Both the position numbers and the translations under genes were made by a program. From Pyxidicoccus sp. MSG2 (GTDB lineage: Bacteria > Myxococcota > Myxococcia > Myxococcales > Myxococcaceae), in contig NZ_JAPNKC010000001.1 in assembly GCF_026626705.1 (NCBI RefSeq), positions 3,224,001-3,288,000 on the forward strand: a stretch of DNA of 64,000 nt, read 5' to 3'. The stretch's first letter is position 1; each line of letters starts with the position of its first letter. Shown piece after piece: positions 1-64,000 of this stretch. The notes under the pieces are model-generated. The model saw only the letters and a list, made by a program, of their open reading frames with translations, was not told the origin of the DNA and ran no database searches.

Positions 1-1469
1 CCCCACACGTGGCCGTCCTCGCGGCCGTCCAGGTGGCAGGACGCGCAGGACGCGCTCACCGAGGCGCTCGTCATGCGCGAGTCCAGCGCCGAGTAGAAGA
101 GCTTGCGGCCGGCGACGGCCTGGGGCTCCAGCACGTCACCCACCAGCGCCAGCGGCGTCCCTTCCGCGCGCACGTTGGCCACACCCGAGGAGCCGTCGCT
201 CACCAGCGTCGTCACCGTGTGGTCGAACGCGTTGTGGACGAACGCCTTGCGCCCGTCGCGCGTCATGGCGATGCCGCTGGGCCCGGAGCCGACGCGCACC
301 AGCTGGCGCACGCTGCTGCCGGTGAAGTTCACGATGTCCGGCCCCGAGCGACGGTCCATGGGGATGATGGCCACGTTGTCCGTCTCGCGGTTCACCACGA
401 AGACCCACAGCCCGGACGGGTCCACCACCGCCGCCACCGGGCCCTGGATGGCGTGCGTGGGCTCCGGGCTGACGATGGTGGACGGCGGGAAGTCCGGCGA
501 CTGCTCCGGGGGTGGGCGGCACTGGTCCAGGTCATCCACCACCGGCCTGCCGTCCTCGGTGTCGAAGGTGACGATGCCCGGGGCCACCACGCCGGCCGAG
601 CTGCACGGGCTGCCGCCACCATAGAGCGAGCCATCACCGCCCCCGGGGTTGCCCGTCATGGGCCCGCCGATGGGGTCCTCGCGCGCCCACAGCACCGGCG
701 CCAGCGCGCGCTCGCCGTTCGGCGTCAGCACCACGTCCGACATGCCGCGGGGCCGGAAGCGGATGTTCATCAGCGCCACGTCCGGCATGGGGGCATCCGA
801 CGAGCCGGAGCCGCCGCCATTGCTGGAGGAGTCGCTGACGTTGGCGCGCGCGTACAGGTCCGTGCGCTCGTGCTGCACGCGGGGCCGGCCGGAGTCAGCC
901 AGGTCCACCGTCACCAAATCACTGTGCCGGAAGAGGCTGACGAGCGCGCGCTTGCCGTTGTCCACCAGCGCGATGCCGCGCGGCTCCTCGCCCACCGGCA
1001 GCTCCCAGCGGACCGTCAGGGAGCGCGTGTCCACGGCCATCAGCGTGCCGTGCTCGCTGGAGTCCAGCGCGGTGCTGTTCACCACGTACAGCGTGTCCCC
1101 GCCCGGGGCGACGGCCAGGCCCATGGGCTCCACGCCCACGGAGATGCGCGCCGCCTCGTTCCAGTCACCCCGGCGGATGACGGACACGCTGCGCTCGGCG
1201 CGGTTGGAGACGTAGACGGTGTCGTCCGGACCCACCACCACGCGCTCGGGGCCGCGGCCCACCTTCACCTCGCCCACCTTCTCGTTGCTCCCGGTGTCCA
1301 CCACCGACAGCACGCCGTTGTCGGCGTCCACCACGTACAGGAAGGCGTCATCGCGGCTGAGCGCCACCGAGCCCGACGCGTTGTTCCACGTCGCCTCGGC
1401 CTGGCGGTCACCACACGCCGTCAGCCCCAGCATCGAAGCCAGCACCGCGGCAAGAACGTGCCGTCTCAT
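1..1469 (-). CDS. YncE-like beta-propeller lipoprotein with C-terminal cytochrome c site (partial)
   Basis: Starts at ATG 1469 and runs off the left edge, so the C-terminus is missing. A lipoprotein signal ends at Cys19 (GLTAC). The next ~430 residues contain repeated propeller-like blades of the YncE/surface-antigen type (LYVVDADNGVLSVVDTG, VYVSNRAERSVSVI, LYVVNSTALDSS, ALVSLFRHSDLVTVDL). At the cut end is a haem-binding CASCH motif (Cys475-His479), so a cytochrome c domain follows the propeller. The family is periplasmic or surface-anchored, and redox function is inferred from the haem site alone. The protein encoded at 29899-32199 has the same propeller-then-CXXCH plan. The gene is divergent from the two-component system across a 261-bp gap. 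Confidence 0.8.
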   Translation of the reverse strand, partial: MRRHVLAAVLASMLGLTACGDRQAEATWNNASGSVALSRDDAFLYVVDADNGVLSVVDTGSNEKVGEVKVGRGPERVVVGPDDTVYVSNRAERSVSVIRRGDWNEAARISVGVEPMGLAVAPGGDTLYVVNSTALDSSEHGTLMAVDTRSLTVRWELPVGEEPRGIALVDNGKRALVSLFRHSDLVTVDLADSGRPRVQHERTDLYARANVSDSSSNGGGSGSSDAPMPDVALMNIRFRPRGMSDVVLTPNGERALAPVLWAREDPIGGPMTGNPGGGDGSLYGGGSPCSSAGVVAPGIVTFDTEDGRPVVDDLDQCRPPPEQSPDFPPSTIVSPEPTHAIQGPVAAVVDPSGLWVFVVNRETDNVAIIPMDRRSGPDIVNFTGSSVRQLVRVGSGPSGIAMTRDGRKAFVHNAFDHTVTTLVSDGSSGVANVRAEGTPLALVGDVLEPQAVAGRKLFYSALDSRMTSASVSASCASCHLDGREDGHVW

Positions 1470-1633
1470 CGGGAAGGTCCTCCTCACAAGCGCCCGGCCC
1501 CGTCACCCACGGCCCGAGCCAGACTCCGAGCGCCTGCGACATGTAGCGGTGGAAATGACGGCCGGCCCTGGTCGCTCGCCTCCCCCGCGGGCCCGCATGC
1601 TTGCACCAGAAGGCCCCGGAAGTCGATGTCTTA

Positions 1634-1648
1634 CACACCCCGGGTGTG
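1634..1648. promoter_or_regulatory. 7-1-7 palindrome in divergent intergenic region
   Basis: CACACCC-C-GGGTGTG is a perfect interrupted palindrome, followed at once by another GGTGT copy. It lies ~83 bp upstream of the histidine kinase start and ~165 bp from the opposite gene. It could be an operator. No known regulator is assigned. Confidence 0.25.
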
Positions 1649-1730
1649 GGTGTTGGACAGTCTCCGGGCGGGCGTTCCCCTTGAAACGTCGCGAGCGTGT
1701 CAGCCCGGGTGGGAGTAAAGGAGGGGGGTC

Positions 1731-3260
1731 GTGTCGCGCTCTCCCCCCGTCATCCTCAACTTCCGGCGCACGTTCGCCCTGCTCATCGTCCTGGTGGTGG
1801 TGCCATCCGCCGGCCTGTCCGGCTTCGGCGTGGTGGCCATCATCAACGAGCGCGCCGCGGTGGAGAAGCGCCTGGAGTCCGCCTGGCGCGGCACGCTGGA
1901 GTCGCTGTCCTCCGAGCTGCCCAGGGCGCTGGCGTCCGCCCATCTGGAAGAGGAGGGAGGCGCGCTGCGCCTCGTCATGCCGGACGGGCGGGTGGTGTCC
2001 GAGCCGGACGGCACCTTCCAGGTGGAGGGCGGCCGCGTGCACACCAGCGACCCGCAACTGGTGGAGGCCTTCAACGCCGTGCTCCCGGAGACGGGCGCGG
2101 TGCCCACCGAGCCCACCGCCTTCTCCCTGTCCGCCGGGGGGCGCGCGGTGCTCGTGGCCGCCGCGCGCAAGGGCGACGTGGTGCGCGGCGTGCGCCTGTC
2201 GGTGCGGGCGCTGGAGTCACTGCTGGCCGAGCAGGTGGACCCCCGCGCGGTGTCCGGCGAGCCGGTGCGCTTCACGCTGCAGCCCGTGCCGCGCGAGGTC
2301 AACGAGGGCGGGCTGATGGGCCGGCTGGTGTCGGAGGTGGCGCAGGCCCGCGCCAGCGCCCTGGGCCCGGTGGGGCTCGCCGAGCGCGTGCTGCCCTCGC
2401 CGCTCCAGGACTTCCGGCTGGTGGTGCTGCCCACCGGCGAGGACCCGGTGGCGCGCGCCTCCACGCGCAACCGCGTGCTGTACGGCGTGCTGCTGGGCCT
2501 CTTCTACCTGACGCTCACCTTTGGCGTCGTCTACACCGGCCGCGCCCTCTACCGCGAAGCGCAGCTGTCCCGGATGAAGACGGACTTCGTGTCGCTGGTG
2601 AGCCACGAGCTGCGCACGCCGCTCACCTCCATCCGCATGTTCATCGAAACGCTCGCCCTGGGGCGGCTGAAGGACCCGGCGCAGATGCAGGAGGTGCTCA
2701 CCCTGCTGACGCGCGAGACGGAGCGCCTGTCCATCTTCATCGAGCGCGTGCTGGACTGGGCGCGCATCGAAGGGGGCCGCAAGGTGTACCAGCGCGCGCC
2801 CCTGCCGGTGACGGACCTGGTGGAGTCGGCCGTGGCGGCCTTCCGCGCCCAGCGGCTGGAGGGCGGCGTGGACCTGAAGGTGGACGTGCAGGACGGCCTG
2901 CCGCGGCTGGACGTGGACAAGGACGCGATGGCCGGGGCCCTGCTCAACCTCCTGCAGAATGCCTACAAGTACAGCGGCCCCGAAGACAGGCGCGTCGTCC
3001 TCTCCGTGCGTGGGGGACACCGGCACGTGGACCTTTCCGTGGAGGACAACGGCGTGGGGATTGCCCCGAAAGAGCGCAAGCGCATCTTCGAGCGCTTCTA
3101 CCGCGTGGATAACCTGCTGACACGGCGCACGGAGGGCAGCGGACTGGGGCTGGCCATCGCCCGGCGCATCGTCGAGGCTCACGGTGGACGCATCGGCGTG
3201 CACAGCGAGCTCGGCAAGGGCAGCCGGTTCACCATCCACCTGCCGGTGGGGAAGGCATGA
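1731..3260 (+). CDS. Membrane sensor histidine kinase
   Basis: A 509-residue inner-membrane sensor kinase. The GTG start is chosen because AAAGGAGGGGG lies just upstream. Transmembrane helices at about 15-37 and 248-270 bracket a ~210-residue periplasmic sensor region with no recognised domain. The HisKA motif SHELRTP has phosphoacceptor His292. HATPase_c motifs are the N box around Asn410 ([11 protein letters not shown]), DNGVG at 439-443 and GSGLGLA at 469-475. All catalytic motifs are present, so it should be active. The stop overlaps the ATG of the response regulator (ATGA), making a coupled pair with the protein at 3257-3952. The signal sensed is unknown. Confidence 0.95.
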
Positions 3261-3952
3261 CGGAGACGACTCGGCGCATCCTGGTGGTGGAGGACGACCT
3301 GTCCATCCTCGCCGGCCTGTCCATGAACCTGCGCTTCGAGGGCTACGAGGTCCTCCAGGCCCAGGACGGGCGCACCGGGCTGGCGCGCGCGCTGGACGAA
3401 GCACCGGACCTGGTGGTGCTGGACCTCATGCTCCCGGAGCTCAACGGCTTCGAGCTCCTCAAGGAGCTGCGCCAGCGCGGCCGCGACACGCCCGTGGTGG
3501 TGCTGTCCGCCAAGGGCATGGAGACGGACAAGATTCTGGGCCTCAACCTGGGCGCGGACGACTACGTGGTGAAGCCGTTCGGCCTCCAGGAATTGCTGGC
3601 CCGCATCAAGGCCGTGCTGCGCCGGCGCTACCCCACCGCGGGCGCGGCGCCGCCGCCAGTGACGTTCGGCGACGTGAGCGTGGACATGGCCGCGCGCACG
3701 GTGGCCCGCAACGGCACGCCCGTGGAGCTGACGGCGCAGGAGTTCAAGCTGCTGGCCCACTTCCTCGGCCACCCGGGGCGCACCTTCACCCGTGACGAAT
3801 TGCTGTCCGGCGCGTGGGGCTACCACTACGAGGGCAGCGCGCGCACCGTGGACAACTTCATGCGCCAGCTCCGCCTGAAGTTCGAGCCGGACCCCGAGGA
3901 GCCCCGCCACTTCCTCACCGTGCGCGGCCTGGGCTACCGCTTCGAGCGCTGA
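3257..3952 (+). CDS. OmpR/PhoB-family response regulator
   Basis: A 231-residue cytoplasmic two-component regulator. The receiver domain (about 8-120) has the acidic pocket Asp13-Asp14, phosphoacceptor Asp56 (LVVLDLMLP), switch Ser84 and Lys106 (VVKPF). A winged-helix Trans_reg_C domain fills the C-terminus, with typical [13 protein letters not shown] and GLGYRFER segments. It overlaps the kinase gene by 4 bp and is its presumed partner. Targets are unknown. The 7-1-7 palindrome upstream of the kinase gene could be an autoregulatory site, but this is untested. Confidence 0.95.
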
Positions 3953-3971
3953 AGCGGCCTTCCGAGCCCGC

Positions 3972-4673
3972 TCAGGGGGGCCCGGCGATGCCGATGTGCC
4001 GCGAGTCCTCCAGGTCGAAGGGCTTGCCGTCGAAGCGGCCGTAGCGCTCGCGCGGGACGAGGCCCGCGGCGTTGAGGGCGGTGTCCAACTCCTCCGGGGA
4101 GAAGTGCCGCAGCTTGAGGCGGCGGATGGGGCTGGAGCCTCCGGGCTGCTTGCGCTCGCGCAGGTGCAGGGCGAACAGCGGGCGGCGCGGCTCCAGGCCG
4201 GCACCGGGCTCCTCGTCGTCGCGCGGGAGCACCGGCTCGCGGGGCGTGTTGAGCACGTCGTAGACGAAGGTGCCCCCGGGGGCCAGGTGGAAGCGCACCG
4301 TGGCCAGGAAGGCCTCCAGGTCATCATTGCCCGGCATCAGCCCCAGCGCGTGCTGCGGGGCCAGCACCAGCGGGAAGCGGTCCGGCAGGCGCAGGGAGCG
4401 CAGGTCCATCACCTGGAAGCGGGCGCGGTTGGACACCTCCGCGGACTCCGAGGCCCGGCGCTCCTCGGCGGAGCGAATCATCACCTCCGACGGGTCCACG
4501 CCCACGGTGGTGAAGCCGTGCTCGGCCAGGGCCCACACCACGCGGCCATTGGCGGCGCCCAGCACCAACACGGGCCCGCCATGCTCGCTTGCCTGCCGGG
4601 TGTAGAAGAGGAGGTCCGGCTCCTGCCCTACCAGTGAAAGCGGCGTCCGGCCCCGCGCGTCGTTTCCACCCAT
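3972..4673 (-). CDS. Class I SAM-dependent methyltransferase
   Basis: A 233-residue cytoplasmic protein. The start is ATG 4673, preceded by GGGAG. SAM-binding motif I is VLVLGAANGRV at about 35-45, followed by the acidic loop VGVDPSE (57-63) and a motif with a DLRSLRLPDRF segment. The LAPGGTFVYDV motif is typical of the Methyltransf_25 group. The substrate cannot be deduced. The open frame continues far upstream in this GC-rich DNA, but that extension has no start with a ribosome site and overlaps the divergent lipoprotein gene, so it is not coding. It converges on the response regulator gene with a 19-bp gap. Confidence 0.85.
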   Translation of the reverse strand: MGGNDARGRTPLSLVGQEPDLLFYTRQASEHGGPVLVLGAANGRVVWALAEHGFTTVGVDPSEVMIRSAEERRASESAEVSNRARFQVMDLRSLRLPDRFPLVLAPQHALGLMPGNDDLEAFLATVRFHLAPGGTFVYDVLNTPREPVLPRDDEEPGAGLEPRRPLFALHLRERKQPGGSSPIRRLKLRHFSPEELDTALNAAGLVPRERYGRFDGKPFDLEDSRHIGIAGPP

Positions 4674-4883
4674 TCTCCCAGGAACTAGCACGTTTCCAGG
4701 GCTCTTCGGGACAGCCACGTGCACACGCTGGGAACCGCGTTGCCCACCGCCTGTCCGGGAGCGGACGGTGGCCCCCCTCCCAGGGACAGGCCGCGCTGGC
4801 ACCCCGCTTGCGATGCGTCGGCGTGGACGCGGCTGCCCGTCATGGGACGGGGCCGGTTTCCTACGTAGGGGTGGGTGGCGGAT

Positions 4884-6533
4884 ATGACGCGCGGATGGCG
4901 TTGGGCGGGCGCGCTCTTCATGGCGGGCGCGATGTGGACGGCGGTGGGCTGCGACTCCAAGGGCACCGACGAGTCGGAGCGGGGCAACCCTGGGATGGAC
5001 GACGCCCATCCCCCGGACGAGCGACCGGGAGACCCGCCGCCGACGCCGGACCCGCTCCCGGACGCCGGTGGGGTGCCGGACAGCGGCACGGTGGACCCGG
5101 AGCCCGACGCGGGCACTCCGCCTCCGGACGGGGGCATCCAGACTCCGCCGGATGGGGGGATTGAGCAGCCTCCCCCGGATGGTGGGACGACGCCTCCGCC
5201 CGATGGGGGAACAACGCCTCCGCCGGGCAAGAAGGTGGAGATTCCGCCCCTGCCCCCGCCGCAGCCGGGCTGGAGGTTCTACGGCGTGGAGCAGGGCGGC
5301 CCGCAGAAGGTGTACGGCGTCACGGCCGACGAGGGCGGCAACGTCTGGGTGGCCGGCGGCGAGGAGGGCCTGTTCCTGCTGAAGCCGGGCTCCGAGCGGC
5401 TGCAGCACTTCGGCCTGGAGGATGGCCTGCGGCCCTATGGCTTCATGCCGGACGGCAGCACGCCTCCGGGACCCAAGTACCTCAAGGTCATCTCCGTGTC
5501 CGGCGGCCCCGCGGGCACCGTCTTCGTGGGCTACGAGGGCATGCCCGGCACGGGCTCGAACCACTGCGAGAGCAACTGGGACGGCCCCAGCCCGGACCCG
5601 GCCCGCTACAAGAGCGGTGACGCGGACAAGGTGACGCTGCAGCGGGACGGCACGCTGAGCGTGGTCCACTACGACATCTTCTCCGGCCCCGGCGTGGTGC
5701 GCGACGAACAGCGTGGGCGAGAGAAGCTCTGCAACGTCCTTCGCATCCGCTACGACAAGAACACCCAGAGCGTCTGGTTCGGCGGCAACCACGGCTTCGC
5801 GCGCGGCGAGGCCGAGTTCAAGGGCGCGCCCATGTGCAACGGGCAGCTCGGCTGCTCGGGCGTGCTGGAGCACGTGCACCCGCACATCAATGCGCTCAAC
5901 TCGCAGGGCAACGTGATTCTCCTCACTGACGCGTACTACGGCGTCGGCCTGGACCCCAACGGTGACGTCTGGTTTGGAGGCTCGGACCGCAGCACGCGCT
6001 TCCTCTACGGGACGAACAGCGGCAACTTCTGGCACGCCCAGACGGGCACGGAGAACAACGCCGCCAACAAGCTCGACCTCTGGCCGGACGCCAGGCCCGA
6101 GTACTCCAAGCCGAACGAGCGCGTGACGGACGGTGTCTCCGGCATGACGGTGGCGCGAGACGGCACGGTGTGGGCGAGCTCGTTCGGCAACGGCCTCGCG
6201 CACCTCGACTCGAGCGGCAACGTGACACGGCGCATGGGCAGGGAATCGGGCCTGGTGGACAAGCACCTGTCCGCCATCGCCACGGACCCGCTGGACGGCA
6301 GCATCTGGGTGGGCGCGTTCTGGGGCGGTGGCATCTCCCGTCTGAAGGGGGGAGAGGTCACCAACTACGGCCCGAACGTGTTCGGCGACAAGTACAGCAT
6401 GCTGCGCATCACCGACATCCAGGTGGACCGCTCCGGCGGCAAGCGCCGCATGCTCGTGGGCTTCATCGACTATGAGGACGCCAGGCGCCCCACGTGGGTG
6501 GCGGGCGGCATCGGCATCTACTCGGGTGACTGA
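4884..6533 (+). CDS. Lipoprotein with regulator-type beta-propeller
   Basis: A 549-residue exported protein. A lipoprotein signal ends at Cys23 (TAVGC). Residues ~30-120 form a Pro/Asp/Gly spacer with repeated PPPDGGTT-type units, typical of myxobacterial surface lipoproteins. The rest carries propeller blades of the two-component-regulator propeller kind (GVTADEGGNVWVAGGEEGLF, GMTVARDGTVWASSFGNGLA, SAIATDPLDGSIWVGAFWGG). No enzyme motif is seen. An in-frame GTG at 4875 is an alternative start. A strong intrinsic terminator follows 24 bp after the stop. Function is unknown, though a ligand-binding or scaffold role is plausible. Confidence 0.8.
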   Translation: MTRGWRWAGALFMAGAMWTAVGCDSKGTDESERGNPGMDDAHPPDERPGDPPPTPDPLPDAGGVPDSGTVDPEPDAGTPPPDGGIQTPPDGGIEQPPPDGGTTPPPDGGTTPPPGKKVEIPPLPPPQPGWRFYGVEQGGPQKVYGVTADEGGNVWVAGGEEGLFLLKPGSERLQHFGLEDGLRPYGFMPDGSTPPGPKYLKVISVSGGPAGTVFVGYEGMPGTGSNHCESNWDGPSPDPARYKSGDADKVTLQRDGTLSVVHYDIFSGPGVVRDEQRGREKLCNVLRIRYDKNTQSVWFGGNHGFARGEAEFKGAPMCNGQLGCSGVLEHVHPHINALNSQGNVILLTDAYYGVGLDPNGDVWFGGSDRSTRFLYGTNSGNFWHAQTGTENNAANKLDLWPDARPEYSKPNERVTDGVSGMTVARDGTVWASSFGNGLAHLDSSGNVTRRMGRESGLVDKHLSAIATDPLDGSIWVGAFWGGGISRLKGGEVTNYGPNVFGDKYSMLRITDIQVDRSGGKRRMLVGFIDYEDARRPTWVAGGIGIYSGD

Positions 6534-6556
6534 CCCCACCCGAGTAGCCTGAAGGC

Positions 6557-6594
6557 ACGGCGGCCGTCCTCTCTCACCGGGGGACGGCCGCCGT
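6557..6594 (+). terminator. Intrinsic terminator, 13-bp perfect stem
   Basis: ACGGCGGCCGTCC at 6557-6569 pairs perfectly with GGACGGCCGCCGT at 6582-6594 around a 12-nt loop, and CTTCTTT follows. It lies between convergent genes ending at 6533 (+) and 6611 (-). The T-rich side serves the plus-strand gene. Confidence 0.85.
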
Positions 6595-6610
6595 CTTCTT
6601 TCACGGCGCC

Positions 6611-9286
6611 CTACTTCGCCAGCGCCTTGTACTTGTCGAACAGGGCCTGCTGGCGGCTGGTGAGCGGCACCTGCTTCCCGGCCAGCCACATGCCCACCGG
6701 ACGCGAGGACGACTCCAGCGGGTCACCGTTCCACAGCACCAGGTCCGCGGGGGCACCGGGCGCGATGCGGCCACCGTCGAGGCCGAACGCCTCCGCCACG
6801 TCCTGCGTCACCGCGCGCAGCGCGTCCGTGTGCGGCAGGCCCCACGCCACCGCGTTGCCCGCCTCCTGCGCCAGCGTGCGCACCATGGGGGGCTCGCCCA
6901 GCACGGAGATGAGCACCTTCACCCCGGCCGCGCGCAGAAGCGCCGCCGAGTCCAGCCGGCTGCTCAGCCGGTCGAAGTCCGCCGGCAGGTTCTGCGTCGG
7001 CTGGAGAATCACGGACACCTTCGCCGCCGCCAGCTCCCCGGCCACCATCCACGCCTCGCTGCCCCCGGCGATGATGGGCTTCAACCCGTACTCCTTCGAC
7101 AGCGCCAGCGCCGCGCGGATGTCCGACACGCGGTCGGCCTTCACCACCACCGGCAGCCTTCCGGCCAGCACCGGCTGCAGGGCCTCCAAATCCAGGCGGC
7201 TCGCCGCCACGTCACGCATGCGGCGCTGCTCGAAGTCCGCCTTGCGCCGGCCGTACTCGCGCGCGTCGAACAGCAACTCACGCACCCGCTCCAGCACCAG
7301 CGCCCGCGAGCCGGACACCGCCTCCCGGCCCGCCCGGCCCAGGTTGAGGTGCATGGCCAGCGGCGTCTGGCGGACGGTGCCGTCCGTCGTGACGAAGGCG
7401 CTCTGCCCCGACACCAGCCCGCCCTTCGGCGCCGACACCGCGCCGGTGACACCGCCCAGCCGCGCCACCGGGAAGACGGCCGACGCGCTGTTGAGACTGT
7501 CCACCGCCTGGAGCGCCGCGCGCACGTCCTGCTTCGCCGCGTCCCCGCGCAGCACGTCGTCCTGTGTCGTCTCCTCCGCGCTCACCTCCACCAACCCCAA
7601 CTCCGTCAGCGGGTCGATGAGCCCTGGCGTGAGCAGCCGTCCCTTCCCTTCCACCACCGCGCAGCCCCCGGGCACCGCCCCGGCCTGCAGGCCGCGCACC
7701 TTCCCGTCCGCCACCACCACCGTGGCGCCCTTCACCCACGCGGTGCCGGTGAAGGCCGTCACGCCCTGGAACACGGTGCACGCCTCCTTCGCCAGCGGCA
7801 GCGGCGTGGCGCACGCGCGGTCCTTCCCCGCGTCGCAGCGCGAGTCCAGGCCCAGGTCCTCCAGGGACGGCGTGGGCGCGGCGCTGGCCACCAACCTCGC
7901 GGCGTTGGCGACGCTGTCACCCACCTCGAAGTCGCTCGGCTCCACCGCGCCGGTGGCCGCGTCATAGGTGACGACGCCGTCGGACCACACGCGCTGCGCC
8001 CGCGCGTAGACGCTCAGCGGGTGCCCCTTCCACAGCACCACGTCCGCCATCTTCCCCGGCTCCAGCGAGCCGGTGACGCCCTCCACGCCCATCATCCACG
8101 CGGCGTTGAGCGTCACCCAGCGCAGCGCCTCCTCTTCGGCGACGGGGATGCCGGACTCGCGCGCCCGCCACATCGCCTTGCCCGCCTCCTGGTTCAGCCG
8201 CTGGATTCCGTACTCGGAATCGGAGTGGATGACGGCCTTGCCGCCCGCCTGCGACACCAGCGCGGCGTTCTCCGGAATGCCGTCCCACGCCTCCAGCTTG
8301 AAGCCCCACCAGTCCGCCCACGTGGCCACGCCCACGTTCTTCTCCGCGAGCCTGTCGCGCAGCTTGTAGGCCTCCAGCGCGTGGTGGAAGGCGCGAATCT
8401 GGTAGCCCGCTTCGTCCGCCACCTGGAGCATCACCGCCATCTCGTCCGCGCGGTAGCAGTGGTTCTGCACCAGGATGTTGCCGCGCATCACCTCGGCCAG
8501 CGTCTCCAGCTTCAAGTCGCGCAGCGGCTCGGGGCCCGCCTCGTCCGGCTTCTTCTCCTTCTTCGTGCGCCAGTCCTCCCACTTGTTCATGTACTCGCGC
8601 GCCTGCGCGAAGGCCTGCCGGTAGCCGGCCACGTTGCCCATGCGCGTGGCGGGCGCCATCTTCTTCGCCTCGCCGTAGACACGCCGCGGGTTCTCTCCGC
8701 AAGCCATCTTCAGGACGTCTTTCGCTCCCGGAAAGCGCATCTCCGCCGCCGAGCGGCCGAAGTGCAGCTTCGCCGGGTAGCCCCGCCCGCCAATCAGGTT
8801 GGCGCTGCCCGGCAGCACCAGCAGCGAGGTGATGCCGCCCGCCGCCGCGCGCCGCAGGCCCGGGTCCTGCGGCCAGAAGGCGTGCTCCGCGGACACCTCG
8901 GCCGTCACCGGCGCGGTGGCCTCGTTTCCATCGTCGTTTGAGAAGCTGGAAGGCGTGGCGTACACGCCCAGGTGGCTGTGCGCGTCGATGATGCCGGGTG
9001 TCACGTACAGGCCGGTGCCGTCCACCTCCTCTGCCCCCGGGGGCGAGGCCACATCCGCATTACGACCCACCGCGGCAAGCTTCCCGTCCACGAAGGCCAC
9101 CGCGCCGTCTTCAATCGCCGGCCCGCTGGCGGGCATCACCGTGGCGTGCCGCACCACCACCGCGCTCGGCTGCTTCCAGACGCGGGAGGGCGCGGGGGCC
9201 GGAGCGGGCGTTTCCGAGGGGGGAGGCGCTTCGGGGACGGTGGCGCAGGCGGTGGCCAGCGCCAGCAGCAGGAGGGGGGTGCGCAT
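6611..9286 (-). CDS. Tandem amidohydrolase-domain lipoprotein
   Basis: An 891-residue exported protein. The start is ATG 9286, with GAGGA upstream. The signal ends at Cys14 (ATAC), followed by a Pro-rich spacer. The first amidohydrolase domain (about 40-460) keeps the metal site: His103/His105 in IDAHSHLG, later His residues in [10 protein letters not shown] and FHHALEAY, and the IHSDSEYG acid. It resembles imidazolonepropionase-like hydrolases. The second domain (about 480-880) has the fold signatures ([30 protein letters not shown]) but the HxH is replaced by PLT, so it looks catalytically dead. The substrate is unknown, and a cyclic amide or dipeptide is possible. It diverges from the sigma-54 activator gene across 86 bp. 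Confidence 0.88.
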
Positions 9287-9372
9287 GGGGTGGTCCTCGT
9301 AGCAGTTCACCCCGGGTCCGGCCACGCCTGGCTGCTCGCTCATCGGGCACTGCCCCCGAGGACAAAGTCACC

Positions 9373-10773
<1,401 letters not shown>

Positions 10774-10785
10774 AGTCCCCTGGCG

Positions 10786-11556
10786 TCAGCGCGGCGCGCA
10801 GGCCGGGTCCAACAGCTCCGGCCGGTACTCGAAGTGCATCGTGTCGTAGTGGTACCAGCGCCCGCCCCAGATGAAGCCCTCCGCCTCGAAGGCCTCCACC
10901 ACGGACGGGGGCACGGCGTTGCGCCATTTCAGCGGCGCCTTCGGTTGCTGCCACTCCCAGTAGTGCGCGCGCGCCGGGTTCAGGTCGATGGACACGCCGA
11001 AGGAGTGCGCGCTCCGCCGCTGCGTGTTGGCGATGGTGCGCCAGTTGAAGGTGCCGCCCAGGTTCGTGAGGAAGGGCTTCAGCGACGCGTCCTTCGCGAG
11101 CAGTGCCTCCAGCCGCACCCCCACGCGTTGGAAGGCGGGCGCCACCTTGCGGTGGACCTTCAGCCGCTGGCCGAGGATGCGGATGGGCACCACGTCCACC
11201 TCCGCCGCGGACGCGCCATAGGTGGCGTGGAAGAGCGGGTCGAAGCGGATGCGGCCCGGGTCGTCGTCTTCGCGCGTCACCGGGCGGAGCGGGCCGGTGC
11301 GGTAGGGAATGAAGAGCGTGTCCTCCAGGTCGGGGGACTCGAGCTTTCGCGCGAAGGACTTCGCCTGCCCGTCGTCGAACGGGTACGTGCGGCCGTCGGG
11401 GAGGCGGAAGCCCCAGCCGGACTCCAGCCGCACCGGCACCACGGCGGGGTACCACTTCGCCACGCACGCCAGCGACGCGGGCGGCGGGGCCGCTGTCGCG
11501 ACGCCCGCCTCCGGGGACGCCGCGAGCAGCAACGCGATTGCAAAGCACACACTCAC
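10786..11556 (-). CDS. M15-family peptidase (D-Ala-D-Ala carboxypeptidase/endopeptidase type)
   Basis: A 256-residue secreted peptidase. The GTG start at 11556 has GGAGGG just upstream. A signal peptide precedes Ala-rich residues ~20-25. The zinc site of the VanY/DacY-like M15 family is intact: SAHSFGVSIDLNP with His184 and Asp191, and YDTMHFEYR with His241. The family cuts D-amino-acid bonds in peptidoglycan stem peptides or crosslinks in the periplasm. The length suits a single-domain enzyme with an N-terminal extension. It converges on the sigma-54 activator gene and diverges from the DUF3332 gene. Confidence 0.9.
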   Translation of the reverse strand: MSVCFAIALLLAASPEAGVATAAPPPASLACVAKWYPAVVPVRLESGWGFRLPDGRTYPFDDGQAKSFARKLESPDLEDTLFIPYRTGPLRPVTREDDDPGRIRFDPLFHATYGASAAEVDVVPIRILGQRLKVHRKVAPAFQRVGVRLEALLAKDASLKPFLTNLGGTFNWRTIANTQRRSAHSFGVSIDLNPARAHYWEWQQPKAPLKWRNAVPPSVVEAFEAEGFIWGGRWYHYDTMHFEYRPELLDPACAPR

Positions 11557-11688
11557 GCCACCCTCCCGTCATGCACGGGCAAATGCATCACAGCGGACGC
11601 AGTCACGAAGAGCGCGTGACAGCCGTGGAACACGTGGCATGTTGGCGCCGCACTCGCAGTCATGCCAACCCCTTGAGGAGGTTTCACG

Positions 11689-12333
11689 ATGAAGCGTCCT
11701 TCCCCCTGGCTCGCCGTGCTGTGCGCGGGATTCATCTCCATGCACGCGACGGGCTGCTTCGGCCAGTTCAAGCTCACGCAGAACATCTGGCAGTTCAACA
11801 AGGGCATCTCCAGCCAGAAGTTCGTGCAGTGGCTGATGTTCCTCGTGCTCGTCATCGTCCCCGTCTACGAGATTGGCGCGCTCATCGACGCGCTCATCAT
11901 CAACAGCATCGAGTTCTGGTCCGGCAGCAACCCCATGAGCAGCGCCGACGGCGCCGATGACGGCACGCGCGTCGTGAAGCTCAGCCCCACCGACACGCTG
12001 CGCATGTCGCGCGACGCAGAGACGGGCGTCATGCGCCTCGAGCTGGACCGCGAGGGCCAGGAGCCGGTGGTGCGCTTCTTCGAGCCGCTCGAGGACGGCA
12101 TGGCGGCCCGCGACGAGGCCGGCAACCTGCTCGTCCAGGCCCGTGCGGCGGCCGACGGCGCGGTGGCCGTGACGGACGCGGCCGGCACCACCCTCACCGT
12201 CCACGCCAGCGAGGCGATGCAGCTCGCCCGCCGCGTGTACGAAGAGGGCGGCGCGGCGGCCCTCGCGAAGCACGCCGTGGAGCAGACCGCCGTGTCCCGC
12301 GGCCTCGCGCTCAACGCCTGCGTGGCCCCGTAG
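11689..12333 (+). CDS. DUF3332 family lipoprotein
   Basis: A 214-residue protein. GAGGAGG precedes the ATG. The lipoprotein-like signal ends at Cys23 (ATGC). The DUF3332 signature follows: FGQFKLTQNIWQFNKGI, a transmembrane helix at ~46-66 ending in VPVYEIGALIDALIINSIEFW, then SGSNPMS. The C-terminal half is soluble, with beta-rich repeats. The family is widespread in Gram-negative envelopes and has no assigned function. The IS30 element begins only 17 bp after the stop, so the native downstream sequence is displaced. Confidence 0.88.
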   Translation: MKRPSPWLAVLCAGFISMHATGCFGQFKLTQNIWQFNKGISSQKFVQWLMFLVLVIVPVYEIGALIDALIINSIEFWSGSNPMSSADGADDGTRVVKLSPTDTLRMSRDAETGVMRLELDREGQEPVVRFFEPLEDGMAARDEAGNLLVQARAAADGAVAVTDAAGTTLTVHASEAMQLARRVYEEGGAAALAKHAVEQTAVSRGLALNACVAP

Positions 12334-12349
12334 CCACTCCGGCAGCGCC

Positions 12350-12396
12350 CTGTTCGGAAATGTCGGGACTTTTCGCGGCGGGCGGTCTCAACCGGT
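12350..12396 (+). repeat. IS30 left inverted repeat
   Basis: 47 bp starting CTGTTCGGAAATGTCGGG and ending CTCAACCGGT. It pairs with 13602-13645. The related left end also survives at 44892. Confidence 0.9.
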
Positions 12397-12450
12397 GAAC
12401 GCACCAGTCGGGATGCACGTCATAGTGGCGTGCATCCGGGGAGGTGTCCG

Positions 12451-13602
12451 GTGCAGAGGCGAGGCAAGCTCGGCAGGATGAGTGCAGAGGACTGGCTGGC
12501 GGTGCGGCGCTCGGTAGCTGCCGGGCAGACGCTGGAGGGGGCAGCGCGGGCGGCAGGGGTGAGTGAGCGCACGCTGCAGCGGCTGCGCCCTGGGGCGGGC
12601 AGCATGATGCAGAGGGCCCACGTGCGTTCCGCTTTGCGGCTGTCGGTGCAGGAGCGCGAGGAAATCTCGCGGGGGCTGCGGGCGGGCGACTCGCTGCGTG
12701 CCATCGCGAGGCGCCTGGGCCGGGCGGCCTCCACGCTCAGCCGTGAAGTGGCCCGTACCGGTGGGCGCAAGCGCTACCGGGCGTGGCGCGGCGAGCGGGG
12801 CGCAACGCACCGGGCACGGCGTCCCAAGCACACGAAGCTGCAGGAGTACCCACGGCTGCGCCAGGAGGTGGAGCGGCGGCTGGAGGAGTGCTGGAGTCCT
12901 CAGCAGGTTGCCGCCAGTCTCAAGCGAGACTTCCCGCACTGCCCCGAGCTGCACGTGTCCCACGAAACCCTTTACCGCAGCCTCTACGTCCAGACGCGCG
13001 GCGCCCTGCGCAAGGAGCTCACCGCGTGTCTGCGCACGGGCCGCACCCAGCGCCGGCCCCAGGGGCGCACGGACCTACGCGGCCAGTTGCCGGACAAGCT
13101 GATGCTGAGCGCGCGTCCACCCGAAGTCGAAGACAGGGCCGTGCCAGGCCATTGGGAGGGTGACCTCATCCTCGGTAAGCAAGGCAAGTCCGCGGTGGGC
13201 ACGCTGGTGGAGCGCCACAGCCGCTACGTCATGCTGCTGCACCTGCCCGAGGGCCGCACCGCGGGCCACGTGCGCCAGGCCCTCACCCACAAGATTGGCC
13301 AGCTGCCTGACGCCCTGCGCCGCAGCCTCACCTGGGACCAGGGCAAGGAGATGTCCGAGCACGTGCGCTTCACCCTCGACACCGCCGTGCAAGTCTACTT
13401 CTGCGACCCGCACAGCCCCTGGCAGCGCGGCAGCAACGAGAACACCAACGGCCTGCTGCGCCAGTACATGCCCAAGGGCATGGACTTGAGCCACCTCTGC
13501 GCGCAGCAACTCGATGCTATCGCCGCCCAACTCAACAGCCGCCCGCGCCAGACACTCGACTGGCACACCCCGCCGAGGTATTCGCCCGAGCCGTTGCGAT
13601 GA
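12451..13602 (+). CDS. IS30-family DDE transposase
   Basis: 383 residues. The GTG start at 12451 is chosen because GGGAGGTG lies 5-8 bp upstream; an in-frame GTG at 12430 has no such site. The N-terminal part has a short HTH and then the IS30 HTH_38 domain (LSVQEREEISRGLRAGDSL, SLRAIARRLGRAASTLSRE). The integrase core carries the DDE triad: Asp238 in GHWEGDLILG, Asp296 in LTWDQGKEM and Glu330 in GSNENTNGLLRQY. The 33-residue spacing between the last two is typical of IS30. The stop lies at the start of the right inverted repeat. It is full length, so probably active. Confidence 0.95.
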   Translation: MQRRGKLGRMSAEDWLAVRRSVAAGQTLEGAARAAGVSERTLQRLRPGAGSMMQRAHVRSALRLSVQEREEISRGLRAGDSLRAIARRLGRAASTLSREVARTGGRKRYRAWRGERGATHRARRPKHTKLQEYPRLRQEVERRLEECWSPQQVAASLKRDFPHCPELHVSHETLYRSLYVQTRGALRKELTACLRTGRTQRRPQGRTDLRGQLPDKLMLSARPPEVEDRAVPGHWEGDLILGKQGKSAVGTLVERHSRYVMLLHLPEGRTAGHVRQALTHKIGQLPDALRRSLTWDQGKEMSEHVRFTLDTAVQVYFCDPHSPWQRGSNENTNGLLRQYMPKGMDLSHLCAQQLDAIAAQLNSRPRQTLDWHTPPRYSPEPLR

Positions 13603-13645
13603 CCGGTTGAGACCGCCCGCCAAAACCCCCGACATTTCCGAACAG
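13602..13645 (-). repeat. IS30 right inverted repeat
   Basis: The reverse complement begins CTGTTCGGAAATGTCGGG and ends CTCAACCGGT. It starts in the last codon of the transposase gene, at its stop. Confidence 0.9.
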
Positions 13646-13917
13646 CACGCCCCCGCCCCTGTTCTCGGGCCCGGAGGCTTCGCGCCGGCCCCGGTCCGCT
13701 CCCTTCGGGTGGCGGACAGGTGGAATGAAGCGTCTTTCCGCGCCCATCGGCTGCCGGGCGAGCTGTCTGTGAGCCGGCCCGCCGCCGCAGCCGAGGTGTC
13801 CTCCGAGACGAGCTTCCCGCGCCGGGTCCGGGCCCGCCGCCCGGGGTGGTTCCTGCCCCGTCCCCTCGGAGGCGCCTGATTTCAGCCGAGCACGGCCCGC
13901 CTGCTACCGTGCGGGCC

Positions 13918-14958
13918 ATGTCGGCGCTGGTGCTCGGTGGTTCGGCGGTCGTCCCGTCGCTGTTGCTCTTCTGGTACGTCTACGCGCGGGACAAGCGGCC
14001 CGAGCCGCATGCCCTGCTGTTCAAGACCTTCCTCCTCGGCGCCGTCATCTGCGCGCCCGTGCTGCCCACGGCATTGGCACTCCAGAAGCTCGGCGCGCCC
14101 TTCGCCGACGGCGTCTGGGGCGCCGCGATGGTGCGGGCCTTCCTCGGCGCCGCCATCCCCGAGGAGCTCTTCAAGTTCCTCGTGCTGTACCTCTACGTCT
14201 GGCGCAAGCCCGCCTTCGACGAGCCGCTGGACGGCGTGGTGTATGGCGCTACCGCCTCGCTCGGCTTCGCCACGCTGGAGAACATCCTCTACGTGGGCGA
14301 GCACGGCCTGGGCGTGGCCGTCCTGCGCGCCCTCACCGCCGTGCCGGGCCATGCCTTCACCGGCGTGGTGATGGGCGCCTTCGTCGGCCGCGCGCGGCTC
14401 GCCCCGGAGGAGCAGCGCCTGGGCTTCCTGGCCTCGGGACTGGGTTGGGCCACCCTGCTGCACGGCTTCTACGACCTGTTCCTGATGACGGGCACGGGCT
14501 TCGCCGTGCTCTCGCTCGGCGTGCTCGCCATCGAGGTGCAGTGGGGCCGCAAGCTCTACCGTGCCCTGCAGACGGAGCAGCTCGCCCTCATGTCCGCGCC
14601 CGCGGGGCTGCTCGCGGCGGAGGGCGGACTGATGATGCAGGGGCCGGGTGGCCCGGTGTCCACCGCGAGCGTCGTCGTGATGGGCCCACCCTCCTGGTCG
14701 CCTCCGGCCGGACGGCCCGCGGAGCCCCCGCGCACGGTGGGCTCATGGCTGAAGCTCATCTTCGGCGGCCTGGGCCTGACGGCGAGCAGTCTGTGGCTGC
14801 TCGTCGTCATCGCCGTCCTGTTCGAAGAGAAGCTCGAGGACGCGGCGAGCTACGTCGCCTGGGGCATGCTGGCGGCCTTCTCCGTCGCCTTCACGCTTCT
14901 CTTCCTGTGGCTGTTCCGCTCGGGGCTGCGAGGACCGGAAGCCCGCCCCGAGCGGTAG
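13918..14958 (+). CDS. PrsW-family intramembrane metalloprotease
   Basis: 346 residues with about eight hydrophobic helices. The family motifs are present: Glu82-Glu83 in AAIPEELFKF, Glu121-Asn in TLENILYV, His145 in PGHAFTGV and His182 in LLHGFYDLF. These match the CAAX/PrsW superfamily, in which Glu and His residues form the membrane-embedded active site. PrsW in Bacillus cleaves the anti-sigma factor RsiW; the substrate here is unknown. Start ATG 13918 gives an N-terminus that begins in the first helix. No strong ribosome site is seen. The 270 bp between the IS and this gene hold no other gene. Confidence 0.88.
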   Translation: MSALVLGGSAVVPSLLLFWYVYARDKRPEPHALLFKTFLLGAVICAPVLPTALALQKLGAPFADGVWGAAMVRAFLGAAIPEELFKFLVLYLYVWRKPAFDEPLDGVVYGATASLGFATLENILYVGEHGLGVAVLRALTAVPGHAFTGVVMGAFVGRARLAPEEQRLGFLASGLGWATLLHGFYDLFLMTGTGFAVLSLGVLAIEVQWGRKLYRALQTEQLALMSAPAGLLAAEGGLMMQGPGGPVSTASVVVMGPPSWSPPAGRPAEPPRTVGSWLKLIFGGLGLTASSLWLLVVIAVLFEEKLEDAASYVAWGMLAAFSVAFTLLFLWLFRSGLRGPEARPER

Positions 14959-14968
14959 GCCCTGGACG

Positions 14969-15526
14969 TCACGGAGGCGGAACGCCCGCGTCGAGCAACT
15001 CGCCCGGCTCCGGACCGAAGCTGGCATCCGTCGCCACCGCGTTGAACGCGCCCTCCAGGTTGCGGCCCGCGCCGAAGCCCTCGCCCTTCTGGAAGGACAT
15101 GGAGAAGTCCCCGCGCGTGGCCTCGCCCGGGTTGCCGCCCGTGTCCAACTGGAGGTCGCCGTTCTCCACCGGCGCGAAGGCGCGCGCGGGCTCGCCCGCG
15201 TTGAGGTGCACCACCGTGGCGCGCGCCAGCCCCGAGGGTGTGGTGCCCGCCAGGTCCACCTTCGCACCGGGCCGCAGGTCGAGCCCCTCGGTGACCACCG
15301 TGAGGCGCGCCACCAGGTCCACGTCCAGCTCGTTGTTGCGGTAGTAACTCACCTGCAACGCCTCGGCGTTGCGCAGCACCTCCACGCGGGAGATGTCCCC
15401 CAGCGGGAAGAGCTCGGACACGCTGCCGGACAGCGAGTTGTCCTCCAGCCCGCAGCCCACCAGGCCCGCGCCGGACGCGAGGCCCGCGAGCCCGAAGGCC
15501 ACCAGTGCTCGCGCCGCCCGGCTCAT
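14969..15526 (-). CDS. Hypothetical lipoprotein
   Basis: 185 residues. The ATG at 15526 overlaps the stop of the upstream gene (ATGA). The lipoprotein signal ends at Cys25 (LVGC). The remainder is predicted beta-rich, with no recognised domain (segments such as DISRVEVLRNAEALQVSYYR and GDFSMSFQKGEGFGAGRNLE). It ends in a Pro-rich tail. It is probably an outer-membrane or periplasmic partner of the propeller-like lipoprotein encoded just upstream. Homologues cannot be named from the sequence. Confidence 0.75.
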   Translation of the reverse strand: MSRAARALVAFGLAGLASGAGLVGCGLEDNSLSGSVSELFPLGDISRVEVLRNAEALQVSYYRNNELDVDLVARLTVVTEGLDLRPGAKVDLAGTTPSGLARATVVHLNAGEPARAFAPVENGDLQLDTGGNPGEATRGDFSMSFQKGEGFGAGRNLEGAFNAVATDASFGPEPGELLDAGVPPP

Positions 15527-16866
15527 TTCTCCACCGCGAGCTTCAGGGTGCCGTTGTCCGCCGCCACCACGGGCGCCCGGTAGAGAATCACGCGCTTGCC
15601 GTTGGACAGGTACGCCAGCTTGGGAGACCAGCCGCCGCCCGCGTCCACCAGCGTCTCGCGCCAGATGCCGGAGATGCGCGTGGACACCACCAGCTCGTCG
15701 TCGTTCGGGTTGCAGCCCGTGTCGTTGCGACCCGACTCCAGCGCGCAGTTGTAGAAGGCGATGGACGGCTCGTGATTCACGGGGTCGAACGCCAGCGACG
15801 GGTACCAGCCCCCGGTGCCGGAGTTGAACACGGGGTCCGGCGAGGACCAGTCCCCGGCCACCGTGCACTTCGAGGCGGAGGTACCGTCGCACTCGATGTA
15901 GGTCAGCTTGTCGCCAATCTTCTCCAGCGTGGCGACGCCGAAGCCCACCGTCGCGTCGTACGCCACCGAGGGGCCCATCTGCGTGTTGCTCACCGCCTGC
16001 ACGCGCGTCGGCGTGGACCAGGTGGTGCCGTCCGCGTTGCGCCGCTGGAACATGACGTCCGTCCCGCTGGCCAGCGCGGACTCGGGGGCCTTGTCGTAGA
16101 TGATGGCCGGCTGCGTGCCCGCCATGAGGAGCTGGATGTGGCCGCCAAAGCCGAGCTTGTTGTCACCCGACGGCGCCACCATGCGCGGCTGCCACGCCGT
16201 GGGGCCACCCACGGCCATCTCCACGTCGCTCGACTCCCAGTCCTGGCGCCCGAAGTTGCCCTGGTGCCCGTCCCGGTAGGCAACCAGCGCCTGGCTGCCG
16301 GAGAAGACGATGGAGGGATTGAGCCCCACGAGGAAGCCGCTGTCGCTCACCGGGTTGCCCGCCGCCGCCTGGTTGGAGCGCGTCACGGGGATGCGCTCCG
16401 TCCAGGTGCCGTTGGCGGCGCGGTACGCCACCGCCAGGTCGCTCTGGTACCAGAACGTCGAGTCGTCGCGGCCACCGCCCAGGTACGTCACCGCCGGCTG
16501 CCCGTCCGCGCCGAAGGCCACGGACACGCCGTACACGCGCTGCACCTTGGCCACCACCTCCGCGGCCTTCAGCGAGCCGCCGTCGAACTCGCGGTAGCGC
16601 AGCTCGAAGTCGGGCGCGTTCTGCGTCTGGGTGCCCAGCTTGACGAAGTACGCCATGCCGATGCGGTCCTCGGGGCCCACCGCCATGGCGATGGAGGAAA
16701 TCTGGTGGAACTCGCTCGGGTCCGAGTCCACCACCAGCCGGGTGAAGGGCGAGTTGGCGTTGGGGTCATCCGGCGGCTTGTTGCCCGCGTCCGGGTTGCC
16801 CGGATTGTCCTTGCCGCACCCCACCAGCGCGAGTGCCGTTCCCAATACCCAGGCGTGCCGTTTCAT
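15523..16866 (-). CDS. Propeller-like lipoprotein, sialidase-type repeats
   Basis: 447 residues. AAGGAGA precedes ATG 16866. The lipoprotein signal ends at Cys17 (LVGC) and a short Asp/Asn/Pro spacer follows. The body has recurring segments resembling BNR/sialidase-like beta-propeller blades (PEDRIGMAYFVKLG, GADGQPAVTYLGGGRDD, LVAYRDGHQG, YPSLAFDPVNHEPSIAFYN). Two Cys pairs near residues 310-400 could form disulphides. No catalytic site is recognised. The gene is first of a two-gene operon and diverges from the oxidoreductase pair. Confidence 0.75.
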   Translation of the reverse strand: MKRHAWVLGTALALVGCGKDNPGNPDAGNKPPDDPNANSPFTRLVVDSDPSEFHQISSIAMAVGPEDRIGMAYFVKLGTQTQNAPDFELRYREFDGGSLKAAEVVAKVQRVYGVSVAFGADGQPAVTYLGGGRDDSTFWYQSDLAVAYRAANGTWTERIPVTRSNQAAAGNPVSDSGFLVGLNPSIVFSGSQALVAYRDGHQGNFGRQDWESSDVEMAVGGPTAWQPRMVAPSGDNKLGFGGHIQLLMAGTQPAIIYDKAPESALASGTDVMFQRRNADGTTWSTPTRVQAVSNTQMGPSVAYDATVGFGVATLEKIGDKLTYIECDGTSASKCTVAGDWSSPDPVFNSGTGGWYPSLAFDPVNHEPSIAFYNCALESGRNDTGCNPNDDELVVSTRISGIWRETLVDAGGGWSPKLAYLSNGKRVILYRAPVVAADNGTLKLAVEK

Positions 16867-16998
16867 GTGCTTCTCCTTGCGTTGTCGGCCCTGTGCGTCG
16901 TTGCCCGCATCCTACGTCAGCGGCGCGTCCTGGGGAGCAGCCGAGCAGGTCTCATCTTCGCGGCGATACACGGGGGGCTGGGTTAGACTCGGCGTCCC

Positions 16999-17667
16999 AT
17001 GCCCCGCGCACATTCCCCCCGGAACCGCCTGTCCCGGCGCTCCTTCATCCAGCGACTTTCCTTCCTCGGCGGTGGCGTGGTGCTGCTCGGCCCCGCCTGC
17101 AAGCGCTCCGAGGAAAAGGCCAAGGCACCGCCCGCGGACCCGGGGCCCCTTGGCGCCACCGTCAACGGCCGGGCGCTTCGCACCTTCTCGGCATTCGAGT
17201 ACGCCGCGGTGGCCGCCGCCTGCGAGCGCATCCTTCCGCGTGACGAGGACGCGGGTGCGCTGGACGCGGACGTGCCCGTCTACATCGACCGCATCCTCCA
17301 GACACCGGCGCTGGAGACGATACGCGACGACTTCCTCACCGGCGTGGCCGCGCTGGAGCGCCGCGCGCAGCGCATGTTCCAGAAGGGCTTCTCCACCCTC
17401 ACGCCCGAGCAACAGGACGAGTTGCTCGCCCTCTTCCGGGACAGCCCGCCGAAGAGCGGCGAGGCGCACTTCTTCGAGCTGCTCACCGTCATGACGCTGG
17501 AGGGCTACCTCGGGGACCCGTCCTACGGCGGCAACAAGGGGAAGGTGGGCTGGAGGCTGATGGGGTTCGACGCCGTGGGCACCGTGGCCATGGCCCCCCC
17601 GGAGGGCCATGACGGCCCGAAGTGCCTGCGCGAGTGCGGGCTCCCCCACGGAGGCGCCCACAAATGA
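16999..17667 (+). CDS. Gluconate 2-dehydrogenase subunit 3-like, Tat-exported
   Basis: 222 residues with a twin-arginine signal (RLSRRSFIQRLSFLGG) and a possible lipid-attached Cys in GPACKR. The rest matches the Gluconate_2-dh3 family: FSAFEYAAVAAACERILPRDEDAG near the start, then LTPEQQDELLALFRDSP and FFELLTVMTLEGYLGDPSYGGNKGKVGW. These small subunits carry a flavin GMC subunit through the Tat system and hold it at the membrane. The stop overlaps the GMC gene start (ATGA), so the two are made together. A separate cytochrome c subunit, usual in gluconate dehydrogenase, is not nearby. Confidence 0.88.
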   Translation: MPRAHSPRNRLSRRSFIQRLSFLGGGVVLLGPACKRSEEKAKAPPADPGPLGATVNGRALRTFSAFEYAAVAAACERILPRDEDAGALDADVPVYIDRILQTPALETIRDDFLTGVAALERRAQRMFQKGFSTLTPEQQDELLALFRDSPPKSGEAHFFELLTVMTLEGYLGDPSYGGNKGKVGWRLMGFDAVGTVAMAPPEGHDGPKCLRECGLPHGGAHK

Positions 17668-19316
17668 GCCTGCCCGAGGTCGACGTCTGCATCATCGGCA
17701 GCGGCGCGGGCGGCGCGCCCATGGCGCTGGAGTTGGGCCGCGCGGGCTTCAAGGTGGTGGTGCTGGAGAAGGGCCGCCACTACCAGCCGAAGGACTTCGT
17801 CCACGACGAAATCCTGAACAGCCGCCGCAATTTCTTCATGCCGCTGCCGTGGGAGGAGCCGCACCTGGTGCGGCACGGCGCGCAGAGCCGCTACGAGCGC
17901 TCCAACGTCGCGTGGACGGCCAACTGCGTGGGCGGCGGCACCGTGCACATGAGCGGCTTCTTCTACCGGCTCAAGCCGGTGGACTTCCGGCTGCGCTCCA
18001 CGCTGGGCGCGGTGTCGGGCAGCACGCTGGCGGACTGGCCCATCTCCTACGAGGAGCTGGCGCCCTTCTACGACAAGGCCGAGGCCGAGCTGGGCGTGTC
18101 CGGAGAGGCCGTGCCCCACCCCTTCGCGGAGCCGCGCTCGGGGCCCTACCCGCTGCCCCCACTGGACGTGCACCCGGTGGCGTCGGAAATCGACAAGGCC
18201 TGCAAGGCCATGGGCTGGCACTCGCTGCCCACCGCGCGCGGCATCATCAGCCGGCCGTACCGGGGCCGCGCGCAGTGCTCCTACTGCTCGCTGTGCGGAA
18301 GCTACGGCTGCGAGACGGGCGCCAAGAGCGGCACCAACGCCAGCCTCATCCCCGCCGCGCTGGCCACCGGCAACGTGGACCTGCGCCCCGGCTGCATGGC
18401 TCGCACCGTGGAGGTGGACAAGCAGGGTCGCGCGAAGAGCGTCATCTACCTGGATGAGAATGGCGAGGTCCAGGAGCAGCCCGCCAAGGTGGTGGTGGTG
18501 TCCTGCACCGCGGTGGAGAGCGCGCGCCTGTTGCTCAACTCCACCTCCGGCCGCTTCCCGCGCGGACTGGCCAATGGCAGCGGGCTGGTGGGGAAGAACC
18601 TTCTCTTCAGCTCCTTCGGCGAGTCGTTCGCGACGTTCCGCGTGTCCAAGCAGGGCGAGGCGCGGCCGTGGCTGAAGGACCCGGCGCCCTTCGTCAACCG
18701 CAGCGTGCAGGACTTCTACCTCCTGCCCGACAGCCGCTTCGGCTTCCGCAAGGGCGGCACGCTGGGCTTCATGTGGGCGCACCCCAATCCCATCCATGCG
18801 GCGGTGGAATTGGCTGGCGACGGGAAGAGCGCGCTCTTCGGCAAGGCGCTGAAGGACAAGATGCGGGAGTACCGTGACTCGCGCATCCTCCAGTTCGAGG
18901 TCTACGCGGAGTGGCTCCCCACGTCCGGCACCTACGTGAGCGTGTCCGACGACACGAAGGACAAGTACGGCATCCCCGTGGCGGCCATCACCGTGGAGCG
19001 CCACCCCATGGACTTCGCCGCCACGCGCTTCCTGGTGGAGCGCGGCGAAGAGGTGCTGCTGCGGCTGGACCCGGATGACGTGCAGCGCAAGGGCGTCATG
19101 GGCGAGACGACGATTCTGCAGCATGGCACCTGCCGCTTCGGCAACGACGCGGCGGCCTCGGTGCTGGACAAGAACTGCCGCGCGCACGAGGTGCCCAACC
19201 TCTACGTGGTGGACGGCAGCTTCATGCCCACCGGCGGCAGCGTGCCGTCCACGCTCACCATCGCCGCCAACAGCTTCCGCGTCGCGCACCACCTGGTGCG
19301 CGCGATGAAGGGCTGA
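17664..19316 (+). CDS. GMC-family FAD oxidoreductase
   Basis: 550 residues. The ATG overlaps the preceding gene by 4 bp; upstream in-frame codons belong to that gene. The N-terminal FAD dinucleotide fold is CIIGSGAGGAPMALELG, with VVVLEKGRHY as the acidic second strand. The middle has an iron-sulphur-like Cys-rich stretch (QCSYCSLCGSYGCETG) often seen in gluconate dehydrogenase-type GMC enzymes. The C-terminal GMC_oxred_C segment is VVDGSFMPTGGSVPSTLTIA. It has no signal of its own, so export with the Tat-bearing subunit 3 is expected. The substrate is an alcohol or sugar acid, not determined. Confidence 0.9.
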   Translation: MSLPEVDVCIIGSGAGGAPMALELGRAGFKVVVLEKGRHYQPKDFVHDEILNSRRNFFMPLPWEEPHLVRHGAQSRYERSNVAWTANCVGGGTVHMSGFFYRLKPVDFRLRSTLGAVSGSTLADWPISYEELAPFYDKAEAELGVSGEAVPHPFAEPRSGPYPLPPLDVHPVASEIDKACKAMGWHSLPTARGIISRPYRGRAQCSYCSLCGSYGCETGAKSGTNASLIPAALATGNVDLRPGCMARTVEVDKQGRAKSVIYLDENGEVQEQPAKVVVVSCTAVESARLLLNSTSGRFPRGLANGSGLVGKNLLFSSFGESFATFRVSKQGEARPWLKDPAPFVNRSVQDFYLLPDSRFGFRKGGTLGFMWAHPNPIHAAVELAGDGKSALFGKALKDKMREYRDSRILQFEVYAEWLPTSGTYVSVSDDTKDKYGIPVAAITVERHPMDFAATRFLVERGEEVLLRLDPDDVQRKGVMGETTILQHGTCRFGNDAAASVLDKNCRAHEVPNLYVVDGSFMPTGGSVPSTLTIAANSFRVAHHLVRAMKG

Positions 19317-19327
19317 GCCAGAGCGCG

Positions 19328-19837
19328 CTACCGGTTGCGAAGGGGCAGCACGTCCACCTTCACGATGTAGCGCGCCTGCATGTCGGACTCGAACTCGATG
19401 AGGTGGTCCCCCACACCGGTGAGGTCCGCCTCGCGGGTGAATTCACCGAACTTTTCCATGGTGTCGAGCACCGCGCGCCCGTCTGCCGCCTGGCGCGTGC
19501 GCGCGCGGCAGCCCTCCTCGTGGAAGAGGACCACTGTCTCCTCGCCCGAGGACGTCACGTCCTCCAGGTAGAAGCGCACCTTGACGGTGGCGGCCTCCGG
19601 CACCTGGACGATGAATTGTCCGCGGCCGGGGAAGCGGCCCTCCGCATAGCTCTCCGTGCCGAGGATGCAACCGGCCACGCGGCTGCACACGGGCCAGGAC
19701 GCGTCACACGTGTCCTTCACACGCGGGCCGATGAAGTCCTCGCGCGAGCCCCCACACGCTCCCAGGAACACCGCGAAGAGCAGCATCGCGGCCACCTGTG
19801 CGTTGCGCTGAAACACTGTTACAAACGACATCATCAT
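19328..19837 (-). CDS. Hypothetical lipoprotein
   Basis: 169 residues. The lipoprotein signal ends at Cys28 (LGAC). The mature part has several Cys residues (KDTCDASWPVCSRVAGC) and beta-strand rich segments such as RFYLEDVTSSGEETVVLF and ARYIVKVDVLPL near the end. No known domain is recognised. Three consecutive ATG codons offer the start. The first is used here. It diverges from the next small lipoprotein gene with only 29 bp between them and converges on the GMC oxidoreductase gene. Confidence 0.75.
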   Translation of the reverse strand: MMMSFVTVFQRNAQVAAMLLFAVFLGACGGSREDFIGPRVKDTCDASWPVCSRVAGCILGTESYAEGRFPGRGQFIVQVPEAATVKVRFYLEDVTSSGEETVVLFHEEGCRARTRQAADGRAVLDTMEKFGEFTREADLTGVGDHLIEFESDMQARYIVKVDVLPLRNR

Positions 19838-19866
19838 CTGACCCTCAATCCGAGGAGTGGACGTCC

Positions 19867-20298
19867 ATGCAACTGCGTACCCGGTGGCTCCCCATATTCT
19901 TCTTCGCCCTGGCCGGCTGTGGAAACGAGACGGAGATTCCCAAGGAGCCGACGCTCTTCACCGACCGCGACGAGATGGCCTTCAATCGCGAGTTCGGCAG
20001 CGGCACCTTCGTCGGGCAGACGGGCTTCAACTCGCTCGTCCTGGAGAACCGCGGCGAGGGGACGCTGCAGATTACCGGCATCACCGTGTCCGCGCCGTCG
20101 CAGTTCAAGGTGACGCTCCCGGAGGGCCTCACCGCCGAAACCCCGCTCGCACTGGAGACGTACAAGCGCGCCTTCGTGCAGGTGGAGTTCCGGCCCACGG
20201 ACAACATCGAGTACACGGGCACGCTCACCATCAAGTCCAACTCGGCCAACACGCCGGAGAAGGTCATCACCCTCAACGGCCTGGGCGTGGACCCCTGA
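19867..20298 (+). CDS. Small lipoprotein with ASH-like Ig domain
   Basis: 143 residues. ATG 19867 follows GAGGAG by 10 bp. The signal ends at Cys18 (LAGC). The single ~110-residue domain looks like an ASPM/SPD-2/hydin (ASH) immunoglobulin fold: LVLENRGEGTLQITGITVSA, FVQVEFRPTD, YTGTLTIKSNSANTP and VITLNGLGV. In exported bacterial proteins such domains are usually adhesive or scaffolding. A hairpin terminator follows the stop by 11 bp. Confidence 0.8.
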   Translation: MQLRTRWLPIFFFALAGCGNETEIPKEPTLFTDRDEMAFNREFGSGTFVGQTGFNSLVLENRGEGTLQITGITVSAPSQFKVTLPEGLTAETPLALETYKRAFVQVEFRPTDNIEYTGTLTIKSNSANTPEKVITLNGLGVDP

Positions 20299-20309
20299 GT
20301 CGGGGCGGG

Positions 20310-20332
20310 GCTCCCGCCCTCCGGGCGGGAGC
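20310..20332. terminator. Hairpin terminator between convergent genes
   Basis: GCTCCCGCCC-TCC-GGGCGGGAGC is a perfect 10-bp stem with a 3-nt loop, followed by TTCC. It lies 11 bp after the plus-strand lipoprotein gene and could stop transcription from both sides. Confidence 0.65.
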
Positions 20333-20338
20333 TTCCAT

Positions 20339-20401
20339 CCCCCTGGCGGGGGCGTCCAACCCCCTGCCGGGGGCGTCCAACCCCCTGCCGGGGGCTTGGG
20401 C
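20339..20401. repeat. Three tandem 21-bp GC-rich hairpin repeats
   Basis: Unit CCCCCTGCCGGGGGCGTCCAA at 20339, 20360 and 20381, period 21. Copy 1 has one internal change and copy 3 a diverged tail. Each unit holds a CCCCC/GGGGG inverted repeat. The array lies between the terminator and the end of the minus-strand gene at 20424, in a 125-bp non-coding gap. Confidence 0.8.
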
Positions 20402-20423
20402 TCCCGCCGTACCGCCACCGCGC

Positions 20424-22805
20424 TCATGGCTGGCGGGTGAAGACGCAGCCCCCGCTCCAGCCCATGGGTGCCGCGCCTCCGTCCGGCAGCGTCGTGCCGC
20501 CATCCTGCGTCGGCGCCGGGCAGGACACGCTGGCCCCACCGTCCACCGAGTAGCTCTGGGGGTAGGCGCCGTAGCCGGTGCGCAGCGTGTAGTTGACGCG
20601 CTCGTAGTCCAGGCGCTCGGACGCGGACACGTCCACCCGCATGGTGCCACCGTGGATGAAGCGCCGCTCCAGGCAGCCGCACGCGTACGGCGCCAGGGTG
20701 ACGACGGTGGAGCCCGGACGCTCCTCCAGGGTGTATTGCGGTTGCAGGCTGCTCGAAGACGCGCCGCTCGGCGTGTGCCAGGCGCGCAGTGCGTCCGCGC
20801 GGTAGCCCAGCGTCAGCGAGCCGTTGCGGCTGCCCGTCGTCACCGGCGAGCAGCCGCCGACGCCGGCGTCCGCCGCGTCGCCGTCGCAGAAGGTGAGGTC
20901 CAGCGCCAGGCCGTGCGGCGTGCCACCGTCCGCCAGCTTCGCCACCTCCCACTGCACCAGCCACGCGCGGTCCTCGGGGGCCGCCACGGTGGGGAGCTGG
21001 AACTGGTACGAGTCCACGTCCGAGGGCACCGCGTCGTAGTCCGCCGGCCCGCGCACCCCCAGGCCGCTGAGCCGGTCATCGCCGCTGCGCAGCCGGCCAT
21101 AGCCGGTTGACAGCTGGCCCGTCACGGAGAACTCGGCGGTGTCCGGCGGGGCCGGGTAGGCGGTGGTGGACGCCAGCGTGCGGGCCACCGGCACCTCCAC
21201 GCCGCCGGTGTAGCGCGACAGCTCGTCCGCGTCCTCCACATCCCACGCCACGTCCACCCGGTAGTCGCGGTCATCCGCCCAGTTGGTGCCGTCGTCCTGG
21301 ACGACGAGGTAGTACGTGACGGCGGCGGTGTGCGCGGGCACCGGAATGACGCCGCGGAAGTTGCTCAGGTTGGTGAAGCGCGGGTTGGCCGCCGCCTCCT
21401 CGCGGTACGAGTGCGTGCACATGGGCGCCGGCAAATCGCCGCGGGTGCAGTAGCCCTCCACCAGCTGCCGCGCGTCCGGGTTCTCCCCGTAGCCCTTGGG
21501 GCAGGCGGTGACGTCGCTGAGGCACGCGGTGCGCCACTCGCTGATGTTGGCGCCCTTGTTCACCAGGGTGAACACCTGCACCAGCCGGTCCGCCGTGTCC
21601 GGCAGCGGCGGGAAGCGCCCGCCCGTGCCCAGCGGCACCACGCGGTAGCTCAGCACCGTGGGCACGCTGGAGGCGGGCAGCCGCACCGAGTACCAGTCGC
21701 GGTCCGGCACATAGCCCAGGCGTCCGGTGAAGGACGTCGTCGCCTGGGGCGTGCCCGGCGAGGCGCTCTCCAGGCTGCGCGCCGTGGCGCCCTGCACGGT
21801 GTCGTTGCCGGTGCCGGTGCGGTCCTGCACGTCATCCTCGTCCATGACGCGCACCTCCACCTCGTAGCGCTGGTTCAGGTCGCCCTGGGCGGTCTCCTTG
21901 TCGTTGAGGCCGCGGTAGCCCTTCACCACCAGCATCCACGTGCCCGCGAGCTTCACCTTGCGCGCCGTGGCCAGTTCGCCGCCGCGCACCTGGGGCGGCA
22001 CCTGGCCCTCGTCCTCCTTCTCCGCGAAGCCCGGGCGGCGCAGCTCGTAGGACAGGCGCCAGTTGGGGACGAACTCCTGGTTGGGCGCGACGATGCGCAC
22101 GTACGCCACCTTCCCCACCGCGAGGTCGAAGGTGTAGTGGTCCACGTCGTTGTCCGTGGCGAGGTAGCCCGTCATCGTGCCCACCTGCTGGGCGCCTTCG
22201 GGGGCCAGCGCCAGCGGGGTGGGCGTGGCCTGGGTGTCGTTGGGCTCGTGCGTGTCCGGGTTGGTGGCAATCTCCACCTTCAGCCGGTACGGGCTCTTCG
22301 CGTCGTAGTTGGGCCGAGAGACCACGTCCGGCGAGTCCTGCACCAGCACCAGCAGCGTCTTGCTCTTCAAGTCATTGCGCAGCGGCAGCACCATGTCCAC
22401 CGGACGCGGCGCGCCCTGGCCGTGCTTGTCCTCCTTCTTCACCAGCGCCGAGTCGCTCCCGTTGGGCAGCGTCTCCAGCACGGTGATGGACAGGTTCACC
22501 GCGGTGCTGGACGCGAGGTACGCGCCATTGACGTTGAGCAGGGTGCGCGCGCTGGTGTCAGCGGGAAGGACGATGCGGTACCAGTCCTGGTCTCCCGCCT
22601 TCGTCTCGCCCGCCTGCACGAGGAAGCGGTCCAGCGCCACCCCCGGCTTCAGCTCGCACTCGGCCAGCGTCAGCGCCTCCTCGCGGCTGTTGCAGAGGTC
22701 CTCCACGGGGTTGGTGCCCGCGTCCGTGTCCCCCTCGCCACCTCCGGACGAGCAGGCAACGAGGGCGAGCAGCGCGAGCGGAAGCAGTCGGACGTGGGTG
22801 GGCAT
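20424..22805 (-). CDS. Large lipoprotein with PPC-like repeats
   Basis: 793 residues. The signal ends at Cys18 (LVAC), followed by Gly/Asp spacers. At least four segments look like bacterial pre-peptidase C-terminal (PPC) beta-sandwiches, marked by KAGDQDWYRIVLPADT, DVDHYTFDLAVGKVAYV, DRDWYSVRLPAS and DVDSYQFQLPTV. They are separated by Thr/Asp-rich linkers, and many Cys lie in the second half. No enzymatic domain accompanies the repeats, so an adhesive or structural surface role is likely. ATG 22805 gives a clean signal peptide. A TTG at 22820 overlapping the upstream stop is the alternative start. It is last in the lipoprotein block. Confidence 0.82.
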   Translation of the reverse strand: MPTHVRLLPLALLALVACSSGGGEGDTDAGTNPVEDLCNSREEALTLAECELKPGVALDRFLVQAGETKAGDQDWYRIVLPADTSARTLLNVNGAYLASSTAVNLSITVLETLPNGSDSALVKKEDKHGQGAPRPVDMVLPLRNDLKSKTLLVLVQDSPDVVSRPNYDAKSPYRLKVEIATNPDTHEPNDTQATPTPLALAPEGAQQVGTMTGYLATDNDVDHYTFDLAVGKVAYVRIVAPNQEFVPNWRLSYELRRPGFAEKEDEGQVPPQVRGGELATARKVKLAGTWMLVVKGYRGLNDKETAQGDLNQRYEVEVRVMDEDDVQDRTGTGNDTVQGATARSLESASPGTPQATTSFTGRLGYVPDRDWYSVRLPASSVPTVLSYRVVPLGTGGRFPPLPDTADRLVQVFTLVNKGANISEWRTACLSDVTACPKGYGENPDARQLVEGYCTRGDLPAPMCTHSYREEAAANPRFTNLSNFRGVIPVPAHTAAVTYYLVVQDDGTNWADDRDYRVDVAWDVEDADELSRYTGGVEVPVARTLASTTAYPAPPDTAEFSVTGQLSTGYGRLRSGDDRLSGLGVRGPADYDAVPSDVDSYQFQLPTVAAPEDRAWLVQWEVAKLADGGTPHGLALDLTFCDGDAADAGVGGCSPVTTGSRNGSLTLGYRADALRAWHTPSGASSSSLQPQYTLEERPGSTVVTLAPYACGCLERRFIHGGTMRVDVSASERLDYERVNYTLRTGYGAYPQSYSVDGGASVSCPAPTQDGGTTLPDGGAAPMGWSGGCVFTRQP

Positions 22806-22816
22806 GGCGTGGGTTC

Positions 22817-24562
22817 TCAAGGCGTGGGGGGCGACGCGGTGACCCGGCCGGGGCAGCCGTCGACGAAGTACTCGGGCTCCACGTGGATGACGCCGTCAGC
22901 GGGCGACTTGATGCCGCCCACCGGGTAGCGCACCGTGTCCACGCGGTAGGTGCGGACGAGGGTCCGCGCGGTGGGGTCGTCCGCGGGCACCATGGCCACG
23001 GACAGGGAGATGTCGTTGAAGCCCGCCCCGCGCACCACCACGCCCGCGTCGTCCGCGGCGGCGATGGTCGGCGCCAGGAGGACGTTGTCCACGCGCAGCT
23101 TGTAGCACTGGCGGCCCAGCGCATCCGGGGGCCCGTCCGCCTCGAAGGAGTACCGGTAGCCGTCCACCGACAGGCTCGCCGTGTCCACCTCGAGCGGGCG
23201 CGTGTGCAGGCGCAGCTCGGCGCGGCTCGTCAGCCCGTCGTTGTCCGGGTCCTCGTCCAAATCATTGCTGGCGCCCTGGGTGCCGCCGCGCCACTCCACG
23301 CCGTCCGGCACGCCGTCGCGGTCGCTGTCGGCCAGGTTGGCGTTGGTGCCGATGAACTGCTCGTCACAGTCCAGCAGCCGGTCGCAGTCCGTGTCCTCCG
23401 GGCGCAGCAGCGGCGGGCAGCCCTTGTCCAGCCCGCCGCCGTCCGGCAGCGCAATCTGGGTGGGGTTGAAGTCCACGCCACGGTCCCGGAAGTACACCTC
23501 CACGCCGTCGCTGAAGCCGTCCCCGTCCGTGTCCATGAGGTTGGGGTTGGTGCCCACCTCGGCCTCGCGCGCGTCCGTCAGGCCGTCGCCGTCCGTGTCC
23601 CCCACGTCCACCGGGCTGCCCGGAGGCGCGGAGAAGTTGGAGGCCACCACCTCCTTCACGATGAAGGAGCGGCGCACCTGGCCGAAGGTGAAGTCCAGGA
23701 AGTTGATGGGCTCGTTGTTGCGGAAGTCGCGGAAGTTGCCGCCGCCCAGCGTGGCCATCTGCTCCAATCGGTCCGCGTTCTGGTTGATGATGAGCAGCGG
23801 GCAGCCGCCGTCCCCGGCGATGTCACACGACGACACCGGCTGGGTGGGCAGGAAGACGTGCACGGTGTTGACGCGCACCTCCTCCACCAGGTCCCTGAGC
23901 TGGCGGATGCGCACCACCGCGTCACCCTGGATGAGCTCGTCGTCCTGGTCGTTGGTGGGCTTGCCGTCCGACAGGAAGATGACGGAGTAGCGCGCCTGCG
24001 CCAGCGCCTGGGAGCCGCCCGGCTCCAACCGGCTGCGGGCGATGTCCGTGTTGATGAGCGAGTAGATGTCCGACAGCGGCTTGACGAAGTCCGTCGAGTC
24101 GCGGTTCGGCGAGTTGTCCGGGTTGCGGAAGGTGAGCAGCTGCTCGGTGAGACGGCGGCGGGTCGCGTCGTCCATCGTGGACACCTGCACGAAGCCGTCC
24201 TGCGGCGGGTTGCCCGGCGTCTGGGTGAGGAAGGCCGTGGTGCTGCCCGCGAAGAGCATCACCGCGATGGAGACCTCGGGGTCCCTCGGCAGGTTCTCAA
24301 TCAGCTGCACCAGCGCGGTGGCGCGCGTACCGTCCGGGTCGCTCACGCGCATGGACTGCGAGGCGTCCATGGCGACGACGAGCTTGATGGGGCGCACCAC
24401 CTCGTTGCTGCCCACCGTGCAGAAGCGGCCGTCGAAGGACACGGCCCGGTCCACCGGGACTTCCGCATCGCGGCGCGGGTCGTACAGGTAGCTGTCCGTA
24501 CAGGCCACCACCACCGCGAGCGCGGTCAGGCCGCACGCCAGCACGCGTCCGGCGCGGCTCAC
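22817..24562 (-). CDS. VWA-domain lipoprotein with thrombospondin type-3 repeats
   Basis: 581 residues. The GTG start overlaps the previous stop (GTGA). The lipoprotein signal ends at Cys21 (VVAC). The von Willebrand A domain (about 58-290) has a complete MIDAS start Asp66-Ala-Ser68-Gln-Ser70 (VAMDASQSM) and a later FLSDGKP. Calcium-binding type-3 repeats follow (DVGDTDGDGLTDAREAEVGT, DTDGDGFSDGVEVYF, DSDRDGVPDGVEW). The last ~110 residues form a domain shared with the proteins at 24559-26547 and 28077-29726 (GYRYSF, then QCYKLRVDNVLL). It is probably a surface-exposed adhesin or binding lipoprotein. Confidence 0.88.
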   Translation of the reverse strand: MSRAGRVLACGLTALAVVVACTDSYLYDPRRDAEVPVDRAVSFDGRFCTVGSNEVVRPIKLVVAMDASQSMRVSDPDGTRATALVQLIENLPRDPEVSIAVMLFAGSTTAFLTQTPGNPPQDGFVQVSTMDDATRRRLTEQLLTFRNPDNSPNRDSTDFVKPLSDIYSLINTDIARSRLEPGGSQALAQARYSVIFLSDGKPTNDQDDELIQGDAVVRIRQLRDLVEEVRVNTVHVFLPTQPVSSCDIAGDGGCPLLIINQNADRLEQMATLGGGNFRDFRNNEPINFLDFTFGQVRRSFIVKEVVASNFSAPPGSPVDVGDTDGDGLTDAREAEVGTNPNLMDTDGDGFSDGVEVYFRDRGVDFNPTQIALPDGGGLDKGCPPLLRPEDTDCDRLLDCDEQFIGTNANLADSDRDGVPDGVEWRGGTQGASNDLDEDPDNDGLTSRAELRLHTRPLEVDTASLSVDGYRYSFEADGPPDALGRQCYKLRVDNVLLAPTIAAADDAGVVVRGAGFNDISLSVAMVPADDPTARTLVRTYRVDTVRYPVGGIKSPADGVIHVEPEYFVDGCPGRVTASPPTP

Positions 24563-26547
24563 GGGTTGCCCCCCTGCGCGCCCGCGGGCGGAGTTCCGAC
24601 ACAGTCGTTCTGGTTGTTCCACGGGTTGCTCAGCTGGTCGGGACGGCGGAAGTTGGCGTCCGTGAAGGACAGCTCGGGGCCGGCGGGGACGCGCACGCTG
24701 GGCGGCGCGTACTGGGCCCAGGCGCAGGCGGCGCGCCACACGCCGTAGTCGGTGGAGACGCCGCTCTCCGGCGCCTCGGCGAACCACACCTTGAAGAGGT
24801 TGTGGCCCTGCTTCGCGCCCGCGCGGTCCGGCGGGGTGACGAGCTGCAGGTTGGACACGGTGAAGTCGTAGCAGATGCTGCCGTCCTGCCGGACCTCGGC
24901 GATGCGCGTCTCGTACTGGTAGCCGTAGCGCTCGTAGAAGGCGCGGTCCCGATTGGTGGGGTCCGTGCCCGCGCGCAGCTCCACGTCGTCCGGCAGCCCG
25001 TCTCCGTCCGTGTCCAGGCCCGACACGCTGGGCTCCAGCGGGTCCAGGCCCCAGCGCGCCTCCATGCGGTCCGGAGCGCCGTCGCCGTCGCTGTCCACGA
25101 TGCCGGTGCGCGTGTGCAGATAGTCCTCGGCGAACTGCGACAGGCCGTCACCGTCCGTGTCGCGGCACACGCAGTTGCGGGTGAGCGGGGAGGCCGGGTC
25201 GCAGCCGCGCGCGTCCAGATCATTGCTCGCGCGGAAGCCCTGGTCCTCGCGGCGGAACTCGAAGCCGTCGTCCAGGCAGTCGCCGTCGCTGTCGGAGAGG
25301 AAGGTGTTGGTCTTCAGCGTGAAGGAGTTGTCCTCCGAGTCCGGCACGCCGTCCCCGTCGCTGTCCAGCACCCGCCCATCGTCACCACCCGGGCCGGAGC
25401 TGAGCGCCTCCACCACCAGCGACTTCATCACGTTGCGCGAGGCGAACGACGAGTAGTCCAGCGCGCCCAGGCCCAGGTTGGAGATTTCCGCCGTGTCGTT
25501 GAACTCCTGGTACACGCCGTTGCCCATCTCCGCGAAGCGCTTGAGCAGCCACGAGGCAATCTTCTTCGCGGCCTCCGGGTACTGGGCCTGCGGCACGCCC
25601 GGGTAGATGCCGTAGATTTCCTGGCAGATGGGGCCGCAGGCGCGCACCGCCTCCTGGTTGAAGAGCAGCACCGTGTGCATGCGCACGTCGCCCACGTTGT
25701 ACTGGTCCTTCAGCTCCATCAGCCGGCGCACGTAGCTGAACAGCTGGTAGTTCTGGTTGCGGTCCGTGCCCACCTCGAAGCCATCAATGGCGTCGGTGGT
25801 GCTGGTGGCGTTGCAGAAGTCGACGATGGAATCCGCCCACGTCAGGTCCGGGTTGTCCGGGTTGGCGTAGACGCTGAGGTTGTCGGTGGCGGAGCAGCGC
25901 GGGTACGGGGTGCCGTCGGTGAGGAAGACGACGACGTAGCGCGTGCGCGGCAGCAGCTCCGGGTTGGACTGCGCCACCGCGTTGATGTCGCTGGCGATGA
26001 CGCTGTACGCGTAGGACAGGGCGCCCTGGTAGTCGGTGCCCTTGCCCAGCTGGCTCTGCAGGCCGTCGATGTAGCTGTCGATGTTGTTGTCCGGCCGCGC
26101 GAAGCGGCTGCCCACCGTGGTGGGCGGCCACACGTTGCGCACGTTCGTCTCGAACGGGGCGACGGACACCTGCACGTTGCCGCCCTGGGCGTTGACCTGG
26201 CGGAACTGCTGCACCAGGCGCTTGAGGGCGCGCACGCGCGCGGGCTCGGTGACGCCCGGCGGGATGACGGCCTGCACCTCCGCGCGCTGGCAGAAGCCAC
26301 TGTCCAGCTGCGCGCCCGGCGGGTCGGAGATGCACATGCTGCCCGACTCGTCGATGACGACGACCACCTTCACCGGGAAGCCGGAGGGGTTGGGCGGGCG
26401 GGTACACACCCGCCCCTGGAGCGTCAGCCGGTCATCGAGGTTGGACTGCACTTCCGCACGCGGCTCGAGCAGCGAGTCGGTGCAGGAGATGAGGCCAGCG
26501 GCCAGGAGGCCCGCCGCGAACAGCGGGAAACGAACGAGGCGGCGCAT
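24559..26547 (-). CDS. VWA-domain lipoprotein with thrombospondin type-3 repeats
   Basis: 662 residues. ATG 26547 is preceded by AGGAGGA ~10 bp away; an in-frame upstream ATG lacks this. The lipoprotein signal ends at Cys22 (LISC). The VWA domain has the canonical MIDAS Asp66-Glu-Ser68-Gly-Ser70 (VVIDESGSM) and VVFLTDGTP. Type-3 calcium repeats run from about 400 (DSDGDGVPDSEDN, SDSDGDCLDDGFEF, DTDGDGLSQFAEDYL, DSDGDGAPDRMEA, DTDGDGLPDDVEL). The C-terminal domain has GYQYETRIAEV and then ICYDFTVSNLQL, the signature shared with the two paralogues. Its stop overlaps the next gene, so the pair is co-translated. Confidence 0.9.
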   Translation of the reverse strand: MRRLVRFPLFAAGLLAAGLISCTDSLLEPRAEVQSNLDDRLTLQGRVCTRPPNPSGFPVKVVVVIDESGSMCISDPPGAQLDSGFCQRAEVQAVIPPGVTEPARVRALKRLVQQFRQVNAQGGNVQVSVAPFETNVRNVWPPTTVGSRFARPDNNIDSYIDGLQSQLGKGTDYQGALSYAYSVIASDINAVAQSNPELLPRTRYVVVFLTDGTPYPRCSATDNLSVYANPDNPDLTWADSIVDFCNATSTTDAIDGFEVGTDRNQNYQLFSYVRRLMELKDQYNVGDVRMHTVLLFNQEAVRACGPICQEIYGIYPGVPQAQYPEAAKKIASWLLKRFAEMGNGVYQEFNDTAEISNLGLGALDYSSFASRNVMKSLVVEALSSGPGGDDGRVLDSDGDGVPDSEDNSFTLKTNTFLSDSDGDCLDDGFEFRREDQGFRASNDLDARGCDPASPLTRNCVCRDTDGDGLSQFAEDYLHTRTGIVDSDGDGAPDRMEARWGLDPLEPSVSGLDTDGDGLPDDVELRAGTDPTNRDRAFYERYGYQYETRIAEVRQDGSICYDFTVSNLQLVTPPDRAGAKQGHNLFKVWFAEAPESGVSTDYGVWRAACAWAQYAPPSVRVPAGPELSFTDANFRRPDQLSNPWNNQNDCVGTPPAGAQGGNP

Positions 26548-26580
26548 GCGGAACGGTCCTCCTGGCATGGGACTGTGAGT

Positions 26581-27906
26581 CTACTGCTGACGACGACGGC
26601 GGCGCATCAGCACGCTGAGCAGCGCGGCGCCCAGCGCGGTGATGCTGAAGCCCGCGGGCACCGAGCTGCAGTTGGGGCCGTCGCCCGAGCCCTTGCCCAC
26701 CTTGATGATGAGGTTGGAGGTGGAGACGCGCTGGTCCGGGAAGACGCGGTCGGAGAAGGCCAGGCGCGCCGTCACCTGCAGCTCGTACTCGCCCTCCGCG
26801 TCCGGCGTGAAGGTCGGCACGCTGCCGTCCACGTAGGTGTACTGCCAGTCACGGCTGAGCGTCACGGCGCCCTGCGGGTTCTCCACCACCGCGTCGGAGC
26901 CCGAGGGGCGCTTGGTCACCGTCCACTTGTACTCCATGGCCGCGCCGTTGCGGTTGGCGAACAGCGGCGGGCGCAGGGCCGTGCCGGTCTCCTCCACCGC
27001 CATGGTCTTTCCACCGCTGACGGTGAAGGGCGCCTTCGGGTCCAGGCAGTCATCCGGGCGGCCCTCGTCCAGCACCAGGCAGTAGCGCGTGTCGCACGCG
27101 TCGCCGGAGCCGTCGCGGTCATCGTCGAGCTGCTCGCGGTTGGAGACGGCCACGCAGTTGTCCTGCGCGTTGAGGATGCTGTCGTTGTCGATGTCCGCGT
27201 CGCACGCGTCGCCCTGGTTGTCCGCGTCCGCGTCCGCCTGGTCCGGGTTGGCCAGGCCGGGGCAGTTGTCGCCGTTGTCGGAGATGTTGTCGCCGTCCGC
27301 GTCCACGCGGCACTGGCTGCCGTCCGTGGGCATCACCTGGCTGGGGTTGGAGATGCGCGGGCAGTTGTCCTGGCCGTCGGCGACGCCGTCGTTGTCGTCG
27401 TCGAGGTCGCAGACGTCACCGGCGCCGTCGGAGTCCAGGTCGCTCTGGTCCTTGTTGGGCACCAGCGCGCAGTTGTCCTTCGCGTTCTCGATGGTGTCGT
27501 CGTCCTGGTCGGCGTCGCAGTCGTCGCCCTTGCCGTCGCCGTCCGCGTCGCGCTGCTGGAAGTTGGAGAGCGCCGAGCAGTTGTCGCACGCGTTGCCCAC
27601 CGCGTCGCCGTCCTCGTCCGTCTGGTCGCGGTTGGAGACGAAGGGGCAGTTGTCACGGTCGTCCGCCTTGCCGTCGCCGTCGGCGTCGTCCGTGTAGGCG
27701 AGCGTGTCGCCGTCATCCGTGTAGTTCACCCAGACGGAGCAGCCGCACCCACAGCCACACCCACCGCCCTCCTCCTGGGGCTTGCCGCAGCTATCGCCGA
27801 GGCACTCCGGATTGTCGGGGTTGTTGTTGGACTGCGCCTGAGCCGAGGACCCCAGGAAGAGGAAGGCCCCGAGCGTGAGAGCCGATGCAATGCGAACGAG
27901 TGACAT
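26581..27906 (-). CDS. TSP3-repeat protein with MYXO-CTERM-like sorting tail
   Basis: 441 residues. AAAGGAGTCACC precedes ATG 27906. A cleavable Sec signal ends near AQAQS. A Cys/Gly cluster (GGGCGCGCGCSVWVN) at ~50-65 is followed by eight or more thrombospondin type-3 calcium repeats of the form DxDxDGxGDxCDxDxD with paired Cys (DNCPFVSNRDQTDEDGD, GNACDNC, GDDCDADQDDD and so on) to about 270. An Ig-like domain then precedes the tail: Cys near the end, a hydrophobic helix (GFSITALGAALLSVLM) and a terminal RRRRRQQ. Cys-helix-poly-Arg is the arrangement of MYXO-CTERM sorting signals cut by myxosortase and placed at the cell surface. Confidence 0.88.
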   Translation of the reverse strand: MSLVRIASALTLGAFLFLGSSAQAQSNNNPDNPECLGDSCGKPQEEGGGCGCGCGCSVWVNYTDDGDTLAYTDDADGDGKADDRDNCPFVSNRDQTDEDGDAVGNACDNCSALSNFQQRDADGDGKGDDCDADQDDDTIENAKDNCALVPNKDQSDLDSDGAGDVCDLDDDNDGVADGQDNCPRISNPSQVMPTDGSQCRVDADGDNISDNGDNCPGLANPDQADADADNQGDACDADIDNDSILNAQDNCVAVSNREQLDDDRDGSGDACDTRYCLVLDEGRPDDCLDPKAPFTVSGGKTMAVEETGTALRPPLFANRNGAAMEYKWTVTKRPSGSDAVVENPQGAVTLSRDWQYTYVDGSVPTFTPDAEGEYELQVTARLAFSDRVFPDQRVSTSNLIIKVGKGSGDGPNCSSVPAGFSITALGAALLSVLMRRRRRQQ

Positions 27907-28076
27907 GGTGACTCCTTTCAGCCCGTTGCTCCTAGCAAGGAGCGATCCGTAGCCAACACTCGGGCGAAACCCTGGAGAATCAAGTGGTTGGGGATGGGAC
28001 GAGGATCCAGGCCGGGGGAGTGTGGGGGGTACTCCCCATTGAAGACGTGGGGCGGACTCCACACCAGGGGGATGGA

Positions 28077-29726
28077 TCAGGTTCCGAGGATGAAGTCGTT
28101 GGGGTCGAGGGCGACGGTGCCCGCGGGGGTGCGGCCCGCCTCCTCGCTGTACTGGATGGGCTGGATGAAGAGCGAGCCGATGCCGGCACCGCGGGGGTCA
28201 TTGTCCCGGCCGGCCTGGAGGTAGAGGTACACCTCGTTGGTGCCCGCTTTGATGACCTCGCCCGGGATGAAGGGGTGGGGCCGCTCGCGGGTGGGGACGA
28301 CGGTGATGTTCTCCGCGCGCGTGGCGTAGCAGGTGCGGCCGTCGGCGGAGGGCTCGGACTGCACCAGGTTGTAGCCGTAGCCACGCTCGACGTGGAAGTC
28401 GAGGTCGGCGCTGAGCGGGTCGCCGTGCGCCTCCACCTCCGCGACGTTGGTGATGCCGTCGCGGTCCGAGTCCAGCAAGTCCTCGGGGACGAGCGGGTTG
28501 GTCATGGACAGGAGCTCCACCAGGTCCGGCAGCGCGTCCCCGTCCGTGTCGCCGATGCACGGGTCCGTGCCGAGCACGCGCTCCTCGCAGGTGTTGAGCC
28601 GGTCTCCGTCCTCGTCGAGGGACAGGTTGCAGCCGTTGATGACATTCGGCACGAGCGGGTCCAGGCCCATGCGGACCTCCAGGCCGTCCATCAACCCGTC
28701 CTGGTCCGAGTCCAGCACGAGCGCGTCCGTGCCGAGCGCGTCCTCGTCCCCGTCCGGCAGGCCGTCCCCGTCGCTGTCGGGGAGCACCTGGCCGGCGCGC
28801 ACCACCACATTGCGGTTGAAGGCGATGAAGCGCTTGAGCTTGAGGGAGTTGGCCCGGGCGGCGTACTTGATGCTGGTGAGGGCGCCGGGCAGGCCGGCGA
28901 AGTCCACTTCGATGGGCTCGGTGCCCCCGGCGCTGGCGATGGCGGCCACCAGCTGGCGGGTGAGCGGGTCCGGCGCGGTGCCGCGCACGTAGATGGGCTG
29001 CACCACCACCTCGCCCGCGCCGAACTGCTCGGCCAGCGCCTTGATTTCGCCGGTGACGGCCGTCAGCTCGCAGCTGCCGCAGGAGGCGTCACAGGCGTCC
29101 CGCGACGGGGAGCCGGCGGGGCCACAGGTGGCCGTGGTGGACAGGGCGAGGCAGCGCGAGTCGAGCCCCACGCCGAAGTCGTCGTTGTCGCGAGCGCGGG
29201 CGCACGTCCTGTCCCCGGTGCGGACGATGACCACCACCATGTAACGCGTGCGGGCCACCTCGCCCCGGCAGGACGTCTGCATGTCGCCGGACAGCAGCGT
29301 CTTGGCGAGCCGCAGGGAGGCGCGGACACTCACCGGCCCCGACTCCTGGTACGACGCGTAGCGAGGCAGCGTGGCCTGGAACTCCGAGGCGTCGGAGAAG
29401 CCGCCCAGCAGGCCGGTGGCCACCGTGTGGTAGGCCACCAGCCCGAACTTCACGAAGGGGCCGGAGAAGCGGCTCGTCAGCGTGGACAGGCCGTCCGTGG
29501 CGTAGCCCACCATCTCCGCCTCCACGCCATCCCCTCCTTCAATGGCGAAGAGCACCTTGGTGGGAAAGGCGTCACCACCCGCGAGGGGCACGCAGACGTT
29601 GCCGGAGAAGCTGGCGCGGTCCTTTCCATGGGGGCCCCGGCCGTCCAGGGCATACAGGCCCGCGTCGGAGCACGACAGCAACAGCACGGGAACGAGGAGC
29701 CAGGCGGAACGCGAGAGGGCGCGCAT
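28077..29726 (-). CDS. VWA-like TSP3 lipoprotein with degenerate MIDAS
   Basis: 549 residues. The lipoprotein signal ends at Cys19 (LLSC). It follows the plan of its two paralogues: a pre-VWA SGNVCVPL motif, a VWA-like region, type-3 repeats (DSDGDGLPDGDEDALGTD, DSDQDGLMDGLEV, DTDGDALPDLVELL, DSDRDGITNVAEV) and the shared C-terminal domain (GYGYNL, then TCYATRAENITVV). Where they have DESGS or DASQS, this protein has IEGGDG, so the metal ion-dependent adhesion site is lost. The Cys-rich insert CDASCGSCEL lies mid-protein. Calcium binding by the repeats should remain. ATG 29726 has no strong ribosome site. Confidence 0.85.
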   Translation of the reverse strand: MRALSRSAWLLVPVLLLSCSDAGLYALDGRGPHGKDRASFSGNVCVPLAGGDAFPTKVLFAIEGGDGVEAEMVGYATDGLSTLTSRFSGPFVKFGLVAYHTVATGLLGGFSDASEFQATLPRYASYQESGPVSVRASLRLAKTLLSGDMQTSCRGEVARTRYMVVVIVRTGDRTCARARDNDDFGVGLDSRCLALSTTATCGPAGSPSRDACDASCGSCELTAVTGEIKALAEQFGAGEVVVQPIYVRGTAPDPLTRQLVAAIASAGGTEPIEVDFAGLPGALTSIKYAARANSLKLKRFIAFNRNVVVRAGQVLPDSDGDGLPDGDEDALGTDALVLDSDQDGLMDGLEVRMGLDPLVPNVINGCNLSLDEDGDRLNTCEERVLGTDPCIGDTDGDALPDLVELLSMTNPLVPEDLLDSDRDGITNVAEVEAHGDPLSADLDFHVERGYGYNLVQSEPSADGRTCYATRAENITVVPTRERPHPFIPGEVIKAGTNEVYLYLQAGRDNDPRGAGIGSLFIQPIQYSEEAGRTPAGTVALDPNDFILGT

Positions 29727-29898
29727 CTGTCGGATTGTACACCGCAGTTCCCCGAACCGGCGCAAGTCACACCGACTCAGGTCACGGATTCAGGGTGAGA
29801 GTGGCACAGCGAGAGCCAAGATTTCGGCCCGCCGTGGAACATCCGTGCCGGGCTGGTTGCTCGCCTGGCACCGAAGGTGGATGGACGTGAGACATGTT

Positions 29899-32199
29899 TC
29901 ACAGCGTCAGGAGGAACGCGAGCAGGTCATCACGCTCCTCCGGCGTGAGCGCCTGCGCGTCGCCATGCTTCGGCCCGGACGTCTCCAGCACCGCGCGCAG
30001 CGGGAAGCGCGTGCCCACCACCAGCCGGTCGTCCTTCACCGCGTAGCCCGCGGTGGCGCTCGTCAGCATGGGCCACACGTCCCAGGTGCCCACGAGTGAC
30101 GGTGGCGCCGCGCCGGGCACCAGCGTCTGCTGCTCCAGCCGCAGCGGCAGCGCGATGGGCGTGCCCACGTCGAGGTATTTCCCGCGCGTCGCCGGGTCCT
30201 GGTCCAGCGTGTAGAGCGGCGCGGGGTGGCACTCCACACAGCGGCCCTTCCCCTCGAACAGCTCGCGCCCGTGCGCGGGCTTCCCCGTGCGGCCGTCCGG
30301 CAGCTCCACCGTCTCCAGTGGCGCGCCGTCCTCGCCACGGTAGGGGTTGGGCGGCGTGGTCATCAGCGCGTTGAAGAGGGTGAGTGCCTCCACCTCGTCG
30401 GGAGACGGGTCCGGGTTATGGAAGCGGTTGCGCGCGCCCACGAAGCTCGCCGTATCCGCGAGGCTGTGCTGGCTGGCCGGCGTGAAATACGGGGGCGTAT
30501 CGCGGCTGCCCAGCACCGTGGTGGAGCGATAGATGCGATTGGGATGTGTCTTCTCGTAGAAGACGCCGCCGGTGTGCCCATCGATGTGGCAGCCGTCACA
30601 GGTGATGCCGGTGCGCCCCAGGTCCACGTAATAGAGGACCTGGCCCAGGCGGCGCTTGGCCTGCGCGCGCCCCGGCACCACCGGAAGCTGGCGCACCACG
30701 CGGGCCCGGCCTGCTCGCGCCTCGCGCACGTCCACCACCGCCACCGTCCGCGTGAAGCGGTTGAGCACGTAGAGCGTGTGCCCGTCCGGCGACAGCGCCA
30801 GCGAGCGCGGGCCGGAGTGGAGCTCCTCCCCTGCCCGTCCCTTCGTCCCGAAGTCCGCGGCCGGGCGGATGCGCGGCGTGCCGTCCGGCGGCGCCATCGC
30901 CACCTCCTGCAGCACCGCCCCGCGCGCCACCTGCTCCGCGCCCGCCAGTGCCCGCGCCTCCAGCACCCGCACCCGGCCGACCCCCACATCCGCCGCGTAG
31001 AGCAGGCCCGCGGCGTCATCCAGCGCCAGCCCCTCCGTCACACCCGCGCCGAAGCCCCGGTGCCGCACGTAGCCGCCCGTCGCCGGGTCCACCACCGCCA
31101 CGCCGCTGTTGGCGCTCACCTCCATGCGCTTCGGGTTGGGGCCCACGTTGGGCCCCAGGCTGGCCATGAAGAGGCGACCGAGCCGCTCGCTCGCCACCAG
31201 CGCGCGCGGTGCCTTGCCGCCCATCACCTGCGCGCGGAACGGCTCCGTGTGGCCGCCCAGAATCGACACGCCCGGCCCCGGCACCACCGTGGCCACGGAC
31301 GCACCGTCCTCCTGCCGCAGCAACTCCAACTGTCCCGTCTGGAGGCTGCCCACCGCGAGCAGGTCCTTCCATCGCGCCAGCGCACGGGGGTTGGGGTCCA
31401 CCGCCGTGGACCAGCGCGTCTTCCCGTCGGCGAGCGACAGCGCGTGGACGCGGTCCTTCACGTGCTCCGCGATGAAGGCCACCCCGCGCGCGCCATCCAC
31501 CTCCAGCCCGTGGGCGCCGAGCGGCGCGGGCAGCACCCTCGGCGCGCTCCCCGGCGAGTCCAGCGCGTACAATCTCAACTCCGGCTGGAAACGGTACACC
31601 ACGCCCAGCCACGGCCGGCCCGCCGCATCCTTGAAGGTCGCGAGCGCGGAGGGCCCGTCGCCGGTGGCGAGCGGCTCCACGCGGCCCGACTCCACGTCGA
31701 GGGCGAACACCGTGTCCGTGGGCGACGAGGCGAGGAACAGCGTGCGCCCATCCGGAGACAGCGCCATCGCCGTGAGGTCCGCGAAGGCCGCGTCGTTCAC
31801 CACGGTGAGGCGCGCGGAGCCCTCGGTGCTCGAGTCCCCCGCCAGCCGCGCCTCCACCACCACCTGGGGCACGTCCTCCGGCAGCGTCAGGCCCGACGGC
31901 AGGCGGGCGTAGGCGTGGCCCGCGTCCACCACCACCAGCGGCAGCTCGCGAGACAGCGGCGGGCCCAGCACCAGCCGCAGCCCGGGCACGAGCCGCTCAC
32001 CATATATGGAAAGAGGCTGAGACGTCTCATTGCTGGTGAGGCGGGGCCCCACGGACACGAGCCGTGGGCCTGGAGCGGATTGCGCGGGCGTCGTGGCGAC
32101 GGGGGCCGCCTTCTCCTCCGAGCCCTGGCGCAGCACCACCAGGCCCGCCGCGGCCAGCACCGCCGCGAGCGCTCCCCACCTTCGAGCCATGCGTGTCAC
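29899..32199 (-). CDS. YncE-like propeller protein with di-haem cytochrome region
   Basis: 766 residues. The GTG at 32199 follows GAGGAGG by 4 bp. ATG 32190 is the alternative. An N-terminal signal/anchor helix (WGALAAVLAAAGLVVL) is followed by an IPT/TIG-like strand set (SVGPRLTSNETSQPLSIYG), then a YncE-type propeller of ~400 residues. The C-terminal third has two haem-binding motifs, CDGCH and CVECH, in a layout like MauG/di-haem peroxidases (SLADTASFVGARNRFHNPDP, HGRELFEGKGRCVECHPAP, LVGTWDVWPMLTSATAGYA). A periplasmic peroxidase or electron-transfer role is inferred. It is upstream of the lipoprotein block and faces away from the Glt/Nfs-like operon. Confidence 0.85.
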   Translation of the reverse strand: MTRMARRWGALAAVLAAAGLVVLRQGSEEKAAPVATTPAQSAPGPRLVSVGPRLTSNETSQPLSIYGERLVPGLRLVLGPPLSRELPLVVVDAGHAYARLPSGLTLPEDVPQVVVEARLAGDSSTEGSARLTVVNDAAFADLTAMALSPDGRTLFLASSPTDTVFALDVESGRVEPLATGDGPSALATFKDAAGRPWLGVVYRFQPELRLYALDSPGSAPRVLPAPLGAHGLEVDGARGVAFIAEHVKDRVHALSLADGKTRWSTAVDPNPRALARWKDLLAVGSLQTGQLELLRQEDGASVATVVPGPGVSILGGHTEPFRAQVMGGKAPRALVASERLGRLFMASLGPNVGPNPKRMEVSANSGVAVVDPATGGYVRHRGFGAGVTEGLALDDAAGLLYAADVGVGRVRVLEARALAGAEQVARGAVLQEVAMAPPDGTPRIRPAADFGTKGRAGEELHSGPRSLALSPDGHTLYVLNRFTRTVAVVDVREARAGRARVVRQLPVVPGRAQAKRRLGQVLYYVDLGRTGITCDGCHIDGHTGGVFYEKTHPNRIYRSTTVLGSRDTPPYFTPASQHSLADTASFVGARNRFHNPDPSPDEVEALTLFNALMTTPPNPYRGEDGAPLETVELPDGRTGKPAHGRELFEGKGRCVECHPAPLYTLDQDPATRGKYLDVGTPIALPLRLEQQTLVPGAAPPSLVGTWDVWPMLTSATAGYAVKDDRLVVGTRFPLRAVLETSGPKHGDAQALTPEERDDLLAFLLTL

Positions 32200-32384
32200 G
32201 TGACCTCCTCGCGGCAGCATCCTTCATCCCCTGTCACACCGCGATGACTTCGAGCCCTGCCTGCTCGGCAGGACTCCCACTTCGGGGGCGGAAAATCACG
32301 CTCTCTCACGCCATCTTTCCAGCGAGCCGGCAACATCCGGGCCGTTTCGTGGAGCACGCGCCCCACATGGGGGGGAGTGCCCCC

Positions 32385-32398
32385 CACACATATGTGTG
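32385..32398. promoter_or_regulatory. Perfect 14-bp palindrome upstream of Glt/Nfs-like operon
   Basis: CACACATATGTGTG is a perfect palindrome and AT-rich against its surroundings. It is preceded by a G7/C6 inverted repeat (32369-32385 region). It lies 31 bp upstream of the predicted -35 element, a usual place for an activator or repressor site. Confidence 0.45.
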
Positions 32399-32428
32399 CT
32401 CGCATTCCTCACGGCCCCGGAGTGTGCG

Positions 32429-32457
32429 TTGACAGCTCGGTACACGCATCGCTTAAC
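32429..32457 (+). promoter_or_regulatory. Predicted sigma-70-type promoter, leaderless
   Basis: TTGACA at 32429-32434, 17-bp spacer, CTTAAC at 32452-32457. The -35 is perfect and the -10 weak (3 of 6). A start of transcription 7 bp on would be the ATG at 32464 itself, and no ribosome-binding sequence is present there, which suits a leaderless transcript. Confidence 0.45.
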
Positions 32458-32463
32458 CTGTTG

Positions 32464-32865
32464 ATGATGCGACGCTTCCTCCTCTGCATGGCCGTCGCCC
32501 AGCTCCTCGGAATCGGCACGATGCTCACCCCGAGTGACTCCTGGGCCCAGGGCCGCGGCCGTACGGCGCGCCCTGCGAAATCGAAGTCCAGCAAGAAGGC
32601 CAACAACAAGGCCCCGCCGAAGATTGAAACAAAGGGCTCCGCCGTGACGGATCCGGTGACGGGCGAGCCCGAGGCCAGCGCCTCGGCCGCACCGCCCCAG
32701 CGCGGACCCGCGCGCATCGACTTCGATGACCGGCTCATCCAGGGACAGACGAACAAGTCCGGAGCCGTCTATCTCTATGACCGCAAGGAGCTGAAGACGC
32801 GGTCGATGATCCGCGAGCGCGAGAGCTTCCGGTCCGAGACGCTCTCCACGGTGTACGACCAGTAG
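32464..32865 (+). CDS. Small secreted protein heading the Glt/Nfs-like operon
   Basis: 133 residues, with two tandem ATG codons as start and no Shine-Dalgarno. A Sec signal (FLLCMAVAQLLGIGTMLTP) ends near SWAQG. The mature part is a basic low-complexity stretch rich in Arg/Lys/Ala, then a conserved-looking acidic/polar end (ARIDFDDRLIQGQTNKSGAVY, DRKELKTRSMIRERESFR). No domain is recognised. It is 39 bp upstream of the FHA-TonB gene and probably in the same transcript. A periplasmic role with the envelope complex is inferred from position. Confidence 0.7.
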   Translation: MMRRFLLCMAVAQLLGIGTMLTPSDSWAQGRGRTARPAKSKSSKKANNKAPPKIETKGSAVTDPVTGEPEASASAAPPQRGPARIDFDDRLIQGQTNKSGAVYLYDRKELKTRSMIRERESFRSETLSTVYDQ

Positions 32866-32904
32866 GGAAGCACCGCCCACCAGCCCTTGAAGGGAGCGTC
32901 ACCG

Positions 32905-35190
32905 TTGAGCGGCCAGCCCAGCGTCCTGCAAGTCGTCATCCTCCGCGACGGCCTCCTCGTGGGGACGGAAGTCTTCGTCCCTGGTACCTACTCGCTCGGC
33001 TCGGACCCCGCGTCCGACCTGCGCCTGGATGACCCGTCCGTGGAGCCGCGCCATGCGCTGCTCTACTTCCAGAACGGACGCGCGGCCATCCAGGACGCGG
33101 GCTCCACCATCGGCCTCTTCGTCAACGGCCATCGCGTCTCCGCGTGTGAAATCCGCTCCGTGGACGAGGTGCTCTGCGGCCCCTTCGTCCTCAAGACTCG
33201 CGTGCTGGCCCAGAGGCCACAGGAAGCCAAGCCCCAGCCGCCGCCAGAGCTCGCTTCGCTGCTCGGCGCCGCGCAGCCTCCTCCTCCGGCCGTGGCCCCT
33301 GTCGCGGCGCAGCAGCAGCCTTCGCCCGTGCGACAGCTCCGCCCGGCGACGCAGGTGACCCCGCCCCAGCAGCCGCTCGCCACCACCGTCCCCGCCGTGC
33401 GCGCCGTGCCGCAAGCGCCCCAGCAGGCCCAGCCGCAGCTCCGGCCGGTGCCGCCGCAGCAGCCTCCCGCCGCGCGCATGGGCAGCGCCGCGGTGACGCA
33501 GGCCGCGTACCCGCCGCCCGCGGCCGTGCAGGCCGCCGCGCCCGCCATCGTCCCCATGCCGGCGCCGCCGCAGCAGGTCGTCTCGCCCATGCCGGTTCCG
33601 GGGGCGCACGCGCCGTGGCCCTCGCAGCAGCAGGCCCCCGTGGCCGTGCCGGCCGGCACGCTGCCCTCGGTGCGCCGCCGCGCCACGCAGGACCCACAGC
33701 CGAGCGTCAACCCGGGCATCCTGCTCGCGGACGACCTGATGGCGGACGTCGCGCTCGACGGCTTCCCGGAGCCTTCCGGCCCGCTGCTCCAGGAGCAGCG
33801 CGTGGCCACGCGGCCCACGCACGCGCCGAAGCTGGCCCCGGGCAAGGGCGCGGCCCAGCTCTACCTGGAGCTGTACTGGGGCGCCATCCGCCGCGACGCG
33901 CGCCGCTTCGCCCCGGACAAGAAGAAGCCGGTGCAGGCCTCGCTGGACCTCCCGGAGGCCATGCCCCTGTGGGGCTTCACGCTGCCGGAGACGGGCGCGC
34001 CCTTCACGCTGGCCGAGACGCTCAACGGCTCCTTCCGCCTCTTCGTGCCCCCGGGCACCGAGGTGGAGAAGAGCGGCAATGACGGCCGCTTCGCTCCCGT
34101 CACCGGCGCCGCGCTCGAGTCCGACGGCAGCCGCCGCTTCCTCACCCTGCGCGAGGGCACCGCCGCGCGGCTGACGCAGGGCCACATGTCGCTGGTGGCC
34201 TACGCCGCGCCCAAGCCCGAGCGCGTCTTCGTCAACCCGCTGCGCGGCATGCCGTGGCTGGCGCTGGCGAGCTTCGTCCTGTTCATCGGCGCCTTCGCGT
34301 CCTTCATCGTCCTCAAGCCGGAGAGCCCGGAGACGGCGGACTTCACGCAGAAGAACCTGCCGCCCGTGGCCCTGCGCCTCATCGCCCCCGAGCCGAAGAA
34401 GAAGGAGGAGGCGAAGAAGAAGCTGGAGGCCATCAAGCAGAAGGCGCCCAAGCCGGTGAAGGAGAAGGTGGCGGAGAAGGCCCCGCCCAAGCCGGTGGAG
34501 AAGACGCCCCCGCCGCCGCCCAACAAGGCCGTGGCCGCCGCGTCGGAGAACAAGGCGCTCAAGGCGCTGGCGAAGCTGTCCGCCGCCGGCCCCGCCACCA
34601 ACGACTTGCTCGCCGCCGTGGACAAGCTGGGCAGTGGCCCTGGCAGCAAGAACGTGAAGAACAGCAACTACAAGCTGTCCGGCCTCATCGGGAAGGCGCC
34701 CATCGCCAACGCGGGCCTGGGCACCTTCGGCCTGGGCGGCGGCGGCAAGGGCGGCGGCGCCACGCTGGGCGCGGAGCTGCTTCGCGGCAAGGGCGGCGGC
34801 GGCATCGGCGCGCTGGGCGTGGGCGGCGTGGGCAAGGGCAAGGTGGGCGGCACCGTCACCCGCGCCACGGCCCGCAGCATCGCCTCCACCCAGGGCACCG
34901 TGGACCGCGAGGCGGTGGCCCGCGTCATCAACAGCCACCTCAACGAGGTGCACGGCTGCTACGAGCGCGCCCTGCTGAAGCAGCCCGGCCTGGCCGGCAA
35001 GGTGGTGCTGGAGTGGACCATCGGCGCCGCGGGCCGCGTCGTCGCCGCGAAGACCAAGTCCTCCACGCTCAGCAACGCCGCCGTCGAGGCCTGCATCCTC
35101 TCCAGCCTCAAGTCATGGACCTTCCCCGCCCCCAAGGGCGGCGTCGTCATCATCACCTATCCATTCCTCTTCAACTCGGTCGGCTACTGA
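32905..35190 (+). CDS. FHA-TM-TonB-tail protein (GltG/NfsG-like, AgmX/PglI C-terminal domain)
   Basis: 761 residues. The TTG start follows AAGGGAG by 8 bp. An N-terminal cytoplasmic FHA domain (~10-100; GTYSLGSDPASDLRLDDPSV, PRHALLYFQNG) is followed by a Pro/Gln-rich linker (~110-260), a second soluble region, one inner-membrane helix at about 450-470, a Lys/Pro-rich periplasmic stalk, a Gly-rich segment (~610-650) and a C-terminal TonB-like domain (~665-761; INSHLNEVHGCYERALLKQP, SSLKSWTFPAPKGGV). That tail is the AgmX/PglI type unique to myxobacterial motility and sporulation machines. It should link a cytoplasmic phospho-signal to an envelope complex. The next gene starts 54 bp downstream. 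Confidence 0.88.
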   Translation: MSGQPSVLQVVILRDGLLVGTEVFVPGTYSLGSDPASDLRLDDPSVEPRHALLYFQNGRAAIQDAGSTIGLFVNGHRVSACEIRSVDEVLCGPFVLKTRVLAQRPQEAKPQPPPELASLLGAAQPPPPAVAPVAAQQQPSPVRQLRPATQVTPPQQPLATTVPAVRAVPQAPQQAQPQLRPVPPQQPPAARMGSAAVTQAAYPPPAAVQAAAPAIVPMPAPPQQVVSPMPVPGAHAPWPSQQQAPVAVPAGTLPSVRRRATQDPQPSVNPGILLADDLMADVALDGFPEPSGPLLQEQRVATRPTHAPKLAPGKGAAQLYLELYWGAIRRDARRFAPDKKKPVQASLDLPEAMPLWGFTLPETGAPFTLAETLNGSFRLFVPPGTEVEKSGNDGRFAPVTGAALESDGSRRFLTLREGTAARLTQGHMSLVAYAAPKPERVFVNPLRGMPWLALASFVLFIGAFASFIVLKPESPETADFTQKNLPPVALRLIAPEPKKKEEAKKKLEAIKQKAPKPVKEKVAEKAPPKPVEKTPPPPPNKAVAAASENKALKALAKLSAAGPATNDLLAAVDKLGSGPGSKNVKNSNYKLSGLIGKAPIANAGLGTFGLGGGGKGGGATLGAELLRGKGGGGIGALGVGGVGKGKVGGTVTRATARSIASTQGTVDREAVARVINSHLNEVHGCYERALLKQPGLAGKVVLEWTIGAAGRVVAAKTKSSTLSNAAVEACILSSLKSWTFPAPKGGVVIITYPFLFNSVGY

Positions 35191-35243
35191 CGCGGGCACC
35201 CCCTTCCCGCGTCCGTTCCCTCCAACCTCCAGGAAGCCCCACC

Positions 35244-35879
35244 GTGCGATACGCCCTGCTCATCCTCCTGTTCCTGGCGCCCGGCCTCGCCCGCGCGCAG
35301 GCCGAGGCGCTGGAGAACCCCGGCGCCGTTTCCGCCATCCAGGAGCGTCAGTACCGGATGCACCACGAGCTCCTGCTCGGCGTCGGTGTGCTGCCGGATG
35401 ACGCCTTCTACAAGGGGCTCGTCGGCACCGTCTCCTACACGTACCACTTCAGCGACACCTTCGCGTGGCAGGTGGGCCGCGGCACGTACAGCTACAACGT
35501 GCAGACGGCGCTGCGCACCCAGCTGGAGCGCGACTTCGAGGTGGCCCCCACGGCCTCCGCCTACGAGGAGCAGGTCCAGTGGATGGTGGGCTCGGACCTG
35601 ATGTGGAGCCCGCTGTACGGGAAGATGGCCGTCCTCAACAACAAGGTGCTGCACTTCGAGGCCTTCCTGCTCGGCGGCGGCTCCGTGGTGAAGATCAACC
35701 GCGCGGACGGCTTCCGCCCCGCAGCCAACGTCGGACTCGGCCTGCGCCTCTTCAAGGGCGACACCGTGTCCTTCCGCCTCGACGTGACGAACAACGTCGT
35801 CTTCACCGGCACCCGCAACATCAACAACGTCCTCTCGGTCCAGCTCGGCACCGCGTTCAACTTCGGCGCCACGGAATGA
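35244..35879 (+). CDS. Outer-membrane beta-barrel protein (GltH/NfsH-like)
   Basis: 211 residues. The GTG start follows AGGAAG. A signal peptide ends near LARAQA. The mature part has alternating beta strands of an OmpA-like-size eight-stranded barrel (GLVGTVSYTYHFSDTFAWQV, LHFEAFLLGGGSVVKI, NVGLGLRLFKGDTVSFRLDV, NVLSVQLGTAFNFGATE at the end), matching the myxobacterial OMP family found beside FHA-TonB genes. The stop overlaps the start of the following TPR gene (ATGA). It probably forms the outer-membrane end of the complex. Confidence 0.85.
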   Translation: MRYALLILLFLAPGLARAQAEALENPGAVSAIQERQYRMHHELLLGVGVLPDDAFYKGLVGTVSYTYHFSDTFAWQVGRGTYSYNVQTALRTQLERDFEVAPTASAYEEQVQWMVGSDLMWSPLYGKMAVLNNKVLHFEAFLLGGGSVVKINRADGFRPAANVGLGLRLFKGDTVSFRLDVTNNVVFTGTRNINNVLSVQLGTAFNFGATE

Positions 35880-37573
35880 ATCCCCGCTCACTCGTCGCCG
35901 CGCTCGCCAGCGCCGCGCTCCTCGTGTCCCCGGCACCCGCCGCCGCGCAGTCCAGCGGCGCCGCGCTGCCCATGCCCCCGCCTCCCTCCGGTGCCCAGCG
36001 CCCGGCCGGCGGCACTGCTCCGTCCGCTCCCGCGGCCAGCGGCAAGCCCGCTGGCGCGCAGGCGGCCCCACCCGCTCCCGCGCCCGCCGCCAACAACGGC
36101 AAGCCGGCGGCAACTCCCGCCGAGGGCGACAAGCCCGCCGCGGAAGGCGAGGCCGCGCCGAAGACGCCGGACGCCGCCGCCGAGGCCGCGCCCGCCGCGC
36201 CGAAGAAGGTGGAAAACGCCGTCTTCGACAAGGCGCTGCAGGACTACTTCGACGGCGACCCGCGCGCCGCCGCCGGGCCGCTGTACGCCTGGCTGCAGCA
36301 GGCGCCCAAGACGGACGAGAACTACGCCTGGGGGCAGTACTTCCTCGCGCGCAGCCTCATCGACCTGGGCCTGTCGCACGCGGGCGCCACGTACCTGTCG
36401 CGCATCGCCCGCGAGCGCACCAACCCCAACGTGATTCCCCGCGCGCTGGACTCGCTCAAGCAGCTCACCGACCGGCCGCACGACGAGGTGATGATCGACG
36501 AGCAGGTCTTCGGCGCGCTGGACCTGGGCTTCCTCCCGGAAGAGACGGGTGCATACGCCCACTACCAGCAGGGCCTGGTGGACCTGCGCGTGGGCAACGA
36601 GCGCTGGGCCAACACGCACTTCGCCAAGCTGGCGGAGACCAGCGCCGAGGCGAGCCGCGCGAAGTTCGCGCTGCTCGTCACCCGCCTCAAGTCGGTGAAG
36701 GAGCCCTCCGAGGAGCTCATCGCCGACTTCCTCGGCCTGTCCAAGGACGAGAAGCTCACCCGCGAGGCGCGCAACGAGGCGGCGCTCGCGGTGGCCCGCC
36801 TGCGCTACGAGCGCAAGGACTACACGGGCGCGCTGGAGGCGTACAACCTCGTGAAGCTGCCCGAGCTGGACCCGGGCCGCGCCAGCCTCTACCTGGAAGA
36901 GGCGTGGACCCGCTACAAGCTGGGCGAGCTGCGCGCGTCCATGGGCATCCTCACCACGCTGGACGCCCCCGTCTTCCGCGACGAGTTCCTCCCGGACAAG
37001 TACCTCCTGCGCGCGCTCATCTACCGCGACCTCTGCCACTACCTGCCCGCCAAGCGCGCCGCCAAGGAGCTGACGCGCCGCTTCGCGGACTCGCTGGAGT
37101 CCGTGCGCAACCGCGAGGACCTCACCCAGGACGCGCGCCTGCGCCGCGCGGCCGACGCCCACGGCGGCACCCAGCGCGCCGCGCGCTTCATGGAGCTGCT
37201 GGAATCGGAGAGTGAGCGCCTGGGCCGCTACGCCGGCAGCTTCGGCGACCAGCTCTTCGCCCACCTCGTCAAGATGTATGCCTTGTCCCGTGCCGAGGCG
37301 GTCCGCGTCCACGACGCGCGGCTGGCCGAGGCGGTGCGGCAGGAGGCGGACACGCTGCTGCGCGCCGCCGAGCAGGTGCGCCTGATGGAGTACGAAGTGG
37401 GCCTGAAGCTGTATGAACGCGTGAAGAAGGGCGCGAAGGTGGTGCCGCCGGAGGACGCCCAGGAGATGTCCCCCGAGCAGGTCGCCTTCCGCTTCAGCGG
37501 GGAGTACTGGAACGACGAGCTGAAGTCGTACCGGGTCCGCATCGAGAGCCGCTGCATCGAGGAGACCCCATGA
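35876..37573 (+). CDS. Periplasmic TPR-like protein (GltC/NfsC-like)
   Basis: 565 residues. ATG 35876 overlaps the preceding stop. A signal peptide (SLVAALASAALLVSPAPAAA) is followed by a ~90-residue Pro/Ala spacer, then helical repeats of TPR kind from about 115 (FDKALQDYFDGDPRAAAGPL, YAWGQYFLARSLIDLGLSHA, YEQ-like pairs such as YAHYQQGLVDLRVGNERWAN and LPELDPGRASLYLEEAWTRY). Long Arg/Glu-rich helices end the protein. TPRs mediate protein contacts, so a periplasmic scaffold is expected. It is translationally coupled on both sides. Confidence 0.82.
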   Translation: MNPRSLVAALASAALLVSPAPAAAQSSGAALPMPPPPSGAQRPAGGTAPSAPAASGKPAGAQAAPPAPAPAANNGKPAATPAEGDKPAAEGEAAPKTPDAAAEAAPAAPKKVENAVFDKALQDYFDGDPRAAAGPLYAWLQQAPKTDENYAWGQYFLARSLIDLGLSHAGATYLSRIARERTNPNVIPRALDSLKQLTDRPHDEVMIDEQVFGALDLGFLPEETGAYAHYQQGLVDLRVGNERWANTHFAKLAETSAEASRAKFALLVTRLKSVKEPSEELIADFLGLSKDEKLTREARNEAALAVARLRYERKDYTGALEAYNLVKLPELDPGRASLYLEEAWTRYKLGELRASMGILTTLDAPVFRDEFLPDKYLLRALIYRDLCHYLPAKRAAKELTRRFADSLESVRNREDLTQDARLRRAADAHGGTQRAARFMELLESESERLGRYAGSFGDQLFAHLVKMYALSRAEAVRVHDARLAEAVRQEADTLLRAAEQVRLMEYEVGLKLYERVKKGAKVVPPEDAQEMSPEQVAFRFSGEYWNDELKSYRVRIESRCIEETP

Positions 37574-40500
37574 CCGGCCACCTGACCGGCCTGATTGCCG
37601 CCGCCCTGCTGGCGGCCGCCCCTGGAGCGCCCGGACGTTTGGGCCCCAACGCCAACCCCATCGTCTCCAAGGCGAAGGAGCGCGACGAGCTCGTCGCCAA
37701 GCTCAAGCGCGACATCTTCAAGGTGGACCGCTCCATCGGCGAGACGGAGAAGCTCATCTCCAAGAGCCGCAATGCGCCGTACCTGCCGGACCTCCAGTTC
37801 CGGCTGGCCGAGCTGTACGTGGAGAAGAGCCGCTACGTGTACTACCTCCAGGCCGAGACGCGGCCCGAGGGTGCGTCGGGCGCCATCGTCTCTCCCGAGA
37901 CGCGGCTGATGAAGCAGAAGGCCGTGCAGATGTACTACCGGCTGCTGCGCGAGTACCCGGACTTCAAGGACGGCGACCAGGTGACGTTCTACCTGGCGCA
38001 CGAGCAGCGCGAGCTGGGCCAGTTCGACGAGATGCTCAAGACGCTCGGCGACCTGACGCGCAAGTTCCCCAACAGCCCGCTGCGGCTGGAGGCGGAGCAG
38101 ATTCTGGGCGACCACTTCTTCGACAAGGCGGACCTCGTCGAGGCGGAGAAGCACTACCAGGCGATTCTCGAGGCGCCGCCCTCTCCCGTGCACGACCTGG
38201 CCCGCTACAAGCTGGGCTGGATTCGCGTCAACCAGGCCAAGCACGCGGAGGCGGTGACGTTCTTCGAGGCCGCCGCCGCCAGCGCGCCGCTGCCGGGCGT
38301 GGACGCGAAGAAGGCGCTCAACGTCAAGCGCGAGGCGCTGCTGGACCTCGTCTACAGCTACACCGAGGCCCGCCCGGCCAAGGGCGCGCTCAACTACTTC
38401 GAGAAGCTCAGCGACAGCCGCGCCACCTACGCGCTCGCGCTGGACAAGCTGGGCAACCGCTACTTCATCAAGCAGCAGTACGAGTGGGCCATCCCCGCGC
38501 TGCGCAAGCTGATGGAAATCCAGCACGACCCCGAGCTGGACATGGAGCGCGGCCAGAAGCTCTATGACGCCATCAAGGCGTCCAAGGGCAAGGTGCTCCC
38601 GGAGCCGGAGGACCTGCGCTTCCTCGTGCGCGCCGCGGTGGAGAGCAAGACGGACCCGGAGCTGCCCGACGCGGACCGCAAGAAGCACCTGGTGGAGCTG
38701 GAGGAGATGGCGCGAGACCTCTCCACCCAGCTGCACCTGGCCGCGCAGAAGAAGGAGGAGAAGGACCTCTACCTGCGCACGGCCGCGGCCTACGAGGCGT
38801 ATCTCAGCCTCTTCAGGCCCGAGCAGTACGTGCGGCCCATCATGAAGAACCGCGCCGACGCGCTCTTCTCCGCCAACGCCTTCCCGGAGGCCGCGCGCCA
38901 GTTCGAGGAGCTGGCCCGCTACGAGTCCAAGGCGAAGGACGCCAAGGGCGAGGAGGAGGCCCTCAACGCGGCGCTGCTCGCGCACTTCGCGACGCTCAAG
39001 CCGGAGGAGGCACAGAAGCGCAACGCCTTCGAGGTGGCGGACGCACGCCAGGCCATGAAGCTGTTGGGCGCGCGGTTCGTGTCGAGCTACCCGCAGAGCG
39101 CCAACGCGCTGAACGTGAAGTTCAACATCGCCCGCGCCTACTACGAGGACGGCGAGTACCCGAAGGCGGCGGAGCTCTTCACCGCCTTCGCGCTGACGCA
39201 CCCGCAGCACAAGGAGGCCGCCGTCGCCGGCAACCTCGCGCTGGACAGCCTGCGGCAGCAGAACGACTTCAAGGGCCTGGAGGAGACGGGCAAGAAGTTC
39301 CTCGCCGCGCCACTGCCGCAGAACTTCCGCGCGGACGTGCAGAAGATTCTCACCGAGAGCAAGGCCGAGGCGCTCGACGAGCTGGCGCTGCAGAGCGCCC
39401 AGGAGACGGGCGACGTCATCTCGGGCCTCGTGAAGGTCGCGGACCAGAACAAGAACACCGACATCGGCGAGAAGGCGCTGTACGGCGCCTTCACCGCGGC
39501 GCGCGAGAAGCGCGACATGCAGGCCGAGCGCGAGCTGGGCGCGAAGCTGGCGCAGGACTACCCGAAGAGCCAGTACCTGTCGGACGTGCTCCTCACGCTG
39601 GGCCGGCACGCGGCGGAGTCCGCGGCGTTCGGCGAGGCGGCGAGCTGGTTCGAGCAGGTGGGCCAGAAGCTCGGCGGAGACTTCGCCGCGGTGGACGGCT
39701 GGCTGGCCGGCGCTCGGCTGCGTTTGGCGCTGGGCGAGTACAAGGAAGCGGCGCGCAACCTGGAGGCCGCGTCCGAAGTGGCGGGCGCGCGCAAGGCCGA
39801 GGTGCTGGTGCTGCTGGCCGAGGCGCGGCTGAAGCAGAAGGACTACACCCGCGCGAAGACGGCGGCGGACGCCGCGCTGAAGCTGGACGGCACCAGCGCG
39901 GGCGCCGCGGCGGTGCTGGCCGAGGTGCAGGCGGCCACCGCGCCCACGGCCCCGGCCGACGCGCTCATCGCCAGCCTCACCAAGGCCGTGCAGGGCCCCA
40001 ACGGGCAGACGGAAGAGGCCGCCAAGGGCCTGTGGTACCTCGGCGAGGTCCTCTACCGCGGCTACAAGGACCTGCCCGCGGACAAGGTGGAGGAGAAGGT
40101 CGCCGCGCTGCAGAGCCTGGAGGGCATCTACACGCAGGCCGCGCAGCTGGGCTACCCGGAGTGGGCGGTGGCCTCGCTGTGGAAGCTGGCGCTCGCGTAC
40201 GGCCACATCGCCGACGTGGTGGAGGCGACGCCGGTGCCGGCGGGCCTGTCCGCCGCGGAGACGCAGCAGTTCCAGGCCGCGGTGAAGGAGCAGGTGGCGC
40301 CGCTGAAGCAGCGCTCGGAGGAGGCCTTCAAGGCGTGCCTGTCCCGCGCCGAGTCGCTGGAGGTCTTCAGCGCCGCGGTGCTGGGCTGCCGCACGCGCTC
40401 GGAGACGGCGGCGCTGCCGGTGCCGCAGCCGGCCGCGCCCACGCAGCCGGCCGCGCTGGAGGAGCTGCGCAAGAAGGCCGAGCGCACGCTCAGCGCGGAG

Positions 40501-40839
40501 TCCCTGGAAGCGCTGGGCCTGGCCTACCTGGACGCGCGGCAGTACGGCATGGCGCAGCTCACCCTGGGCCGTGTCACGGAGTTGCAGGACACGCGGGCCT
40601 CGGCGCACTCCGCGCTGGGTGTGGCGCTGCTCAACATGGGTGACGCCATGGGCGCGCGCGCCGCGTACGCGAAGGCCATGGACTCCGACCCCACCTTCGG
40701 CAAGGCCCGCCTCAACCTGGCCGCGCTGCGTTGCCGCTTCGGCGACGTGGACGGGGCCCGCCGCGAGCTGGCCGTCCTCAAGGACGTCAACACGCTCACC
40801 GGCGCCGACGTGGACGGAGGGTGGAAGGCGTGCAAGTGA
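37570..40839 (+). CDS. Large periplasmic TPR protein (GltD/NfsD-like)
   Basis: 1089 residues with a signal peptide (LTGLIAAALLAAAPGAPG). Almost the whole chain is helical repeats of TPR type, for example FRLAELYVEKSRYVYYLQAE, FYLAHEQRELGQFDEMLKTL, YKLGWIRVNQAKHAEAVTFF, LNVKFNIARAYYEDGEYPKA and AHSALGVALLNMGDAMGARA near the C-terminus. Size and repeat content match the AgmU/GltD and NfsD proteins (about 1,200 residues), which are periplasmic and move with or organise the gliding or spore-coat machine. ATGA overlap with the upstream gene. No catalytic motif. A long open frame on the other strand is only a codon-bias shadow. Confidence 0.88.
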   Translation: MTGHLTGLIAAALLAAAPGAPGRLGPNANPIVSKAKERDELVAKLKRDIFKVDRSIGETEKLISKSRNAPYLPDLQFRLAELYVEKSRYVYYLQAETRPEGASGAIVSPETRLMKQKAVQMYYRLLREYPDFKDGDQVTFYLAHEQRELGQFDEMLKTLGDLTRKFPNSPLRLEAEQILGDHFFDKADLVEAEKHYQAILEAPPSPVHDLARYKLGWIRVNQAKHAEAVTFFEAAAASAPLPGVDAKKALNVKREALLDLVYSYTEARPAKGALNYFEKLSDSRATYALALDKLGNRYFIKQQYEWAIPALRKLMEIQHDPELDMERGQKLYDAIKASKGKVLPEPEDLRFLVRAAVESKTDPELPDADRKKHLVELEEMARDLSTQLHLAAQKKEEKDLYLRTAAAYEAYLSLFRPEQYVRPIMKNRADALFSANAFPEAARQFEELARYESKAKDAKGEEEALNAALLAHFATLKPEEAQKRNAFEVADARQAMKLLGARFVSSYPQSANALNVKFNIARAYYEDGEYPKAAELFTAFALTHPQHKEAAVAGNLALDSLRQQNDFKGLEETGKKFLAAPLPQNFRADVQKILTESKAEALDELALQSAQETGDVISGLVKVADQNKNTDIGEKALYGAFTAAREKRDMQAERELGAKLAQDYPKSQYLSDVLLTLGRHAAESAAFGEAASWFEQVGQKLGGDFAAVDGWLAGARLRLALGEYKEAARNLEAASEVAGARKAEVLVLLAEARLKQKDYTRAKTAADAALKLDGTSAGAAAVLAEVQAATAPTAPADALIASLTKAVQGPNGQTEEAAKGLWYLGEVLYRGYKDLPADKVEEKVAALQSLEGIYTQAAQLGYPEWAVASLWKLALAYGHIADVVEATPVPAGLSAAETQQFQAAVKEQVAPLKQRSEEAFKACLSRAESLEVFSAAVLGCRTRSETAALPVPQPAAPTQPAALEELRKKAERTLSAESLEALGLAYLDARQYGMAQLTLGRVTELQDTRASAHSALGVALLNMGDAMGARAAYAKAMDSDPTFGKARLNLAALRCRFGDVDGARRELAVLKDVNTLTGADVDGGWKACK

Positions 40840-41348
40840 GCCTGCCACTTCCGCGCGCGGCAGCACGGGCCCTGCTGCTCGGGGCCGCGCTCCTGGCCTC
40901 CAGCGGCTGCTCCCCCGAGGGCGGCGAGCTGGAGGGCAGCGCGGCCCCGCTCATGGACCTCCGCTACCAGCGGGCGGAGGCCCAGTGGTCCCCCGGCGAG
41001 CTGGCCATCAACTTCGTCACCCCGCAGGGCTCGGGGGTGAACACCGTGCTGAAGGTCAGCGCCTTCGTCGGCGACATGCTTCCGGAGGGCTATGACGGCC
41101 CCCTGGAAATCAACCTCGCGGAGCAGCTGGAGGGCGGCGTGCAGCGCGGCGCCATCGGCCGCAGCGTGCTGGACGAGCCGGTGCGGACCTTCCCGCAGCT
41201 CGAGGTCGGCACGCTGAAGGTGGACAGCACCTCCGTCGTCGCCAGCAGTCGCATCACCGGCGAGTTCCACGTCACGTTCGTCAACGGCACCGACGTCTTT
41301 TCAGGCCGCACCATCTTCGGAAGCTTCGAGGCTACGGTCCAACAATGA
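40836..41348 (+). CDS. Small lipoprotein of Glt/Nfs-like operon (E-like)
   Basis: 170 residues. GTG 40836 overlaps the upstream stop (GTGA); GTG 40830 is an alternative. The lipoprotein signal ends at Cys25 (SSGC). The mature ~145 residues are beta-rich (YQRAEAQWSPGELAINFVTP, VLKVSAFVGDMLPEGYDGPL, ITGEFHVTFVNGTDVFSGRT). No domain is recognised. Its place after the large TPR gene matches the small lipoprotein genes that follow nfsD-type genes. This correspondence is from order and size only. Confidence 0.78.
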   Translation: MSLPLPRAAARALLLGAALLASSGCSPEGGELEGSAAPLMDLRYQRAEAQWSPGELAINFVTPQGSGVNTVLKVSAFVGDMLPEGYDGPLEINLAEQLEGGVQRGAIGRSVLDEPVRTFPQLEVGTLKVDSTSVVASSRITGEFHVTFVNGTDVFSGRTIFGSFEATVQQ

Positions 41349-41980
41349 AGCGCATCGTCCTGCTCACCCTGCCCCTCCTCGCCGCCTGTGGTCCGCGCTA
41401 CGGCATGCGCGTGCCCGACTCGATGGAGAAGAAGCTGCCCTACGAGGCGCGCATCGAGCTGCTGGAGGCGGAGAACGACCTGGCCCTCTCCATCGACAAG
41501 GTGGACGTGGCCGACAACGAGATTGGCCGCGCGCGCGACAACATCCGCCGCGCCCGCTCCCGCCAGGATGCGGCCGAGGACGAGGTGGACCGCGCCACCG
41601 ACGAGGTCTCCCGCGAGGTGGCGAAGCTGGCCATCGCCGAGGCCGAGGCCCGCGTGGAGTACCTGCGCGCGAAGCAGCGGCTCAGCGTGGGCCAGCGCGA
41701 GGTGGAGAAGCTGGCCCTGCGCTGCGCCTTCGCGAAGTTCGAGCTCGCCCGCCTGACGGTGGCCCGCAAGGCCAAGGTGGAGGGCAGCGAGAAGCTGGAG
41801 CCGAAGGAGTTCGAGGAGCAGGTGTCCGAGTGCGAGGCGGAGGTGAAGGAGGAGCGCACCGGCCTGGCCGAGGACGAGAAGGAGGAGAAGGCGGCGCGCG
41901 AGGCGTGGGAGGCGAAGAAGGCCGCGCTCGCGAAGAAGACCTTCGACGCACGGGCCAGTCCCTACGTGGAGAACCTCTAA
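41345..41980 (+). CDS. Coiled-coil lipoprotein of Glt/Nfs-like operon (F-like)
   Basis: 211 residues. ATG overlaps the preceding stop. The lipoprotein signal ends at Cys15 (LAAC). Nearly all of the rest is charged helix with heptad pattern, rich in Glu, Lys, Ala and Arg (ARIELLEAENDLALSIDKVD, SRQDAAEDEVDRATDEVSRE, AEARVEYLRAKQRLSVGQRE), so a long coiled coil is predicted. Two Cys (ALRCAFAKF, VSECEAEV) could link partners. It is likely a membrane-anchored spacer rod in the periplasm. Confidence 0.8.
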   Translation: MKRIVLLTLPLLAACGPRYGMRVPDSMEKKLPYEARIELLEAENDLALSIDKVDVADNEIGRARDNIRRARSRQDAAEDEVDRATDEVSREVAKLAIAEAEARVEYLRAKQRLSVGQREVEKLALRCAFAKFELARLTVARKAKVEGSEKLEPKEFEEQVSECEAEVKEERTGLAEDEKEEKAAREAWEAKKAALAKKTFDARASPYVENL

Positions 41981-41981
41981 A

Positions 41982-43919
41982 ATGTCGACGACCGCCGGCT
42001 TCCTCGTCCTCCAGCTGCTGACCGCGCAGGCCGCTGCTCCCAGCCCGGACGCGGCGGCCCTCGAGCGCGCCGCCGCCGTGGAGAGCGCGCGCCTGGAGCA
42101 GTCTCCCGAGGACGCGGACGCGCTCTACCGGTTGGGCACGGCCTTCCTCGCGCTCAACAAGCCGAAGAAGGCGGTGGAGCCGCTGACGAAGCTGGTGGAG
42201 CTGGAGCCGGACCTCGTGCCCCCCAAGCTCGCGCTGGCCCGCGCGCTGCGCCTGTCGGGTGACGCGGAGAAGGCGCGCACGGTGCTGGACACGTCCATCG
42301 CCGCCTTCCCGGAGGACTCCACGCTGCGCGCGGAGCGGGGCCTCTTGGCACGCGTGCTGGACGAGTCGGACGTGGCCATCAGCCAGTACTCGGTGGCCTC
42401 GGAATTGTCCCCGCAGGACGCGGAGCTGCGCTTCAACCTGGGCGAGGCCCTGCAGCGCGCCGGCCGCACCGACGACGCGATTGAGGCCTACCGCGAGGCG
42501 CTGAAGCTGGACGGCAAGCTCAACGTCGCCCGCGTCAACCTGGGCAAGGCGCTGGCGGAGAAGGGCCTCAACGGGGAGGCCAAGGAGACGCTGCGCGAGG
42601 CCACCCGCGAGAAGCCAGACGACGCGGAGGCGCACTACAACCTGGGCGTCATCCTCATGCGGGAGAACGACCTGGCCGGCGCCATCGCCGAGTACCAGAG
42701 CACGCTCGCCGCGGAGCCGAAGCACGCACGCGCGCACAACAACCTGGGCGTCGCGGTGAACGAGATGGGCGACCCGCGCAAGGCCACCGAGTCCTTCCTC
42801 AAGGCCATCGCCGCGGACCCGAAGTACGCCGAGGCGCACTTCAACCTGGGGCTCGCGTACTTCCAGCTCGGCGACAACGTGCGCGCCACCAAGTCCTTCG
42901 AGAAGGCGCTGGTGCTGGAGCCGCGCCGTGCCAGCGGGCCATACACGCAGCTGGGCCACCTGTACCTCGCGCAGGGCAAGAAGAAGCAGGCGGTGGTGGC
43001 CTTCCAGAAGGCGATTGAGAAGAGCACCGAGGACGGGAAGAAGACGCCGGAGGCGTACCAGGGCCTGGCGCGGGCGTACCTCGGGCTGGGCAAGGCCGAC
43101 GAGGCGGTGGCCACGCTGAAGACGGCGGTGGAGGCCTTCCCCAAGGACGCGAGCGCCCGGGCGGCGTACGGCGACGCGCTCAAGGCGAAGGGCGATTTGG
43201 ACGGCGCCATTGCCCAGTACGAGGCGGGCGTGGAGCTGTCGCCCACCGTGGAGTACCGGCTGGCGCTGGCGGACGCGTACGCGAAGAAGCGGGTGAGCGC
43301 GAAGGCGAAGCCGCTGTACGAGGCGCTGCTGAAGGAAGAGCCGGGCAACCGCGTGGCGCAGCTGGCGCTGGCGGATCTGCTGATGGCGATGGGCGACTAC
43401 GTCACGGCGGAGGGCCTGCTCAAGCCGAAGGAGGGCGAGGAGCCCGACACGGCGGCGCTGGCGCGGCTGGGCATCGTCCACTCGCGGCGCGGGCGGCCGG
43501 ACCTGGCGGTGACGGAGCTGGAGGCGGTGGTGGCGAAGGACCCGGCGCAGCTGGAGGCGCGGGCCGAGCTGGGCTTCCTCTACCTGCGCGGCGGCGACGG
43601 CGCGAAGGCGAAGAAGGTGCTGACGGCCGTGCTGGCGGTGGAGCCGCGCAACGCGCTGGGGCTGCTGTACCTGGGCCACGCGCTGTACCAGCAGGGCAAC
43701 ACGAAGGACGCGGAGAAGTCCTTCCGCGGCGCCACGCAGGTGGACCCCAACTTCGCCGAGCCCTACAACGCCCTGGGGCAGTTGCTGGAGACCGCGAAGC
43801 GCACGGACGAGGCGAAGCAGGCCTACGAGACGGCGCTGAAGCTGCAGCCGGACCACGAGGACGCGAAGGCCGCCCTCAAGCGGATGACGACGGCAGCGGC
43901 GGCGGCACCAGCGCCGTAG
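41982..43919 (+). CDS. TPR repeat protein ending the Glt/Nfs-like operon
   Basis: 645 residues. ATG one base after the preceding stop. A short hydrophobic start (AGFLVLQLLTAQAAA) acts as signal peptide. About 14 canonical TPRs fill the rest with the consensus alternation of small and aromatic residues (ALYRLGTAFLALNKPKKAVE, LRFNLGEALQRAGRTDDAIE, AHYNLGVILMRENDLAGAIA, AHFNLGLAYFQLGDNVRATK, PYNALGQLLETAKRTDEAKQ). The repeats are cleaner than in the two upstream TPR proteins. It resembles the TPR protein AglT needed for gliding, though orthology cannot be proved from this sequence alone. It converges on the EamA gene after a 3-bp gap. Confidence 0.85.
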   Translation: MSTTAGFLVLQLLTAQAAAPSPDAAALERAAAVESARLEQSPEDADALYRLGTAFLALNKPKKAVEPLTKLVELEPDLVPPKLALARALRLSGDAEKARTVLDTSIAAFPEDSTLRAERGLLARVLDESDVAISQYSVASELSPQDAELRFNLGEALQRAGRTDDAIEAYREALKLDGKLNVARVNLGKALAEKGLNGEAKETLREATREKPDDAEAHYNLGVILMRENDLAGAIAEYQSTLAAEPKHARAHNNLGVAVNEMGDPRKATESFLKAIAADPKYAEAHFNLGLAYFQLGDNVRATKSFEKALVLEPRRASGPYTQLGHLYLAQGKKKQAVVAFQKAIEKSTEDGKKTPEAYQGLARAYLGLGKADEAVATLKTAVEAFPKDASARAAYGDALKAKGDLDGAIAQYEAGVELSPTVEYRLALADAYAKKRVSAKAKPLYEALLKEEPGNRVAQLALADLLMAMGDYVTAEGLLKPKEGEEPDTAALARLGIVHSRRGRPDLAVTELEAVVAKDPAQLEARAELGFLYLRGGDGAKAKKVLTAVLAVEPRNALGLLYLGHALYQQGNTKDAEKSFRGATQVDPNFAEPYNALGQLLETAKRTDEAKQAYETALKLQPDHEDAKAALKRMTTAAAAAPAP

Positions 43920-43922
43920 CAC

Positions 43923-44771
43923 TCAGCCCGGCACGCCCAGCAGCACCGCGCCCACGGCGACGAGCCCCGCGCCCGCGAGCTGCCTCTGCTCCAGCCGTTC
44001 GCCCTGGAGCGCGGCGAGCCCCAGCGCGAAGGCGATGGAGGTGTTGCGCAGCGTCAGCACCACGCCCGCGCCGCTGCTTCCCAGCGCGGACAGCAGGAGC
44101 GCGAAGGACAGCGTACAGACGATGCCGGTGAAGACGACGAGCCCGGGACGCACCACCGCCTCCCGTTTGAGCGTGGCCCAGCCGAGCTTCCGCACCCGCT
44201 CCAGGACGAGCACCGGCAGCGCGACGAGGAGCCCCGTCGCGAACAGGGCCGGCGGCTGCGCGCCCTCGCCGAGCGCCAGCTTGTAGCTCAGGTGGTAGCC
44301 GGCGATGCACACCGCCGCCAGCACCGCCCACGCCACGCCCGTGGCCGCGAGGCCTTTGGGACGGGACAGGTTCATCACCACCAACCCCACCCCCAGCAGC
44401 GCGGCGCCGGACACCCTCCACGCGGACACAGCCTCGCCCAGCCACAGCACGGACACCGGCCAGACGAGCAACATGGCGCCGCCGCGCGACACCGTGTACG
44501 CGAGCCCCAGCGGCGCCTGCTTCAGCGCCCGGGAGAGTGCAGCCAGGTAGATGCTCTCGCAGGCCCCCGCGCCCAGCGCCCATGCGAGGCCGCGCACCGT
44601 GGGGAACGCCTCCCCCCGCATCCCCAGCGTCCACAGCCCGCCGCCCACCACCGCGACGGTGATGACGCTCACCACGCCCACCTCGGGATTCGGGTGCCGC
44701 TTGAGCAGCGCGTTCCACGAGGCATGGAGGAAGGCGGACGACAGCACCAGCACCAGCGCGACGGTCTCCAA
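43923..44771 (-). CDS. EamA/DMT-family inner-membrane permease
   Basis: 282 residues. TTG 44771 is used because GGAGGAG sits 5 bp upstream; the frame remains open into the IS remnant, but that part is not coding. About ten hydrophobic helices arranged as two EamA repeats (AFLHASWNALLKRHPNPEVG near the start; VAWAVLAAVCIAGYHLSYKL in the middle; ALRN-like loop LTLRNTSIAFALGLAALQGE near the end). The family exports amino acids or metabolites; the substrate here is unknown. Length fits the usual ~290 residues. Confidence 0.85.
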   Translation of the reverse strand: METVALVLVLSSAFLHASWNALLKRHPNPEVGVVSVITVAVVGGGLWTLGMRGEAFPTVRGLAWALGAGACESIYLAALSRALKQAPLGLAYTVSRGGAMLLVWPVSVLWLGEAVSAWRVSGAALLGVGLVVMNLSRPKGLAATGVAWAVLAAVCIAGYHLSYKLALGEGAQPPALFATGLLVALPVLVLERVRKLGWATLKREAVVRPGLVVFTGIVCTLSFALLLSALGSSGAGVVLTLRNTSIAFALGLAALQGERLEQRQLAGAGLVAVGAVLLGVPG

Positions 44772-44891
44772 CGCGGCTCCTCCACGACGACGGAGGCCCG
44801 TGTCTAACCCGGATGTCTCGCGCGCGCAGGCTCCTCGCGACACCGCGAGCGCGAGGCCCGGCTGTGCTCCCGGATGCGGGCCGGGAGTGTG

Positions 44892-45007
44892 CTGTTCGGA
44901 AATGTCGGGGAGTTTGCGCGTCGGCGGTCTCAACCGGTGAACGCACCAGTCGGGATGCACGGCATAGCGGCGTGCATCCGGGGAGGTGTCCGGTGCAGAG
45001 GCGAGGC
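44892..45007 (+). mobile_element. Truncated left end of IS30 element
   Basis: Matches the left end of the intact element at 12350-12467: the CTGTTCGGAAATGTCGGG terminus, CGGTCTCAACCGGTGAACGC, CACCAGTCGGGATGCAC, and GGGGAGGTGTCCGGTGCAGA through GCGAGGC. Similarity stops abruptly at 45007. It keeps the inverted repeat, ribosome site and transposase start codon (44993) plus about five codons. No right end is nearby. Confidence 0.92.
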
Positions 45008-45063
45008 TCATCTCCTGCAGCGGGCCGATGGCCTCCGTCTCATCGAGCCGCGGTTGCTCCCGC

Positions 45064-45900
45064 TCAAGGCGACGGTTCGCCCGTGTTGGCGTCCTCCCCC
45101 ATCATGAGCGCGGGGGACAGCGCGGGGCCGTCCGGCACGGGGCGCGGCCCGGCGGTGGGCACGCGTCCGAAGGCGTAGCGCTCCTCTGCGTGGGCACCGA
45201 AGGACGTGCCCTCGGCATGTGCCACCAGGACCAGGTCTTCCGTGGGCGGCGCTCCCGTGCCGAAGGTGACGACATACGCGACGGTGCGGACATCCCCTCC
45301 CGTGCCTGAAGGCACGGTGAAGTCCTCGGGCCCCTCGAGGAGCGCCGCCTCGCGCGGCAGCAATATGCGCACGGCCACCGGAGCCCCGAAGCCCATCCGC
45401 CGCTCCACCTCCGCGACGAGCCGCACGCGCCCGGCGGAAGACTCCACCACCGTCCAGCCCACCCGCATCGGCGCGGGGATGCGGGCGGTGAGCCCGGACA
45501 GCGGGGCACCGTGGGCGTGCGCCTCGGCGTGGTCGTCCGGGGCGACTGCATCTGGCGGCGGGACTTCCTCCCCGGCGCCTTCCCTCCACACGGCGTCGTG
45601 CCTCGCCCTCGCCTCCACGTGAGCCGCCTTCCGCTCGCTTCGAGCGACAGAGGAGACCTCGGCCACGGCGGCTGCCACCGGCTTCGAGGCCGTGGGTCGC
45701 GTCACCTCTGGAGTGGCTCGTGCCTCGGCATCCACGCGAGTCCGGGCCTTGTCCCTCTGGGAGAAGGGCGGCGGCGGCTCGGGCCGTTTCCGCGCCTTGC
45801 CCCGGACGCGCTCCACACCGGACGCCACTCCGGCGGACAGCGCTCCCGCGAGCGCCAGGGCGAGCACCACGCCCGCGATTCTCCGTCGCGTCAGGAGCAC
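45064..45900 (-). CDS. Hypothetical membrane-anchored protein
   Basis: 278 residues. The GTG start at 45900 is picked because GGAGGT is 6 bp upstream. A basic start (LLTRRRIAGVV) and one helix (VVLALALAGALSAGVASGV) give an N-terminal anchor with the rest outside. Residues ~30-120 are charged low-complexity, then a His-rich DDHAEAHAHG precedes a compact beta-domain of ~130 residues (VGWTVVESSAGRVRLVAEVE, VRTVAYVVTFGTGAPPTEDL). No known family is recognised. Just past its end is the IS30 remnant, so the stop-side neighbourhood has been rearranged. Confidence 0.68.
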   Translation of the reverse strand: MLLTRRRIAGVVLALALAGALSAGVASGVERVRGKARKRPEPPPPFSQRDKARTRVDAEARATPEVTRPTASKPVAAAVAEVSSVARSERKAAHVEARARHDAVWREGAGEEVPPPDAVAPDDHAEAHAHGAPLSGLTARIPAPMRVGWTVVESSAGRVRLVAEVERRMGFGAPVAVRILLPREAALLEGPEDFTVPSGTGGDVRTVAYVVTFGTGAPPTEDLVLVAHAEGTSFGAHAEERYAFGRVPTAGPRPVPDGPALSPALMMGEDANTGEPSP

Positions 45901-45942
45901 GTGAGGACCTCCAGCAGAGGACGCGGACGCAGCGGCGTTGTT

Positions 45943-46021
45943 CGCATCAGGAGCAGCACGAGACCTCACACGGGCGCAGCGGGGTGCGTCGCATCAGGAG
46001 CAGCACGAGACCTCACACGGG
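45943..46021. repeat. Direct repeat, 32 bp perfect, period 47
   Basis: CGCATCAGGAGCAGCACGAG and the following CCTCACACGGG-type bases occur perfectly at 45943-45974 and again at 45990-46021. The 15 bases ahead of each copy are also similar (CAGCGG...). This looks like a tandem duplication of ~47 bp in the non-coding gap between two minus-strand genes. Confidence 0.85.
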
Positions 46022-46040
46022 AAACACGGATGCATCACGC

Positions 46041-47678
46041 TCACCGGCACAGGGGCGCATGACTGGGGTATGGGAATGCCACGGCGGGCTCGGTGGCCAG
46101 GTCCATCACCGAGCGGGGGAAGCCGCGGCACATCAGCGCGTCCAGGAAGTCCGCGAGGCACGGCGCGGAATCGTCCGTCTCCTCCACGTCCACCATCTTC
46201 CCGTCCTCCATCCGCCAGCGGTGCCGCAGATAGCCCCGCGCCCACGGCGAGGCCTTCATCGCGGGTGCGGCGAGCGCCTCGTACAGTGGCTGCCGTGACG
46301 CCGTACCTCCCGCGAGCCTGTAGAGGATGGCGGCCACCTCGTTCTCGTCGATGCGCTGGAGCAGGCCGTCCCCGGGCTTCGGCCGCGTCCAGGTGCCCGT
46401 CGCGGGCGCGCGGGTCGCCAGGTCCACCCAGAACATCGTCCCACCCTGCCGGTCGTAGTAGCGCGAGCTGTTGCGTGTGTCCGAGCTGAACCACGTGGCC
46501 CAGCCCTCGCTCCACGCCTGCCCGGGGAAGGTGGGCACGCCGATGAAGTGGGGACCGCCCTCCTCCGGGCTGCTGCCGTGGCTGGCCATCACCCAGTGCC
46601 CCAATTCGTGAAGCACCATGGCCTCGGACCACCAAGCCGCGTCCGCATCGCCGGGCAGCCACACCTGGGCCTCCCATCTGCGCCCCGCCGCCGTCACCGG
46701 CCGGGGCGCGAAGCAGGCGCCGCAGGACCACGTGGTGCCGAAGCCGAGCCACGCCACCACGGGCAGGCCCGGGCTCCCATAGCGCTCCCGCGCGCGGAGC
46801 CACGCCAGGCGCAGCGAGTCGAACACCGCCGCGGCTCCCGAGCCATCCGACTCGTGGATGCTGAACACCGGTCGCTCCACCAGCGCCTGCGTGGAGCGAG
46901 ACCAGCTCCAGATGCGCGCCGACGCGCCCGGCACCGCGGGCACGCGCTGCGCCCCGGACAGCGCGGGGTCCGCCACCGCGTAGTCCACCGTGACGGGACT
47001 GCCCCGCCCGGCCGCGTAGACGACGATGCGGTCCTGCGACTGCACCCCGGACGGCACGCGCACGGTGAAGTGCCCGTCGAAGTCCGCCACCTCCAGGTCC
47101 ACCACCGTCTCACCCCGGTAGGACGCAATGAGGAAGCCGCCCGCCGGCACCCACTCCGCCTCCGGCGTCCAGTCGTGGAACGTGGCGTCGGGCCGGCGGC
47201 GCGCGTAGCGCACGGTGCCGCTCAGCGTGTTCCCCGGCGCGCCACACCAACCCCGGCGCCCCGCCTCCACGCAGCCCGCCGCGCACTCCCGCGAGCGCCA
47301 GCGCCCGTCCGCGCACGTCTCCAGCCCGCCGGACGCCGCGCACCGCGTGACGCCATCCACGCACGCCATGCCTTCCACGCAGCGGGCTCCGGCCTCCTCC
47401 TCCACGCACGCAGCTCCCACGGAGCAGTCCTCGCGCAGGAGCCTGCCCAGCAGGCACCGCTCCACCACGCGGGTCCCCATGCACCGGCCGCCCTCGGGCA
47501 GGGATGAGCAGTCGGTGGTGGCGCGCAGCGCCTCTTCCGGCGCATCGGCGCACGCCTGCTCAAGGCACGCGGCGTCATCCTCCGCGCACGAGGCCTCGCA
47601 CGGCTCACCGCCCTGCCCCGGCCCGCAGGCCAGCATGAGCAGCACCAGGACCCAGGACGCCCGCCAATCGAAACGCAA
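46041..47678 (-). CDS. Cys-rich zinc-metalloprotease-like lipoprotein
   Basis: 545 residues. The TTG start at 47678 has GGAGG ~10 bp upstream and gives a lipoprotein signal ending at LMLAC. The first ~150 mature residues hold about 16 Cys in short spacings (CEASCAEDDAACLEQACADA and similar), likely a disulphide-knotted region. A beta-domain (~170-270) follows. The protease-like part has HELGH at 357-361 (VLHELGHWVMASHG) and a candidate third ligand Glu391 in EGWATW, as in gluzincins. The last ~100 residues are helical with Trp/Arg. It is probably a surface or secreted peptidase. The exact family is not certain. Confidence 0.75.
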   Translation of the reverse strand: MRFDWRASWVLVLLMLACGPGQGGEPCEASCAEDDAACLEQACADAPEEALRATTDCSSLPEGGRCMGTRVVERCLLGRLLREDCSVGAACVEEEAGARCVEGMACVDGVTRCAASGGLETCADGRWRSRECAAGCVEAGRRGWCGAPGNTLSGTVRYARRRPDATFHDWTPEAEWVPAGGFLIASYRGETVVDLEVADFDGHFTVRVPSGVQSQDRIVVYAAGRGSPVTVDYAVADPALSGAQRVPAVPGASARIWSWSRSTQALVERPVFSIHESDGSGAAAVFDSLRLAWLRARERYGSPGLPVVAWLGFGTTWSCGACFAPRPVTAAGRRWEAQVWLPGDADAAWWSEAMVLHELGHWVMASHGSSPEEGGPHFIGVPTFPGQAWSEGWATWFSSDTRNSSRYYDRQGGTMFWVDLATRAPATGTWTRPKPGDGLLQRIDENEVAAILYRLAGGTASRQPLYEALAAPAMKASPWARGYLRHRWRMEDGKMVDVEETDDSAPCLADFLDALMCRGFPRSVMDLATEPAVAFPYPSHAPLCR

Positions 47679-47859
47679 CGCCGTGGAACCTCCAACCCCG
47701 CCAATCCCCGTCAGGGCTCGCGCAGGACAGCACGCGCCGCGCGCCGGGCGGCAGGACCGGGGAGCCCACGGCTCTCCTGCCCGCTCGCTGCCGCCCCTCG
47801 GTGATGTCCTGCAACCGACACGCGACGGCCCCTGACGCCTGCCCGCCTGCTCTTCGCAT

Positions 47860-47883
47860 CCCACGTTCGCGATGCGACGTGGG
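47860..47883. promoter_or_regulatory. Nested inverted repeats in 311-bp divergent gap
   Basis: The gap 47679-47989 has no gene. It holds CCCACGT (47860-47866) paired with ACGTGGG (47877-47883), and within it CGCATC/GATGCG, about 107-130 bp upstream of the desaturase-like start. It may be an operator. No clear -10/-35 is evident in the gap apart from AT-rich bases at ~47950-47970. Confidence 0.25.
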
Positions 47884-47989
47884 CGCCCCGGGTCAATGTC
47901 TGCCAGCGGGTAGCCGGGGACCCGTGGACTCGCGCTTCCGCCCTGTGTTGTTAGAGTCGGCAATTGATACGCCGTCAGGGAGGGGGCAC

Positions 47990-48871
47990 ATGACCAGGAC
48001 CGACACACAGGCCTCGCGGGTGGACCCGCGGTTGGACCTCCCGAGCCTGGGCGTCCATGCGCTCTGGGCCGTGTGGCTGGTGACGACGGCCGTGCTCTGG
48101 AGCGGACTGGCCATGCCGGCGCGCGTGGGCGCCATGGTGCTCGGCTGGGCGGTGATGTTCTGGAACTACGCCGTGCTGCACAACCACATGCACGTGCCCA
48201 TCGCGAAGCCCCGGGCGCTCAAGTGGGTGGTGTCGCGCACGCTGGGGCTGGCGTGTGGCTTTGCGTATCGCGGCTACTACCTCCACCACTTCAATCACCA
48301 CCGCTTCAACGACGGCGACGGGGACTGGGGGCGGCGCCACCCGGGTGAGGGCGCGCTGCGCTACTGCGTGCGCTGGGCGCTGACGCCGTGGTTCTGGCCC
48401 TTCGACGCGGTGACCAGGGTGTGGGGCGCGTGCAAGACGCGCGGGCAGAAGGTGGAGTTGCTCATCGACTTCGCGGTGGTGGACGGCACGCTGCTGGCGC
48501 TGACGCTGTGGCAGCCGTCGCTCGGCCTGTCGCTGCTGGGCACGCTCATCTTCACGCAGACGTGCATCCACTACCTCAACCTCGCGGCGCACCTGGGCGC
48601 GGATGCACGGGAGCGCTCGCGGCTGGCGGTGACGTCCACGTCGCCCTTCTACAACCGCTGGTTCTTCAACGCCGGCTACCACCAGGCGCACCACCTGAAG
48701 CCGCAGACACCGTGGCGCGCGCTGCCCGAGGTGACGGAGGGACTGGAGCGCCAGGGACAGCTCCCCGCCGAGCTCCAGACGGACGTGTCGCCCATCAGCC
48801 CCGCCTGGGCCGCCCAGGTGGTCAGCAGCGTGGGCGCCGAGCCCCAGGCCACGCCCGGAGCGAGCACGTAG
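47990..48871 (+). CDS. Fatty-acid-desaturase-like membrane di-iron protein
   Basis: 293 residues. GGGAGGGGG lies 3-4 bp before the ATG. About four transmembrane helices. The three His boxes of membrane desaturases/hydroxylases are present: HNHMH at 64-68, HHFNHH at 99-104 and HQAHH at 231-235, plus His194 and His201 between. The first box HNHMH deviates from the usual HxxxH by its Asn but keeps the His spacing. The enzyme should act on a fatty acyl or other lipid using O2. The substrate is unknown. It converges on the hemerythrin gene with one base between stops. Confidence 0.85.
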   Translation: MTRTDTQASRVDPRLDLPSLGVHALWAVWLVTTAVLWSGLAMPARVGAMVLGWAVMFWNYAVLHNHMHVPIAKPRALKWVVSRTLGLACGFAYRGYYLHHFNHHRFNDGDGDWGRRHPGEGALRYCVRWALTPWFWPFDAVTRVWGACKTRGQKVELLIDFAVVDGTLLALTLWQPSLGLSLLGTLIFTQTCIHYLNLAAHLGADARERSRLAVTSTSPFYNRWFFNAGYHQAHHLKPQTPWRALPEVTEGLERQGQLPAELQTDVSPISPAWAAQVVSSVGAEPQATPGAST

Positions 48872-48872
48872 C

Positions 48873-49355
48873 CTACGGCGCCACCCGCGCGGTGAAGGCC
48901 GCGAGCAACTCACGCCGCTCCGCCTCGTCCGTCACGCTGTCGAGCGCCGGGAAGAAGTACGTCTCCTCCCGCAGCTCGTGGTGATGCGAGAGGTGCTTGA
49001 ACGTGGTCTCCGCGTCCAGCAGCCGCAGCACGGCGCGCTTGAAGCCCGCGGACTCCGGCTCCAGGGCGCGCAGCTCCGCTCGGAAGCGCGCGAGGAACTC
49101 CAGCAGGCGCTGGTGCTCCCCGGTGAAGAGCTCCGGCGAGGCGCCCCGGATGCGGCCGGCCCGCGAGAAGACGGGCAGCAGCAGCGCTTCCTCGGCTTCG
49201 AGGTGCCGGCGCAGCGCCGCCTCGTAGCCGTCGAGCCGCTCCGCCGCCAGAGCCACGTCGGAGTCGAGCAGCGCGTCCTGGTGCTGGAGGAAGCGCTCCT
49301 CCAGCTCACGATGGAGGGAGGCCAGGCTGGCGAAGTCGGAGAACGGCGGAGTCAC
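48873..49355 (-). CDS. Hemerythrin-domain protein
   Basis: 160 residues, GTG start. Four-helix bundle with hemerythrin ligands: His15 (SLHREL), His51 with Glu (RRHLEAEEALLLP), His80 (GEHQRLLEF) and a later SHHHELREETYFFP. This is the HHE/hemerythrin kind that binds a di-iron centre and reacts with O2, NO or iron. It lies 88 bp downstream of the nos operon on the same strand, so a role in NO handling or repair is suggested by context. It is not a full RIC/YtfE protein, because the ScdA N-terminal domain is missing. Confidence 0.85.
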   Translation of the reverse strand: MTPPFSDFASLASLHRELEERFLQHQDALLDSDVALAAERLDGYEAALRRHLEAEEALLLPVFSRAGRIRGASPELFTGEHQRLLEFLARFRAELRALEPESAGFKRAVLRLLDAETTFKHLSHHHELREETYFFPALDSVTDEAERRELLAAFTARVAP

Positions 49356-49443
49356 GGTGGAAGACCTTCGCCGGTGTCCCCCGGGCGCGCAACCCTCGCG
49401 GGCTCCAGCCTCCTCCGCCGGGCACTCCGCGTCCGACGCGCGC

Positions 49444-50097
49444 TCACGCCTGGAGGAACAGCAGGGACGCGGACAAGCGGGACGCGCGCAGCCGGCCCAC
49501 GAACAGGTGCCACACCGTGAGGGCGACCACGCCCGTGGCGAAGAGGCCGAGGTACAGGCTGCCCAGGCCCGGGTAGCTCGCCGTCGTGAAGTTGGCGATC
49601 TGCTTCGTCCCCAGCAGCGCGGGCATGAAGGGCTCCACCTTCACGGGGGCCGTCGGCGAGAGGTCATGCCCGAAGACGTAGAGCTTGTACGCGAAGCGCC
49701 CCAGCCCGAAGAGGGACACGTAGGCGGTGAGGACCGTCAGGTCCAGCAGCGAGCGCACGCTGCCGAGCGCCGCCACGCGCAGGGCCAGCAGCGCCAGCGC
49801 GCCCACGGCGAAGGGGAGCCAGTCCAGGTCGGACAGCGCCGCGCGGTCGATGGCGTGCATGCCGATGTAGTGGTTGAGCGTGTTGATTTCCTGGATGTGC
49901 TGCCCGTCCCCGCCCCCCTCCAGCTTGTAGGACCAGATCTGCATGGACAGGCCCTCCGGGTACTGCGGGGCGCTCAGGTCGATTCGCCACAGCGGCGCCG
50001 TGAAGGTGAGCAGCAGGGGGACGACGAGCAGCGCCAGCACCAGGCGGGCCCGGTCGAAGAGGGGCTTGTCGAGGAAGGCATGGAACTTCGGTGTCAT
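49444..50097 (-). CDS. Uncharacterised inner-membrane protein of nos operon
   Basis: 217 residues. ATG 50097 overlaps the nosY stop (ATGA). About five hydrophobic helices. After the first helix is a conserved-looking segment YPEGLSMQIWSYKLEGG and then EINTLNHYIGMHAI, which gives Met/His residues on the periplasmic side. Another His pair is near VFGHDLSP. Such residues could bind copper or haem. Its coupling to nosY suggests a role in copper delivery or electron supply for N2O reductase. I do not recognise a named family with certainty. Confidence 0.75.
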   Translation of the reverse strand: MTPKFHAFLDKPLFDRARLVLALLVVPLLLTFTAPLWRIDLSAPQYPEGLSMQIWSYKLEGGGDGQHIQEINTLNHYIGMHAIDRAALSDLDWLPFAVGALALLALRVAALGSVRSLLDLTVLTAYVSLFGLGRFAYKLYVFGHDLSPTAPVKVEPFMPALLGTKQIANFTTASYPGLGSLYLGLFATGVVALTVWHLFVGRLRASRLSASLLFLQA

Positions 50098-50936
50098 ACG
50101 AGGTCACTCCTCTGGAAACGGCGCAGCGCATGGGCCCAGGCCCCGAGCCCCACCGCCACGGGCCAGAGCGTCCCCACCGCGAAGAGCCCGGCACTCCCCA
50201 GCCGGTTCGCGAGGAAGAAGCCCACGGGGCCGAGCACCGCCAGGTCCGGCGTCACGCCCGACAACAGCGCCATGCGCGCCGCCTGCACCGGGTTGAGGGA
50301 GGCCAGCAGGAACACCGTGCGCGGGTCCAGCCGCCACTGGAGCATCAGCCCCACCAGCCCGAAGTCGATGAGCGCCACACCCAGGGCCCACAGCGTGAGC
50401 AGCCAGATCATCGCCCGCGCCGGGCTACGCACCAGCGTGCTCACGGCGATTCCCAGTCCCACGAAGGCCAGCAGCAGCGCGGCGCTCACCGCCACCGCCC
50501 GCAGCAGGAAGCCCCACGGCACCTCCTGCCCGAAGGCGAGCCAGCCCAGCAGCGCCATGCCCGGCATCAGCACCGCCAGCGGCACCACCAGCGCCGCGTA
50601 GCGCACCGCGCTCACCGCGACGAAGAAAGCCCCCCGGCGCACGGGCAGGCTGAAGAGCAACTCCAGCGTGCCGTCCTCGCGCGCGCGGTTCACCACCTGC
50701 CCCGTCGCGGTGAGCGCCAGCAGCGGCAGCAGCAGCACCAGCGCGTGACAGAAGGACAGCAGCACCCGCCCCATGCCGGAGAAGCCCAGCAGCGAGGACT
50801 CCCGCAGCCCCACCAGCACGAAGGCCCCGGCCAGCAGCGCATACACCGCGCCGCAGAACACCATCCACCGCGAGCGCAGCACCTCCGCCACGTCCAGGCG
50901 CGCCACCGCGGCCACCTCCCGGAGGAGCGACGTCAT
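50094..50936 (-). CDS. nosY: NosY-type ABC permease
   Basis: 280 residues with six transmembrane helices, ABC2-membrane type. Typical segments are LDVAEVLRSRWMVFCGAVYA near the N-terminus and NRAREDGTLELLFSLPVRRG between helices 2 and 3. It works with NosF and NosD to mature the CuZ (4Cu-S) site of N2O reductase in the periplasm. ATG 50936 overlaps the nosL stop, and its own stop overlaps the next gene, so all are coupled. Confidence 0.88.
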   Translation of the reverse strand: MTSLLREVAAVARLDVAEVLRSRWMVFCGAVYALLAGAFVLVGLRESSLLGFSGMGRVLLSFCHALVLLLPLLALTATGQVVNRAREDGTLELLFSLPVRRGAFFVAVSAVRYAALVVPLAVLMPGMALLGWLAFGQEVPWGFLLRAVAVSAALLLAFVGLGIAVSTLVRSPARAMIWLLTLWALGVALIDFGLVGLMLQWRLDPRTVFLLASLNPVQAARMALLSGVTPDLAVLGPVGFFLANRLGSAGLFAVGTLWPVAVGLGAWAHALRRFQRSDLV

Positions 50937-51400
50937 GGCGTGCCCTCCCGCGCGTCCCGCTCACGGCGCAGCCCCGCGAGCACGTCGGCTGGCGCGCGCG
51001 CTCCGGGCACCCCCGCCTCCACCGCGCCCACGCCGTAGCCCATGGGCGTGGGGCCCACCGGCACGAAGGCCACCCCTCCGCCCGGAATCCACCGGTCCTC
51101 GCGCACGTGGTGGAACCACGCCGCGTGGACCCGGGGGTGCTCCTCGGCCTCGTAGCGCAGCAGACAGCCCGGGTCGTCGAAGTGGAGCACCCGCCCGTCC
51201 TGAAGCTGGAGCTGGGCGGCGAAGGCGGGCTCGCCCACGTGCATGCGGCAGTGCGCGCACGCCTCGCGGTCCCACGCCACCGGCGCCGGCCCCTCGGGCA
51301 GCCGCTCCGTCCACGACACCGCGAGCGCAAGCCCGCCCACCATTCCCAACACCACCCCGACACGCGGCAGCCACCGCCAGGGGTGCCTAGTCGCCGCCAT
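50933..51400 (-). CDS. nosL: NosL copper chaperone
   Basis: 155 residues. GGAGGTG precedes ATG 51400, and the gene begins 13 bp inside the end of nosF. An N-terminal helix (RVGVVLGMVGGLALAV) anchors it, without a lipobox unlike many NosL proteins. The copper site motif is Cys48-Ala-His-Cys51-Arg-Met53 (CAHCRMH), and FDDPGCLLRYE is the second family signature. NosL binds Cu(I) and feeds the NosDFY system in CuZ assembly. Confidence 0.9.
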   Translation of the reverse strand: MAATRHPWRWLPRVGVVLGMVGGLALAVSWTERLPEGPAPVAWDREACAHCRMHVGEPAFAAQLQLQDGRVLHFDDPGCLLRYEAEEHPRVHAAWFHHVREDRWIPGGGVAFVPVGPTPMGYGVGAVEAGVPGARAPADVLAGLRRERDAREGTP

Positions 51401-52265
51401 GGGACACCTCCACCGTTTCCACGTCGCTCACGCGCAAGTCACTCATCCCGCGCCCCAGCGCGTGTGCCAGCTCGGGCACCAGCTCCCGCTTCTCCGCCTG
51501 CGACAGCGTGCGCACCCACCAGCCGCGCAGCCCCGCGCGGAAGCCCCGCGCCTGGAGCCAGCCGGCGGCCTCCACCGAGCCGGTGGCCACCTCCACCACC
51601 GCCAGCCCCCGGCCCGCGAGCAAGTCCTCCGCCGGCCCGTCGTACGTGACGCGCCCCTCGTCCAGGGACACCACGTGGCTGGCCAGGTGCCTCAGCTCCT
51701 CCAGCCGGTGCGAGCACAGCACGAGCGTCCTTCTCGAGGCCCGCTCCTCGCACAGCTCGAAGAAGCGCTCGCGCGCCCTCGCGTCGAGGCTGGCCGTGGG
51801 CTCGTCCATCACCAGCAGGCTCGCGTCCGACGCGAGCGCGACGGCGATGAGGAGCTTCTGCTTCATCCCCCCCGACAGCGCGCGGAAGGGCCGGCCCCGC
51901 AGCGCGTCCACGTCCAGCTCCAGCCGCGCGGCGAGCCGGACGATGGCCTCCCGGGCCAGCCCCCGCGTCCGCGCCACCAGGGCCACCACGTCCTCCACCG
52001 GCGCGCCCAGCTGCGGCGCCACCTGCGGCACGTAGGCCAGCCGGCGCGCCACCTCCAGCCGGTCCTCATAGGGTGAGCGCCCGTCGAGCCGCACCTCGCC
52101 CTCGCACTCCACCAGCCCCAGCAGCGAGCGCAGCAGCGTGGACTTCCCGCTGCCGTTGGGGCCGATGAGGGCCACCCACCGCCCGGAGGGCACCGACAGG
52201 TCGATGCCCTTGAGCACCTCCGCGCCACCGAAGCGCTTGCGCACCGCCTTCAGCTCAATCCGCAT
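51387..52265 (-). CDS. nosF: NosF-type ABC ATPase
   Basis: 292 residues, cytoplasmic. Walker A is GPNGSGKST, the signature is LSGGMKQK, Walker B is LLVMDEPTASLD, and the switch His is in LCSHRLEEL. The last ~60 residues form the extra NosF-like tail. ATG 52265 overlaps the end of nosD by 11 bp, and the gene ends 14 bp inside nosL. With NosD and NosY it is the ABC machine for copper-sulphur site assembly. Confidence 0.92.
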   Translation of the reverse strand: MRIELKAVRKRFGGAEVLKGIDLSVPSGRWVALIGPNGSGKSTLLRSLLGLVECEGEVRLDGRSPYEDRLEVARRLAYVPQVAPQLGAPVEDVVALVARTRGLAREAIVRLAARLELDVDALRGRPFRALSGGMKQKLLIAVALASDASLLVMDEPTASLDARARERFFELCEERASRRTLVLCSHRLEELRHLASHVVSLDEGRVTYDGPAEDLLAGRGLAVVEVATGSVEAAGWLQARGFRAGLRGWWVRTLSQAEKRELVPELAHALGRGMSDLRVSDVETVEVSHGGD

Positions 52266-53589
52266 GGCCGGCCTCCAGTGACAGGGGCGCCATGCGCGGC
52301 GCCGCGTCCCGCAGCACCGGCTTCGGCGCGAAGAGGGGCAACAGCTCCCCCGCGGCGCGCACCAGCGACAGCGTGGGCGAACCCCGGAAGAAGGCGAGGT
52401 CCGGGTAGCGGGCCACCAGGTCGCCGGACAGGCTGCGCAGCTCGTAGGGCACGTCCCCCACACCGTCGGCGTCCCAGTCGTAGCCCGCGTAGTCGTCGAA
52501 GTCGTTGCCGCGCCACTCCACCTCCAGCGCGTCCCCGCCGCCCTCCACCTGCACCGGCGCGGCGTTGTCTCGGAAGCTGTTGCCGCGGAAGGCATTGCGC
52601 CGCTCACTGCCGTGGAACACCACGCCCACGTCCCCCAGGCGGAAGTGGTTGCCCTCGAAGACGTTGGCGTCCCCGTCCTGCAGCGGCGACGTGTCCAGGT
52701 ACAGGCCCACCGTGTTGTGCACCAGCAGGTTGCCCACCGCGGTGACGTTGCCACTCTCCTTCAGGCCCAGGCCCATGCCGGCCGCGCCGGTGCCCCCCGC
52801 GAGCACGTTGCGCCGCAGCACGATTCCGCGGCTGTACATGACGAAGATGCCCACCTCGTTGCCGGCGTAGTGGTTGTCCTCCACCATGTTGTCGTGGCTG
52901 TACATGAAGTGGGTGCCGTAGCGCCCGCCGATGACGGTGTTGCGGCGCACGGTGTTGTGGCTGGAGTACCAGACCACCACGTCGCGCCCGGCCTCCACGA
53001 GGTTGTCTTCGACGAGCGAGCGCTGCGTCTCCCACAGCCGGATGGCGTCCCCGCGCATGCCCAGCGCCGGCCCGCCCGAGCCCACCACGTGGTTGCCGCG
53101 CACGGCGACGCCCTCCGTACGCTCCACCAGGATGCCGAACACCGCGTTGCGCACGGTGATGCCCTCCACCCGCGCACCGCGCCCGCGCACGTGCACGGCG
53201 GCGTCCAGCGTGTCGAACCGGCCGCCGCTGCCGTCCACGGTGAGCCCCAGCAGCCGCGCGCCCTCCCCCTCCAGCCGCACCGTGGTGCCCTCGCCGGAGG
53301 AGCGCACCACCGCCTCGCGGGGCCCCCACAGCGTGACGCCCGCAGGCAGGCGCAGCGGGCCCCGGTACGTCCCGGGCGCCAGGCAGAGCGCCTCGCCCGC
53401 GCGCGCGCCCTCCAGCAGGGACTTCACGTCGGCCCCTGCCTCCGCGGGCCGGCAGTCCGGTGGACGCGCGGGCGCGGCGGGGACGGAGCCCTGCCGCGAC
53501 ACCTGCGTGGAAGCGGGCCGCGCGCAGCCGGCGAGGACGAGCCCCGCGGCGAGCACGGCACCGGCGCTGCTGTGGAAGAGGAAGGGCAT
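52255..53589 (-). CDS. nosD: NosD periplasmic copper-site assembly protein
   Basis: 444 residues. The signal ends at Cys22 (LAGC), so this NosD is probably a lipoprotein. The body is a right-handed parallel beta-helix (PbH1/CASH repeats: GDAIRLWETQRSLVEDNLVE, GIFVMYSRGIVLRRNVLAGG, VGLYLDTSPLQDGDANVFEG) ending in NosD features (WRGNDFDDYAGYDWDADGVG, GDVPYELRS). It is needed to build the CuZ centre of NosZ. It lies 71 bp downstream of nosZ and overlaps nosF. Confidence 0.92.
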   Translation of the reverse strand: MPFLFHSSAGAVLAAGLVLAGCARPASTQVSRQGSVPAAPARPPDCRPAEAGADVKSLLEGARAGEALCLAPGTYRGPLRLPAGVTLWGPREAVVRSSGEGTTVRLEGEGARLLGLTVDGSGGRFDTLDAAVHVRGRGARVEGITVRNAVFGILVERTEGVAVRGNHVVGSGGPALGMRGDAIRLWETQRSLVEDNLVEAGRDVVVWYSSHNTVRRNTVIGGRYGTHFMYSHDNMVEDNHYAGNEVGIFVMYSRGIVLRRNVLAGGTGAAGMGLGLKESGNVTAVGNLLVHNTVGLYLDTSPLQDGDANVFEGNHFRLGDVGVVFHGSERRNAFRGNSFRDNAAPVQVEGGGDALEVEWRGNDFDDYAGYDWDADGVGDVPYELRSLSGDLVARYPDLAFFRGSPTLSLVRAAGELLPLFAPKPVLRDAAPRMAPLSLEAGHAD

Positions 53590-53660
53590 GGCGTGGGAGA
53601 CGGAAGAAGAAGGTGTCCGGGGCGGGCGGGAGACGGACCCGCCCCGGACACCGGGGGCCC

Positions 53661-55634
53661 TCACTTCGGCTCGACGAGGAAGTAGCCCGCCATCTCGAGG
53701 TGCAGCGCCGAGCAGAACTCCGTGCAGTACATGGGGTACACGCCCGGCCTGTCGGCCACGAAGGTGACGTTGGCGTGCTTGCCCGGCTCCAGGCTCAGGT
53801 GGATGTTCTGCGAGCCGATGGTGAAGCCGTGCGTGGCGTCCTTCGCCTGCTCGATGTTCGTGATGTGCAGGTGGACGGTGTCCCCCTCCTTCACGCGGAC
53901 GATGTCCGGCGTGAAGTGGCTGCGCACCGCCGTCATGTAGACGTGGACGCCGTCCTCCCTGCGCTCCACGCGCTCCTTGCCGCCCTCCACCGCGTGGTCG
54001 TCCTTCTGGTGCGTCAGCGCGTTGATGCCCGCGGGCTTGTAGATGTCGAGCGGCTTGATTTTGTCCGCCTTGATCATCTGCGCGTAGTGCGGCTCGCCCA
54101 GCGGGATGGGGCTGTCGTAGAGCAGCTGCATCTTCTGCCCGGTGGTGTCCACGAGCTGGAAGTTCTGCGGCAGCAACGGGCCCACGGGCGCGAAGCGGTC
54201 GATGGCCCACTTGTTCATCGCCACCAGGAACCTCCCGTCCGGAGAGACGGTGTCCCCTTCGGCGGCCGCGAGGTGGCCGATGTTGTAGTGCGTGGGAAGC
54301 TTGTCCACGAGCTTCAGGTCCTTGAGCGACCACTTCGCGACCTTCGACTCGATGAAGACGGACGTGTACGCGTAGCCCTCGTTGTCGAACTGCGTGTGCA
54401 GGGGCCCCAGGCCGATTTCGCACTGGCCGCGGATGGCGTCCTGGAACGGGAGGATGGGCACGCCGTACGGGTCCTTCCCCACCACCGTCGCGGCGGAGAT
54501 GAGGGCCTTTATCTTCTCGATGCTGAAGACGGTGGCGTGCGTGTCCAGCTTGCCGCCGACGATGATGTCCTTCCCGTCCGGCGTGACGTCCACGCCGTGC
54601 GGGCTCTTGGGCTCGGGCACGAAGTGGAGCAGCCCCTCCGCCACCACCGTCTCCAGGGGAATGACGCGCATGCCGGCAATCGTCCGCGTCTTGCCCGCCT
54701 TCACCACCGCCTCCGCCTTCCGCCAGGGAATGACGTGGAGGTAGTCCATGTCGTTCTGCGACACGCCGGACTCCAGCGGCGGGTTGCCCTCCATGTTTCC
54801 GCCGTAGGCGCGCTCGGTGTTGATGGAGTTGATGAAGATGTAGCCATCACTGGCCAGCTTCCCCGCGTCCGCCAGGTCCTGCATGTACGGCGGCAGCTCC
54901 ATGGCCCACGAGTCCTCGGGGACGATGCGGCCCTTCGCGCGGTCGAACTTCCAGAAGATGACCGCGCCCCGGTACTCGTCGTTGAAGCGCTTCACGTCCG
55001 CGTACCGGCCGCCCAGCGGCGTGGGGTACTGGCTCGTCTCGATGACGTAGTCGGTGTCGGGGGTGACGAAGGTGGAGCCGTGCTCGCTCTCGATGAGCTC
55101 GCTGGCGACAATCTGCGTGGTGGCGAAGTCCTTGAGGGACACCACGGCGATGCGCGGGTTGGCCTTGTCGTTGACGAAGATGTACTGGCCGTCGTAGTCG
55201 CCCGCCGACTCGGAGAGCGCCGGGTGGTGCATGTCACCCCAGGTGAGCATCTTCCCGTCGCGGCTGCCCTGCTTCAGCAGCGCGTTCGTCTGGTCGCCGT
55301 AGCCGTAGCCCTGCCACGGCTCGGGCGTGAAGACGCCGATGTACTTGAGGATGCGCATGCTCGGCACCCCCATGACGATGAGGTTGCCGCCGTGTCCGCC
55401 CGAGGCGAACAGGTAGTATTCGTCGTGCTTGCCCGAGGGCGTGTACGTCTTCAGCGCGGCCACCACGTCCGCCTCGGACAGCCCGCGCTTCTCCATCATG
55501 TCCCGCAGCCCGGTGCTGCCCAGGCTCGCGGAGGCCGTCCCCGGCGGGCTCGCGCCGCCGCCGTTGGAGCCGTTGCATGCCAGGGCCAGCAGCGCCGCGG
55601 CTCCGCACCTCCACTTCGCTCTCCAGGTCTTCAT
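53661..55634 (-). CDS. nosZ: Nitrous-oxide reductase, clade II-like
   Basis: 657 residues. It reduces N2O to N2 in the periplasm. GAGGA precedes the ATG. No twin-arginine signal is present. Instead a Sec-like signal with a lipobox at Cys20 (LLALAC) is seen. The N-terminal seven-bladed propeller holds the CuZ ligands (DMHHPALSES, SPHGVDV, GPLHTQFD, HYNIGHL, GEPHYAQ). The C-terminal cupredoxin has the CuA site His602 (DATHGFTIGS), Cys637, Cys641, His645 and Met648 (CTEFCSALHLEM). The lack of Tat and the genes around it match atypical (clade II) NosZ, as in Anaeromyxobacter. The upstream cytochrome c is a likely electron donor. Confidence 0.96.
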   Translation of the reverse strand: MKTWRAKWRCGAAALLALACNGSNGGGASPPGTASASLGSTGLRDMMEKRGLSEADVVAALKTYTPSGKHDEYYLFASGGHGGNLIVMGVPSMRILKYIGVFTPEPWQGYGYGDQTNALLKQGSRDGKMLTWGDMHHPALSESAGDYDGQYIFVNDKANPRIAVVSLKDFATTQIVASELIESEHGSTFVTPDTDYVIETSQYPTPLGGRYADVKRFNDEYRGAVIFWKFDRAKGRIVPEDSWAMELPPYMQDLADAGKLASDGYIFINSINTERAYGGNMEGNPPLESGVSQNDMDYLHVIPWRKAEAVVKAGKTRTIAGMRVIPLETVVAEGLLHFVPEPKSPHGVDVTPDGKDIIVGGKLDTHATVFSIEKIKALISAATVVGKDPYGVPILPFQDAIRGQCEIGLGPLHTQFDNEGYAYTSVFIESKVAKWSLKDLKLVDKLPTHYNIGHLAAAEGDTVSPDGRFLVAMNKWAIDRFAPVGPLLPQNFQLVDTTGQKMQLLYDSPIPLGEPHYAQMIKADKIKPLDIYKPAGINALTHQKDDHAVEGGKERVERREDGVHVYMTAVRSHFTPDIVRVKEGDTVHLHITNIEQAKDATHGFTIGSQNIHLSLEPGKHANVTFVADRPGVYPMYCTEFCSALHLEMAGYFLVEPK

Positions 55635-55668
55635 GGCCAGGTCCTCGCTCTCGCGTGGGGGTCCGCGG

Positions 55669-56100
55669 CTACTTCGCCGCGAGCCCCCGGATGTGCTCGC
55701 GCAGCCCGCGCACCACCGGCTTGTCCGCCAGGTCCGGGTTGGGTGGCATGGCGGGACTGCGGCCGACCGCGCCTCCGCCGTACGCGATGATTTTCTCGAT
55801 GTGCTCGTCGCTCACCGCCGCCTGCCAGGCCTTGTCCTGGAAGTTGCGTGGCGGCGGCGTGAGGCCCGCGGACGCGGCCCCGTCTCCCCCGCCCCGGGGC
55901 CCGTGGCACACCGCACAGCGAGAGTTGAAGACCTCCTCCGCCTCCTGGCGGACGGCGGGCGTGAGCGCGGGCGCGGACGCCACGGCCGGCGGTGAGCTCG
56001 GGGACGATGCCCCCTGCTCGTTGCACGCCAGGGCGCCCCATGCGGCACCCGCGGCGACCACCCCGGCCCAACCTCTGCTTCGTGCGGCTTTGCCCCACAT
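55669..56100 (-). CDS. Mono-haem cytochrome c lipoprotein
   Basis: 143 residues. GGGAGG precedes ATG 56100. The lipoprotein signal ends at Cys26 (GALAC). The haem site is CAVCH at 62-66, and the sixth ligand is probably Met in RSPAMPPNPDL. It is a class I small cytochrome c. It is first in the operon, 34 bp upstream of nosZ, so it likely carries electrons from the quinol/bc1 chain to NosZ CuA. The NsrR-like palindrome is 77 bp upstream of its start. Confidence 0.9.
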   Translation of the reverse strand: MWGKAARSRGWAGVVAAGAAWGALACNEQGASSPSSPPAVASAPALTPAVRQEAEEVFNSRCAVCHGPRGGGDGAASAGLTPPPRNFQDKAWQAAVSDEHIEKIIAYGGGAVGRSPAMPPNPDLADKPVVRGLREHIRGLAAK

Positions 56101-56176
56101 CGCGGACCTCCCGTTCCGAGCTGACTCGACGGTGGCCCCTGCTGCGACGGACGTGCCAGGGCGCCTTGCCCCTTGA

Positions 56177-56199
56177 AACAAGTATTCAGAATGCATGTT
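56177..56199. promoter_or_regulatory. NsrR-type operator between nos operon and NO reductase gene
   Basis: AACAAGTATTC-A-GAATGCATGTT is an 11-1-11 imperfect palindrome (9 of 11 pairs match; the flanking A/T extends it to 12). This is the size and form of binding sites for the Rrf2-family NO sensor NsrR, whose enterobacterial consensus has an AAGATGCATTT half. A TTGAAA (56173-56178) with 17-bp spacing to TGTTTT (56196-56201) overlaps it on the plus strand, so repression of the reductase gene is plausible. The spot is AT-rich inside GC-rich DNA. Confidence 0.7.
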
Positions 56200-56347
56200 T
56201 TGCGCGACACCGGGGCACGCGGCGCACGGGCTGCGCGGCCGCGGGAGGCGAGCGTGGGTGCAGGGAACGGCGGCGCGCATGGAACACCGCTTGCTCTGGG
56301 GAGGGCTCGAAGCCGCATCGCCACACCCCTCCTTTGGAGCCGCCGTC

Positions 56348-58654
56348 ATGAAACACAAGAAGCTCTGGGCGCTACTGGGCGCCGTCTTCTTCGCCTCGTT
56401 CTTCGTCCTTGGAAGAGAGGGCGTGCACATCTCCCGGACGCTGCCGCCCATCCCCGGCCGGGTGGTGACACCCGACGGCACCCTGCTCGTCGAGGGCGCG
56501 TCCATCCAGCGCGGCCAGAATGTGTGGCAGTCCATCGGCGGGCAGCAGGTGGGCTCCATCTGGGGGCACGGCGCGTACGTGGCGCCGGACTGGAGCGCGG
56601 ACTGGCTCCACCGCGAGAGCGTCTTCCTCCTCGACACCTGGGCGCGCGCGGAGGGCCTCACCGGCTACGACGCCGCCCCGGCCGAGCGGCAGGCGGCCCT
56701 GCGCGCGCGGCTGCAGGGCGTCATCCGCACCAACACGTATGACGCCGTCACGGACACCGTGACGCTGGACGGCTTGCGCGCCGAGGCGTACCGCGCCAAC
56801 GCCGCGCACTACGCGGACGTCTTCTCCCGGGGGCGGCAGGCCTACGCCATTCCGGAGGGCGCGCTGACGGACGCCGCGAAGCTGAAGGACCTGGGGGCCT
56901 TCTTCTGGTGGACGAGCTGGGTGACGTCCACCAACCGCCCCGGGGAGACGGTGAGCTACACGCAGAACTGGCCCCACGAGCCGCTGGTGGCCAACGTGCC
57001 CACGACGGGCGCGTACCTCTGGACGTACCTCTCGGTGGTGCTGCTGCTCGCGGCGGTGGGCGCGCTCGTCTGGTACGTGAGCCGCAGGCAGGAGGAGGGA
57101 GAGGAGGCGCCGCCCGCGAAGGACCCGTTCTCCGGCATGGTGTTGACGCCGAGCCAGCGCGCCACGGGCAAGTACTTCCTGGTGGTGGTGGCGTTGATGC
57201 TGGTGCAGGTGGCGCTGGGCGGCATCACCGCGCACTTCGGCGTGGAGGGCGAGGGCTTCTACGGCGTGCCGCTGGGGAAATACCTGCCCTATGCGGTGAC
57301 GCGGAGCTGGCACACGCAGCTGGCCATCTTCTGGATTGCCACCGCGTGGCTGGCCACGGGCCTCTTCGTGGGCCCGGCGGTGAGCGGCGTGGAGCCGCGC
57401 TTCCAGCGGCTCGGCGTCAACTTCCTCTTCGTGTGCCTGGTCATCATCGTCGCGGGCGCCATGGTGGGCCAGTGGGCCAGCGTGCAGCAGCGGCTGGGCG
57501 GAGACCTCTGGTTCTGGTTCGGCCACCAGGGCTACGAGTACGTGGACCTGGGCCGCTTCTGGCAGCTCTTCCTCTTCGTGGGCCTCTTCGTCTGGCTGTT
57601 CCTCACCGCGCGCTCCATCTGGCCCGCGCTGAAGCGGCCGTCGGAGAGCCGTCCCCTCATCCTCCTGTTCGTCATCTCCTCGGTGGCCATCGCCGCCTTC
57701 TATGGCGCGGGGCTCATGTACGGGCAGAGGAGCCACCTGGGCATGGTGGAGTACTGGCGCTGGTGGGTGGTGCACCTGTGGGTGGAGGGCTTCTTCGAGG
57801 TGTTCGCCACGGTGGTGATGGCGTTCCTCTTCGTGCGGCTGGGCGTGCTGTCGGCGCGGGTGGCCACGCCAGCGGTGCTCTTCTCCACCATCATCTTCCT
57901 GGCGGGCGGCATCATCGGCACCTTCCATCACCTCTACTTCTCCGGCACGCCGTCCTCGGCGCTGGGGCTGGGGGCCACGTTCAGCGCGCTGGAAATCGTG
58001 CCGCTGGTGCTGGTGGGCCGCGAGGTGTGGAGCCACGTGCGCCTGTCGCGCGCCGGTGGGTGGATGGAGCGCTACCGCTGGCCCATCCTCTTCTTCATCG
58101 CGGTGGCCTTCTGGAACCTGGTGGGCGCGGGCGTGTTCGGCTTCCTCATCAACCCGCCGCTGGCGCTCTACTACATGCAGGGCCTCAACCTGACGCCCGT
58201 GCACGGGCACACCGCGCTCTTCGGTGTGTACGGCATGCTCGGCATCGCCCTGATGCTCTTCACGCTGCGCATGGCGGCGCCGGAGGCCCGGTGGCGCACG
58301 CGCACGCTGGCGTGGAGCTTCTACGCGCTCAACGGCGGACTGGTGTTGATGGTGGTGCTGTCCATGCTGCCCATCGGCATCCTCCAGACACAGGCGGCGA
58401 TTGAGCAGGGCACGTGGTGGGCCCGCAGCGCGGAGTTCCTCCAGACGCCGCTGATGAACACGCTGCGCTGGCTGCGCGCCCCGGGAGACACCGTCTTCGC
58501 GCTCGGGGTCCTCTTCCTGGCCTGGTTCGTGGTGGGGCTGAAGACGGGCTGGTCGCTGGAGCCCGCCACCACGGCGAAGCCCGAGCCGCGCGAAGAAGGC
58601 GCCGGCCCCATGGGCATCGCCGCGCCGGCCCCCGCCGCGCTGCGGCGGCGCTGA
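56348..58654 (+). CDS. norZ: Quinol-dependent nitric-oxide reductase
   Basis: 768 residues, single-subunit qNOR: 2 NO to N2O and water using quinol. N-terminal helix, then a ~200-residue periplasmic domain related to NorC but without a CXXCH haem motif, which marks the quinol type. The NorB/cytochrome-oxidase-like part has about 12 helices with haem and non-haem-iron ligands: SWHTQLAIFW, WWVVHLWVEGFFE (His plus Glu), GTFHHLYFSG and VHGHTALFGVYG. ATG 56348 starts the first helix; the frame upstream overlaps the regulatory site and is not coding. It diverges from cytochrome c/nosZ across 247 bp and converges on hmuV. Confidence 0.95.
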   Translation: MKHKKLWALLGAVFFASFFVLGREGVHISRTLPPIPGRVVTPDGTLLVEGASIQRGQNVWQSIGGQQVGSIWGHGAYVAPDWSADWLHRESVFLLDTWARAEGLTGYDAAPAERQAALRARLQGVIRTNTYDAVTDTVTLDGLRAEAYRANAAHYADVFSRGRQAYAIPEGALTDAAKLKDLGAFFWWTSWVTSTNRPGETVSYTQNWPHEPLVANVPTTGAYLWTYLSVVLLLAAVGALVWYVSRRQEEGEEAPPAKDPFSGMVLTPSQRATGKYFLVVVALMLVQVALGGITAHFGVEGEGFYGVPLGKYLPYAVTRSWHTQLAIFWIATAWLATGLFVGPAVSGVEPRFQRLGVNFLFVCLVIIVAGAMVGQWASVQQRLGGDLWFWFGHQGYEYVDLGRFWQLFLFVGLFVWLFLTARSIWPALKRPSESRPLILLFVISSVAIAAFYGAGLMYGQRSHLGMVEYWRWWVVHLWVEGFFEVFATVVMAFLFVRLGVLSARVATPAVLFSTIIFLAGGIIGTFHHLYFSGTPSSALGLGATFSALEIVPLVLVGREVWSHVRLSRAGGWMERYRWPILFFIAVAFWNLVGAGVFGFLINPPLALYYMQGLNLTPVHGHTALFGVYGMLGIALMLFTLRMAAPEARWRTRTLAWSFYALNGGLVLMVVLSMLPIGILQTQAAIEQGTWWARSAEFLQTPLMNTLRWLRAPGDTVFALGVLFLAWFVVGLKTGWSLEPATTAKPEPREEGAGPMGIAAPAPAALRRR

Positions 58655-58660
58655 GGGCAC

Positions 58661-59464
58661 TCACGGTGGAAGGGACGCCCGTCCCGCCGGGAGCACCCAG
58701 GGTCCCGGCACTCCCGGCCACTCGGCGATGACCACGTCGAGGCCGAAGGTCTCCGCGATGAGGTCCGCGCGGAGCACCTGCGCGGGCGGCCCCTCTTCCA
58801 CCAGGCGACCACCGGCCAGGAGCACCAGTCGGTGCGCGTGGCGCGCGGCGAGGTTCAGGTCATGCAGCACGGCGAGCACCGCACCGCCCTCACGGGCGAA
58901 GCGCCCCGCCGCTTCGAGGACGAGGTGCTGGTGGGCGAGGTCCAGGCTCGCGGTGGGCTCGTCGAGCAGGAGGTAGCGGTGCCCCTGCTCCAGCGGCGCG
59001 GAGAGCTGGGCCAGCACGCGCGCGAGCTGCACCCGCTGCTTCTCTCCACCCGACAGCGTGGGATACGGCCGCGAGACCAGGTGCCGCGTGTCGGTGGCAT
59101 CCAGCGCCGCCAGGGCCGCCTCCACGTCCGCGCCCTCCGAGCCCCGGCGCGCGTGTGGACTGCGCCCGAGGAGCGCCACCTCCAGGGCCGTGAAGCCGAA
59201 GCCCAGGGAGGACTCCTGGGGCAGCACGGCGAGCCGCCGGGCCCGCTCGCGCGGGAGCCAGCGGTTCAGGGGAAGCCCCTCCAGCAGCACCTCCCCGGCC
59301 GCGAGGGGCAGCTCTCCCGCGAACGCCGACAGGAGCGTGGACTTGCCGGCGCCATTGGGCCCGACAACGGCGAGCATCTCTCCGGGCTGGAGCACCAGGT
59401 CGATGGGGCCGAGCGCCCTGCCCCGCCCACGCCACACCTCCACACCGCTCGCGGTGAGACTCAT
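58661..59464 (-). CDS. hmuV: Haem ABC transporter ATP-binding protein
   Basis: 267 residues. Walker A GPNGAGKST at 35-43, signature LSGGEKQR, Walker B YLLLDEPTASLD, switch His in VLHDLNLAARHAH. Matches HmuV/BtuD-type importer ATPases. ATG overlaps the permease stop (ATGA). It powers haem movement from the periplasm into the cytoplasm. It is the last gene of the operon and ends 6 bp from the convergent NO reductase gene. Confidence 0.9.
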   Translation of the reverse strand: MSLTASGVEVWRGRGRALGPIDLVLQPGEMLAVVGPNGAGKSTLLSAFAGELPLAAGEVLLEGLPLNRWLPRERARRLAVLPQESSLGFGFTALEVALLGRSPHARRGSEGADVEAALAALDATDTRHLVSRPYPTLSGGEKQRVQLARVLAQLSAPLEQGHRYLLLDEPTASLDLAHQHLVLEAAGRFAREGGAVLAVLHDLNLAARHAHRLVLLAGGRLVEEGPPAQVLRADLIAETFGLDVVIAEWPGVPGPWVLPAGRASLPP

Positions 59465-60546
59465 GCGGCCCCCTTGCGCGCCAGCAGGCCGATGAAGACG
59501 GGAACGCCCAGCACCGACGTCAGCGCACCGACGGGCAGCTCCGCGGGCGCCGCCGCCGTCCGGGCCAGCAGGTCCGCGGCCACGAGCAGCGCGGCACCGA
59601 GCAGCGCGGAGGCACCGAGCAGGCGCCGATGGTCCGGCCCCATCGCGAGGCGCAGCAGCGCCGGCACCAGCAGCCCCACGAAGCCGATGATGCCCGTGGC
59701 GGACACGGCGGCGCCCACGCCCAGGGCCGCGGCGAGGACGAGCCGGCGCTTGAGCCGCTCCACGTCCACGCCCAGGTGCCAGGCCTCGCGCTCGCCCAGC
59801 AGCAGCAGGTTGAGGGCGCGGGCCTCGCGCAGCAGCAGCGCCAGCGCCACACACAGCGGCACCGCGGCGGCTCCCACCACGTCCCAGGACGCGCCGCCCA
59901 GGCTGCCCCAGCTCCAGAAGGTGATGGAGCGCAGTTGCGCGTCCGTGGCCACCTGGGTGAGCAGGCCGATGCCCGCGCTCGCGCCCGCGCTCACCGCCAC
60001 GCCCGCCAGGAGGATGCGCGCCGTCTCCGTGCGGCCGTCTCCCCGGCCCAGGCGCTGGGCCAGCAGGGTGGCACCCAGCGCGCCCAGGAAGGCCGCGCCC
60101 GGCACGGCCAGCAGGCGCAGCGTGCCGAGCCGCGTGCTCAGGGACACGTCGAGGACGATGGCCGCCACCGCGCCCAGCGCCGCGCCGCTGGAGGTACCGA
60201 GCAGCCCGGGCTCCACCAACGGATTGCGGAACAGCGCCTGGAGCGCGGCGCCGCACGTGGCCAGCACCGCGCCCACCAGGACGGCGAGCACCACCCGAGG
60301 CAGCCGGATGGAGAGCAGCACCGCCTCCTGCGCGGACGAGAGCCCGCTCCCGATGTCCACCCCCAGGGCACCGAGGACGCCACCCACCAGCGCCAGGGGT
60401 GGCACGTGCACCGCGCCCACGGCCAACGAGGCCAGCGCCACACCGACGAGCAACAGCGCCAGGAACATCCAGGGGCTCGGCGGAGACGGCAGCGAGGCGC
60501 GCCCCGGGTACGCGGCGGAGACGGGGGCGACGCCCGAGGCGCTCAT
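59461..60546 (-). CDS. hmuU: Haem ABC transporter permease
   Basis: 361 residues with about ten transmembrane helices, FecCD/BtuC family. Characteristic segments are LSIRLPRVVLAVLVGAVLAT, GAALQALFRNPLVEPGLLGT, FWSWGSLGGASWD and GIIGFVGLLVPALLRLAMGP. ATG 60546 overlaps the stop of hmuT. It forms the channel with HmuV for haem delivered by HmuT. Confidence 0.92.
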   Translation of the reverse strand: MSASGVAPVSAAYPGRASLPSPPSPWMFLALLLVGVALASLAVGAVHVPPLALVGGVLGALGVDIGSGLSSAQEAVLLSIRLPRVVLAVLVGAVLATCGAALQALFRNPLVEPGLLGTSSGAALGAVAAIVLDVSLSTRLGTLRLLAVPGAAFLGALGATLLAQRLGRGDGRTETARILLAGVAVSAGASAGIGLLTQVATDAQLRSITFWSWGSLGGASWDVVGAAAVPLCVALALLLREARALNLLLLGEREAWHLGVDVERLKRRLVLAAALGVGAAVSATGIIGFVGLLVPALLRLAMGPDHRRLLGASALLGAALLVAADLLARTAAAPAELPVGALTSVLGVPVFIGLLARKGAA

Positions 60547-61472
60547 CGCCCGCTCCACGCGGGCAGGCCCAGCCCATCCTGCAGCCGCCCCACCGCCTTG
60601 CCCAACGAGGACCCCACCGCCATGAAGTGGACGTCCTCCACGGTGACGAGCCGCCAGCCCTTCACCTGGGACAGGCCCGGCACGCGCCCAAGGCCCTCCG
60701 CGCCCCCCAGGGCCGTCGCCGAGCTGGCGGGAAGCAGGAGGATGTCGGGTGCGGCCTCGACCACCGCCTCCGCCGTCAGCGGCTTGTGGCCGACGAACCG
60801 GGAGACGGCATTCACGCCGCCCGCGAGGCGGATGAGCACGTCGGACGCCGTCTCCGCGCCGGCCACCATGAGGACGCCTCCGCCCCGCGAATAGAGCGCG
60901 AGGACGCGGAGCGGCTTCCCGTCCTTCCTCGCGGCCACGCGCTGTGAGGCACGCTCGAGGTCCTTCTCCAGCTCCGCGATGAGTGCGGCCCCCCGCGCGC
61001 TCCTGCCGAGCCGCTCGGCCAGGGTCCGGATGCGCTGCCGCGCCGCCTCCACCGTGGGCGCGTTGGGCAGCACCACCACCTCCACGCCAGACTTCTTCAG
61101 TTGCTCCAGCACACCCGGCGGGCCCGCCTCCTCGGACGCCAGCAATCGCGACGCCCCCGTCGCCAGCACCGCCTCCGCGGAGAGGGCGCGCTGGTAGCCC
61201 ACCTTGGGTGTCCGCGCGGCGGCCTCGAGCGCGAGGCTGGTGTCATCCACGCCGACCACCTGCTCTCCGGCGCCCAGGGCGAACACCGTCTCCGTGACGG
61301 CCGGGCCCACCGTCACCAGTCGGGGCTCGGCGCCCGGGCCCTTCACGGGTGCGGCGGATGGCGTCGGAGCCTGGACGGCAGGCGCCTCCGGCGGAGCAGA
61401 GCCGGTCGCGTGAGCACTGGCCGACACCATCAGGGCAGCGAGAAACACGGACATGTTCCGTGCACCGCTCAT
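60543..61472 (-). CDS. hmuT: Haem ABC transporter substrate-binding protein
   Basis: 309 residues. A signal peptide (MSVFLAALMVSASAHA) is followed by a short Pro-rich linker and a TroA/BtuF-type fold: PRLVTVGPAVTETVFALGAG, VVGVDDTSLAL, VGYQRALSAEAVLATGASRL. A Tyr in VGYQRALS is at the haem-ligand place seen in HmuT/ShuT proteins. ATG overlaps the hmuS stop. Periplasmic haem binder for HmuUV. Confidence 0.9.
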   Translation of the reverse strand: MSGARNMSVFLAALMVSASAHATGSAPPEAPAVQAPTPSAAPVKGPGAEPRLVTVGPAVTETVFALGAGEQVVGVDDTSLALEAAARTPKVGYQRALSAEAVLATGASRLLASEEAGPPGVLEQLKKSGVEVVVLPNAPTVEAARQRIRTLAERLGRSARGAALIAELEKDLERASQRVAARKDGKPLRVLALYSRGGGVLMVAGAETASDVLIRLAGGVNAVSRFVGHKPLTAEAVVEAAPDILLLPASSATALGGAEGLGRVPGLSQVKGWRLVTVEDVHFMAVGSSLGKAVGRLQDGLGLPAWSGR

Positions 61473-62569
61473 GGCAGCACCTCCACCAATTCCCGCATCA
61501 GTGCCTGCCACGCGGGCAGCTCGGGGAGCCCCGGCTTCCGCTGCCCGAAGACGAGCGCGATGTTCTCCCCCTCCGCGTCGAACAACTCCAGCGACGTCAC
61601 CACGCCATCGCGCGTGGGCTTGCGCACCACCCAGGCGGAATGGATGTGGTCCGCGCGCACGTGCAGGTTGAAGCCCGGGTCCAACACATTCAGCCACGGC
61701 CCCATCGTGCGCACCGTGCGCACCGGTCCGGTGTGAATCTGGATGCAGCCCGGGTTGCCGACGAAGACCATGATGGGCAACCCCGACGCGGCCACCCTGT
61801 CCAACACCCACGCCAGGGACATGGGAGCCACGGGAGTGGCCAGCTCCCGCCCCACCAATCTCAAGGCCTGCGTCCGCGCCACCTTCAACCGCAAGAGGAG
61901 CGGGAAGAAGTCATGCGTGTCCTGGAGCGCCTTCCAGCCGGCGCGGAGTCCCTCCACGTCCACCTCGCCATCCGGGCGCGGCGTCTCCACCGGCCTGGCC
62001 CGCTCCACGGGAAGGGCCTGGACCTGGTCCACATGGGTCAGCGTCTCCACCAGCGCGTCGAACGCCGCCGCGCCCCCCGCCTCCTCCAGGAAGACCTTGT
62101 GCACGGCCGTTCCCGTCGCATCGAAGAACTGGAGGCTGCGCCGCGGCCCGTCCGCCAGGCTCTCACGCAACGCGAGGCCGAAGCGCCAGCGCGACAGGAA
62201 GAGGCGCAGGTCGATGTCCGCGTCCAGCACCAGGGCCCGGAGCCCGTGCAGCTCCACGTTGCGCCAGGTGCCCCGCTTCTCGTGGACCGCGTACGCGTTG
62301 CGCGTGAGCGACATCACCCGCCCCAGTGACTCCATCCGGGGCAGGAGCACGTCGAAGAGCAGGTCGAGGCGGACGGCGTCCTCGCCAATCCCCGTGGCGA
62401 GGAGCTCCGCCTCGCTCACGCCGAGCACTTCCGCGGCATCACGGGTCCGCGTGCGGGGTTGGGATTGTTTCAGCGCCTGCCAGCGCTGGCGCAGGAGGGC
62501 GGGCCCGGTCGCCGCGCCCGTGACAGAAGGCTGTTGCACCATGAGGGGCACCTCGGTGTCGGTACGCAT
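61469..62569 (-). CDS. hmuS: HmuS/HemS-type haem-handling protein
   Basis: 366 residues of the ChuS/HemS family, two similar halves: LGRVMSLTRNAYAVHEKRGT with LRESLADGPRRSLQFFDATG in the first, and VFVGNPGCIQIHTGPVRTV with FNLHVRADHIHSAWVVRKPT in the second. The His in VRADHIHSAW is near the family's haem ligand. The family stores or degrades haem in the cytoplasm. ATG 62569 touches the stop of hmuY (TGATG). ATG 62542 with GAGGTG 6 bp upstream is a strong alternative start. Confidence 0.9.
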   Translation of the reverse strand: MRTDTEVPLMVQQPSVTGAATGPALLRQRWQALKQSQPRTRTRDAAEVLGVSEAELLATGIGEDAVRLDLLFDVLLPRMESLGRVMSLTRNAYAVHEKRGTWRNVELHGLRALVLDADIDLRLFLSRWRFGLALRESLADGPRRSLQFFDATGTAVHKVFLEEAGGAAAFDALVETLTHVDQVQALPVERARPVETPRPDGEVDVEGLRAGWKALQDTHDFFPLLLRLKVARTQALRLVGRELATPVAPMSLAWVLDRVAASGLPIMVFVGNPGCIQIHTGPVRTVRTMGPWLNVLDPGFNLHVRADHIHSAWVVRKPTRDGVVTSLELFDAEGENIALVFGQRKPGLPELPAWQALMRELVEVLP

Positions 62570-63234
62570 CAGCGGGAGCCAGGAGCCGCGTCGACGTGCC
62601 CACCCGAGACGGGGCCCGACACCTTTGCCCAGTGCAGCTTCAGCATCGCGGGCGTGCCCGCGTCGTCGTAGTAGGAGAGCAGCTCCACCTTGAAGTACGC
62701 GCCCGAGTCCGAGCGCACCACGTAGACGAGCGGCCGCGGACTGAGCTTGTGCGTCGCCGGGTCATAGGCGTACCAGCCGTCCCCCGCCTGGAAGACGGTG
62801 TCCGGGTCCGCGCCCACGTCGTCGCCATCCGCCGCGTCGGTGGTGTAGCCGCTCGATGGCGCCTGGGTCACCTGCGCGAACGTCTTGTCGGCGAGCACCG
62901 CCACCTGCACTCCGCCAGTGCCACTCACGCCGCCGCGCGAGCGGATGCCGAAGCGCTGGAAGGACAAATCCCAGACGGTGTCCTGCGCCGCATCCACCTG
63001 CTTGCCCAGGTCCAGGTCCAGGCCAATCCACGCCTCCTTGCTCGTCGCGTCCACGGTGGTGGTGAACGAGCCGTCACCGTTGTCCTGGTGGCGCACGTGG
63101 GTGCCGTTCTCCGGCAGTTCCTGCTCGTCACCGGGCGTGGGCTCGAGGTCATCACCACACGCAGTCAACAGCCCCGCCAGCAGCAGGCCTGCGGCACGAC
63201 GGGAGACGCGAGAACGCGGGGAGAAGCGGGACAT
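62569..63234 (-). CDS. hmuY: HmuY-family haem-binding lipoprotein
   Basis: 221 residues. GAAGGAG lies just before ATG 63234. The lipoprotein signal ends at LLTAC. The mature part has the HmuY fold signatures: EAWIGLDLDLGKQVDAAQDT, WDLSFQRFGIRSRGGVSGTG and FQAGDGWYAYDPATHKLSPR. HmuY of Porphyromonas takes haem at the surface and hands it to the receptor HmuR, which is the gene upstream here. Its stop is shared with the start of hmuS. Confidence 0.88.
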   Translation of the reverse strand: MSRFSPRSRVSRRAAGLLLAGLLTACGDDLEPTPGDEQELPENGTHVRHQDNGDGSFTTTVDATSKEAWIGLDLDLGKQVDAAQDTVWDLSFQRFGIRSRGGVSGTGGVQVAVLADKTFAQVTQAPSSGYTTDAADGDDVGADPDTVFQAGDGWYAYDPATHKLSPRPLVYVVRSDSGAYFKVELLSYYDDAGTPAMLKLHWAKVSGPVSGGHVDAAPGSR

Positions 63235-63263
63235 GAAGGCTCCTTCAGGTTTGGGTTGGAACA

Positions 63264-64000
63264 TCACAGGCGGGCGGAGAGCCCGGCCTGGAAGGTGCGA
63301 GGGGGAATGGGCAGGTCCGTGGGATTGCCCGCATCCGCGAGGTTGGTGCCCATGACGAAGAGCTGGAGTTGCTCGCGAAGCCTCCAGCCGACACGGGCGT
63401 CCACGGTGACGTAGGGACGGGCGTCGTAGGGCTCCACCACTCCGTCGCCGTTGGCGTCCGGGTAGAAGGGCCGCGGGCCCACGAGCGCGCCGCGCGCCCA
63501 GGCCTCCACGCCCGACTCGCGGTGGCGCCAGGACACCTGCGCCGTGAGCCGGTGACGGGCCTGTCCCTCCAGCGAGAGCCCGGTGGACTCGGAGCGGCCG
63601 TCGGTGAGGGTGTAGGCCAGCTCGGCGCTGATGCGCCCCGGGAGGCCCTGGCGCACGCCCAGCTCGCCGCCGCGCAGCGTGGCCCGCGCCACGTTGACGT
63701 AGGTGAAGAGCGACTGCTCGCCCCCCTCCTGGAGCGAGACGCCAATCATGTCCCGCAGCGTGTGGTGGAAGGCGCCCACCCAGAGCAGCGACGTGCTGGC
63801 GGGCCGCAGCTCCCCAGACAGCGTCACGCTGCGCGAGCGCTCCGGCCGGAGGTCCGGGTTGCCTCGCACGGCGTAGCCGACGGAGGGGTTCTCGAAGTCG
63901 AGCAGCAGCTCCTGGAAGCCCGGAGCGCGGTAGCCAAAGCCGTAGCCGCCACGCAGCGTGAGCCAGGACAGCGGGTCCACGCGCAGCGCCAGCCGGGGCG
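63264..64000 (-). CDS. hmuR: TonB-dependent haem receptor, C-terminal part (partial)
   Basis: The last ~245 codons of an outer-membrane receptor that continues past the right edge. Beta-barrel strands and the haem receptor boxes are visible: YRAP (GYGFGYRAPGFQELLLDFEN) and NPDL (RGNPDLRPERSRS). No His lies between these boxes, although a His there is the haem ligand in Yersinia HemR-type receptors. The last residues TFQAGLSARL end in the typical hydrophobic strand. It is upstream of hmuY by 29 bp in the same direction, so HmuR/HmuY work as a pair. Confidence 0.88.
   Translation of the reverse strand, partial: PRLALRVDPLSWLTLRGGYGFGYRAPGFQELLLDFENPSVGYAVRGNPDLRPERSRSVTLSGELRPASTSLLWVGAFHHTLRDMIGVSLQEGGEQSLFTYVNVARATLRGGELGVRQGLPGRISAELAYTLTDGRSESTGLSLEGQARHRLTAQVSWRHRESGVEAWARGALVGPRPFYPDANGDGVVEPYDARPYVTVDARVGWRLREQLQLFVMGTNLADAGNPTDLPIPPRTFQAGLSARL

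Follow-up and report, generated by a model that had tools for sequence, protein, structure and literature searches.

The window analysed here, a stretch of 64,000 nucleotides (71% GC) from the 13.3 Mb genome of a Myxococcus-type soil bacterium of the Myxococcus/Pyxidicoccus group, holds genes for the reduction of nitric oxide (NO) and of nitrous oxide (N2O), facing away from each other across a divergent gap of 247 bp (56101-56347). Rightward from this gap, with its ATG at 56348, lies the gene for a single-chain NorB or quinol-type nitric oxide reductase (qNOR; 56348-58654, plus strand), which matches the NorB cytochrome c-like (PF22085, 218 bits) and COX1 (PF00115, 190 bits) domains. Leftward, with its first codon at 56100, runs the nos operon on the minus strand, encoding a small c-type cytochrome (55669-56100; PF13442/PF00034), a clade II, Sec-dependent nitrous oxide reductase, NosZ (53661-55634; TIGR04246, 838.5 bits against a cut-off of 625), a NosD-like periplasmic protein (52255-53589; the reading frame after nosZ, named by sequence and position with no family test), a NosF-like ABC ATPase (51387-52265; a reading frame with a Walker A motif, named by position), a NosL-like lipoprotein (50933-51400; no Pfam match, named by position and a CAHCRM motif), a NosY-like ABC permease (50094-50936; PF12679, 58 bits), a 217-aa membrane protein (49444-50097; a reading frame with no Pfam match) and, as the operon's probable last gene, a hemerythrin-domain protein (48873-49355; PF01814, 39.7 bits). 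An earlier sequence-only reading of this DNA had named both reductases as given here, and it had the size of the gap right. The closest named relatives of nosZ belong to Pyxidicoccus caerfyrddinensis, Myxococcus sp. RHSTA-1-4 and P. fallax. Directly downstream of qNOR, itself a haem enzyme, a haem-uptake-like cluster (58661-63980; ABC transporter, HemS-like protein and TonB receptor, named from sequence) is present, and such a cluster also adjoins qNOR in the relative G064 (L261).

Within the gap, at 56177-56199, lies the 23-bp, 11-1-11 palindrome AACAAGTATTC-A-GAATGCATGTT, which starts 77 bp away from the nos operon's first codon (the cytochrome c ATG, 56100), as first described; nine of its eleven arm pairs match. 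It is composed of A or T at 16 of 23 positions, a count that does not exceed 11 in any other window palindrome of 11-1-11 form having nine or more matched pairs (31 in all), and it falls inside the window's lowest-GC, most AT-rich 29-mer (eight G/C, at 56173); an exact-pattern search allowing up to three mismatches finds it once in the whole genome. The sequence-only reading took it for a site of the NO-sensing repressor NsrR. Its agreement with the published NsrR consensus, gATGyAT-N5-ATrCATc (Rodionov et al., 2005; PMC1274295), extends to 11 of 14 positions, and a position weight matrix built from 33 distinct sites before nsrR operons of relatives, and no others, ranks it first in the window at 23.9 bits, the next position reaching 9.4 and about 0.02 sites of such a score being expected per random genome of 13.3 Mb. 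This matrix was applied to the window and to selected genomic stretches, genome-wide coverage coming from pattern searches. With a loose NsrR pattern, the two strongest sites of the whole genome are the one in the window and one directly before an operon encoding a truncated globin, a ferredoxin reductase and an NsrR-like protein. A third match, at 7733182 (two mismatches), scores -2.4 bits with the matrix, lies by a secreted-protein gene and is attributed to chance. As a predicted NsrR-type operator, conserved in relatives, the palindrome is well supported by sequence.

The search for further copies of the motif, which had been put forward as a check, extends from the host's own nsrR operon to its relatives. 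The pattern, with up to two mismatches allowed, has one to five occurrences in each of 27 genomes of the genus, where a reversed control pattern has none. Operators precede the nsrR operon in other genera too; that operon's operator comes after a TTGAC box, conserved in 18 of 19 aligned genomes, and ahead of the start codon. In genus g3, two NsrR-type palindromes 25 bp apart precede globin-reductase-nsrR (L231-L236). The palindrome occupies the qNOR/nos gap in all five nos-bearing genomes of the genus (the host and its relatives G054, G068, G057 and G079) and precedes qNOR in 12 of 12 close orthologues from two genera. In G064 and in six genomes of another genus, which combine qNOR with NsrR, a palindrome, weak in some, precedes qNOR in seven of seven; nosZ was not found in these genomes. 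The qNOR palindromes of genus g3 (3.9 to 27 bits) are weaker than the nsrR-operon ones. In G079 a 402-codon membrane-protein gene splits the module and each half has an operator of its own, the one at qNOR, AAGATGCATTTTTAATGCATCTT, being a perfect consensus and the second preceding nos. The intervening 402-aa multi-TM protein (L094:3568-4776; no Pfam match) shares its NsrR site with qNOR and is a candidate NO-related membrane protein. In G068 a site of perfect consensus, found blind, precedes a NirK-cytochrome gene, named from its sequence and from a family search with that sequence. No palindrome at up to four mismatches was found at 12 nos loci of NsrR-less family members, and no convincing NsrR site at 77 distant nosZ loci outside the genus, where three matches with three mismatches all fall inside nosZ. 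Two further sets of matches were set aside: four extra ones in G057, at unrelated genes or within coding frames, and a palindrome before a photolyase-like gene in four genomes, which is a different, weaker motif. The latter, the palindrome-like ACATGTrTTyCgTATACATGT, is conserved before that gene (L015:1500, L101:2557, L104:2362, L100:2560).

The promoters call for a revision of the initial picture, in which the palindrome covered a -35/-10 pair facing the NO reductase gene, as a consensus scan of the 247-bp gap turns up no promoter of the sigma70 type and the conserved elements are of the sigma54 type. Before nos, TGGCACGTCCGTCGCA (56143-56158, minus strand) is the window's best match to a -24/-12 promoter, with one of 12 specified bases off (0.4 matches expected in the window at one mismatch), and is kept in G054, G068, G057 and G079; before qNOR, TGGAACACCGCTTGCT (56280-56295, plus strand) is conserved in orthologues, TGGAAC-N5-TTGCT being invariant in 12 of 12. 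All five nos species retain both elements, the sequence conforms to TGGCAC-N5-TTGC with GG and GC 10 bp apart, and RpoN is encoded in the genome (217.9 bits), so that the nos and qNOR promoters look sigma54-dependent. Downstream of the palindrome, the -12 element comes after about 105 bp on the qNOR side and after about 43 bp on the nos side, and with these distances and promoter types a bound repressor would be likelier to mask an activator site than to block RNA polymerase. Classic NsrR repression, by which the protein would obstruct sigma70 RNA polymerase at an overlapping -35/-10 promoter, as at its own operon, with the sigma54-like sequences coincidental, is in our view unlikely. It could draw on the nsrR operon, where the palindrome follows the conserved TTGAC box at the distance of a -10 element, and on a TTGAAA just before the window site; but this TTGAAA is not kept in G054, G068 or G057, and the empty sigma70 scan, the conservation of two sigma54 elements in all species, one of them the window's best match, and a spacing between promoter and site that is kept in whole helical turns, as described below, all speak against it.

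The palindrome's right arm continues into a TTTGCG tail, and together they form an enhancer-like dyad, here UAS1 (TGCATGTTTTGCG; 56192-56204, plus strand), which reads TGCA-N5-TGCG in a 12-genome alignment and is a putative sigma54-activator site. A second dyad, UAS2 (CGCACGGGCTGCG; 56223-56235, plus strand), follows 31 bp away, and no other such pair, with a spacing of 25-36 bp, occurs in the 64 kb window. YGCA-N5-TGCG occurs at the UAS1 offset in 12 of 12 qNOR palindromes versus none of 40 nsrR-operon palindromes, and a second copy, on either strand, lies 29-31 bp away before 12 of 12 qNOR orthologues, counts taken over orthologous promoters that are not independent of one another. At 17 promoters the -12 element lies about 53, 64, 74 or 85 bp from the proximal dyad, distances that change by approximately whole helical turns; among the 34 dyads examined, one (G079 nos) is one base off consensus. 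In the window the pair is in register with both promoters, at 53.5/84.5 bp for nos and 64.5/95.5 bp for qNOR. The dyad statistics are partly post hoc, because the motif was first noticed by inspecting the alignment, while the nos-side phasing and the loci lacking NsrR formed no part of its definition. Similar dyad pairs, without the palindrome, precede nos or qNOR in some NsrR-less relatives. In G001, which has neither NsrR nor NorR, CGCA-N5-TGCG pairs 31 bp apart occur at L267:390/421 and 6560/6591, one before qNOR and one before a region, near qNOR, with a response-regulator gene of the enhancer-binding type. The right arm common to palindrome and dyad, the fixed distances to the promoters and the pairs before nos or qNOR of NsrR-less genomes would also suit a second alternative, that the whole palindrome is the sigma54 activator's own site, its resemblance to the NsrR motif convergent and NsrR uninvolved. 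We hold this to be improbable, as the left arm is conserved too, which the dyad does not explain, NsrR-less genomes have dyads without the palindrome, and the G079 qNOR and G068 nirK sites agree with the consensus of nsrR operons.

The presumptive ligand of the palindrome is encoded 3 Mb from the gap (genome positions 6327243-6327686), as the third and last gene of the operon for the truncated globin and the 2Fe-2S ferredoxin reductase. It is one of three Rrf2 proteins above cut-off in the host genome, another being of the SUF-regulator type and the remaining one having no clear assignment, and it matches PF02082 at 125 bits. Asp8, Arg12, Cys91, Cys99 and Cys105 are all present, and this pattern is kept in 48 of 48 family loci read. 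An Rrf2 protein with three Cys is what the sequence-only reading proposed to look for, and with its presence the genome does not lack the NsrR gene whose absence would have told against that reading. The best solved relative of the protein is Streptomyces coelicolor NsrR (74.6 bits, against 47.5 for the best non-NsrR chain), the [4Fe-4S] cluster of which is ligated by Asp8 and three Cys (PMC5411485) and the DNA binding of which is established to be lost in an NO-dependent manner (PMC9338935). The host protein has the corresponding residues and is predicted to carry a [4Fe-4S] cluster; an operator precedes its operon, which links it to a globin of the NO-detoxifying kind. It scores 117.9 bits with the curated NsrR model NF008240, below the cut-off of 182, and 125.6 bits with the curated RirA model, below the cut-off of 193; as both cut-offs are missed, the name NsrR rests on motif, ligands and gene order. 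That the site instead serves another kind of Rrf2 regulation, iron- or Fe-S-responsive and RirA- or RisR-like, so that the module would answer iron or Fe-S status rather than NO, is very doubtful, for although the RirA model scores slightly above the NsrR model and the haem-uptake-like cluster adjoins qNOR, the globin-reductase gene order is that of the Legionella NsrR target glbN-lpg2536 (PMC1274295), Asp8 is a cluster ligand in NsrR (PMC5411485), the DNA motif is the published NsrR consensus at 11 of 14 positions (PMC1274295), M. xanthus RisR uses GAC-N7-GTC (PMC9973013), and the host's second Rrf2 protein is of the SUF-regulator type.

The interpretation that we favour, and consider probable, is that the palindrome joins an NsrR operator with the enhancer of two divergent sigma54 promoters, an enhancer that NsrR masks until NO appears. 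A sigma54 activator (bacterial enhancer-binding protein) would bind the two YGCA-N5-TGCG dyads 31 bp apart and, since both dyads are on one face of the helix as seen from either promoter, could from there reach the -24/-12 elements of both nos and qNOR. Without NO, [4Fe-4S] NsrR would occupy the palindrome and mask the upstream dyad; NO would destroy its cluster, NsrR would leave, the activator could bind, and NO reductase and N2O reductase would then be induced together. Of the original proposal, that one Rrf2 repressor governs both halves of the module, the single regulator is supported by an NsrR-like gene, the motif at its own operon, a conserved site between nor and nos and a site for each half in G079, whereas occlusion of a -35/-10 promoter is not supported. 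Whether NsrR would act more specifically as an NO-released anti-activator of sigma54, so that the divergent operons need both NO and a second signal to the activator, as in an AND gate, is a refinement to which we give even chances.

Two kinds of activator were considered for the dyads. NorR appears not to fit, there being no GAF-domain match at E <= 1e-8 in the host or in the 12 genomes with a palindrome before qNOR, and it was not found at a convincing score in any NsrR-bearing genome of the family. NorR and NsrR seem mutually exclusive there, the genomes with a strong NorR (G032-34, G036-39, G047 and G048) being without NsrR. In NsrR-less Myxococcaceae (L258:1182-2207, L256:4872-5903, L249, L252 and L253) a sigma54 activator of about 345 aa adjoins clade II nos; a short Cys motif (CxxPFExGGxLCxxCR...C) marks its N-terminus, no sensor domain is recognised in it, and it is possibly a metal- or Fe-S-based sensor. 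This Cys-rich protein was likewise set aside, with no close orthologue in the host genome and no match to its helix-turn-helix signature in the qNOR-bearing genomes tested. In distant Myxococcota metagenome-assembled genomes (MAGs) and in one labelled Singulisphaera (Planctomycetes), an activator of the NorR type, with a GAF domain, precedes the clade II nos operon (L186:3720-5279, L169:3779-5353, L178 and L160; 659-674 bits with the NCBIfam NorR model in the two tested).

Elements of this arrangement have precedents. In Neisseria and Photobacterium profundum, norB, nirK and nos are known or predicted targets of NsrR, and these beta- and gammaproteobacterial regulons (nirK/norB/nos in Neisseria, norVW/nos in P. 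profundum) have in common with the present locus a palindrome of the NsrR type at genes for NO and N2O reductases and, by analogy, an NO-responsive Rrf2 regulator (Rodionov et al., 2005; PMC1274295). There, however, the regulator is assigned a role of plain repression (PMC1274295), whereas here, in a myxobacterium, the nos genes are of clade II and one site, common to divergent sigma54-type promoters, overlaps an enhancer-like dyad. Legionella pneumophila glbN-lpg2536, the sole predicted NsrR target in that organism (PMC1274295), similarly pairs a truncated globin with a ferredoxin reductase behind an NsrR site; here nsrR is added as third gene of the operon and, in some species, qNOR, nos and nirK as further predicted targets. 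The NorR/sigma54 control of norVW and norB offers the parallel of a sigma54 promoter with upstream enhancer sites for an NO reductase, but NorR (GAF-AAA-HTH) was not found in the host genome, the dyad here is YGCA-N5-TGCG and not GT-N7-AC, and the predicted NsrR operator overlaps the enhancer. In the literature searched we found no report of an NsrR regulon in Myxococcota. Apparently new are such a regulon, the inclusion of a clade II nos operon among its predicted targets, and the proposed union of an NsrR operator with a sigma54 enhancer that two divergent operons share.

The greenhouse gas N2O has a major sink in the nitrous oxide reductases of clade II, and the literature searched says little on how these are switched on. 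The present locus offers a directly testable control circuit for one clade II nos operon in myxobacteria and suggests a route by which an NO-sensing repressor may govern sigma54 promoters, through enhancer masking. As neighbouring lineages place NorR or the Cys-rich sigma54 activator beside the nos operon, clade II nos operons may widely be under sigma54 control; in the organism studied here, the steps that remove NO and N2O could both switch on together when NO appears.
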